Below are positions 1-37,599 of a DNA stretch of 37,599 bases, piece by piece. How positions within the stretch are numbered: the stretch's first letter is position 1; every line of letters begins with the position of its first letter. Source of the DNA: Alphaproteobacteria bacterium (GTDB lineage Bacteria > Pseudomonadota > Alphaproteobacteria > Caulobacterales > Parvularculaceae); NCBI GenBank assembly GCA_016125425.1, contig WGLT01000030.1, positions 1-37,599 of the forward strand, read 5' to 3'. The notes below the pieces were generated by a model. The model ran no database searches and was not told the origin of the DNA. It worked only from the letters and a program-made list of their open reading frames with translations. A program made the translations under genes and the position numbers.

Positions 1-51
1 CCCGACGACAAAGACTCCGGCGCAAGCGATCCGCAGCATCCCAATCTTTGA
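1..51 (+). CDS. C-terminal fragment of an unidentified protein
   Basis: An open frame enters from the left edge and stops at TGA 49-51, leaving 16 acidic and polar codons (ending in residues PNL). A disordered acidic tail is typical of many C-termini, so the product cannot be named. In many rhizobial genomes xseA (exonuclease VII large subunit) lies near purD, which makes it a candidate from context only. Nothing in these few residues confirms it. Confidence 0.3.
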   Translation, partial: PDDKDSGASDPQHPNL

Positions 52-77
52 TTGGTTTGGGAATTTGAATCAGACGG

Positions 78-96
78 CGCCCCCTCATAAGGGGCG
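78..96. terminator. Possible bidirectional terminator hairpin
   Basis: CGCCCC at 78-83 pairs with GGGGCG at 91-96 around a 7-base loop, between two convergent genes. A shorter inverted repeat, CCAATC/GATTGG (41-46/50-55), overlaps the upstream stop codon. Neither has a clean T-run, so the call rests mainly on position. The rest of 52-187 shows nothing recognisable. Confidence 0.3.
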
Positions 97-187
97 GCGC
101 CGATTTCTCGCCGGGCAAGGCCGCCCTGCCCCGGCGCGCCGGCCGCCGCGGCCATAATCTCCCAGCCCGACAAACATCGCGGCGCGC

Positions 188-1558
188 CTAGTCTTTCTTG
201 TCCGGCCTGTCGTCCTTCTTCTTCGCATCCTCCGCCTCGGGCGCGGCCTGTTTTGCGGCGTTCGCCGCATCGAGGGCCTTGCCGAGTTTGCGGACGTCTT
301 TATCCGTAACAAGAGGATCTTCGCGCAGGGTCCAGTTCGGCTGTAACGGTTTCGGGCCGATATCCGGCCGGCCCCAACCGCCGGTCAGATTGGAGTCGCT
401 CGGAACCGCCGGCGAATCGGCCAAACCGCGACGCGGATCCTCAAGCGCGCGCGCGCGCTGATCGTCGAGCATGCGCCGCGCGACATCGGGTCCGACAACC
501 TTGTCGAGATCGGGGCCGGTTTTTCCCGCAGCGCGCTCGGCCTTAAGCACCGAGATCGCCTGCGACCAGTCCTCGCCGCTTGAGCCCGGCTTCCAGCCGG
601 ACAGAATTTGCGTGCGCCCGGCGCATTCGGCGGCCTTGTCCTTGTTCTTGAATTGCTCCGGACAAAAGATCGCGACGACGCCGGACTTGCCGCCGCCATC
701 GGACTTCTCGCCCTCGGGCAAATCCACCTTCGGCAAAGCAAGACGCGACGGCGACGGACCGAACGGATTGGCGTCGAACTGGTCGTCTCCGCTCGGCGCC
801 GGCGGCGCCTTTTTCTTTTGCGCCTCTTCTTCGCCGGCCGCAGCGTCGGCCTGTTTTTCATCCTTGATGTCCGGCGCGACGTCGAGGCCGGAGGCGATGT
901 CGGGTTGCGGCTCGGGTTCGGAAAGCGGCCGCTCCGTTTCCGTCGGCGACTGCGCGGCGGCCGGCGCCGGGCGAATCTCAAGCGGCTCCGGCGCGGCGGC
1001 CGGCGCGGCCGGCGCGCCGGTGGTCGGCGCCGCGATTTCATCGGCGGGCGGGGCGAAGACCGGCTTTGGCGTCAGATCGATGAGAGGCTTGGTCTTCTCG
1101 GGCTCGGGTTTCGGCGGCGCCGGCTTCGGCGCCTCTTTCGGTTTCGGCTTCGGCGCAGGGACCGGCTCGGGCTTGAGCTTGGGTTTTTCGACCGGCTCCG
1201 GCTCCGGTTCGGGAATCACCTTGGGCGCGGGCGGCTCGGGCGCCGGCGGCAAAGTCACCATGGTCACATTGATGAAATCGCCTGGCGTCGAGGGAATCCA
1301 TATCTCGAAGCGCCCGAATATCGTCAGGAGCGTGAAAAAGACGATGTTGAGGGCGATCGACAGCGCGGTCGAAGAGCGCCGGCGCCGCTTCATATCGACG
1401 GAAAGATATTCGAGGAACCGCCGCCGCGCCGCGTCGATGGGCCGGAAGGGCCTCAGCGCCGGGCGCAGGGGCCGCAGAAATCGGCGCAGCCGCGCGCCCG
1501 CGCCTCGCTTTGGCGGGGGCGGCGCGACCTTCTGCGGCGCTTCGACGTCGCTCGGCAT
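188..1558 (-). CDS. Proline-rich TonB-like single-pass membrane protein, function unknown
   Basis: This 456-residue protein has a basic, Arg/Pro-rich cytoplasmic N-terminus and one hydrophobic segment (about residues 64-82). A long stretch of Pro/Glu/Lys/Ala (about 105-250) follows, resembling the periplasmic spacer of TonB or TolA proteins. A compact region with two cysteines (FCPEQF and AAECAG, about residues 299-314) comes next, then a lysine-rich acidic tail. No canonical TonB C-terminal beta domain is evident, so it is TonB-like in layout only. It could be an envelope-spanning structural or transport-coupling protein. ATG 1558 is preferred because GGAG lies about 10 bases upstream. The alternative ATG at 1567 abuts that GGAG too closely. 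It is transcribed divergently from purD. Confidence 0.7.
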   Translation of the reverse strand: MPSDVEAPQKVAPPPPKRGAGARLRRFLRPLRPALRPFRPIDAARRRFLEYLSVDMKRRRRSSTALSIALNIVFFTLLTIFGRFEIWIPSTPGDFINVTMVTLPPAPEPPAPKVIPEPEPEPVEKPKLKPEPVPAPKPKPKEAPKPAPPKPEPEKTKPLIDLTPKPVFAPPADEIAAPTTGAPAAPAAAPEPLEIRPAPAAAQSPTETERPLSEPEPQPDIASGLDVAPDIKDEKQADAAAGEEEAQKKKAPPAPSGDDQFDANPFGPSPSRLALPKVDLPEGEKSDGGGKSGVVAIFCPEQFKNKDKAAECAGRTQILSGWKPGSSGEDWSQAISVLKAERAAGKTGPDLDKVVGPDVARRMLDDQRARALEDPRRGLADSPAVPSDSNLTGGWGRPDIGPKPLQPNWTLREDPLVTDKDVRKLGKALDAANAAKQAAPEAEDAKKKDDRPDKKD

Positions 1559-1612
1559 TGATCCCATTCTCCGCGACGCCTACACGCGATGACGAAAGAG
1601 GAGAAAGGCCAC

Positions 1613-2887
1613 GTGAAGGTCCTGTTGATCGGCGGCGGCGGGCGAGAGCACGCGCTGGGGTGGAAGATTGCGCAGAGCCCGCTCCTTACAAAGCTCTATC
1701 TCGCGCCCGGCAATCCCGGGCTGAAACCGCTCGGCGAAACTCTTAGCATCGCAGCCGGGGATGTCGACGCCCTCGCCGCCGCCGCGGCGCATTACGGCGT
1801 CGATCTTGTCGTCGTCGGCCCGGAAGCCCCCCTCGCCGCCGGGATCGCCGACCGGCTCGCCGAAGCCGGCATCGCCTGTTTCGGCCCCTCCAGAGCCGCC
1901 GCCCGGCTCGAAACTTCGAAGGCGTTCATGAAGGAGGTCTGCGCCGCCGCCGGGGCGCCGACGGCCCGCTATGGCCGTTTCGACGACGCGGCCCAAGCCA
2001 AGGCGTTCCTGCGCCGGCAGGCCGCCCCCTATGTCGTGAAGGCGGACGGGCTCGCGGCCGGCAAAGGCGTCGTGATCGCCGAGACGCTCGAGGACGCGGA
2101 CGCCGCCGTCGAATCGATGCTCGGCGGGACGTTCGGCGCGGCGGGCGCGACCGTGGTCATCGAGGAATTCATGCGCGGCGAAGAAGCGAGCTTCTTCGTC
2201 CTGTGCGACGGCGAGACTCTATCGCCGATGGTCGGCGCGCAGGATCACAAGCGCGCCTTCGACGGGGACAACGGCCCGAATACCGGCGGCATGGGCGCCT
2301 ATTCCCCCGCGCCCGTGCTCACGAAAGACATTGAACGCCAGGCGATGACGCGCATCGTCGAACCCGTAATCGCTGAAATGAACAGGCGCGGAGCGCCCTA
2401 TCGCGGCGTACTCTACGCTGGCCTGATGATCGATGAAGACGGCCCGCGTCTTGTCGAATTCAATGCGCGCTTCGGCGATCCCGAATGCCAGATTCTGATG
2501 CGGCGGCTGCGATCGGACATTTTGCCGGCGCTTTACGGCGCCGCGACAGGCGCGCTGAAGGGCCACAAATTCGAATGGAGCAGCGAGGCGGCGGCGCTCG
2601 TCGTGCTTGCGGCGAAAGGTTATCCGGGCGCTTATGAAAAGGGCTCGATCATTCGCGGAGTCGACAAGGCGGCCGCGCTGCCGGGCGTCGTGGTTTTCCA
2701 TGCGGGCACGGAGGAAAAAGACGGCGCGCTGCGCGCGGCAGGCGGACGCGTTCTCAACGTGACCGCGACGGGTCCGACCATTCGCGACGCCGTCGCGCGC
2801 GCCTATCAAGGCGTCGACGCCATAGACTGGCCGGAGGGTTTTTGCCGGCGCGATATCGGCTGGCGCGCGCTGGAGCGGAACGCTTGA
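1613..2887 (+). CDS. purD: Phosphoribosylamine-glycine ligase (GAR synthetase)
   Basis: PurD joins 5-phosphoribosylamine and glycine with ATP to give glycinamide ribonucleotide, the second step of de novo purine synthesis, in the cytoplasm. The 424-residue protein opens with the N-domain nucleotide loop LLIGGGGREHAL. It has the ATP-grasp segment YVVKADGLAAGKGVV, the signature GPNTGGMGAYSP and the metal-binding stretch EFNARFGDPE, all typical of the family, and its length is normal. GTG 1613 is chosen because AGAGGAGAAAG (1597-1607) sits at good distance and homologues begin MKVLLIG. ATG 1589 would add eight untypical residues. It overlaps the next gene by four bases, so the downstream hydrolase is probably translationally coupled. 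Confidence 0.96.
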   Translation: MKVLLIGGGGREHALGWKIAQSPLLTKLYLAPGNPGLKPLGETLSIAAGDVDALAAAAAHYGVDLVVVGPEAPLAAGIADRLAEAGIACFGPSRAAARLETSKAFMKEVCAAAGAPTARYGRFDDAAQAKAFLRRQAAPYVVKADGLAAGKGVVIAETLEDADAAVESMLGGTFGAAGATVVIEEFMRGEEASFFVLCDGETLSPMVGAQDHKRAFDGDNGPNTGGMGAYSPAPVLTKDIERQAMTRIVEPVIAEMNRRGAPYRGVLYAGLMIDEDGPRLVEFNARFGDPECQILMRRLRSDILPALYGAATGALKGHKFEWSSEAAALVVLAAKGYPGAYEKGSIIRGVDKAAALPGVVVFHAGTEEKDGALRAAGGRVLNVTATGPTIRDAVARAYQGVDAIDWPEGFCRRDIGWRALERNA

Positions 2888-3774
2888 TCGCGATCGAAGA
2901 GTGGCGAAAGGCGGCGCGGCGCGCCGAATTCGGCGGTCGCGAGATCGCGTGGTGGACGAGCCCCGAAACCGACCTTGAAAAGCCATTCCTGCTGCTCATC
3001 CACGGATTTCCCACATCGTCCTGGGACTGGAGCGCGCTCTGGCCCGCGCTCGAGGCGCATTTCCGCCTCGCCGCGCTCGACATGCTCGGCTTCGGGCTTT
3101 CCGAAAAACCGACGGACATTCGATATTCGATTCTCCATCAGGCGGATCTGCAAGAAGCGCTGCTCGAACGGCTTGGCGTCGGCGAGGCGCACATTCTCGC
3201 CCATGACTATGGCGACACCGTCGCGCAGGAATTGCTTGCGCGACACAATGAAGGCTCGCTGAGTTTTTCGATAAAATCGCTGTGCTTTCTGAACGGCGGG
3301 CTCTTCCCTGAACGCCATCGGGCCCTGCTGATGCAAAAGCTCGCGCTGACGCCGCTTGGCCCGCTGATCGCAAGGATGATGTCGCGCGCGCGATTCGCCG
3401 CGACATTCGACCGGATCCTCGGCCCGCATACGAAAGCTTCCGACAACGAGATCGAAGCGCACTGGTCGCTGCTGAACGAAAGCGGCGGCCGGAGAATACT
3501 GCATAAGCTGATGCGCTATATTCCCGAGCGGGTTCGAAACCGCGAACGCTGGGTCGGCGCGATGAAATCCGCGCGCGCGCCAATGCGTCTGATCGACGGC
3601 GGCGCAGACCCGATATCCGGCGCGCATATGCATGCGCGCTATCTCGAGGAGATTCCGCAGCCCGACGCCGTGCTCCTCGAGAATATCGGCCACTATCCAC
3701 ACGCGGAAGCGCCGGAAGCGGTGCTGTCAGCCTTTCTTGATTTCCATCGAAAATTGGGGACGATCGCCGCATGA
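2884..3774 (+). CDS. Alpha/beta-fold hydrolase, epoxide hydrolase/haloalkane dehalogenase type
   Basis: This 296-residue cytoplasmic hydrolase has the oxyanion-hole motif HGFPTSSWDW (residues 40-49). Its nucleophile elbow is HDYGDT, with Asp at about 108 in place of Ser. The candidate acid is in DGGADP and the catalytic His in GHYPH. An Asp nucleophile places it with epoxide hydrolases and haloalkane dehalogenases rather than esterases, but the substrate is unknown. TTG 2884 overlaps the purD stop and has GGAGCGG upstream, so it is preferred over TTG 2842. It ends in a four-base overlap with the next gene. It is the second member of a four-gene run. Confidence 0.85.
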   Translation: MIAIEEWRKAARRAEFGGREIAWWTSPETDLEKPFLLLIHGFPTSSWDWSALWPALEAHFRLAALDMLGFGLSEKPTDIRYSILHQADLQEALLERLGVGEAHILAHDYGDTVAQELLARHNEGSLSFSIKSLCFLNGGLFPERHRALLMQKLALTPLGPLIARMMSRARFAATFDRILGPHTKASDNEIEAHWSLLNESGGRRILHKLMRYIPERVRNRERWVGAMKSARAPMRLIDGGADPISGAHMHARYLEEIPQPDAVLLENIGHYPHAEAPEAVLSAFLDFHRKLGTIAA

Positions 3775-4049
3775 AGGTTTTTTTGATGATATTCGCCTCC
3801 GTCTTTCTCGCCGAACTCGGCGACAAGACGCAACTTGCGACATTGCTTTTCTCGGCCGACGGCCAGCGCTCGAAGCTTCTCGTTTTCTTCGCCGCCGCGA
3901 GCGCGCTCGTGGCGTCGACCGCGATCGCCGTTCTGATCGGCGAGGCGGCGGAACGTTATCTTGTCAGCCTGCCGACGAAGCTGATCGCGGGCTGCGGTTT
4001 CATCATCATCGGCGGATTCATGGTCGCCGATCATTTCATGAAGGGATGA
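3771..4049 (+). CDS. Half-size TMEM165/GDT1 (UPF0016) family membrane protein
   Basis: The 92-residue protein carries the family motif in AELGDKTQLAT near its N-terminus and three hydrophobic segments (about 1-22, 36-58, 68-90). UPF0016/GDT1 proteins export Mn2+ or Ca2+. Most bacterial members have two copies of the E-x-G-D motif in roughly 190 residues, and this one has a single copy. It would have to act as a homodimer, or pair with another half encoded elsewhere. No second half is adjacent. The start overlaps the hydrolase stop (ATGA), which indicates coupling. Metal specificity is not visible from sequence. Confidence 0.85.
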   Translation: MKVFLMIFASVFLAELGDKTQLATLLFSADGQRSKLLVFFAAASALVASTAIAVLIGEAAERYLVSLPTKLIAGCGFIIIGGFMVADHFMKG

Positions 4050-4050
4050 T

Positions 4051-5127
4051 TTGCAGCCGATGGCCAAAGAAGCGAGCAAGGAATTCAGCGGCGTCATGGA
4101 GACGCCCGAACGCCTCAAATTCGACGAAGCCGCGCTCGCCGGCTATATGGCGCGCGAGGTCGACGGATTCGAGGGGCCGATCACCGTCGAAAAGTTCAAG
4201 GGCGGACAATCCAACCCGACCTATCTCATTTCGACGCCGTCCAGAAAGTATGTTCTGCGCCGCAAGCCGCCTGGCAAACTTCTGCCTTCCGCGCACGCAG
4301 TCGAGCGCGAATACAAGGTGATGACCGCCCTCGGGCGGGTCGGATTTCCCGTGCCGCGCACTTTCGCGCTGTGCGAAGACGAGAGCGTCATCGGCACGGC
4401 GTTTTTCATCATGGAGTTCATGGAGGGGCGGATATTCTGGGATTCGAGTCTCCCCGATGCGCCAAAGGAAGCTCGGGCCGATCTCTTCTATGCGCTTGTC
4501 GACACGCTCGCCGATCTTCACCGCGTCGATTACGAGAAGATCGGCCTTGGCGATTACGGCAAGCCCGGCAATTATTTCGCGCGCCAGATTGACCGATGGT
4601 CGAAGCAGTACAAAGCGGCTGAAACGGAAAAGATCGAGGCGATGGACCGCCTCATCGAGTGGCTGCCGACCGCTATTCCCGATGACGACGCCACCTCCAT
4701 CGTTCATGGCGATTTTCGATTCGACAACACGATCATTCACCGGCGGGAGCCGCGCGTCATCGCCGTGCTGGATTGGGAGCTGTCGACGCTCGGCCATCCG
4801 ATCGCCGATTTCACCTATTTCCTGATGGTCTATTTTTTCCCGCCGCAAGTGCGCGGCGGCCTGGCGGGGCTCGATCTTAAAGAACTCGGCATTCCCGCGC
4901 TCGAAGACTGCGCGGCGCGCTATGGCGCGCGCACCGGGCGCGGCGCGCTCGCCGATCTCGATTTCTGCCTCGCTTACAATATGTTCCGTCTCGCTTCGAT
5001 CGCGCAGGGGGTTTATGCGCGCGCGCTGCAAGGCAATGCGTCATCCGATCAGGGACTGAAGCTCGGCGCGCAGGTCGCTCCCCTTGCGGCGCTTGCCTGG
5101 GGCCACGCCGAGAAAGCGGGCGCCTAG
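4051..5127 (+). CDS. Phosphotransferase family protein (APH / ACAD10-11 type)
   Basis: This 358-residue kinase-like protein has GGQSNPTY as nucleotide loop, YVLRRKPPG with the ATP-contacting lysine, the catalytic loop VHGDFRFDN and the metal-binding LDWELSTLGHP. These features match aminoglycoside-phosphotransferase-fold proteins of the ACAD10/ACAD11 group, which phosphorylate 4-hydroxyacyl-CoAs or act on related small molecules. Antibiotic resistance is unlikely given the operon. TTG 4051 has AAGGG five to six bases upstream, while ATG 4060 is an alternative with poorer spacing. It closes the purD run, and its stop shares bases with the stop of the convergent fliJ-like gene. Confidence 0.88.
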   Translation: MQPMAKEASKEFSGVMETPERLKFDEAALAGYMAREVDGFEGPITVEKFKGGQSNPTYLISTPSRKYVLRRKPPGKLLPSAHAVEREYKVMTALGRVGFPVPRTFALCEDESVIGTAFFIMEFMEGRIFWDSSLPDAPKEARADLFYALVDTLADLHRVDYEKIGLGDYGKPGNYFARQIDRWSKQYKAAETEKIEAMDRLIEWLPTAIPDDDATSIVHGDFRFDNTIIHRREPRVIAVLDWELSTLGHPIADFTYFLMVYFFPPQVRGGLAGLDLKELGIPALEDCAARYGARTGRGALADLDFCLAYNMFRLASIAQGVYARALQGNASSDQGLKLGAQVAPLAALAWGHAEKAGA

Positions 5128-5540
5128 CGGCGCGCAACGGCGAGCCGGCTGAGCGCTTCGCGCCGCTCCTCCTCGCGCGCTTCCTTTTCGCGCCTGGCGG
5201 CAAAGCGCAGCTCTTGGACGAGCCGGTTCCAGGCGGTTTCCTCTCGCAGGGATTTCCGGAGGCCGCTTTCGCGCGCGATCCGCTGCGGCTCCATCATCGC
5301 GATCGCTCTCTTCTTGCCGTCGACCGCGCGCTCAAGCGCTGCGATGCGGCGCGCATAGATGACGAGATCGGCGCCGCTTGCGACCAGCGCGCCGTTCGCC
5401 GGAGCGATTTGCGCTCGAAGCGCCGCCTTCTCCTCTTCGAGACGCGCCTGAACGGATCTGATGGCGGCGAGTCGCGCCTGCTCCAACTGCGTTTTCGCTT
5501 TCATTGCGCGCAGCAATTCTTCGACATGTTTCGGCTTCAC
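5124..5540 (-). CDS. fliJ: FliJ-like flagellar export coiled-coil protein
   Basis: The 138 residues are almost wholly charged helix, with heptad-like Leu/Ala spacing and no cysteine. This matches FliJ, the stalk-like coiled coil that links the FliI ATPase ring to FlhA and escorts chaperones. Primary similarity in the family is low, so the call leans on length, composition and position as last gene of the export operon. The GTG start overlaps the flhB stop (GTGA). The stop overlaps that of the convergent phosphotransferase gene at 5124-5127. Confidence 0.65.
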   Translation of the reverse strand: MKPKHVEELLRAMKAKTQLEQARLAAIRSVQARLEEEKAALRAQIAPANGALVASGADLVIYARRIAALERAVDGKKRAIAMMEPQRIARESGLRKSLREETAWNRLVQELRFAARREKEAREEERREALSRLAVARR

Positions 5541-6634
5541 AATCCGTACCCCGATTTCGCCTTGCGCTGGATTTCGTCAGCGTAATGGATCGCCGCAGCG
5601 ACCGCCGCATAATGCTCTTTCCTGATTTCTTCGCCGATCTCGACAAGGGCGAAGATCGATCGGGCGGTCGGCGGGTCGCGTCTGATCGGCACGCCGGCCG
5701 CGGACGCCGCCTCGCGGATGCGCGCCGCCATCTCGTCGACGCCCTTGGCGACGCAGACCGGCGCCCCGCCCTTGTCGCGCTCCCATTTCAAGGCGACGGC
5801 GTAGTGGGTCGGGTTGACGATGACGACATTCGCCTTCGGCACGTCGGACATCATGCGGTTGCGGGCGATGGCGGCGCCGCGCTCGCGCCGCGCGCCTTTC
5901 ATGTGGGGATCGCCTTCCGTCTCCTTGTGTTCTTTTTTCAGCTCCTCGGTCGTCATCATCAGTTTTTTCTGGTGCTGGAAAATGCGCCAGGGAAAGTCGA
6001 TCGCGGCGACGCCGAGCGCGACCGCCGTGATAAGGCCGACAAAAAATACGGCCTCGCGCGCCGCGGCCTCGCCAAAGGCCTGCGGAGGAAGGCCCGACAA
6101 TTTCGGCAGGTCGAGAAAGCGGTCCTTGAACGCGAAAAGCACGATCGCGAGGATCGCCGACAGCTTGGCGAAGCTTTTTGCGAATTCGAACAGCCCTTGC
6201 GGCCCGTATTTGTTCTTTGCGTTCCTGATGATCGAAAGCCGGTCGAATTTCGGCTTCAATTTCGAGGGCGCAAACACAAAAGCGCGCTGGGCGAGGATCG
6301 AAACGACCGCCGTGATCATCAGCGCGCCGAAAATCGGCGCCAGAGCGACGGCGATTTCGCCGCCGACATGTTCGAGAAAATCGGGAGCGAAAGGCGAGAC
6401 GAGAGCTGCGCCCACATCTTCCGGCCGGCGCAGAAAGCCCGCCAGCACGCCGCAGATTTTGGCGACGCTCCAGCCGCCGGCGGTGACAATCGCAGCGAAC
6501 AGAGCCGCATATGTCGCCGCGGTCGTGATCTCGCTGGAATAGGGAACGTCGCCCTGCTCGCGCGACTTTTGAATCCGATGCTGCGTCGGCGCATGCGAAC
6601 GTTCTTCGCCATCCAGCTTGTTTTCGTCGCTCAT
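5537..6634 (-). CDS. flhB: Flagellar export gate protein FlhB
   Basis: FlhB is an inner-membrane component of the flagellar type III export gate. It switches substrate from rod/hook to filament after self-cleavage. The 365-residue protein has four hydrophobic segments in the first 215 residues, a basic linker, and the autocleavage motif NPTH at 274-277. The C-terminal domain has normal length. It starts inside the fliR stop (ATGA overlap) and ends inside the fliJ-like start, so the three are surely co-transcribed. Confidence 0.97.
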   Translation of the reverse strand: MSDENKLDGEERSHAPTQHRIQKSREQGDVPYSSEITTAATYAALFAAIVTAGGWSVAKICGVLAGFLRRPEDVGAALVSPFAPDFLEHVGGEIAVALAPIFGALMITAVVSILAQRAFVFAPSKLKPKFDRLSIIRNAKNKYGPQGLFEFAKSFAKLSAILAIVLFAFKDRFLDLPKLSGLPPQAFGEAAAREAVFFVGLITAVALGVAAIDFPWRIFQHQKKLMMTTEELKKEHKETEGDPHMKGARRERGAAIARNRMMSDVPKANVVIVNPTHYAVALKWERDKGGAPVCVAKGVDEMAARIREAASAAGVPIRRDPPTARSIFALVEIGEEIRKEHYAAVAAAIHYADEIQRKAKSGYGL

Positions 6635-7416
6635 GACAGCCCCATCAGCGTCGAGAACGCGCCGTCAAGCATACGCATCCAGGCGCCGAGAAGCAGCGGC
6701 GCCGTCAACGCGAGAAGAATGAGGCCGGCGAGCGTGACGGCCGGCGCGCCGACAAAAGCCACCATCAATTGCGGCATGGCGCGGTTCGCCGCGCCGATCG
6801 CAAGATTGTAGACAAAACCCAAAAGCACGAAGGGAAGCGCCAACGACATCGCCGCCGAGAAGGCGTAGGCGGCGCGGTCGGCGGCCCAATGTCCGGCGTC
6901 GCTTGCGCCCGGAAAGCCGCCAAAAGGCAGGATTTGATAGGAATAGGCGAGCGCTGAGACCGCTTTGAAATGAACGCCGGTCGCGGCGGCGAGCGCGACG
7001 GCGGCGATCATCAGCAAAGTCGCCACGGGCGGCTCCATGTCTGAATCGATGCCGCCGGTGAAGAGCTGGGCGAGAGACAGGCTCTGCGCCGCGATCGACC
7101 CGGCGGTCTGAACGGCGTAGATCGCAATGCGGATCGAAAATCCGATTAACGCGCCGCTGACGGCTTCGGCGACGATCATGGAGGCGAAGGCGGAAACGCT
7201 TTGCGGCGCGGCGGGAGACGTCTCCATGACAATCGGCGTCAGCACGAGCGCGATCGCAAAAGCGGCGCCGAGCCGCACGCGCGCGGGAACGCTCGCCTCG
7301 CCGAGCCCCGGCAGGAAGAAGACAAGCGCCGATATGCGCGTGAAGACGCCCGCTACGATAAAGATCGGGCCGACGCCGAGGCGGACAAGCGGAAGGAAAG
7401 CGTCGAGAAGATCCAT
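6631..7416 (-). CDS. fliR: Flagellar export gate protein FliR
   Basis: FliR forms the core of the export gate with FliP and FliQ. The 261-residue, very hydrophobic protein begins with the family-typical stretch around RISALVFFLPGLG and has about six membrane segments. Conserved residues lie around SLSLAQLF, and the length is normal. It lies nine bases after flhA and overlaps flhB by four bases, in the gene order fliQ-flhA-fliR-flhB. Confidence 0.95.
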   Translation of the reverse strand: MDLLDAFLPLVRLGVGPIFIVAGVFTRISALVFFLPGLGEASVPARVRLGAAFAIALVLTPIVMETSPAAPQSVSAFASMIVAEAVSGALIGFSIRIAIYAVQTAGSIAAQSLSLAQLFTGGIDSDMEPPVATLLMIAAVALAAATGVHFKAVSALAYSYQILPFGGFPGASDAGHWAADRAAYAFSAAMSLALPFVLLGFVYNLAIGAANRAMPQLMVAFVGAPAVTLAGLILLALTAPLLLGAWMRMLDGAFSTLMGLS

Positions 7417-7425
7417 GCCGCCTCC

Positions 7426-9504
7426 TCAGGCAACGCCGAGAATGACGGGTTTCTCCGTCGGCTCGATCTCGTCATAGGAAATCACCGCATTGCGGATTCC
7501 TTTTGCAGACAAGACCGCGCTCAGGAATCGTCGGCGGCGCGCGCTCGTCACGATAGCGGGGAACGAACCTTTCGAAATCGCCGCTGCGACCTTCTCGCGA
7601 ACCGACTGGGCGAGCCGATTGAAATCGGCCGGCGACAGCGCGATGTCCGTGACGCCGCCCTCGCGCTCGCTCTCATGCTCCTTGAACAGCTGCTCCCAGT
7701 CGGGCGCAAGCTGAATGAGGGGCAGGCGGCCGTCGCTATTGCGCAGTTTCGAGACGAACTGATAGCCGATCCTCTGGCGCACATATTCGGCGATCTGCTC
7801 CGGCGAGGAATAAGCCGAGCGTCCTTCGGAAATCGCCTCCAGAATGACGGGCAGGTTTCGGATCGAAATGCGCTCCTGGAGGAGAAGGCGCAATACGGCC
7901 TGAACGAGATCGAAGGGCGTTTTGTCGGTGATGAATTCGTCAAGCAGCTTGCGGTTCGATTCCGAGCGCGCCGGGTCGGAGGTCGTGACGAATTCATCGA
8001 GAATTCGCTTGAGCGCGCGCCGCGTCATCAGGCGGCCAAGATTGGCTTTGATCACTTCGAGAAGATGCGTTGCGGCGACTTCCGCCGGTTCGACAATCGG
8101 CAGGCCAAGCATCGCCGCCTCTTCTTGGCGATCGGCCGGAATCCAGCGCGCGGGCGCGCCGTAAACCGGCTCCTTCACGTCTTTCCCGGGGATTGGAAGC
8201 GGCACGTCCTCGCGCGTCAGCACAAGAACGCCGCTCGGATCGATCATGCTTTTTGCGACTTCGACGCCGTGAATGCGAATTGCGTATTCATGGCTGGCGA
8301 GCGCCGCATTGTCGGTCAGCCGGATCGCCGGGACGATAAACCCGAATTCGGCGGCGACATATTTCCTAATCTTGGAAATGCGCGTGTCGATGCCGGCGTC
8401 TGATTCCATCGCGATCTCGACGAGATCGGGCGCGAATTCCACGTGGATTTCGTCGAGATCGAGCACGTCGCCGAGCGATTGTTCTTTCTTTTCCGGCTCC
8501 GCCGGCCGTTTATCCGCCTCTACCTTCTTCTTCTGCTCGATGTTGCGATAGGCCATCCAGGCGGCGGCGCCGAGCGTCATCGCCCCGGCCATGAACGGAA
8601 GAAAGGGAAGGCCGGGGAAGAACGCGAAGACGGCGAGAATGGCGCCGACCGTCGCAAGCGCCGCCGGATGTTCGCCGAGTTGATGGAAAAGCGCCTTGTC
8701 GGTCGAACCCTGCGCCCCGCCCTTCGACAGGAGAAGGGCGGCGGCGATCGAAATGATCACCGCCGGGATTTGCGACACCAGGCCGTCGCCGACCGTGAGG
8801 ATCGAATAATTCGCGATCGCATCCGAGAAAGACATGTGATGCGCGCCGATGCCGACGGAGAGTCCGACGACAAGATTGAGGAGCGTGATCAGAAGTCCGG
8901 CGATGGCGTCGCCCTTGACGAATTTCGAAGCGCCGTCGAGCGAGCCGAAAAACGTGGTCTCTTCCTGTTCGATCTTGCGGCGCGCCTTGGCTTCTTCATG
9001 CGTGATGGCGCCGGCGGCGATGTCAGAATCGATGGCGAGCTGTTTGCCGGGCATGGCGTCAAGAGCGAAACGCGCGCCGACCTCGGCCATGCGTCCCGCG
9101 CCTTTCGTGATCACCATGAAGTTAACGATCAGCAGAACGGTGAAGATCACGAGGCCGAGAAAGATATTCCCGCCCATGATGAACATCGCAAAGCCTTTGA
9201 TCACATTGCCGGCGGCGTCGGGGCCCGTATGCCCGTGACCGATAATGAGCTTTGTCGAGGAAACGTTGAGCGACAGGCGCAGCAGCAGCGAGCCGAGCAG
9301 CACCGTCGGAAAGGACGAAAAATCAAGCGGGCGTTCGATAAAAAGCGTGATAGTGAAGATCAAGATCGCAAAGGCGAACGAACAGGTGAGCCCGATATCG
9401 ACGAGCCACGGCGGAGCAGGCAGAATCATCATCACGATCACCGCCATGAGCGCGATCGCGAGAAGCACCGTCGGTTGATATATTCCCTTGGCTTTATTCG
9501 GCAT
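7426..9504 (-). CDS. flhA: Flagellar export gate protein FlhA
   Basis: FlhA is the nonameric ion-conducting export gate whose cytoplasmic ring receives chaperone-substrate complexes. The 692-residue protein has about eight N-terminal membrane segments. It carries the family segment GAGRMAEVGARFALDAMP and the loop ITHEEAKARR, then a soluble C-terminal half. ATG 9504 is chosen because GGTGA lies five bases upstream. A GTG at 9513 would add three residues without a better site. It lies between fliQ and fliR in the export operon. Confidence 0.97.
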   Translation of the reverse strand: MPNKAKGIYQPTVLLAIALMAVIVMMILPAPPWLVDIGLTCSFAFAILIFTITLFIERPLDFSSFPTVLLGSLLLRLSLNVSSTKLIIGHGHTGPDAAGNVIKGFAMFIMGGNIFLGLVIFTVLLIVNFMVITKGAGRMAEVGARFALDAMPGKQLAIDSDIAAGAITHEEAKARRKIEQEETTFFGSLDGASKFVKGDAIAGLLITLLNLVVGLSVGIGAHHMSFSDAIANYSILTVGDGLVSQIPAVIISIAAALLLSKGGAQGSTDKALFHQLGEHPAALATVGAILAVFAFFPGLPFLPFMAGAMTLGAAAWMAYRNIEQKKKVEADKRPAEPEKKEQSLGDVLDLDEIHVEFAPDLVEIAMESDAGIDTRISKIRKYVAAEFGFIVPAIRLTDNAALASHEYAIRIHGVEVAKSMIDPSGVLVLTREDVPLPIPGKDVKEPVYGAPARWIPADRQEEAAMLGLPIVEPAEVAATHLLEVIKANLGRLMTRRALKRILDEFVTTSDPARSESNRKLLDEFITDKTPFDLVQAVLRLLLQERISIRNLPVILEAISEGRSAYSSPEQIAEYVRQRIGYQFVSKLRNSDGRLPLIQLAPDWEQLFKEHESEREGGVTDIALSPADFNRLAQSVREKVAAAISKGSFPAIVTSARRRRFLSAVLSAKGIRNAVISYDEIEPTEKPVILGVA

Positions 9505-9551
9505 CGCCGTCACCGAGGGCTGCGCGCGTTCTGCGCGTCAACGATCATGGC

Positions 9552-9818
9552 CTAGCCTCCGGCGATGACAGGCAGAACCTGGTCGTGGAACAGAGAAAGA
9601 AGAAGCCGCGAAGCGAATCCCGAACACAGCAGGAAGGCGAGCAGAATGGCGACGAGCTTCGGCACGAAGGTGAGCGTCATTTCCTGAATCGAAGTCAGCG
9701 CCTGAAACAGGCCGATCACGACGCCGACGACGAGCGCGGTCAGCAGCATCGGCGAGGCGATCCAGACGCCCGCCCACAGAAAACTGCGCAAAATACCGAG
9801 GAGCTCCGTCTCGCCCAC
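9552..9818 (-). CDS. fliQ: Flagellar export gate protein FliQ
   Basis: The 88-residue protein has two membrane helices and the family segment VGLFQALTSIQEMTLTFVPK. FliQ packs around FliP in the export gate. The start is GTG with a G-rich Shine-Dalgarno (GGGAGGGCGGGG) upstream. It lies 18 bases after fliE and 47 bases before flhA. Confidence 0.95.
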   Translation of the reverse strand: MGETELLGILRSFLWAGVWIASPMLLTALVVGVVIGLFQALTSIQEMTLTFVPKLVAILLAFLLCSGFASRLLLSLFHDQVLPVIAGG

Positions 9819-9836
9819 GCCCCGCCCTCCCCAGCC

Positions 9837-10157
9837 CTAGACCGGCATCCGCATCAATTCCTGATAGGCCTCGACGACCTTATCGCGCACGGTCACCGCC
9901 GTTTCGACCGCGAGCTCGGCGGAGGCGAGCGCCTCCACCACGGAATGCGGGTCGGCCTTGCCGACCATAAATTCGGATGCGGTCTGCTCGCTCTTGGCGA
10001 CCGTATGCGCAAGATCGTCGACGACTTTGGCCGGATTGAATTGCGCCGACGGATTGTCGCCGGCCGGCGAGCCCATTTGCTTTTTCGGGGCGTCGGGCTT
10101 GAGCGCCTTGAGGGCGGCGCCATAAGTCCTAGCTGCGCTGAATGCGTTAATGTCCAT
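9837..10157 (-). CDS. fliE: Flagellar hook-basal body junction protein FliE
   Basis: FliE connects the MS ring and export gate to the proximal rod. The 106-residue protein ends in the conserved C-terminal helix segment around AVTVRDKVVEAYQELMRMPV. The N-terminal half is variable, as usual. It sits between flgC (11 bases upstream) and fliQ, a standard flgB-flgC-fliE order. Confidence 0.95.
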   Translation of the reverse strand: MDINAFSAARTYGAALKALKPDAPKKQMGSPAGDNPSAQFNPAKVVDDLAHTVAKSEQTASEFMVGKADPHSVVEALASAELAVETAVTVRDKVVEAYQELMRMPV

Positions 10158-10168
10158 CGCGCTTCACC

Positions 10169-10561
10169 TCAGTGTTTCAAGAGATCGAGCAGGCTCGAAT
10201 ACATCTGGCGGGCTTGCTGGAACGTTTGAAGGTTCGCCTCGTAGGATTGGTTCGCTTCGCGCGCGTCCGCCATTTCCGTAACCAGATTGACGTTTGACAT
10301 CTGCACATATCCGGAGTTGTCAGCCATCGGATTCGCAGGATCGAATTTCTGCTCCATGGGAGCCTTGCTCAGCGTGATGCGCCCGATTTCGACTTTGTCG
10401 ACGCCCGCCGCCCGATCGTACACATTCTCGAAATTCAGCAGCTTGCGGCGATAGCCGGGCGTATCGGCGTTCGAGACGTTTTCGCTGACAACGCGCATTC
10501 GGAAGCCTTGCGCGGTCATCCCGCTCGCGGCGGCGCTCATTGCTTTGAGAAAAGCGTTCAT
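10169..10561 (-). CDS. flgC: Flagellar proximal rod protein FlgC
   Basis: The 130-residue rod protein has the rod/hook N-terminal signature VSENVSNADTPGYRRK and a C-terminal helix ending SSLLDLLKH, the two halves that form the coiled coil of axial proteins. A GGGAG site lies before its ATG. It follows flgB by 11 bases in the operon. Confidence 0.97.
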   Translation of the reverse strand: MNAFLKAMSAAASGMTAQGFRMRVVSENVSNADTPGYRRKLLNFENVYDRAAGVDKVEIGRITLSKAPMEQKFDPANPMADNSGYVQMSNVNLVTEMADAREANQSYEANLQTFQQARQMYSSLLDLLKH

Positions 10562-10572
10562 CTTGATGCTCC

Positions 10573-10944
10573 CTAAGCCTTGCCGAGCGTCAAGCGCAGA
10601 ATGTCGAGCGACTTTTTGTAAATCGCTGTCGCAGCGTCATGGTCCTGCTGGGCCTCGACCGATTTGATCATCTGGTCTTCGAGGGAGACCGAATTGCCAT
10701 TGGGCGACATCGCCCCGGGCGAAGCTTGGGCGATGACGCGCCAGGTCGCGTCCTTGGCGGCGGCGACCGTCGAGCCGTCCTCGTCGAGGGCGCGCTGAAA
10801 GGCCGCCGCGAAAGGTTCAAGGTCTTTGGCCTTGTAGCCCGGCGTATCGGCGTTCGCGATATTCTCCGCGAGGACTTCGTGGCGCGCCGCTGCGTGACGC
10901 GCCATCGCGGAAGCGAGATTCAAAAGTTTCAAATCCGAGAACAT
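10573..10944 (-). CDS. flgB: Flagellar proximal rod protein FlgB
   Basis: The 123-residue proximal rod subunit has the signature LAENIANADTPGYKAKDL near the N-terminus and a C-terminal helix (KSLDILRLTLGKA). It is the first gene of the eight-gene minus-strand operon flgB-flgC-fliE-fliQ-flhA-fliR-flhB-fliJ. The 77 bases between it and the divergent fliI must hold both promoters. Confidence 0.96.
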   Translation of the reverse strand: MFSDLKLLNLASAMARHAAARHEVLAENIANADTPGYKAKDLEPFAAAFQRALDEDGSTVAAAKDATWRVIAQASPGAMSPNGNSVSLEDQMIKSVEAQQDHDAATAIYKKSLDILRLTLGKA

Positions 10945-11021
10945 CTTCTGACGTCCTGTTAAGGATTACGAATTATGAACGTAGAGACGAAAATTGAATT
11001 TAGGCTTAATGGATCGGGACC
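10945..11021. promoter_or_regulatory. Divergent promoter region of flgB operon and fliI
   Basis: These 77 bases separate two divergent start codons and are richer in A/T than their surroundings. They include CATAAT-like and TAAATT-like hexamers on the minus strand. No convincing sigma-54 pattern (TGGC-N7-TTGC) is present, and I cannot assign a sigma factor. The region is called from gene layout. Confidence 0.5.
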
Positions 11022-12323
11022 GTGACAGCGCGCCTTCAGGACATTGCGAGAGGAGTCGCTTCCGGCTTTAGGGCTGAAAGACCCTGGGGGCGCGTCGCAT
11101 CGATCGACGGCGGCGTCGTTCGGATCGGCGGACTGGCGGGCTTAGCGCGCATCGGCGACGCGATCGAGATCGACGAGGCCCCCGCCGGCGAGGTTATCGC
11201 GGTCGACGGCGCCTACGCCATCGCCCTGCCTTTTTCTTCCTTGCGCGGACTGATTGTCGGCGCGAAAGCTTATATCGTCCCCGAAGAGGGAGCGCGCCCC
11301 TCACGCGCGTGGCTCGGGCGCGTGCTCACCGCGTTCGGCAAGAGCTTTGACGGGACGCCTGCGCCGACCGGGGAAAACGTCATGCCTTTGACGCCGCCGC
11401 CCCTGCCGGTCGTCGCGCGGCGCGGGCTTGGCCCGCGCATGTCGACCGGGCTCGCGGCGTTCGACACTTTCCTGCCCCTCTGCCGGGGACAGCGCATCGG
11501 CCTGTTCGCCGGCTCGGGAGTCGGCAAGTCGACGCTGATCGCCGATCTCGCCAAAGGCGTCGACGCGGATGTCGTCGTGCTTGCGCTTATCGGAGAGCGC
11601 TCGCGGGAGGTCCGGGAGTTCGTCGAAGAAACGCTCGGTCCGGACGGGCGCGCGCGCTCCGTCGTGATCGTATCGACTTGCGACGATCCGGCGCCGGTAA
11701 AGCGGCGTGCGGCGTTTCTCGCCATGACAACGGCCGAATATTTCCGCGACCTCGGCCTGAACGTGCTCCTGTTGTTCGATTCCATCACGCGCTTCGCCGA
11801 CGCACATCGCGAAATCGGCCTCGCAGCGGGCGAAACGCCGTCGCTGAGAGCCTATCCGCCCTCGACGACGCGGATGATCGCCGCGCTCGCCGAGCGCGCG
11901 GGGCCAGGCGCGGGTGACGCCGGCGACATCACGGCGATTTTTTCCGTGCTCGTCGCGGGCTCCGATATGGAAGAGCCGGTCGCCGACATGGTGCGCGGCA
12001 TTCTCGACGGCCATGTCGTGCTTGAGCGAAGCATCGCCGAACGCGGACGTTTTCCCGCCATCGACATCCGCCGCTCGGTCTCGCGCTGCCTTCCGAAAGC
12101 AGCGTCCGCCGAAGAAAACGCCCTGCTCGCTGAAGGCCGCGCGCTGATCGCGGCCTATGAAGAAGCCTCGACCATGATTCAGACGGGACTTTATGCGAGG
12201 GGAAGCGATCCTGCGATTGACCGCGCGATTGCGGTCTGGCCGCAGCTCGATGCGTTCACCGGCGAGAAATCGCCGAGCTGCGCCGACAGTTTCGCCCGAT
12301 TGAAAGAAATCCTGGCGAGCTGA
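11022..12323 (+). CDS. fliI: Flagellum-specific ATPase FliI
   Basis: FliI is the hexameric ATPase of the flagellar export apparatus, related to F1 beta. The 433-residue protein has Walker A GSGVGKST (164-171), the GERSREV motif (191-197) and a Walker B ending LLLFDSITR. The downstream stretch AYPPSTTRMIAALAERAG is also typical. The start is GTG 11022. It stands apart from the fliH operon, its partner being at 28304. It converges on the DUF1217 gene with 17 bases between them and no terminator. Confidence 0.97.
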   Translation: MTARLQDIARGVASGFRAERPWGRVASIDGGVVRIGGLAGLARIGDAIEIDEAPAGEVIAVDGAYAIALPFSSLRGLIVGAKAYIVPEEGARPSRAWLGRVLTAFGKSFDGTPAPTGENVMPLTPPPLPVVARRGLGPRMSTGLAAFDTFLPLCRGQRIGLFAGSGVGKSTLIADLAKGVDADVVVLALIGERSREVREFVEETLGPDGRARSVVIVSTCDDPAPVKRRAAFLAMTTAEYFRDLGLNVLLLFDSITRFADAHREIGLAAGETPSLRAYPPSTTRMIAALAERAGPGAGDAGDITAIFSVLVAGSDMEEPVADMVRGILDGHVVLERSIAERGRFPAIDIRRSVSRCLPKAASAEENALLAEGRALIAAYEEASTMIQTGLYARGSDPAIDRAIAVWPQLDAFTGEKSPSCADSFARLKEILAS

Positions 12324-12340
12324 CAGGCGCTTGACCGATG

Positions 12341-13186
12341 TCAGGCTTGCGACAGAAGAAGATTCGTCGTCGCGTCGCTGCCAAGATCGCCGCCGAGCAA
12401 GGTTACGGCCGCCGCGCCCGGCGTTGAGAGAGTCGGGCCGTTCTGCATCTGGCGCATCAGGAAGAACCGGCGAATGACGTCTTCGACCTTGGACGAATCC
12501 GTGAAAATCGCCGGCGATTTGCTGCCGAAAATCTGATCGGCCTTCTGCTCGAAAATCTGTTTTTGCTTGTCGATATCGAGCTGCGCCACGCTGCTGGGCA
12601 GACCGAGCGCCGTGGAGACGAGCTCGCGCAGCGGGGCCTGACCCATGATCTGGAACCAGCCGATCGAATCGACTTTGGAGCCAGAGGCGATATCGCCGAT
12701 CTGCCGCTTGAAGTTCATGGCCAGACGCATGTCATTGTCGACATCGCCCACGGCGCGCTCAAATTCGAGCGCCTTATATTTTGCGACGATATTGTCCTGA
12801 AAAACCGGTCGTCCGACATTGAACGCGCCGAGACCGTCGCCGTAACCGAAAGCTTTCGCCAGCGCCTGATAGCGCGGCTCGTTCATCCGATTGACGAATG
12901 ACGACGGATCATAGGTTTTGGATTCAAGCGCCTTTTTAATGAAAGCCTTTTTGTTGATTTCGTCGTCGAGACCGAAGGCCCCGAGCGCGACCGAAAGCAG
13001 CCGGCGATCGCTGACCAAGGCCTCAGGCGTCGTCGCCTTGCCGATATTATAGTAGAAATACTGGATGTCGCTCTGGAGCGACGGCGACTTTTCAAAGGTC
13101 GCCTGCTGGCGCGCGGCTGTGTTTTCCAGAATTTTCCAGCCGCCATAGCCGCTGATCGGGACGGCGGGCTGGAAAACGCCGCTCAC
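12341..13186 (-). CDS. DUF1217-type flagellar protein
   Basis: The 281-residue mostly helical protein fits the DUF1217 family found in alphaproteobacterial flagellar clusters. Typical stretches are FYYNIGKATTPEALVSDRRL and FGLDDEINKKAF. Its molecular role is not settled, and association with the basal body or motor has been suggested. It overlaps the flbT stop by four bases, so it belongs to the fla-flaF-flbT unit or at least to flaF-flbT. Confidence 0.8.
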   Translation of the reverse strand: MSGVFQPAVPISGYGGWKILENTAARQQATFEKSPSLQSDIQYFYYNIGKATTPEALVSDRRLLSVALGAFGLDDEINKKAFIKKALESKTYDPSSFVNRMNEPRYQALAKAFGYGDGLGAFNVGRPVFQDNIVAKYKALEFERAVGDVDNDMRLAMNFKRQIGDIASGSKVDSIGWFQIMGQAPLRELVSTALGLPSSVAQLDIDKQKQIFEQKADQIFGSKSPAIFTDSSKVEDVIRRFFLMRQMQNGPTLSTPGAAAVTLLGGDLGSDATTNLLLSQA

Positions 13187-13611
13187 TGCCGCACAGCGCC
13201 GGCCCGGGCATTTGCGGCCGCGAGCAGCGCCTCCTCTTGCGGAATGACGCGCGAAAGCTGGCGCATTACATTGTAAAATTTCCCCGCTCGCGCATCCTGC
13301 ACCGCCTGATCAAGCTCGGCTCGGCACAGTTTCTCACCGAACGCCTCGCGCAGCGCGTCAAGCGCGGGAAGGATTTCCGCTTTCGCCTGTTCAGCGTCCG
13401 CCTCGCCGGTGACGACGAGCTGGGCGGCGTAATAAAGGCGTTTGGCCGGGGTCGTCGCCTCATCGGGATGCAAGGCGTCGCGAATGCGCAAGATATGCGC
13501 GTCTTGCGTTTTGACGCGAAGGCGCACCCGGCGATCGCCATTCTCAATCACGACGCCGTTAACGAGAAACTTCTCGTGCGGCCGCAGCCGGAGAACGAGT
13601 CCGCCAGTCAT
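13183..13611 (-). CDS. flbT: Flagellin mRNA regulator FlbT
   Basis: FlbT binds the 5' untranslated region of flagellin mRNA in Caulobacter and controls its translation or decay. In other alphaproteobacteria it can be an activator. The 142-residue protein opens with the family-typical LRLRPHEKFLVNGVVIENGD and has the helical C-half FYNVMRQLSRVIPQEE. ATG 13611 overlaps the flaF stop (ATGA). A longer frame from 13662 would read through flaF sequence and is rejected. It is flanked by flaF and the DUF1217 gene. Confidence 0.93.
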   Translation of the reverse strand: MTGGLVLRLRPHEKFLVNGVVIENGDRRVRLRVKTQDAHILRIRDALHPDEATTPAKRLYYAAQLVVTGEADAEQAKAEILPALDALREAFGEKLCRAELDQAVQDARAGKFYNVMRQLSRVIPQEEALLAAANARAGAVRQ

Positions 13612-13994
13612 TGACCCGCCTCCTGCTGCGTCGCATTTCCCCTCAGCCCCCGCATCACGCAAGTGTTTATGTCGATCAGAGCATCCAGCGGCGCATCGCC
13701 CGCGAGCGCCTTTGCGCTATGCGCGCGCGTGAATTCGGAAAGATAAAACAGCTTGGAGCGCAATTCGGCGGGCAGCTTGTTGTCTTCGCTTGCGACGTCG
13801 AGCGCGATTGCGGTCCAGAGCCTTAGATTGTCATGAATGGCTTCGGCGATTTTCGCAAATGGCGCCGATGTGTCTTTCGCCGCGGCGAGCTTGCCGGTGA
13901 CGCGCGCGAAAATCTGGTATTCCGCGCTGCGCGGCGTGGAGACCGATTGAACTGATTGGCGATAGCCGCCTTCTGCGAGCGCGCCTTCGTACAT
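13608..13994 (-). CDS. flaF: Flagellin assembly regulator FlaF
   Basis: FlaF is the alphaproteobacterial partner of FlbT and acts as a flagellin-binding secretion chaperone or positive regulator. The 128-residue protein has the family segments around LWTAIALDVASEDNKLP and LRSKLFYLSEFTRAHS. AGAGG lies upstream of its ATG. It starts 68 bases after the flagellin stop, beyond a strong terminator, so it needs read-through or its own promoter. Confidence 0.93.
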   Translation of the reverse strand: MYEGALAEGGYRQSVQSVSTPRSAEYQIFARVTGKLAAAKDTSAPFAKIAEAIHDNLRLWTAIALDVASEDNKLPAELRSKLFYLSEFTRAHSAKALAGDAPLDALIDINTCVMRGLRGNATQQEAGQ

Positions 13995-14020
13995 GTGGCT
14001 TCTGCCTCTCTACTGATCTT

Positions 14021-14055
14021 AAAGAAAAAGGCCGGAGCCGCAAACGGCTCCGGCC
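14021..14055 (-). terminator. Intrinsic terminator after the flagellin gene
   Basis: On the minus strand an 11-bp perfect stem (GGCCGGAGCCG with CGGCTCCGGCC, arms 14055-14045 and 14040-14030) closes a 4-base loop. It is followed by TTTTTCTTT. It lies eight bases after the flagellin stop, a textbook Rho-independent terminator that isolates the abundant fla transcript from flaF. Confidence 0.93.
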
Positions 14056-14062
14056 ATGATCA

Positions 14063-15265
14063 TTAACGGAACAGATTCAGCAGAATCTGCGGCGCGCGAT
14101 TGGCGATTGAAAGCGCCTGCACCCCGAGCTGCTGCTGCACCTGCAGCGATTGAAGGCGCGCAGAGGCTTCTTCCATATCCGCGTCCGTCAGAGCGCCAAT
14201 GCCCGATTTCAAGGCGTCCATCAGAGTCGTGACGAACTCTTTCTGGATATCGACGCGCTTGCCGGTCGAGCCGAAGGACGCCGCGGCGTCGATCCCCGCC
14301 TGGACAAGGCCCTCGATGTCGGTGAGGGCTTGCGCCGCGCCGGCGTCGGTCGTGACGTCCATCGAAGACAGCTTGCCGAGATCGCCGCCGGCAGTGCCGT
14401 CATTGGCGCCGTCTTCAGCAATCGTCATATTGGCGCCGGAGGCGTTGGTGATCGACAACACCGAGTCCGTCGTCGTCGGATCAGCGACATTGGTGTATGT
14501 CGCTGAAAGACCGGTGACGCCGGCGTCGTTGATTGTCTTCGCCAGATGGCGAACAACGTCGTTCAGCGTATCGCCGTCACGAGCGACATAATCATAGTTC
14601 GTGCCGCCGAGCGTGACGCGGAAGCTTTCGCCTTCGGCGATCGTGGCCGCCGTGTAGGTTATCGTGGCGGTTTCACCATCCGCAAGCGTGCCGGCGGTAG
14701 CAACGCCGCCCTCGGTCGCCGTAACAGTGCCCGTGCCGGAGGTGCCGAAAGCCTGCGCGGTCGTCGTAAGGTCGATCTTGTTGACCGAAATTTCAGACGC
14801 CGTCACCGTGCCGTTGCTTGCGCGGTTGAGCGAAGACAGGAAGCTCACCGACCCGCCGCCCTTCAGCAGGTTGAGACCGCTGAACTGCGCCGCATCGACG
14901 ATCGACGAAATCTGATCGCGAAGATTGACGATATCGTCCTGGATCTTCGTGCGGTCGACGTTCGACTCTTGCGCCGAAACGACATCCGCCTTGATTTGCT
15001 GGAGAAGCGACGTCACCTGATTGGCGGCGTCCGAAGCGACCGCAACCGTCGAAGAGCCGAGGCTCAACGTGTCGGAAATCGCCTGGAAGCCCTTAACGTC
15101 CGAGTCCATGACCGTGGAAACGGCCCAGATCGCGGCGTTGTCGCTGGCTCTGCTGATACGTTTGCCAGTCGAAACCTGGTTTTGAACGTCGCCGAGATTC
15201 TTATTGATCATGCGCAGGGTCGACAGGGCGACCATCGCGCTTTGGTTTGTCAGAAGGCTGGACAT
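14063..15265 (-). CDS. Flagellin
   Basis: This is the filament subunit, 400 residues long. The N-terminal D0/D1 half has the expected motifs NQSAMVALSTLRMINKNLGD, STGKRISRASDNAA and FSGLNLL. The central 165-295 region is Thr/Ala/Gly-rich and surface-exposed in such proteins. The C-terminal helix ends SIANRAPQILLNLFR, the terminal segment used for export and polymerisation. It is the only flagellin gene in the window. AGAGG lies nine bases before ATG 15265, and a hairpin sits just upstream of that site. A terminator follows. Confidence 0.96.
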   Translation of the reverse strand: MSSLLTNQSAMVALSTLRMINKNLGDVQNQVSTGKRISRASDNAAIWAVSTVMDSDVKGFQAISDTLSLGSSTVAVASDAANQVTSLLQQIKADVVSAQESNVDRTKIQDDIVNLRDQISSIVDAAQFSGLNLLKGGGSVSFLSSLNRASNGTVTASEISVNKIDLTTTAQAFGTSGTGTVTATEGGVATAGTLADGETATITYTAATIAEGESFRVTLGGTNYDYVARDGDTLNDVVRHLAKTINDAGVTGLSATYTNVADPTTTDSVLSITNASGANMTIAEDGANDGTAGGDLGKLSSMDVTTDAGAAQALTDIEGLVQAGIDAAASFGSTGKRVDIQKEFVTTLMDALKSGIGALTDADMEEASARLQSLQVQQQLGVQALSIANRAPQILLNLFR

Positions 15266-15288
15266 TTACGCTTACCTCTTTGCTTGGA

Positions 15289-15307
15289 GGCGTATTTTTT
15301 CTACGCC
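15289..15307 (-). promoter_or_regulatory. Hairpin in flagellin 5' untranslated region
   Basis: On the flagellin-sense strand GGCGTA (15307-15302) and TACGCC (15294-15289) form a 6-bp stem with the A-rich loop GAAAAAA. It lies nine bases upstream of the AGAGG ribosome-binding site. In Caulobacter FlbT acts through the flagellin leader, and flbT is encoded 1.6 kb away here. The hairpin is therefore a candidate FlbT-responsive element, by inference. Confidence 0.45.
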
Positions 15308-15455
15308 CGATTCTCCTGCCGGCAAGGCTTCGCCGATTTCACCGGTGTTGAGCGCCGTTCTGACGTCAATAGCGGAACGCCTTCTTGCGATTCCGCGACC
15401 TACTATCCTCGTCGGACGTGATCTTTACGCGCAGCAATATAAATTTCAGTTAAAT

Positions 15456-15842
15456 CTACGCGAATTTGTGACGCGTAACGCACGCGTTCGGCACAAGGGG
15501 CTTTTCTCCTGTCTCGCCATACACCCCGACATTCCGTTCACGATTCATTATCTCTCTAAGCCGCGCGCGCGCCATGGAGACGCCCGCCTTTGCGGCGCTA
15601 AGATGTTGTTCATTTTCTTGCGCGCGCGCGACGAGCGCAGACAGGCGTTTCCGAAAAACTGAAATTTGAGCCGCATTCAAGGGATCGATTAAAGCCCGAT
15701 CCAGCGCCTCGCAAAGCTCTTCCTTCCGGCGGGCGATCGCCCCCGCCTCGTCATAGCGCCCGGCGAGGAGCAGGGCCTTTTCGCGCTCGAGCAGGCTCTC
15801 AAGCCCGTCCAGAACGGCCTTAAGGGACGGTTCGATCGGCAC
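15456..15842 (-). CDS. FlgN-like flagellar export chaperone
   Basis: The 128-residue, mainly helical protein starts with PSLKAVLDGLESLLEREKALL and has a second helix ENEQHLSAAKAGVSMARARL. This resembles FlgN, the chaperone of hook-junction proteins FlgK and FlgL. The GTG start at 15842 lies within the last 23 bases of flgJ, so the two are coupled. flgK and flgL themselves are not in the window. FlgN sequences diverge strongly, so the identification is moderate. Confidence 0.65.
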   Translation of the reverse strand: MPIEPSLKAVLDGLESLLEREKALLLAGRYDEAGAIARRKEELCEALDRALIDPLNAAQISVFRKRLSALVARAQENEQHLSAAKAGVSMARARLREIMNRERNVGVYGETGEKPLVPNACVTRHKFA

Positions 15843-16134
15843 TGGCGCCCTCCCTGCTGCGAAGCTGTTCGTAGATTTTTTGCGCGATGCCGAACCCGCC
15901 GCGCTCTGTCAGCTTTTCGGCGTACTGGTCGACCAGCATGCTGGAGAAGGCTTCGCCGCCGAAGCCGCCTTCCGCGCTCAGCGCTTTCGAAAGACCGCCA
16001 TAGGACAACATTTGCGCAATAAAGACGGATTCAAACTCACGCGCGGTCTTTAAAAGCGCTGCGTCTTTTTCGTTTTTCGGCGCCGGAGCGGACGCGACGG
16101 GCGCGGCGCCGGCGACTGCGACGACATCCTTCAT
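15820..16134 (-). CDS. flgJ: Rod-binding protein FlgJ, short form without muramidase
   Basis: The 104-residue protein has the FlgJ N-domain core AREFESVFIAQMLSYGG and AFSSMLVDQYAEKLTERGGFGIAQ, which caps the growing rod in the periplasm. The C-terminal peptidoglycan hydrolase of enterobacterial FlgJ is absent, as is common in alphaproteobacteria, so another enzyme must open the wall. It is divergent from fliK, with 87 bases between the starts (16135-16221) for both promoters. Confidence 0.9.
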   Translation of the reverse strand: MKDVVAVAGAAPVASAPAPKNEKDAALLKTAREFESVFIAQMLSYGGLSKALSAEGGFGGEAFSSMLVDQYAEKLTERGGFGIAQKIYEQLRSREGASADRTVP

Positions 16135-16221
16135 GACCGGCTTCCTTTGCTTTCTGCAAATGCTCGGTAACCTTTTTCAGTAATGATCCTGACCACGAAA
16201 ATTTTAAGAAAGGCTTCCCAG

Positions 16222-17664
16222 GTGGATCTCCTGACCGCTCTCGGCGCCCCCGAGCCCCCCGCCCGCCCGGGCGAACCGTCAGCTGTAAGGGAAACGGCGC
16301 CCCCCCGCGCGCGCGACGGCGCATTCGGCAAGGAATTCGAAAACGCCGCATCCGCAACAAAGTCCAAAGAGAACCTGTCCGGTCCGAAAGAGACTTCTCG
16401 TCTGCAAACGGAACCGAATGCCGGATCGAAGCCGGATCACGCCAAGGCCGCCGAAAAGCCGGACCAGAAATCGGCGCGCGCGGATGATCCCGCGGACGCG
16501 CCCGCGAACACGCCTTCAAGGCGCATCCGCCTTGAAGCAGCGAGCGAGGCGTTGTCAGCCGCAATCAAGGCGCGCTTCGCCAGCGCCGAGAATCCGCTGG
16601 CGAACAATCAAGACGCCGCGGTCCCGGCGAAGACGAAGGGCGCCGAAAAGAACAAGGCGACGACGCTTAAAGGCGAACAAGGCGCCGCCGGTCCGGATAA
16701 AAATAGTCTCGTCAGCACAAGCCGCATGGCGGGCGCACCGGAATCCGTCGACAAGGAAGCGGCCATCGCGGCTGCCCGTAAGACTATTGAGACCGCATTG
16801 GCGGGAACGGACAAAACGAAATCCCCGCGATTCGATGAAAAGCTGCCCGGCGACACGCCGCCCGCCAAGGATAGCGAAAAGGCGAAAGCCGCGCCCGAAG
16901 CCGGCGCTTCCGTCGCTCCGCCCTCGATCGCTCCGCTGCAAATTCACGCCGGCGCGCAGACCAAGACCGACGCAGCGGAGAAGTCCGGCGTCAGTCCGAC
17001 GCACGCCCTCGGCGCCGCCGACAAGCCTATCGGCGCTCTCACAACGCTTATGAGTTTGAAGCAGGACGGCCCGGCGGATTCGGTAAAAAAGACTCCGATC
17101 CCAGCCGCGCTGCAAGCCGCCGCGCAAGCCGCCAAGCCCGCGGGCGACAATACGCTGCCGCCGGACGTCGCTGCCGCGGTCAACGCGCTCGCTCCCTCCC
17201 AAGCCCAGAATGTTCCGGCGCCGGCGACGCCCCAACATCCGAACGCCGCGCCGGCCGCGCCGGCCGCCGCGCCCGATCCTGCAACGCAAGTGATCGCCGC
17301 CATTCATTCCGGCCATGGCCGCAACGATATCGAAGTCCGGCTCGATCCGCCGGATCTCGGCAGCGTGCGCATCCACTTCAGCCTCGACCGCGCCGACGGC
17401 GTCACCGCGACCGTGACGTCGGACCGCGGCGATACGCTCAACCTCTTGCGCCGGCACGGCGACGATCTTGTGCGCGAACTCCAGCGCGCCGGATTCAGTA
17501 ATGTCCAGCTCGACTTTTCTTCAGGCGGGCGCAACGAATTCGCCTCCCGCCAGCAATCGGCGGCGCAGGGCGCATCCGTCATATTCGGCGGCGCGCAAAC
17601 CGAAGACGCGCCCGTCATCCACTATATCCGACGCAGCGACAGCCGGCTCGATCGCCTGGTCTAG
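16222..17664 (+). CDS. fliK: Flagellar hook-length control protein FliK
   Basis: FliK is the secreted ruler that sets hook length and triggers the FlhB specificity switch. Residues 1 to about 360 are low-complexity Ala/Pro/Lys/Asp sequence, as in the family. The C-terminal Flg_hook domain is clear, with IEVRLDPPDLGSVRIHFSL, RRHGDDLVRELQRAGF and VQLDFSSGG. GTG 16222 is preferred because AAGAAAGG lies eight bases upstream, giving 480 residues. ATG 16183 in the same frame lacks a site. It is followed 15 bases later by flgD. Confidence 0.88.
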   Translation: MDLLTALGAPEPPARPGEPSAVRETAPPRARDGAFGKEFENAASATKSKENLSGPKETSRLQTEPNAGSKPDHAKAAEKPDQKSARADDPADAPANTPSRRIRLEAASEALSAAIKARFASAENPLANNQDAAVPAKTKGAEKNKATTLKGEQGAAGPDKNSLVSTSRMAGAPESVDKEAAIAAARKTIETALAGTDKTKSPRFDEKLPGDTPPAKDSEKAKAAPEAGASVAPPSIAPLQIHAGAQTKTDAAEKSGVSPTHALGAADKPIGALTTLMSLKQDGPADSVKKTPIPAALQAAAQAAKPAGDNTLPPDVAAAVNALAPSQAQNVPAPATPQHPNAAPAAPAAAPDPATQVIAAIHSGHGRNDIEVRLDPPDLGSVRIHFSLDRADGVTATVTSDRGDTLNLLRRHGDDLVRELQRAGFSNVQLDFSSGGRNEFASRQQSAAQGASVIFGGAQTEDAPVIHYIRRSDSRLDRLV

Positions 17665-17679
17665 AAAAGGACGAAAGCC

Positions 17680-18369
17680 ATGATCACCAATGCGACCGCC
17701 CCTAGCGCTGCGACGCAAACGCCTGCCCCGACCGCCGCATCCGATTCCAACACCCCGGAAGCGAAAGCGGCCGCCGCCGCTTCGAATTTCGAAAGCTTCC
17801 TGCAGCTTTTGACGGCGCAGCTGCGCAACCAGGATCCTTTGAGCCCGCTCGACTCGACGCAGTTCGTCCAGCAGCTCGCGAGCTTTTCATCGGTCGAACA
17901 ACAAATCGAAACCAACAAGCTTCTCCGGCAAATCGTCGGAGGCGACACGCAATCGACGCTTGACGGAGCGACGCAGTGGATCGGCAAAGAGGTCGAGGCC
18001 CCGGTCAGCGACGTCCAGTTCGCCGGCCAGCCGATGCGGTTCCGCATCAATCCGAGCGACAAGGGAACGGCGAGCGAAGTCATCGTCAAAGACGCCGGCG
18101 GCAATATCGTCTACAGCGAATCGCTGACGCCCGGTCAGACGGAATTCACCTGGGACGGCTCCCTTCTGAGCGGCGGAACCGCCGCGAATGGCGGATATAC
18201 GATCGACGCGCAATACACGCAGGGCGGCGCTGTGACGGACACCGAGCCGATGACGGCGGTCGCGCATGTCACCGAAGCGCGGCTTGTCAACGGCGCGGTT
18301 AATCTCGTGCTCGACAATGGCGGAACAGTCGATCCGTCGACGGTCACCGCCGTTCGCGCTACAAGCTGA
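17680..18369 (+). CDS. flgD: Hook cap protein FlgD
   Basis: FlgD caps the growing hook. The 229-residue protein has the conserved N-terminal block FLQLLTAQLRNQDPLSPLD followed by TQFVQQLASFSSVEQQ. A beta-rich C-terminal half has the FLG-type segment FTWDGSLLSGGTAANGGYT. AAAGGACG precedes ATG 17680. It forms a fliK-flgD pair. flgE, often next, is missing here. Confidence 0.95.
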   Translation: MITNATAPSAATQTPAPTAASDSNTPEAKAAAAASNFESFLQLLTAQLRNQDPLSPLDSTQFVQQLASFSSVEQQIETNKLLRQIVGGDTQSTLDGATQWIGKEVEAPVSDVQFAGQPMRFRINPSDKGTASEVIVKDAGGNIVYSESLTPGQTEFTWDGSLLSGGTAANGGYTIDAQYTQGGAVTDTEPMTAVAHVTEARLVNGAVNLVLDNGGTVDPSTVTAVRATS

Positions 18370-18412
18370 CGCAAGCCGGCGCCGCACGCGACGCCGATTT
18401 CACGACGGAACG

Positions 18413-18973
18413 CTACACGTCGTGGCGCGTGATGCCGAGGATCAGCACGTCCTTGGCGTTGTCGCTGATGACCTTGCGCGCAGCCGCAAGCAGCGCGGCG
18501 CGAATTCCGTCGAGATTGTCGCCTTCCAGCAATTTGCCGGAAAACGCGCCGTCATCGGACAGTTTCAGAAGCGCGGACAATATGGCGTCCCGCAGTTTCG
18601 GCTCAGCCGCATAGGCCTTGTCGGTTTCCGAGGGCGGAACCTCAATCGTAATATCCATGATGACGAGCGATTTGACGCCGCTTCCGTCGATGACCGGCAC
18701 GATAAATTGCCGACCGAATTTCATGAAGCCCATCGTCGCGGAAATCGTCTCGTCCTTGCCGTTTTCGTCGCCTTTTTTGGATTTTTCTTCTTTCGCCCCC
18801 GACTTTTCAGCGGTTTTGGCGGCCGTCTTCGCGTCCGCCAGCGCGCGCGCCGCGTCTTTCGTATCCGTCGTGGCCTGCGGATTGTGCGATGAGGCCGATT
18901 TCATCATGACGCCGCCGGCGAGTCCGCCGACGAGCGCCAGCGCCCAGATCGCGAAGGGAAGAAATTTCATCAT
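18413..18973 (-). CDS. Second FliL-like flagellar membrane protein
   Basis: The 186-residue protein has one N-terminal membrane segment (about 4-24) and a charged Ala/Lys linker (about 35-75). Its periplasmic domain ends DVLILGITRHDV, closely like the FliL ending. FliL proteins sit at the stator-basal body interface. A more canonical FliL is encoded at 26064. In rhizobial clusters a FliL gene follows flgH exactly as here, so the pair may have split functions. It starts two bases after the flgH stop. The ATG at 18970 is an equal alternative. Confidence 0.75.
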   Translation of the reverse strand: MMKFLPFAIWALALVGGLAGGVMMKSASSHNPQATTDTKDAARALADAKTAAKTAEKSGAKEEKSKKGDENGKDETISATMGFMKFGRQFIVPVIDGSGVKSLVIMDITIEVPPSETDKAYAAEPKLRDAILSALLKLSDDGAFSGKLLEGDNLDGIRAALLAAARKVISDNAKDVLILGITRHDV

Positions 18974-18975
18974 GA

Positions 18976-19728
18976 TCAGAACGGAATCACCGCATCGAGC
19001 GCGGCCTGACCGTAACGCGGACGCTGAATATCGGAAAGCGTGCCGCGTCCGCCATAGACGATGCGGGCGTCCGCAATCTTTTCATAGGTGATCGTGTTAC
19101 GCCGGGAGATGTCCTCGGGCCGGATGACGCCGGCGACCTGCAGATCGCGAAGCTCGCTGTTGACGCGCACTTCCTGGTCTCCCGCAATCACCAACTGTCC
19201 GTTCGGCAGCACTTTGACGACCGTCGCCGCAACCTGCAGAGTGATCTTGTCCTGGCGCTGGATCGTGCCGTCTCCCTTGTTCGTCGATGACGACGTCGCA
19301 TCAATCGCGGGATTGAGATCGGCGCCGCCGGGCAGCACTTTTTTCGCCAAAGTCTCAAGGCCGAAGAAATTCGGAACGGATACGCCCTCCGAAGAGTCGC
19401 GTTTGGCGTCGGTCTTGTTCTTTAATTCGGCTTTGTCGTCGATCTGGATGATCACCGTGACGATATCGCCCAGCGTGCGTGCGCGCCGGTCGCCGAAAAG
19501 CGAGGTGGGATCGTCGCGCCAGAGCGATCCGGACGTGCCTTCTTCAGCCGGCGTTCGCGGCGTTGCGCGCGCGAGCGCCACGCGTTCCGGCGCGATCGCG
19601 GGAACCGGATCAACCGGCTCGCCCGGCGGCGACATGGGCGGCGGGCGGCCGATATGATCGAAATTCGAAACGCAGCCTGACGCCAGAAGTGCGGCGGCGG
19701 CGGCGCCAAGGCCGAGTCTTTTGCGCAT
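18976..19728 (-). CDS. flgH: Flagellar L-ring lipoprotein FlgH
   Basis: FlgH forms the outer-membrane L-ring bushing. The 250-residue precursor has a lipoprotein signal with lipobox LLASGC (about residue 19). The family segments SLWRDDPTSLFGDRRAR, GDIVTVIIQIDDKAEL and NGQLVIAGDQEVRVN are present. ATG 19728 shares its A with the TGA of flgA and has GGAG upstream, so it is chosen over GTG 19731. It lies downstream of flgA, where flgI would usually lie between them. Confidence 0.96.
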   Translation of the reverse strand: MRKRLGLGAAAAALLASGCVSNFDHIGRPPPMSPPGEPVDPVPAIAPERVALARATPRTPAEEGTSGSLWRDDPTSLFGDRRARTLGDIVTVIIQIDDKAELKNKTDAKRDSSEGVSVPNFFGLETLAKKVLPGGADLNPAIDATSSSTNKGDGTIQRQDKITLQVAATVVKVLPNGQLVIAGDQEVRVNSELRDLQVAGVIRPEDISRRNTITYEKIADARIVYGGRGTLSDIQRPRYGQAALDAVIPF

Positions 19729-20153
19729 CACTCGCTCCTCACCGTATTTGTTGCGACGACGATCGCCGAAACGATTCGCTTCGACGCCATGTTCATAACG
19801 CGAATCCGATCGCCCAGACCTCCTTGGTCGAGCGCGCGGCCCTGCGTCGCCATCGCCAAGGCGCCCTTTGAAAACTCCATCCGAACGATCGCGTTGCGAT
19901 CGACCAGCGTCGGCGCGCGCAGATCGGCGGCGTTGATCGGCTGGCCGCGATAAATGCTGTGCGCCGCTTCCCGGCCGATGAATGTCGCAGCCTGCCGCAA
20001 GCCCGACTCGCTGTCAGGCGTTTCGATGTCCGAGGCGAGCAGGGTTTCGCCGGCGCGGATATTGCGAGCGGCGACGATCTCTTCGCCGGCGGCGGGAGAA
20101 TAACCCGCCGCCAGAATAGCCGTGGCGATCAATCCTGAGAATTTCATGTTCAT
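19728..20153 (-). CDS. flgA: Flagellar P-ring assembly chaperone FlgA
   Basis: FlgA is a periplasmic chaperone for P-ring (FlgI) assembly. The 141-residue precursor has a signal peptide (about 1-23). A short SAF-type domain follows, with ARNIRAGETLLASDIE and a C-half containing GDRIRVMNMASKRI. This short form lacks the extra N-terminal domain of enterobacterial FlgA, as usual in alphaproteobacteria. It lies four bases after flgG with AAGGTG before its start, and overlaps flgH by one base. Confidence 0.93.
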   Translation of the reverse strand: MNMKFSGLIATAILAAGYSPAAGEEIVAARNIRAGETLLASDIETPDSESGLRQAATFIGREAAHSIYRGQPINAADLRAPTLVDRNAIVRMEFSKGALAMATQGRALDQGGLGDRIRVMNMASKRIVSAIVVATNTVRSE

Positions 20154-20157
20154 GACG

Positions 20158-20943
20158 TCACCTTATCTGCGTTGTCGCGCCGAGCATCTGATCGGCGGCG
20201 GAAATGACTTTGGAGTTGAGTTCGTAGCCGCGTTGCGCCTCGATGAGGTCTGCGATCTGCTGCACGGCGTCGACATTCGATTGTTCGAGATAACCCTGAC
20301 GCATCGTCCCGCGTCCGTCTGTTCCGGCCTGGCCGATCACGGGCGATCCGGACGCTGCGGTCTCGCGATAAAGGTTGTCGCCAAGGGGCTCGAGACCCTT
20401 CTCGTTCGGAAAATCGACGAGATTTATCGTGCCGATGAGCTGACCCTGCGCTTGCCCGTCGAAATAGGCGTACACCTCTCCCTGCGCGTTGATTGTGATC
20501 GAGCGCGCATCTTGGGGAATCGTGATGTTTGCGGCGAGAGGATAGCCGTCGCTATTGACGATGAGTCCTTCGCCGGAGCGTTTGAAGGCGCCGTCGCGCG
20601 TATAGGCGGACTCGCCGGAAGGCAGGGTCACTTCGAAAAACCCCTTGCCTTCGATCGCAAGATCGAGATCGCCGCCCGTCGCATTGACGGTGCCTTGCGT
20701 CATGTCCATCGAAATCGAGGACGTGCGGACGCCGAGCCCAAGCTGGACTCCCTCTGGCACGACAGCGCCCGTCGCCGACGATTGCGCGCCTGCAGGCTGC
20801 GCGATCTGGTAGTGAAGATCCGCGAATTCGGCCCGCCTTGCATTGTAGGCGGTCGTATTCATGTTCGCGAGATTGTTCGAGATCACCTCGACTCGCGTTT
20901 GCTGGGCGTCCATGCCGGTCGCCGCAATGCTCAGTGCGCGCAT
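20158..20943 (-). CDS. flgG: Flagellar distal rod protein FlgG
   Basis: FlgG is the distal rod subunit. The 261-residue protein has the N-terminal signature VISNNLANMNTTAYNARRAE, the middle segment DLAIEGKGFFEVTLP and the C-terminal helix QQIADLIEAQRGYELNSKVI. AAGGAGG lies just upstream of ATG 20943. It follows flgF by 34 bases. Confidence 0.97.
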   Translation of the reverse strand: MRALSIAATGMDAQQTRVEVISNNLANMNTTAYNARRAEFADLHYQIAQPAGAQSSATGAVVPEGVQLGLGVRTSSISMDMTQGTVNATGGDLDLAIEGKGFFEVTLPSGESAYTRDGAFKRSGEGLIVNSDGYPLAANITIPQDARSITINAQGEVYAYFDGQAQGQLIGTINLVDFPNEKGLEPLGDNLYRETAASGSPVIGQAGTDGRGTMRQGYLEQSNVDAVQQIADLIEAQRGYELNSKVISAADQMLGATTQIR

Positions 20944-20977
20944 TGGAACCTCCTTGTTCCTTGTCTACAGGCGGGCG

Positions 20978-21694
20978 TCACTGCCCCTGCCCCAGTTCGC
21001 GGACTGTCTGTTTGATCCTGTCGTTTTCGTCCGAAAGAAATTTCTGTCCCATTTCGTAAGTGCGCTGGACTTCGATCAGCTTGGCGATTTCGGCGACTGC
21101 GCTGACATTCGAGCCTTCAAGCGCGAATTGCCGGACCTTTGCGTTTTCCAGCGGCTGATAGCCTTTCGAAGCGCGGAATAGATTGTCGCCTTCCCGGACG
21201 AGAAAATTCGGGTCGGCCGTCACGATTCCGAGTTTGCCGACCGGCTGACCGTCCGCCGTGATCGTGCCGTCCGGGGTCGCCGCGATCGACTTCGCCTGCG
21301 ACGGAACGACGATCGGACTGCCGCCTTCGTCAAGAACCTGGCGCCCGTCGGGGTCGACGATTTCGCCGACGCTGTTCAGCGTGAAAGCGCCGGCGCGCGT
21401 CAGCGCGGGCCCCGACGGCGTTTTGACAAGGAAGAAGCCGTCGCCCTGGATGGCGAAATCGAGCGGATTGTTGCTCGGCGTGATCTCGCCTTCGGAGAAA
21501 TCGATGTAATTGCCGGCGGTCGTTGCGATCGAAACGCTGGGATCGGATCCCAGCGCCTTGACATGTTCGGCGAAAAGCGTGCTTTCGCGGCGATAGCCGG
21601 TCGTGCTCACATTCGCGATATTGTTCGCGATCGAATTCAGTTCGCGCAGCAGTCCCGATTGTCGGGAGAGGCTGACATAACCAGCGTTATCCAT
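20978..21694 (-). CDS. flgF: Flagellar rod protein FlgF
   Basis: FlgF is a proximal rod subunit. The 238-residue protein has NSIANNIANVSTTGYRRES near the N-terminus, DFAIQGDGFFLVKTPSG in the middle and the C-terminal AKLIEVQRTYEMGQKFLSDE. The start lies eight bases inside the upstream gene's end, with AAGGAGG within that gene. It heads the flgF-flgG-flgA-flgH run. Confidence 0.95.
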   Translation of the reverse strand: MDNAGYVSLSRQSGLLRELNSIANNIANVSTTGYRRESTLFAEHVKALGSDPSVSIATTAGNYIDFSEGEITPSNNPLDFAIQGDGFFLVKTPSGPALTRAGAFTLNSVGEIVDPDGRQVLDEGGSPIVVPSQAKSIAATPDGTITADGQPVGKLGIVTADPNFLVREGDNLFRASKGYQPLENAKVRQFALEGSNVSAVAEIAKLIEVQRTYEMGQKFLSDENDRIKQTVRELGQGQ

Positions 21695-23936
21695 CGAGCG
21701 TCGCCTCCTTGATCTTGTTGATCTCCTCGACGGCGTTTTTGACCGCCGCCTTGCCGCGATCGATGATGCGGCCTTCGGGCGGCGCCGCGAAAAGCGCCTC
21801 GAGGCTTTCCAGCGCGCCGCTATTCGCTTTTGTCAGCACGGCTTCGGCGGCCGGCGGCATTTTTCTCGCCCCGGTCATGTAAGCGGCGAGCGCGTATTGC
21901 GCGGCCTCTCGTTCGGTCATGACGGCGGGATCGATGAGGCGAAAGCCGCGAACCGCGCTGTCCCAGTCGCCGGCGCGCCAAGCGGCGCGCGCGACGAGTC
22001 TCGCCTTTTCCCGCGGCTCGCTGATTGCGGTCGCGGCGGCGAGCGCCGCAGATTCGCGGTTGAGGCGCAGATTCGCCTCGACAACGATCTTCGCAAATCT
22101 GGGATCGTCAGCATAGGGAGCGGCTGCGGCGAGCGCGGCGTCCGCATCGCCCGAGGCGAGAGCCGCCTCGGCCTTGTCAAGCATGGTGGCCCGGTCGCGG
22201 CCCGCCTGGTTTCCGTTGAGGATTTCAAGCGCGACATTGGGCAGACCGACCGCGCGCGCCGCTTCAGCGGCTTGGCGGATGAAAACAGGATCATCGCCCG
22301 CGGAATCGACAAATTTCCTGTGCGCAAGATAGGCTGACAGCGCAGGCGTCTGCTGCTTTTCGTCGCCTGAAGTGAATGCATCGGCCAGCAAATTGCGCGC
22401 GGCCTCCGCCGGGGATGGTCCGTTTTTCGGCGCGGCCAGCGCCGCGTGCGCAAGCAGCATGACGCTCGATTCAATATCTCCGCGCTTGGCCCAGTCCATC
22501 GCCTCATCGTAAGCCGCCTCGGCGCCGCGCGGGGTTCCCCTGTCGGTCGTCGCGAGCGCGCCGATATCGTCCACAAAGCCCTTGTGAGGCTCTTCGCCGG
22601 CTCGATAACGCTCAGCCAAAGCCAACAGGGCGTCCTTGGCCGCGTCGCTGTCGCGGGCTGCGATGCTCTTCAGAAGTTTCTCGGATTCATCGCTCTTGCC
22701 GTCGTGTTCGAGCAGTTTGGCGGCGACATATTTCAGATCGTCCGAGGGCGAACCGGCGGCTTTGCTGGCGATAACGAAATAACGCTGGGCCGCGTCCCAA
22801 TCCGAAGCGACGATAAGTTTTCTGGCGAATCTTGTCGCAAGATAGGCTTTGAGACGCGCCGGCAGAGCGTCGATAGCGTCGCCCGCGCGCTTGAGCGCCT
22901 CATCCGCCTCCTTTGGATCCATCGCCGCCGCCTGCCAAAGGGCGTGCGCGCCGCGACAACCGACTGCGCCGAGGAGCGGCCCGTTATCCGGCTCTTCGCG
23001 CTCGGCGATCGCGCGCGCCATATCCGCGGCGAGGCTGCCGCCCATATTGTTGCCGGAAAGCAGCGTCAGCGCTTCATCGCCAAAGGCGATCGAAAGATAG
23101 CCGTCCGCAAGCTTCTTGACGATGTCGGACTGTTCCTGCGGCGAAGCGTGCGCGAGCTGGGCCTGCAGTTCAGAGATTGCGACGAGCGGTTTGTCTTTGA
23201 AGGGCTCGCCATTGATCGCGAACGCGCTATCAGGAAGACAGGGTTTGTTCTTCTCGACCGGCGGCGGCGCGGTGTTTTCCTCTGAGGAGGACGCAAAAGG
23301 CGTTTGCGCTGCGGCGATCGCCGCCGTCCCGCCGGCGCCGCTGCGGATCGTCACCAGCCCGTCATCGGCGGCGCGCTGCAGGAGTTTGAGCATGCGCTTG
23401 CGCGCTTCATCGAAAGAAGCGTCTTCGCCTTCATCGGCGGCGTGTTTTGTCTCGTCTCTCTTCGGCGGTTCGACATTGGTCAGCACCTGCGGCGCGCCGG
23501 TCGCCGCGTCAGATCCGGACGCCTCCGTTTGCGATTCTGTCGCGGTCGCAGACGCTGTCTTCGCCGCGCTGGCGTCGGAGATGTCGAGGACGAAACGTCC
23601 GTCCGGCAATTGGCTTGTGGCGAGCGCGCAATCGCAATTCAGCGTCACGCGAATGACCGGACCGGTCGGGCCGTTGATTTCCGCCGCGCCCGCAACGCGG
23701 CTCGGCTTGTGCGCGCCATTGATATCGGACAGGTCAGCCGCCCCCGCATCGCGCTGAAGCGCGATATCGACTTGCCGGCGCCGGGGATCGAGCGACACGC
23801 TCTCCGCGCCCGTCGAGACGACAACGCGCGAGAAGCCGTCATGTTCGCCGCCTGTAACGGCCACGGGCCCCGCAGCGATTGCGGGGCCGGACGCGGCAAG
23901 CGCGACCAATATGACGATGTCCAACCGCTTCGCCAT
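21687..23936 (-). CDS. Large periplasmic helical-repeat protein of the motor cluster, possible MotC counterpart
   Basis: I do not recognise a named family for this 749-residue protein. It has a signal peptide (MAKRLDIVILVALAASGPAIA). A beta-rich N-terminal domain (about 22-125) resembles AMIN-type domains, with a paired Cys in LNCDCAL. A disordered acidic linker (about 130-190) follows, then more than 450 residues of Ala-rich helix pairs that look like TPR-type repeats. ATG 23936 overlaps the motA stop (TGATG). The gene is translationally linked to motA and overlaps flgF. In rhizobia motC, a periplasmic chaperone of MotB, occupies the motA-motB-motC region and depends on MotE. This protein has the right location and a motE gene close by, so a MotC-like role is plausible but unproven. 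Confidence 0.65.
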   Translation of the reverse strand: MAKRLDIVILVALAASGPAIAAGPVAVTGGEHDGFSRVVVSTGAESVSLDPRRRQVDIALQRDAGAADLSDINGAHKPSRVAGAAEINGPTGPVIRVTLNCDCALATSQLPDGRFVLDISDASAAKTASATATESQTEASGSDAATGAPQVLTNVEPPKRDETKHAADEGEDASFDEARKRMLKLLQRAADDGLVTIRSGAGGTAAIAAAQTPFASSSEENTAPPPVEKNKPCLPDSAFAINGEPFKDKPLVAISELQAQLAHASPQEQSDIVKKLADGYLSIAFGDEALTLLSGNNMGGSLAADMARAIAEREEPDNGPLLGAVGCRGAHALWQAAAMDPKEADEALKRAGDAIDALPARLKAYLATRFARKLIVASDWDAAQRYFVIASKAAGSPSDDLKYVAAKLLEHDGKSDESEKLLKSIAARDSDAAKDALLALAERYRAGEEPHKGFVDDIGALATTDRGTPRGAEAAYDEAMDWAKRGDIESSVMLLAHAALAAPKNGPSPAEAARNLLADAFTSGDEKQQTPALSAYLAHRKFVDSAGDDPVFIRQAAEAARAVGLPNVALEILNGNQAGRDRATMLDKAEAALASGDADAALAAAAPYADDPRFAKIVVEANLRLNRESAALAAATAISEPREKARLVARAAWRAGDWDSAVRGFRLIDPAVMTEREAAQYALAAYMTGARKMPPAAEAVLTKANSGALESLEALFAAPPEGRIIDRGKAAVKNAVEEINKIKEATLDG

Positions 23937-24802
23937 CACGCCGCCTTCTGGGATTCGCGCAACGCTTCCTCCATGTCGGAGAAGCTTGGGCGCATTTTCT
24001 TCGGCGCGTTTCGCCGCGCGACTTCCACGCAAATTTGCGGAGTGTGTTTGTGCAGGCTGGCGACAAGCGCTTCACGAATGAGGTTATAGAACGCGTGTTC
24101 TTCGTTCTGGATCGCCTGCACCCGATCCGCGAAGGGGCCGACAAGCCCGTAAGCGAGAAATACGCCGAGGAACGTTCCGACGAGCGCGCTGCCGATCATT
24201 TCCCCGAGAACCTCCGGCGGCTTGTCGATCGACGCCATGGTTTTCACCACGCCGAGCACAGCGGCGACGATCCCCAGCGCCGGCAGGCCGTCCGCCATCT
24301 TCTGCAAGGCGTGCGCGCCGTGCAAATTCGCGTGGTGCATGGCTTCGAGCTGCTTTTCGAGCAGCTCCTCGACCTGGTGGGCGTTGTCGAAATTCATGAT
24401 CATTGACCGGAAGGTGTCGCAGATCATCTCCATCGCGTGATCGTCTTTCATGATCCGCGGATATTTCGCGAAGACGGCCGACTCGTCGGGATTTTCTATG
24501 TGTTGTTCGATCTCAACCGGCGATTCCTTGGCGATGCGCACGAGCGTGAACATCAGGCACAGGAGATCCGTATAGTCCTGGCGCTTCCATTTCGGGCCGG
24601 TAAAGACCTTCACGATGTCGCCGGCCGTATGCTTCACGACGGCGAAATCATTGCCGACGATGAACGACCCCACGGCGGCGCCGCCGATAATGACAAGTTC
24701 ATATGGGAGCGCGTGCAGGATGATGGCGATCTTGCCGCCCTCAACCACATAACCCCCGAACACCATCCCCAGGGTTATGATAATACCGATAATTCCGCCC
24801 AT
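23936..24802 (-). CDS. motA: Flagellar stator protein MotA
   Basis: MotA is the five-fold ring around MotB that couples proton flow to rotor torque. The 288-residue protein begins with the family-typical GGIIGIIITLGMVFGGYVVE. It has four membrane segments and the segment QKMADGLPALGIVAAVLGVV in the third, containing the conserved Pro. ATG 24802 matches the usual MotA N-terminus. GTG 24826 would add eight residues. No motB lies next to it, which is unusual. The A/T-rich 24803-24924 upstream contains TATAAA and probably the promoter. Confidence 0.93.
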   Translation of the reverse strand: MGGIIGIIITLGMVFGGYVVEGGKIAIILHALPYELVIIGGAAVGSFIVGNDFAVVKHTAGDIVKVFTGPKWKRQDYTDLLCLMFTLVRIAKESPVEIEQHIENPDESAVFAKYPRIMKDDHAMEMICDTFRSMIMNFDNAHQVEELLEKQLEAMHHANLHGAHALQKMADGLPALGIVAAVLGVVKTMASIDKPPEVLGEMIGSALVGTFLGVFLAYGLVGPFADRVQAIQNEEHAFYNLIREALVASLHKHTPQICVEVARRNAPKKMRPSFSDMEEALRESQKAA

Positions 24803-24924
24803 GACCCGCCATTGCTTCTGCAACACGCGTTAATCCGCGCACGAAAAATTTATAGGAATGTGAAATTAAGAAGTAATGAAACCGGGCGCGTTTTGAGTGA
24901 TTTTGTCGCGCTTGTTCGCGGCAA

Positions 24925-25575
24925 CTATTTGTTCACGGACGCATTGCGGCCGGCGATGATGACGCTCGCGGCGTACGCCTTTTGCGTCTCCATATTGGAG
25001 AGGATGAGCGCGGCGGCATCGGGCGTCATTTCCGTCAGAAAACCGGCGGCGAATGACGGCTCCATCTGGTTGAAGATTTCGCCCGCCTTTTGCGGTTTCA
25101 TGCTCTCATACATCTTCGCAAGCCGCGCGATATCGTTCTGGGAAGCGGTTTCTGCGAAGGAAAGGCGGCTTTCAAGCTCGGCTTTGACCTTCTTCAGCTC
25201 GGCAGTCTTTTCATCGACGCGCTTTTCGAGAACGTCGAGCACGCGTTCGCGCTGGGCGATCTCCGCCTCGCGCTTGTCGAGTTCGGCGGCGCGTTGGCGG
25301 ATAGCCGCAAGAAGCGGGTCGCGGTCGCCGTTTTCATGGTCCGCGGAAGCCGGCTGATCGGGCTTCGTCGCGGCCGCCCGCGGCGCCGGCTGCGGCGTCG
25401 ACGCCGCCGGGGTTTCTTTGGGCGCGCCGGCGGCCGCCTGCGGCTGGACGGGCGCCGCATTTTGCGCGGGCGCCTTTTCGCTCCCCTTCACCGCGGCGCT
25501 CGCCATCGAGATCGCCCGCCCCGAAAAGGACGCGGCGAAAACGAGCGCGATGATAGTGAGCGGATTGGGTCTCAC
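24925..25575 (-). CDS. motE: MotE-like motility protein
   Basis: The 216-residue protein has a signal-like hydrophobic N-terminus, an Ala/Pro/Gln linker and a coiled coil (about 85-145). It ends in a MgtE-N-like helical domain with KMYESMKPQKAGEIFNQM and LTEMTPDAAALILSNM. This is the layout of rhizobial MotE, a periplasmic folding factor for MotC. The GTG start overlaps the previous stop (GTGA). It lies in a fliL-DUF6468-motE unit ahead of motA. Confidence 0.83.
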   Translation of the reverse strand: MRPNPLTIIALVFAASFSGRAISMASAAVKGSEKAPAQNAAPVQPQAAAGAPKETPAASTPQPAPRAAATKPDQPASADHENGDRDPLLAAIRQRAAELDKREAEIAQRERVLDVLEKRVDEKTAELKKVKAELESRLSFAETASQNDIARLAKMYESMKPQKAGEIFNQMEPSFAAGFLTEMTPDAAALILSNMETQKAYAASVIIAGRNASVNK

Positions 25576-26054
25576 GCAGCTTCTCCGGCGCGGGCGCGCT
25601 TTTTGGCGGAAGGAGCTTTTTTGCGGGACGCAGGGGGGAACGGCGTAACCACCGGCGCCGATTCAATCGCCGCGAACAGTCTTTCGGCCGCGTCATTCGC
25701 CTCGCCGAGAATCGGCGCGAGCGTATCGACGTATTTCCGGGTCGCGCCTTCGGCGTGATTGATCACCGAAGCCTCCATTTCGCCAAGTTCGGCGATCAGG
25801 CCCCGAAGCTGTTCGGCCTTCCGATCAGCATGCGAGATCGCAGCCTCGAGACGTTCAGCCGAAGCGTCCGCAGAACGCTTGGTGTCGCCGATCGCTTTTT
25901 TCATCTCCTCGGCGGAGCGGGAAAGCGCCGCAATGCCCGCGCCGAGTCCGCCCTTCATGGAGGTGAGACCCTTCAGCCGCCTGCTCAGAATGAGGCAGTA
26001 GAGACACGCAGTGCCGGATGCGGCGAGAAGCAGAAAATCGGTGACCATTTCCAT
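25572..26054 (-). CDS. DUF6468-like flagellar cluster membrane protein
   Basis: The 160-residue protein has one N-terminal membrane helix (about 4-24, ending before RRLKGL), a long coiled coil (about 40-110) and a basic C-terminal tail. The layout fits a small family, probably DUF6468, found between fliL and motE genes of alphaproteobacteria. No activity is known. It lies between the two and overlaps motE by four bases. Family assignment is from memory of the pattern. Confidence 0.6.
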   Translation of the reverse strand: MEMVTDFLLLAASGTACLYCLILSRRLKGLTSMKGGLGAGIAALSRSAEEMKKAIGDTKRSADASAERLEAAISHADRKAEQLRGLIAELGEMEASVINHAEGATRKYVDTLAPILGEANDAAERLFAAIESAPVVTPFPPASRKKAPSAKKRARAGEAA

Positions 26055-26063
26055 GACGGCCTC

Positions 26064-26576
26064 CTAGGTTAGAACGAAGTCTGTGATGAGAACGTCCGAG
26101 ATCGCGGCATTCGGGGCCACGAGCCGGAGCCTGCGGAGCATTTGCGAACGCAGCCGGGCCATGGCGGCCGGCTGCGAGAGGTCATTCTCATCGACCGCGC
26201 GGAGATAGCTGTTCAGGGTGTCGCGAATGCGCGGAATGACTTCGTTAAGAGTTTTTTCAGAAGTCGTGGTCGTTTCGAGACTGATCGTGATCTTAAGATA
26301 TTTTGAACGCGCGGACGCGCCGAGGGTCACGATCAGCGGGTCGAGATTCACATATGCGACATCATCCGGGATCGCCCGGGCGATATCTTCCTGGTCTGAT
26401 TTCGCCGGTTGCGGCGCGCATTTTTGCGAGGAAGGCGTCAGGAAATAGCCAGCCCCGGCTGCCGCTGCGCCGATGACGATAGCGCCGGCGGCGCTGAAAA
26501 CGATCGCCTTTACCGGAGATTTTTTCTTCTCTTCCGCCGCTTCAGGCGCCTGCTCTTCTTCTTCAACGTCGCTCAT
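26064..26576 (-). CDS. fliL: Flagellar basal body-associated protein FliL
   Basis: FliL surrounds stator units and supports torque. The 170-residue protein has an acidic cytoplasmic N-terminus, one membrane segment (about 23-44) and a periplasmic SPFH-like domain. That domain contains YVNLDPLIVTLGASARSKYL and ends ISDVLITDFVLT, both characteristic. ATG 26576 is chosen, and a TTG at 26582 is possible. It is divergent from fliF, with 147 bases between. Confidence 0.92.
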   Translation of the reverse strand: MSDVEEEEQAPEAAEEKKKSPVKAIVFSAAGAIVIGAAAAGAGYFLTPSSQKCAPQPAKSDQEDIARAIPDDVAYVNLDPLIVTLGASARSKYLKITISLETTTTSEKTLNEVIPRIRDTLNSYLRAVDENDLSQPAAMARLRSQMLRRLRLVAPNAAISDVLITDFVLT

Positions 26577-26697
26577 CTTCAAGAGTCCGTTTGCGGAATT
26601 CTTCCGCCGCGTCGCTGTCGTCTTCGTCCGATGTGTAACCTCCCTTTAATGATGAAACGGTAAACAAAACGCCGAGGATGTCGAAGACGTCCGAAAC

Positions 26698-26721
26698 CAG
26701 GCGAATTAACAGGCGCATTAA
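26698..26721 (+). repeat. Tandem 12-bp direct repeat before fliF
   Basis: CAGGCGAATTAA (26698-26709) is followed directly by CAGGCGCATTAA (26710-26721), one mismatch in twelve, ending two bases before the fliF ATG. The second copy's AGG could be part of the ribosome-binding site. It may be an operator or a simple duplication. The rest of the 26577-26723 spacer must hold divergent fliL and fliF promoters, which I cannot pinpoint. Confidence 0.6.
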
Positions 26722-26723
26722 AA

Positions 26724-28307
26724 ATGCAGGGACTGGTCTCAGTTTGGCGCATCATGACCCCGGCCAAGCGGGTCATGCTGATCGGCGCCGTCGCGGCGAC
26801 AATCGCGCTCTTCTCAATACTCGCGCGCACGGCGTCGACGCCGAATATGTCATTGCTCTTCGCAGGGCTCGACGGCCGGACATCGGGGGAAGTCGTCGCC
26901 GCGCTCGCGCGCCTGAATATACCTTATGACATTCGCGGCGACGCGATCTACGTGCCGTCGGCCAAGCGCGACGCCGTTCGCATGCAGCTCGCCGGCGAAG
27001 GCCTGCCGGAACAGGGCCAGGCCGGCTACGAACTTCTCGACAAGCTCAACGGCTTTGCGACGACGTCGGACATGTTCGATGCGACCTATTGGCGCGCGAA
27101 AGAGGGAGAACTTGCGCGCACGATCCTCGCGACGCCCGGGGTCAGAGCTGCGCGCGTCCATATCGCCGCGCCCAAAGAAGGCGCCTTCAGCCGAAACGCG
27201 CCGCCGACCACAGGCGCAGTGACCGTGACGATGGGCGCCAGCCCGCTCGAACCGAACCAAGCCAAGGCGATCCGCTATCTTGTTTCATCGGCGGTCCCCG
27301 GGCTGAAGCCGGAAGAGGTCGCTGTCATCGATTCCGCCCGCGGCGTCGTCCTGAGTCCCGGCTCCGATACTGACGAACTCGGCGTCGGCGGCGATGCGGA
27401 CGCGCGCGCGGCGAAAATGGAGAAAAACATTCTCGATCTTCTCGAAGCGCGCGTCGGACCGGGCAATGCGCGCGTCAAGGTGGCGCTCGATCTCGACATG
27501 GAGCGGCAGGCCGTCACCGAACACACCTACAATCCTGACGGACGCGTCATGTCCGGAAAGGAGACGACCGAAGTCACCGAGTCTTCAAACGGCGGAGGCG
27601 GGGGCGGACCGGTCACGGTCGCGAGCAACCTGCCGGAAGGAGACGCCGGCGCGTCGGGCGGCGCGAGCAACTCCCAGCGAACGGAAACGCGCGAGACGAT
27701 CAAATACGATATGTCGGACGTGAAGCGCGAAACGGAAAAACTCCCCGGCTCGATCAAGCGCATGAGCATCGCCGTCTTCGTCAATCAGATCGCGCAACCG
27801 GCGGCGGAGGATGGCGGCCAACCCGTAATGCGCACGCCGGAAGAACTCGATACGCTGAAAAAGCTCGTCGCCGACGCCGCCGGTCTCGACCCGAAACGCG
27901 GAGATTCGATCACGATCGAAGCGCTTCCGTTCAGGACTTCGTCGACCGAGGGAGTCCTCGTCAAGGCGAATCCGATGGGCGATTTCCTGCGCGCGCATCT
28001 GATGGATGCGATCAAGATCGGCATTCTTGCGCTCGTCACGCTCATACTCGGCCTCTTCGTCGTCAAACCCTTGTTCTCGACGAAAGGCGAGGCCGGGGCC
28101 GCCGCGCTGCCGGCCGCCGCCCCCTCCCCGGCCGCCGCGCCGGCGGAAGGCGGCGCAATCGCCGTCCAGCCTGCCTACGCCGAGATCGCGCCTCCCGCGC
28201 AAGAACCGGATGCGATCGAGGCTCTCAAACAAATCGCGGCTTCGAACACGGACGAGACGGCGAACCTGATCAAATCCTGGCTTGAAACGGCGGAGGACGC
28301 GGCGTGA
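26724..28307 (+). CDS. fliF: Flagellar MS-ring protein FliF
   Basis: FliF builds the inner-membrane MS ring, the base for rod and rotor. The 527-residue protein has a membrane helix at about 16-35, the ring-building domain with PYDIRGDAIYVPS and KLNGFATTSDMFD, and HTYNPDGRVMSGKE in the middle. A second membrane helix lies at about 432-452, and the C-terminal FliG-binding tail ends IKSWLETAEDAA. It is the first gene of a tightly overlapping operon with fliH, fliN, fliP and fliG. Confidence 0.97.
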   Translation: MQGLVSVWRIMTPAKRVMLIGAVAATIALFSILARTASTPNMSLLFAGLDGRTSGEVVAALARLNIPYDIRGDAIYVPSAKRDAVRMQLAGEGLPEQGQAGYELLDKLNGFATTSDMFDATYWRAKEGELARTILATPGVRAARVHIAAPKEGAFSRNAPPTTGAVTVTMGASPLEPNQAKAIRYLVSSAVPGLKPEEVAVIDSARGVVLSPGSDTDELGVGGDADARAAKMEKNILDLLEARVGPGNARVKVALDLDMERQAVTEHTYNPDGRVMSGKETTEVTESSNGGGGGGPVTVASNLPEGDAGASGGASNSQRTETRETIKYDMSDVKRETEKLPGSIKRMSIAVFVNQIAQPAAEDGGQPVMRTPEELDTLKKLVADAAGLDPKRGDSITIEALPFRTSSTEGVLVKANPMGDFLRAHLMDAIKIGILALVTLILGLFVVKPLFSTKGEAGAAALPAAAPSPAAAPAEGGAIAVQPAYAEIAPPAQEPDAIEALKQIAASNTDETANLIKSWLETAEDAA

Positions 28308-28900
28308 GCGGACCGCTTGTCCTCCTGGAGCGCTTCGACAGGCTCCCCGTCAGGGCCGCGCCGCGCCTTCCCCCGGCGAAAGCCGAGGACGACGCCGCCG
28401 ATCGCGCGCGAGAAGAGGGCTACGCTGAGGGATATGCGGCGGGCCGCGCGGCGGCCGAAGCCAAAGGCGCCGAAGACACGCGACTGCTCGCCGCCGTCGC
28501 GGCCGCTCTCGAAGCGCAAGCCGCCGCCGCGCCGGACAAGATCGCCGCCGAAGCGAGCGCCGCGCTCGTCGCCTTTCTGACGCATGTTCTCCCGAAACTT
28601 TCCGAGGCCGGTTTTGCAATCGAAGCCGCCGCCGCATTCACGAAGATCGCCGAGACCGCGCCGGATCTGGCGATCGAGATTTCGACCGCGCCCGATCACG
28701 CCAAGCGGCTTGAGGAATGGATCGCCCGGTTCCGGCCCGACGCGAAACTGACCGTGCGCGCGGATAATTCTCTGCAAGGCGCCGAGGCGAACGCCGCCTG
28801 GGTCGGCGGCGGGGCGGATTTCAACTGGGCCGCCGCCGTCGAGGAGTGCCTTTCCGCCCTCAATAAAGCCGTGAAGACCTTTTCCAATGGGGATAATTGA
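28304..28900 (+). CDS. fliH: Flagellar export regulator FliH
   Basis: FliH binds and restrains FliI and anchors it to FliN. The 198-residue protein has the Gly/Ala-rich GYAEGYAAGRAAAEAK repeat typical of FliH N-terminal helices. Its C-domain ends in a stretch containing WVGGGADFNWAA. The GTG start overlaps the fliF stop (GTGA), and the TGA overlaps the fliN ATG. Sequence similarity in this family is low, but composition and position agree. Confidence 0.85.
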   Translation: MSGPLVLLERFDRLPVRAAPRLPPAKAEDDAADRAREEGYAEGYAAGRAAAEAKGAEDTRLLAAVAAALEAQAAAAPDKIAAEASAALVAFLTHVLPKLSEAGFAIEAAAAFTKIAETAPDLAIEISTAPDHAKRLEEWIARFRPDAKLTVRADNSLQGAEANAAWVGGGADFNWAAAVEECLSALNKAVKTFSNGDN

Positions 28901-29250
28901 TGAGCGAACAGGACACAGCCGCTGAAGAAGCCGCGCCGAACGCCGAAACGGGGGAAGCGCCGGTATTCGATCGCCGTGACGGCGGCGAAACCAACAAGCT
29001 GAAGCGCGCAATTTTCAGCGTGCCGATCGAAGTCGTCGTTTCGGTCGGAACGGCGCGCCCGCTGATCGGCGATCTTTTGAAAATGCAGCGCGACGCGCTG
29101 ATACCGCTCGATTCCCATCTCGACGATCCGGTCGAGCTGCGCGTGAGAGATCGCGTCATCGCCCGCGGCGAGTTGACCCAAAGCGAGGACGGTCAGGGCC
29201 GGCTCGGCATCAGGATCACTGAAATCGTGGATATGTCCGACATCCTATGA
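28900..29250 (+). CDS. fliN: Flagellar motor switch protein FliN
   Basis: FliN forms the bottom of the C-ring and docks FliH-FliI. The 116-residue protein has a disordered acidic N-terminus and the SpoA-type core. That core includes VPIEVVVSVGTARPLIGDLL, LDDPVELRVRDRVIARGEL and RLGIRITEI. ATG 28900 overlaps the fliH TGA and has GGGGA upstream. fliM, its usual partner, is not next to it. Confidence 0.95.
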   Translation: MSEQDTAAEEAAPNAETGEAPVFDRRDGGETNKLKRAIFSVPIEVVVSVGTARPLIGDLLKMQRDALIPLDSHLDDPVELRVRDRVIARGELTQSEDGQGRLGIRITEIVDMSDIL

Positions 29251-29996
29251 ACGCCAGGACGCTCAGAGCTATCGCGGTGTTCGCCGCCGCATTCGCGCTC
29301 GCGCTTCTCGCGGGCGGGGCGGCGTCCGCGCAGGGATTAAATCTCGATTCGGCGCCGCAAGGGGCCGGCCTGAGCGCCCGTGTGATTCAGCTCTTCATGC
29401 TGGTCACGGTGCTGTCGATGGCGCCCGGCATCGCCATGATGATCACCTGCCTGCCTTTTATGGTGATCGTCTTTTCGATCCTGCGTCAGGCGATCGGCCT
29501 GCAGCAGGCGCCGCCGAACATGCTGATCATGAGCCTCGCGCTCTTTCTCACCTATTTCGTGATGGAGCCCGTGTTCGCCCAGTCCTGGGCGCAGGGCATC
29601 CAGCCGCTGCTCGATCACAACATCACCGAATCGCAGGCTTTCGCAAAAGCGCTCGCGCCGTTTGAAACGTTCATGCACGCGCGCGTTTCGCCGGCTGCGG
29701 TGGACGCGTTAACCGAAGTCGCTCCGAAGCGCGCGGCCGCGTCAGGCGGGACGCCGCTTTCCATCCTTATTCCCGCGTTCATGCTTTCTGAGATACAGCG
29801 AGCATTCGAAGTCGGCTTTGTCATTTTTCTACCTTTTCTCATTATCGACCTCATCGTCGCATCCGTTCTGATGGCGATGGGCATGATGATGGTGCCGCCT
29901 GCGGTCGTGTCCCTGCCGTTCAAGCTCGCCTTTTTCGTGCTGGCGAACGGCTGGATCGAGGTCGCGGGCGCGGTGGTGAAAGGGTACGGAACATGA
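29247..29996 (+). CDS. fliP: Flagellar export gate protein FliP
   Basis: FliP is the pentameric core of the export gate. The 249-residue precursor has a cleavable signal (about 1-28). Its membrane segments carry the family stretches LPFMVIVFSILRQAIG, IPAFMLSEIQRAFEVGF and PFLIIDLIVASVLMAMGM. It overlaps fliN by four bases and fliG by four bases. Its gate partners fliQ and fliR are 20 kb away. Confidence 0.97.
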   Translation: MNARTLRAIAVFAAAFALALLAGGAASAQGLNLDSAPQGAGLSARVIQLFMLVTVLSMAPGIAMMITCLPFMVIVFSILRQAIGLQQAPPNMLIMSLALFLTYFVMEPVFAQSWAQGIQPLLDHNITESQAFAKALAPFETFMHARVSPAAVDALTEVAPKRAAASGGTPLSILIPAFMLSEIQRAFEVGFVIFLPFLIIDLIVASVLMAMGMMMVPPAVVSLPFKLAFFVLANGWIEVAGAVVKGYGT

Positions 29997-31093
29997 GCGC
30001 GAACGCCGCTGCGCCGCGCCTGCCGGCGACTGAGGCGCAACTCTCCAGCGACGAACAAAAGGGAGCGCTGACGCTGACGGCGCCGCAAAAGGCCGCGCTC
30101 GTCATCGCCGCGCTCGGCCCGGAAGCGGCCGGCCCGATCATGGAGAAAGTCGGCGACAAACACCTCAAGGCGTTCGCGGAAGCCTATGCGCGCCTGCAGG
30201 ACGTTCCGCGCTCTCAGCTCATCCTCGTCGCGCGCGAATTCGTCTCGCGCATCGGCAAGAGCGACGACACAATCAAGGGTGGTTTCGAGGACGCGCGCGC
30301 CCTCATCGCAAAAATCAAGGGCGAGGAAGACGCAGCCAAGCTGCTGGAGGACATTGACGCGCCGGACGGCCGCAGCGTCTTTAACAAGCTCGATAAAGTC
30401 GACGACAAGGCGATCGCCGAATATCTCGAGTCGCAGCACCCGCAGACGGTCGCTGTCATCCTTTCACGGATGAATTCCGACAAGGCTTCGAGCGTCTTGA
30501 GCGTCTTGAAAAAGGAGGTCGCGGAAGACGCCATCATGCGCCTCTCGAAAGGCGTAAGCGTTCGCCGGGAAGCGCTGCGCGTCCTTGAAGAGACGATCGA
30601 CCGTGAATTCCTGGCGCCGGCCCGAAACGCTTCGAAGGCGAAAAAACCGGGCCTCGCCATTGGCGGTCTCATGAATAATCTTTCGCCCGACAAGCGCGAA
30701 GCCTTCCTGAAATTCATCGAGGAAAAGACGCCGGATATCGTCGAGGACGTAAAATCCTGCATCCTCACATTCGAGGATATTCCGGCGCGCGTTCCGCCGA
30801 ACGCCATTCCTCTCGTCGTCCGGCAAATGGATGCGGACGCTTTTCTCAAGGCGATGAAATACGGAAGGAAGAACGCGCCGGAATCGGTCGAATTCATATT
30901 CAAGAACATTTCGCAGCGCATGAAGCAGCAATATGAAGAACAGATGGACGCTCTGAAGCAGGTGACGCTGGCAGACGCCGAGGCGGCTCAGGCTTTGTTC
31001 ATGTCGACCGTGCGCCAGCTCGTCGCCGAAGGCGAGTTCCAGCTCGTCAAACCTGCCGATCCGGAGCAGGAAGAAGAAGTCGCCTATATCTAG
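29993..31093 (+). CDS. fliG: Flagellar motor switch protein FliG
   Basis: FliG is the torque-bearing rotor protein. The 366-residue protein has the N-domain TAPQKAALVIAALGPEAA and the middle-domain EHPQT-type motif in the form ESQHPQTVAVILSRM. Its C-domain has the charged helix KAMKYGRKNAPESVEFIFK followed by NISQRMKQQYEEQ, which faces the stator. It is the last gene of the fliF operon. It converges on manC with 12 bases between the stops and no hairpin. Confidence 0.96.
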   Translation: MSANAAAPRLPATEAQLSSDEQKGALTLTAPQKAALVIAALGPEAAGPIMEKVGDKHLKAFAEAYARLQDVPRSQLILVAREFVSRIGKSDDTIKGGFEDARALIAKIKGEEDAAKLLEDIDAPDGRSVFNKLDKVDDKAIAEYLESQHPQTVAVILSRMNSDKASSVLSVLKKEVAEDAIMRLSKGVSVRREALRVLEETIDREFLAPARNASKAKKPGLAIGGLMNNLSPDKREAFLKFIEEKTPDIVEDVKSCILTFEDIPARVPPNAIPLVVRQMDADAFLKAMKYGRKNAPESVEFIFKNISQRMKQQYEEQMDALKQVTLADAEAAQALFMSTVRQLVAEGEFQLVKPADPEQEEEVAYI

Positions 31094-31105
31094 GCGAAAG
31101 GCGCG

Positions 31106-32173
31106 TTAAAGCAGATCGTGGCGGCCGCGCGCCTTGAGCTCGTCGACCACTTTTTTCACATCCTGGGCGCGCGATTTCGGCGCAACGAGAACGGCGTCGC
31201 CTGTCGCGACGACGATCAGGTCTTTCACCCCTATGATCCCGACGAATGGCCCGTCCGTGCGCACGAGACAGCCTTCCGCGTCGAGGGCGTAGACCGCCGG
31301 GTGTTCGCCCGTTTCGTCGAGCGCAGACCATGAGCCGATATCGCTCCAGCCGAGTTCGATCGGCCCTACCACCGCGGCGCGCGAGGTTTTCTCCATAACC
31401 GCGTAATCGATCGAATCCGAAGGGCAGCGCGCGAATTCATCCGCATCCAGATCGATGCGCTTGCCGCGGCGTCGCGCCTTGTCGAGAGCGGACTCCGCCG
31501 CCGCGCGAATGTCCGGCGCGTGGGCCGCAAGCTCTTCAAGCATGACGCCGGGATCGAACAGGAAGACGCCCGAGTTCCAGAAATGCGCGCCGCCGGCGAG
31601 ATAACGGCGCGCCGCGCCGACGTCGGGTTTTTCACGAAACGCCGCGACCTGATAGACGCCCGGCGCGATCTCGCCGCCACGCTCGATATAGCCATAGCCC
31701 GTATGCGGCTCGGTCGGCTTGACGCCGAAGGTGACGATCGCGCCGCGGGCGGCGGCGGCCGCGCCCGTTTCGACGGCGGCGCGGAAGGCCGCGGGATCGC
31801 CGACATGATGATCGGCCGGCAGCAGCAGAACGAGAGCGCCCGGCGCGGCGCGCGACGCCCAGGCGGCCGCAAGCCCCGCCACCGCCGCTGTGTTTCTGGG
31901 CGCCGGCTCGGCGATCACGGCGGCGGAGGCGAGCCCCGCCTCTTCGAGCTGGCTTTCGATCGCTTCGGCGTGCGCGGCCCCGCCGATCACGGCGGCGGGC
32001 GCGAAGGGCGCGCCAGGCGCCGGCGCGACGCGCAGCGCCGCGTCCTGGAACAGCGTCCGTTCGCTCGCCAGCGCCAGAAACTGCTTGGGGCGGGCCTGGC
32101 GGGACATCGGCCAGAGCCGCGTCCCGGCCCCGCCGCACATAATCACGGGCTGAATTCTTAACGGGGCGGGCAT
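31106..32173 (-). CDS. manC: Mannose-1-phosphate guanylyltransferase
   Basis: The enzyme makes GDP-mannose from mannose-1-phosphate and GTP for surface polysaccharides. The 355-residue protein has the nucleotidyltransferase signature MCGGAGTRLWPMSRQARPKQ at the N-terminus, the product-binding FREKPD, FWNSGVFLF, and IELGWSDIGSW in the C-half. It is the short form without the phosphomannose isomerase domain of bifunctional AlgA/ManC. AAAGG precedes ATG 32173. It is not linked to flagellar function except by location. Confidence 0.92.
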   Translation of the reverse strand: MPAPLRIQPVIMCGGAGTRLWPMSRQARPKQFLALASERTLFQDAALRVAPAPGAPFAPAAVIGGAAHAEAIESQLEEAGLASAAVIAEPAPRNTAAVAGLAAAWASRAAPGALVLLLPADHHVGDPAAFRAAVETGAAAAARGAIVTFGVKPTEPHTGYGYIERGGEIAPGVYQVAAFREKPDVGAARRYLAGGAHFWNSGVFLFDPGVMLEELAAHAPDIRAAAESALDKARRRGKRIDLDADEFARCPSDSIDYAVMEKTSRAAVVGPIELGWSDIGSWSALDETGEHPAVYALDAEGCLVRTDGPFVGIIGVKDLIVVATGDAVLVAPKSRAQDVKKVVDELKARGRHDLL

Positions 32174-32241
32174 GGCGCGCCTTTCCTCATCGGCCTCTCC
32201 TCCTTTAAACGGGGCCCTGTCCCTGCGATAGCCCGCCGAGC

Positions 32242-32270
32242 TTGACGGGCGGTTGCGCCCGGGCTAGTCA
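32242..32270 (+). promoter_or_regulatory. Probable housekeeping promoter of rplU-rpmA
   Basis: TTGACG (32242-32247) and TAGTCA (32265-32270) are separated by 17 bases. TTGAC is the strongest part of alphaproteobacterial housekeeping promoters. The start would be about 75 bases before the rplU ATG, leaving a leader that could carry autoregulation, although no specific structure is evident. Confidence 0.5.
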
Positions 32271-32355
32271 CCGGCGCTCATTTTAACAACCGGACGAGAG
32301 AATCCGGGGCCAAAAAGGATCAGGGGCGCCAAATCGCGCTCACGGAGTCGGAGCC

Positions 32356-32982
32356 ATGTACGCAGTCGTCAAGACCGGCGGCAAGCAATATCGCGTCGCC
32401 AAGGACGATATCATCAAAATCGAAAAGCTTCCGGGCGAGGCCGGCGAGGCCGTCACGCTCAACGAAGTGCTCATGATCGGCGACGGCGCAGACGTCACGA
32501 TTGGCGCGCCATTCGTCGACGGCGCCTCGGTCGCGGGCGAGATCGTCGAACAAACGCGCGGGCCGAAGATCATCGTCTTCAAAAAGCGCCGCCGGCAGAA
32601 TTACCGCCGCAAGAAGGGCCACCGCCAAATGCTGACCGTGGTGAAGATCACGGACATTCTGACGAACGGCGCCAAGCCCGCGAAAAAGGCGGCGGCGAAG
32701 AAACCCGCCAAAGCCGAGGCCGCAGCGCCGGAAGCCGCGCCCGCATTCAAGGACGACGTTTCGCTGATCGGCGGCGTCGGCCCCAAACTGAAAGAAAAGC
32801 TCGAAGGCTATGGCGTCACGTCGCTCAAGCAGATCGCGGCGATGACAGAAGACGACGTCGCGAAAATGGACGAAGCGCTTGAACTGCACGGACGCGCGAC
32901 GCGCGATGAGTGGGTCGAGCAGGCCAAGGAACTGGTCGCCGGCAAACCGCCGCGCGCCAAAGCCGATCGCGACAACGCATAG
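32356..32982 (+). CDS. rplU: Ribosomal protein L21 with C-terminal helix-hairpin-helix extension
   Basis: Residues 1-103 are ordinary L21, with [18 protein letters not shown] and the RNA-binding block [15 protein letters not shown]. An Ala/Lys-rich linker (about 112-133) follows, then a helix-hairpin-helix-like domain ([19 protein letters not shown], and a tail including [18 protein letters not shown]). Total length is 208, twice the E. coli protein. Extended L21 proteins occur in alphaproteobacteria. What the extra domain does is not known to me. It is followed by rpmA after 18 bases. Confidence 0.95.
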
Positions 32983-33000
32983 AAAGACTGGAGACGGAAC

Positions 33001-33258
33001 ATGGCTCACAAGAAAGCAGGCGGCTCGTCGCGCAACGGCCGCGATTCGGCTGGCCGCCGCCTCGGCGTGAAGAAATTCGGCGATGAGCTTGTCGTCCCCG
33101 GCAATATCCTCGTGCGCCAGCGCGGAACCAAATTCCATCCCGGCGCCAATGTCGGCATGGGAAAGGACCACACGCTGTTCGCGCTCATCGCCGGCCGCGT
33201 GAAGTTCGCGCTGAAGGCGAAGGACCGGAATGTCGTTTCGGTCGAGCCGGCCGAGTAG
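33001..33258 (+). CDS. rpmA: Ribosomal protein L27
   Basis: The 85-residue protein begins [20 protein letters not shown], the flexible tail that reaches the peptidyl transferase centre. It has the conserved [19 protein letters not shown]. The N-terminus needs no processing, unlike Firmicutes L27. It is co-transcribed with rplU and followed by an intrinsic terminator. Confidence 0.98.
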
Positions 33259-33305
33259 GCCGCGCGCGCCGGAAGGCCTTGCCGCATCCGAATGAGAAGT
33301 TCTCG

Positions 33306-33338
33306 AAAGAGAAGGCGCCGGCGCGCCTTCTCTTTTTT
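33306..33338 (+). terminator. Intrinsic terminator of rplU-rpmA
   Basis: GAGAAGGCGC (33309-33318) pairs with GCGCCTTCTC (33323-33332) around loop CGGC, followed by TTTTTT. Flanking AAA/TTT extends the stem. It lies 50 bases after the rpmA stop. The following 33339-33460 shows no gene. Confidence 0.92.
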
Positions 33339-33460
33339 GTTGCGGCCGAACGGCCGGGGAGCCTCCCTGGCGGCGGAGTTCGGGCGCGGGCCGACGGGCG
33401 GTCCAGAACCGCGATCGCCCTCGCCGCCCGGACCGGAACAGGCGGCCTGAGGATAGGCAT

Positions 33461-33489
33461 TTGACAGCCGCGCATGCGCGCCCTAAGTG
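33461..33489 (+). promoter_or_regulatory. Promoter of tRNA-Leu
   Basis: A perfect TTGACA (33461-33466), a 17-base spacer and TAAGTG (33484-33489) lie 12 bases before the mature tRNA 5' end. The spacer contains the palindrome CGCGCATGCGCG. Confidence 0.65.
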
Positions 33490-33501
33490 CGTCGCTCCGG
33501 C

Positions 33502-33586
33502 GCCCAGATGGCGGAATTGGTAGACGCGCAGGTTTCAGGTACCTGTGCCGCAAGGCGTGGAGGTTCGAGTCCTCTTCTGGGCACCA
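33502..33586 (+). tRNA. tRNA-Leu (anticodon CAG)
   Basis: This is an 85-base class II tRNA including encoded CCA. The acceptor stem GCCCAGA pairs with TCTGGGC. The anticodon arm CAGGT-TTCAGGT-ACCTG shows anticodon CAG (reads CUG). The T arm has GGTTCGAGTCC. The long variable arm is typical of Leu. An integrase gene starts 236 bases downstream, so the 3' end is the probable insertion site of the island. Confidence 0.97.
33562..33586 (+). repeat. Probable attachment core (attL) at the tRNA 3' end, with a decayed copy at 33756-33780
   Basis: P4-type integrases recombine at tRNA 3' ends, so the last bases of this tRNA are the likely core. Bases 33756-33780 match it in about 19 of 25 positions, including GAGTCC, TCT, GGC and the final CA. 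They may be a decayed second copy from an earlier insertion or chance. No intact second copy is visible to the right, so the far end of the island lies outside the window. Confidence 0.5.
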
Positions 33587-33686
33587 CTTGCCGGCCGCTT
33601 GCGTCCAGGCGCATCTAAAAATACCCTAAAAACATGGAGTTGAGCGATAGCCCGTACAGGGCTGTGCTCACACATCCATGAGCATG

Positions 33687-33701
33687 CCAACAAAATGTTG
33701 G
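33687..33701. promoter_or_regulatory. Inverted repeat before the integrase
   Basis: CCAACA-AAA-TGTTGG is a perfect 6-bp inverted repeat. A related GCCAACAAATG recurs at 33738-33748. Paired sites between an attachment core and int are good candidates for integrase or excisionase arm binding, or an int operator. The rest of 33587-33821 holds no gene. Confidence 0.35.
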
Positions 33702-33821
33702 TAGGTTTTGTGGCATTTTTCGGGGGTCCGACAGGGCGCCAACAAATGACACTCGGGTTTGAGTCCGCGTCTCGGCGTCAAATCCGAAAGCCTGATGTTG
33801 GGACGAATTGCAGGTGTTGGT

Positions 33822-35015
33822 ATGTCGCTTTCCCAAATGGCCGTTCACAACGCCAAACCTCGCGAGAAGGACTACAAGCTCAGTGACGGCCAAGGCATGT
33901 TCCTGCTCGTCACGAAGAAAGGAGGGCGTTATTGGCGCTGGAGCTATCGCTTCGGCGGCAAACAGAAGACGCTCTCCTTGGGCGTCTATCCCGAAGTCTC
34001 GCTCGCGGAAGCCCGTGAAAAGCGCGCAGCGGCTCGGGCGATTCTGGCTGAAGGTCACGATCCCGCCCTTGACCGCAAGATCAAAAAACTCACTGCAGGC
34101 GAAGTTCCCGGAAACACCTTCACCGCGCTTGCCAAAGAGCTGCTCTTGAAAATGGAGCGTGAGGGACGCGCCCAGGTCACAATCGACAAGACGAGATGGA
34201 TGCTCGATTTCGCATTCCCCTATTTGGGCGAGAGACCCGTCAACGAAATCACGCCGCAAGAAGTGCTAACCGTCCTGCGCTTGGTCGAATCGCGCGGCCG
34301 GTATGAAACGGCTCGCCGTCTCAGAAGCAAATGCAGTCAGATTTTCCGCTTGGCGATCGCGACTGGAAGGGCCGAACGCGATCCGACCGCTGACCTTCGC
34401 GGCGCAATCGCGGCGCCCAAGGTCACGCACAGAGCTGCAATCACCGACCCTAAGGAAGTTGGCGGCTTACTGCGCTCTATTGACGGTTTCACCGGACATA
34501 AAACGACGCGCGTCGCGCTCAACCTGTCAGCCCTCACCTTCGTCCGTCCCGGCGAAATCCGCCATGCAGAATGGACTGAATTTGATCTCGATGCGGCGGT
34601 TTGGACGATCCCGGCCGAAAAGATGAAGATGCGCCGTCCCCACAGGGTTCCTTTGGCGCGCCAGACCCTCGCTCTGCTTGGCGATCTCCAGCCCCTCACC
34701 GGAAAGAGCCGCTATCTCTTCCCCGCCGTTCATAGCTGGGTGCGGCCCATGTCTGAAAATACGCTCAATTCAGCGCTGAGACGGCTGGGTTATTCGAAGG
34801 AAGAAATGACCGCTCACGGTTTCCGGGCCATGGCCGCGACTTTGTTAAACGAGATGGGAAAATGGCCCGGCGATGCTATCGAGCGGCAGCTCGCCCACCA
34901 GGAGGCGAACGCCGTCCGTCGCGCCTATACGCATGCGGCTGAGTACTGGAACGACAGAGTGGACATGATGCAGGCCTGGGCGGACTATCTGGACCAGTTG
35001 CGCGAGACTGTGTGA
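33822..35015 (+). CDS. int: P4-type tyrosine site-specific integrase
   Basis: The 397-residue recombinase catalyses insertion and excision of the island at tRNA-Leu. It has the N-terminal arm-binding domain of the DUF4102 type (AKPREKDYKLSDGQGMFLLV) and a core-binding helical domain (about 98-190). The catalytic domain has Arg242 (VRPGEIRHAEW), His332 and Arg335 (AHGFR), His359 (LAHQ) and nucleophile Tyr369 (RRAYTH). All catalytic residues are present, so it is probably active. ATG 33822 gives the family-typical N-terminus (SQMAVHNAKPRE), while an upstream TTG at 33759 would add atypical residues. Confidence 0.94.
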   Translation: MSLSQMAVHNAKPREKDYKLSDGQGMFLLVTKKGGRYWRWSYRFGGKQKTLSLGVYPEVSLAEAREKRAAARAILAEGHDPALDRKIKKLTAGEVPGNTFTALAKELLLKMEREGRAQVTIDKTRWMLDFAFPYLGERPVNEITPQEVLTVLRLVESRGRYETARRLRSKCSQIFRLAIATGRAERDPTADLRGAIAAPKVTHRAAITDPKEVGGLLRSIDGFTGHKTTRVALNLSALTFVRPGEIRHAEWTEFDLDAAVWTIPAEKMKMRRPHRVPLARQTLALLGDLQPLTGKSRYLFPAVHSWVRPMSENTLNSALRRLGYSKEEMTAHGFRAMAATLLNEMGKWPGDAIERQLAHQEANAVRRAYTHAAEYWNDRVDMMQAWADYLDQLRETV

Positions 35016-35057
35016 GCACTCTTGCGAGACACCCGGACAGACACTCTCAACACACAC

Positions 35058-35077
35058 TGCGGGGCATACTCCCCGCA
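35058..35077 (+). terminator. Hairpin after the integrase gene
   Basis: TGCGGGG (35058-35064) and CCCCGCA (35071-35077) form a perfect 7-bp stem with a 6-base loop, 43 bases after the int stop. No T-run follows, so it may be a weak terminator, an RNA-stability element or a leader structure for the next gene. Confidence 0.4.
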
Positions 35078-35097
35078 CAATAAACCAGAGAGCAGCA

Positions 35098-35937
35098 TTG
35101 AGAGGACCGTCACGCTCCGCCAATCGACCGACGCGCCGTAAGCCACGAGCGCGAAAGCTGCAAGTGCTGGCGGTTCGTCAACCGTCCGACGAACCGATTG
35201 AGGAGACGGCGCTGGACGACGACCCGCTCCACATCACTGACGTGGAGATGAAAGAATGGCTCCGCGATCTTGTGGGCGCTTTGCCACCGGAATCCGGCTC
35301 TTCTCCCGAGAACGCCGCGCGCGAAGCCGCGTATGGCTTGCGCCTGTTATCATTGCTTCAGAATCCATCGGTTCTCAAGGATGACGAACCTGCGAGAATT
35401 GGTCTTGCAATCGCCTATGGCTCCTTGGCGGAAGAGCTCTTCCGGTTGGCCAATCGAAAGAAAAGCAATCCCATCTATGCGATGGAAGCATTTATCCTCT
35501 TTCGGGATGCCGGTCTCTACCCGCCGCGCTGGGTCCTAGATTGGCTGCACGATGCGTTCGCGAGCTATCTCGGTTCAAACGGCGAAAAGGACATTAGCAC
35601 GCTGCTTGGCGTCAAGCGCGGGCGCGGCAGCACAGATGTTATCAAGGAAGCTCAAGCCCTCCGGACCGAGGGGCCTATTCTCTTTGAGATGATTCTCTTA
35701 AACGCCGTAGGGATTTCGGCGGACGATGCCGCGGCGATGATTGTCGCGCGTTGCAAGGCCGAAGGAACCGAAGTTCTCGCCGAAGAGACGCTTGTGGATC
35801 GCTTCACGAGCCGCCGCGCCAGCGAGCACGCAAAGGCTATCAAGTCTCTGCTTGGCTTGGATATCGATCGCGACGCCTTATGGGAGCAGTTGAAGACAAT
35901 CTATCCGTCGCACTCGCTTCCTTCGCGCCGGAAATAG
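35098..35937 (+). CDS. Unknown island protein, 279 residues
   Basis: I do not recognise this protein. The N-terminal 30 residues are strongly basic (RPTRRKPRARK), followed by an acidic stretch and a mainly helical body. The body has the notable segments YPPRWVLDWLHDAF, LGVKRGRGSTD and ISADDAAAMIVARCKAEG. No membrane helix or catalytic motif is evident. A basic tail plus a helical body in an int-to-alpA interval suggests nucleic-acid binding or regulation, by inference only. TTG 35098 has only AGAGAG upstream. ATG 35248 would remove the basic tail, so the start is uncertain. Terminator-like hairpins lie on both sides. Confidence 0.6.
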   Translation: MRGPSRSANRPTRRKPRARKLQVLAVRQPSDEPIEETALDDDPLHITDVEMKEWLRDLVGALPPESGSSPENAAREAAYGLRLLSLLQNPSVLKDDEPARIGLAIAYGSLAEELFRLANRKKSNPIYAMEAFILFRDAGLYPPRWVLDWLHDAFASYLGSNGEKDISTLLGVKRGRGSTDVIKEAQALRTEGPILFEMILLNAVGISADDAAAMIVARCKAEGTEVLAEETLVDRFTSRRASEHAKAIKSLLGLDIDRDALWEQLKTIYPSHSLPSRRK

Positions 35938-35953
35938 GCCGTCCCGCGACTCC

Positions 35954-35988
35954 GTGCGAAATCGCCGATTTCGCACCCTGGCGTTTTT
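35954..35988 (+). terminator. Terminator-like perfect inverted repeat
   Basis: GTGCGAAATC (35954-35963) and GATTTCGCAC (35967-35976) form a 10-bp stem with a 3-base loop. TTTTT follows seven bases later, and the unit lies 16 bases after the upstream stop. The gap before the T-run is longer than ideal, so an operator role for the following regulator gene is also possible. Confidence 0.6.
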
Positions 35989-36005
35989 GAGCCGTCCAGC
36001 CTGCT

Positions 36006-36039
36006 CTCTCTCCATGCACCTGTACCCGAATGGAGAGAG
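36006..36039 (+). promoter_or_regulatory. Hairpin that can hide the alpA ribosome-binding site
   Basis: CTCTCTCCAT (36006-36015) is the exact complement of ATGGAGAGAG (36030-36039), with a 14-base loop. The right arm contains the GGAGAG Shine-Dalgarno of the gene starting at 36045. Folding would block translation. Opening by protein, RNA or temperature would allow it. Confidence 0.55.
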
Positions 36040-36044
36040 CCATC

Positions 36045-36230
36045 ATGTCTGACATCCAAGCCTATCGTGTCCTCGACTTCTGCAAGGCTCACGGCGTATC
36101 GCGAAGCTTCGCCTATCTCGAAATGAAGGCCGGTCGCCTCAAATTCTTCAATGTCGGCCGAATGCGCCTCATCTCGCGCGAAGCAGCAGAGGAATGGCGC
36201 AAAAGCTATGAATCGGCGCGAAGCGCGTGA
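36045..36230 (+). CDS. AlpA/excisionase-like helix-turn-helix regulator
   Basis: This 61-residue protein has a short winged-helix DNA-binding fold. It opens with VLDFCKAHGVSRSFAYLEMK (turn and recognition helix), then the wing-like RLKFFNVGRMRLISREAAEEW. It matches the AlpA/MerR-like excisionase group that controls int expression and directs excision in P4-like elements. ATG 36045 is chosen because GGAGAG (36032-36037) is seven bases upstream. ATG 36030 lies in front of that site and has none of its own. The 11-bp periodic array begins ten bases after its stop and could be its binding region. Confidence 0.82.
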   Translation: MSDIQAYRVLDFCKAHGVSRSFAYLEMKAGRLKFFNVGRMRLISREAAEEWRKSYESARSA

Positions 36231-36240
36231 GACCATAACC

Positions 36241-36487
36241 CAATGACTCTCCAATGCGCCATCAATGCGTTCGCAATTGATGGCTGACTATGTCGCCGGA
36301 GCATTGCCGGGCTGTTCCGGATGGTTGCCGAGATACCCGCCGATATGAGGGTTTATATGGCGGCAACATGGAACGTATATGGCAGCGATATGGATGCAGT
36401 ATGGACACCGGACACACCTCGGACACTTGGCAGGACACGGCACGGACGAGGCTAGGACACGGCTACAACACTACGCGGACGCTTTTC
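36241..36487. repeat. Array of about 22 degenerate units with 11-bp period
   Basis: Four successive motif blocks recur every 11 bases, with rare 10 or 12. CAATG/CAATT starts at 36241, 36252, 36263 and 36274. CCGGA/CCGGG/CCGAG/CCGAT starts at 36296, 36307, 36317, 36328 and 36340. ATATGG-like units start at 36355, 36366, 36377, 36388 and 36399. GGACAC-like units start at 36410, 36421, 36433, 36444, 36455, 36466 and 36477. Each unit has five to six conserved and five to six variable bases. The weak 87-codon frame across it is a by-product, since 11 is not a multiple of three. One helical turn per unit puts all motifs on one DNA face, which suggests an iteron-like protein-binding array. Confidence 0.8.
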
Positions 36488-36708
36488 GCGGAGTGCATGA
36501 ATAGTTTGAGCCCGCCATTACTGCATGATTGGACGCGCTTGGACGGAATTTGAAGACCCGCGTGAAGAACGAACGAAGGGCGATTGAAGAAAAATCGAAG
36601 GAATCCCCGAACAAATCCCGCAGAGTGTGAGGGCTTCCGTTTAGGCGAGCTATTTCACAACATCATGGAATGGTGTTGGCGGCATAAACCGAGGCGGTAG
36701 GCTACTCC
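36488..36708. other. Non-coding stretch between 11-bp array and CRISPR array
   Basis: I see no credible gene here. GGACG at 36531 and 36541 may be the fading end of the 11-bp array. GCATAAACCGAGGCGG (36682-36697) resembles the first part of the degenerate CRISPR repeat that begins 27 bases later, and may be a decayed trailer copy. Confidence 0.5.
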
Positions 36709-37113
36709 GCATAAATGAGGCCGGGGCGATCAGGCCCCGGAATAAGATGATCACGCGATCCTTATGAAAGTGCGCGACGTTGTGCTTCAATGAGGCCGGG
36801 GCGATCAGGCCCCGGAATAAGATATGGGACGCGCTGGTCGAGCAATACGCTGAAGAGCTTCAATGAGGCCGGGGCGATCAGGCCCCGGAATAACTTATAC
36901 GCATCAGCCGCGTCGAGAACAGACTTGACAGCTTCAATGAGGCCGGGGCGATCAGGCCCCGGAATAACTCGCTGCGCCCCGGCGGGCCGGTAGCGAACCC
37001 CCGCTTCAATGAGGCCGGGGCGATCAGGCCCCGGAATAAGCGCGTGCCTGCGTGGCTGGCGCATCATGGCGTCTCCGCTTCAATGAGGCCGGGGCGATCA
37101 GGCCCCGGAATAA
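36709..37113 (-). CRISPR. CRISPR array, six 37-bp repeats, five complete spacers
   Basis: The repeats start at 36709, 36784, 36857, 36931, 37003 and 37077. Spacers are 38, 36, 37, 35 and 37 bases and share no sequence. On the plus strand each repeat starts GCTTCAATGAGG and ends GGAATAA. It contains CCGGGGC-GATCAG-GCCCCGG, a 7-bp all-GC stem with a 6-base loop. Read on the minus strand it ends CATTGAAGC, like the usual ATTGAAA(C/G) 3' handle, so transcription is probably right to left. The only variant repeat is 36709 (GCATAA for GCTTCA), the sense 3' end of the last repeat, where decay is expected. No cas gene is present, and subtype is left open. The leader should lie to the right, but phage-like coding sequence lies there instead. 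Confidence 0.95.
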
Positions 37114-37114
37114 C

Positions 37115-37599
37115 GAGCGCAACCGCATCTTCGACTACAAGCCCTATGCGAAGCAGTACGAGTTTCATCGCCTTGGGGTCGACAAGACAGAACGGCTCCT
37201 GACGGCGGGAAACCAGCTCGGCAAGACCCTGTGCGGCGCCCACGAGGCGGCTTTTCACGCCACCGGAATGTACCCGGAATGGTGGCCGGGGCGCGTATGG
37301 CAGCGGCCGACGCGCGGCTGGATAGGCGGGGAATCCTCGACCGTCGTCCGCGACACGACGCAGAAACTCCTTCTCGGAGACGTGACGGAGGGAGAGGACA
37401 GACTCGGCACCGGAATCATCCCGGCCGACCAGATAGTCAACATCGAGTGGTCCCGGGGCGTGGCCCTCGGCGTCGACACCGCTGTCATCAGGAACAAGTC
37501 CGGCGGGAACTCTGTCATCAAGTTCAAGTCCTACGAGATGCAGCGCCAGAAGTGGCAGGGCGATACGATCGACTGGTGCTGGTACGACGAGGAGCCGCC
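37115..37599 (+). CDS. Phage terminase large subunit, N-terminally truncated, runs off the window
   Basis: The terminase ATPase-nuclease packages phage DNA into capsids. About 161 codons are visible. They include the adenine-side stretch YKPYAKQYEFHRLG, Walker A in AGNQLGKT (about residues 31-38), conserved Trp-rich GMYPEWWPGRVW, FKSYEMQRQKWQG and the Walker B region DWCWYDEEPP at the edge. The nuclease half lies beyond the window. No start codon exists after the CRISPR repeat, and the frame is open through the repeat back to 37040 without a site. The first 20 or so residues of a normal terminase are replaced by the repeat. The sequence therefore begins as a spacer would. Confidence 0.9.

Follow-up and report, generated by a model that had tools for sequence, protein, structure and literature searches.

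CRISPR repeats can give rise to chimeric contigs during assembly, as described in excerpts of a study of arrays in metagenomes (PMC6617893). Type I-G CRISPR-Cas systems (formerly I-U), which carry a Cas4-Cas1 fusion, have a TTN PAM according to extracts of one study and of a review (PMC9638904; PMC11640852), and the I-G PAMs given in the relevant part of another paper include TTN and TTC, as well as TAC, TAN and AAN (PMC8482600). Directional integration in type I-G is a subject of PMC10504553, at least in the portion drawn on here. We describe a contig on which a CRISPR array of this type runs directly into a phage terminase gene, a junction that we regard as ordinary and most likely an artefact rather than a real feature.

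The window, i.e. the whole stretch of DNA analysed, is an entire contig of 37,599 bases (C27), one of 31 contigs in a 2.87-Mb genome with an estimated completeness of 96.9%. Near its right end a type I-G CRISPR array on the minus strand is represented by its trailer, or oldest, part (36709..37113), consisting of six 37-nt repeats and five complete spacers of 35-38 nt (38, 36, 37, 35 and 37 nt in order); the leader side is on a second contig, C26. The first five repeats occupy 36709-36745, 36784-36820, 36857-36893, 36931-36967 and 37003-37039, and the sixth, the final copy on this contig, 37077..37113; no seventh repeat occurs from there to the contig end. Repeat 1 is altered at two positions near its left end (36711 and 36713), and these changes mark this side as the old end of the array. 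On the minus strand, the folded repeat forms a 7-bp hairpin with 4 nt and then an 8-nt handle (ATTGAAGC) behind it, a fold that 11 of 200 shuffled sequences form equally well. Taken together with the position of the leader and cas genes on C26, the fold indicates that the reading direction of the array is from C26 into C27, the latter holding its old end.

Directly behind the sixth repeat, a plus-strand frame (37115..37597) stays open for 161 codons up to the contig end and matches the Terminase_6N profile (PF03237, E = 1e-13). This is the N-terminal ATPase part of a phage terminase large subunit, without its start, which we judge to be foreign to the locus; after 161 codons the contig stops, short of a complete terminase with its nuclease domain. 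The stretches AGNQ.GKT and DEEP, invariant in an alignment of five sequences, are presumably the ATPase motifs. The protein matched 397 phage records, all below 60% identity (41.7-50.0% among the 20 matches listed). When IMG/VR was queried with the single protein, two stretches were returned, with one relative at 48% identity; a query with an alignment gave at least 600 stretches and at least 592 relatives, the best 80 of which were kept (top identity 59% among the matches listed). The GC content of the fragment (63.6%) is close to that of the host (62.9%), which we count against a foreign origin.

Within its own genome, the 486-base sequence after 37113 matched only itself. Nor did the genome yield the rest of the terminase: a 480-residue relative used as a query matched only the fragment on this contig. 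Terminase relatives occurred in one of 100 genomes, namely this one, and in none of the 99 related genomes. A host gene or prophage was also considered and was rejected on this distribution, as well as on a scan of genome contigs that gave 64 pattern stretches with no relatives among them.

In all of the 41 IMG/VR relatives compared (the first 41 of the 80 fetched), the upstream frame, counted from the position of our residue 1, is open for at least 20 codons, with a median of 37. The same frame is open through repeat six too, as part of an ORF from a GTG at 37052, and the translation of repeat six in the terminase frame holds no ATG, GTG or TTG. Since the frame of the relatives extends upstream and the repeat offers no in-frame start codon, the start of our terminase is missing. 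The resemblance to phage terminases drops away at the repeat edge: in an ungapped comparison with the 41 relatives, the BLOSUM62 score per codon averages about +2.7 for the 20 codons that follow the edge and about -0.7 for the 12 that precede it. In local alignments with the 80 best relatives, 28 start at residue 1 and the others at residues 2-8, with a query that began at 37115 and was blind further left. Codon -3 before the edge (Arg) scores high, being identical in 23 of the 41 relatives, and the alignment with the 480-residue relative extends three codons into repeat six; we read both as chance. An earlier note on this DNA had described six repeats ending at 37113, followed by a terminase frame in place of the next spacer and by no seventh repeat, and a gene that loses its N-terminus exactly at the repeat edge; the coordinates, the profile match, the open upstream frames and the loss of similarity at the edge bear out both observations.

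The array itself continues elsewhere. A search of the genome for the repeat gave 15 copies, the six above and nine on C26 (58.9 kb), which are identical to each other, share the orientation of those on C27 and enclose eight complete spacers of 36-41 nt. C26 opens 25 bases inside a further spacer (C26:1-25), which is unlike 37114-37149, so if the latter is spacer six, at least one more repeat is missing between the contigs. The array on C26 is followed by about 220 bases without repeats, on the leader side, and then by cas2, a Cas4-Cas1 fusion, cas3, cas8g, cas7g and cas5-6g. The fusion (L010:1179-2897, minus strand) combines Cas_Cas4 and Cas_Cas1 in one protein and is recognised by PADLOC as Cas1g (E = 6.7e-183). 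PADLOC also identifies the I-G effector proteins Cas8g (Csx17-type, 1.1e-201), Cas7g (GSU0053, 2.7e-41) and Cas56g (a Csb2-type Cas5-Cas6 fusion, 3.7e-134), as well as Cas3g (9.5e-263), whose Cas3_HD domain lies at residues 657-855 of 862. This gene set fits a type I-G CRISPR-Cas system. Two of the C26 spacers (C26:137-173 and 360-395) are nearly identical, with differences that fit related codons and a possible reading as [IV]SKA[GR]GKVATF[QE], as if they had been acquired from one gene of two related phages.

The spacer lengths bear on one explanation of the junction, namely that the terminase sequence is an oversized spacer taken from a very long phage fragment, or part of a prophage within the array. 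The frame is indeed open to the end of the contig, as either would allow, but all 13 complete spacers on the two contigs measure 35-41 nt, the start of the terminase is missing, which would not be so in an intact prophage gene, and other parts of the terminase were not found in the genome. We give this explanation next to no credence.

The two contigs are further linked by what appears to be an integrated element. Upstream of the array on C27 lies a tRNA-Leu (CAG) gene (33502..33586, plus strand), the probable integration target, and overlapping its 3' end is a 42-bp putative attachment-site copy (33580..33621, plus strand) identical to C26:10813-10854, which adjoins the last cas gene on its far side. 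This direct repeat accounts for all exact 25-mers common to C27 and the whole of C26 outside the array, on both strands; past the 42-bp core, a weaker similarity of the flanks covers 124 nt at 81%. A tyrosine integrase of the presumed CRISPR-Cas-carrying element follows on C27 (33759..35015, plus strand; PF00589 1.4e-19, PF22022 9.2e-31, PF13356 4.7e-26; PHROG integrase 2.8e-67). The open frame between integrase and array (35098-35937, 279 residues) had no match in Pfam, PHROG or PADLOC at the limits used. We read the two 42-bp repeats as both attachment sites of one integrated element that carries the integrase, the array and the cas genes. As two sites of one element, they would place C27 and C26 side by side, joined by the array, and if C27 continues into C26 the phage gene is out of place there.

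Gene order in relatives lends this adjacency thin support. Among seven regions from relatives, one is strongly similar to both contigs, two are weakly similar to C26 and four show no similarity to C26 after a score filter. The first of these, from a genome of the same genus (G004), holds its stretches resembling the two contigs within 20 kb, in a rearranged order. In another genome of the genus (G002:C140, about 9780-13810), 55 copies of a variant repeat with a spacing of about 73 nt adjoin cas2/cas4-1. An empty integration site was also sought by gene order, and in the 30 other genomes nothing matched the C26-side gene at E values up to 1e-40. The rpmA gene is present in 28 of 31 genomes, and tRNA-Leu (CAG) in one of the seven regions near rpmA that were examined. 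The type I-G system, with its full gene set, seems to belong to an integrase element in tRNA-Leu (CAG), which would span about 14.4 kb in addition to the array stretch left unassembled (33502-37113; C26:1-10854).

The sequence at the repeat edge offers a candidate for spacer six. The 36 nt following the last repeat (37114..37149, minus strand) would be both spacer six and a terminase protospacer, and hence the zone of identity in which the contig crosses into the phage; we define it by its length, within the range of the 13 complete spacers, and by the position of a candidate PAM. Directly after these 36 nt stands GAA on the plus strand (37150..37152), that is, TTC on the crRNA strand (minus), which is the expected PAM side for type I given the array orientation, going by the relevant extracts of PMC9638904 and PMC8482600. 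Over offsets of 33-42 nt after 37113, TTN follows at 36 only. The chance of a PAM match at 35-38 nt within the fragment on this contig is 0.096 for TTC/GAA and 0.154 for TTN/NAA, and the further I-G PAMs (TAC, TAN and AAN) raise the odds that one PAM or another will match; a TAC stands at 42 nt, an offset that exceeds the longest spacer observed (41 nt). The TTC at 36 nt therefore gives modest support to an identity between spacer and protospacer. If spacer six is the protospacer, the join at the repeat edge, the missing start and the position of the PAM-like motif are all explained.

A repeat flanks 37114-37149 on one side only, and C26 begins within a different spacer. The matching spacer is thus not directly observed, which leaves some room for a different kind of chimera, one joined at or near the repeat edge by a chimeric read or by a phage-borne copy of the repeat, with no phage-matching spacer involved. 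Short chimeras do arise in sequencing libraries. Such a join, however, would make coincidences of both the loss of phage similarity at the edge and the TTC at 36 nt. A phage-borne repeat would moreover sever the start of the terminase, and an exact search of IMG/VR with a 29-position repeat core, in which two positions were left free, gave no matches. We consider this kind of join unlikely.

Overall, we put the probability at roughly 86% that the end of the contig is an assembly chimera made through spacer six, with phage terminase standing in place of the continuation of the array. On the chromosome, repeat six would be followed by spacer six, by some unassembled repeats and spacers, and then by C26, with its newer spacers, leader and I-G cas genes. 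Spacer six would derive from a phage's terminase gene, the phage presumably being present in the sequenced sample as well, and at about 36 shared bases the assembler would have taken the path into the phage, continuing for about 450 more bases until the contig ends. The continuation that such a chimera calls for exists on C26, where further array repeats, the cas genes and the other copy of the 42-bp repeat are located, although the direct link between the contigs is itself our inference.

The earlier note had proposed that spacer six is identical to a terminase protospacer, that the sequence crosses from array to phage through this identity, and that this reflects a chimera made in assembly or, as the rarer case, real recombination. 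The array and cas genes on C26, the 42-bp repeat, the loss of similarity at the edge and the TTC at 36 nt all speak for the crossing, with the identity itself deduced from them, and the preference for a chimera stands, with the array continuing on C26 and no further piece of the terminase found in the genome. Real recombination would mean that in some cells spacer six has undergone recombination with a whole or partial phage genome, such that the array truly enters phage DNA. An identity of 36 bases could in principle suffice for this, the junction would look alike, and the break between C27 and C26 leaves space for an insert. However, the other pieces of the terminase and a second junction were not seen in the genome, and the insert would presumably bring in a target for the host's spacer six, with its PAM, beside a full I-G gene set, so the cell would have to tolerate that target. 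We regard it as distinctly unlikely, and it is a shade less likely still that the junction exists in a subpopulation of cells as a lysogen-like state, in which a phage recombined via spacer six is anchored in the very immune memory that targets it. An assembly error calls for a phage in the sample, where it was presumably present, and for no biological event.

Neither the source phage nor a protospacer of another spacer turned up in the collections searched. A 28-mer of the candidate protospacer had no exact match in IMG/VR, and the full 36 nt gave three weak matches to annotated phages (E = 0.4), which we judged to be chance. We also scored 15 sequences (five spacers from C27, eight complete and one partial from C26, and the candidate) against 276 kb in eight phage records, with six controls each. 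The best scores were 26 for spacer W1 (controls 22-24) and 25 for W4 (controls 22-24), and the remainder did not exceed their best control. No other spacer was thus clearly above controls against the phage relatives; the candidate was at control level as well, the test being too weak at such divergence. Besides the candidate, three of the 13 spacers were queried against sequence collections, and none gave a protospacer: the exact cores of two C26 spacers had zero matches each in IMG/VR, a codon-degenerate pattern for the similar C26 pair had none, and one spacer had no match to phages at E values up to 0.1.

If the contig end is a chimera, it carries a warning: contigs that end in an array may carry phage genes, which gene callers and prophage finders would assign to the host. 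Used carefully, such a join also points to a phage that probably co-occurred with its host although the host had been immunised against it before, and does so even where that phage is missing from the databases searched. In the present case, the junction hints at one phage that this bacterium has met.

As in the metagenome array chimeras of PMC6617893, so far as its excerpts describe them, an array contig here runs on into DNA that probably does not adjoin it in the genome. The cause given in those excerpts is repetitive sequence, whereas the join on our contig would pass through the identity of a spacer with its protospacer. The gene set on C26 is the same as that of type I-G systems with a Cas4-Cas1 fusion, and C27 adds a PAM candidate of the TTN type. 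The I-G repeat in the pertinent part of PMC9638904 has the same hairpin, 4 nt and 8-nt handle as ours, although it is 36 nt long there and is taken as 37 nt here. What sets the present I-G system apart is that it appears to ride on an integrase element at tRNA-Leu.
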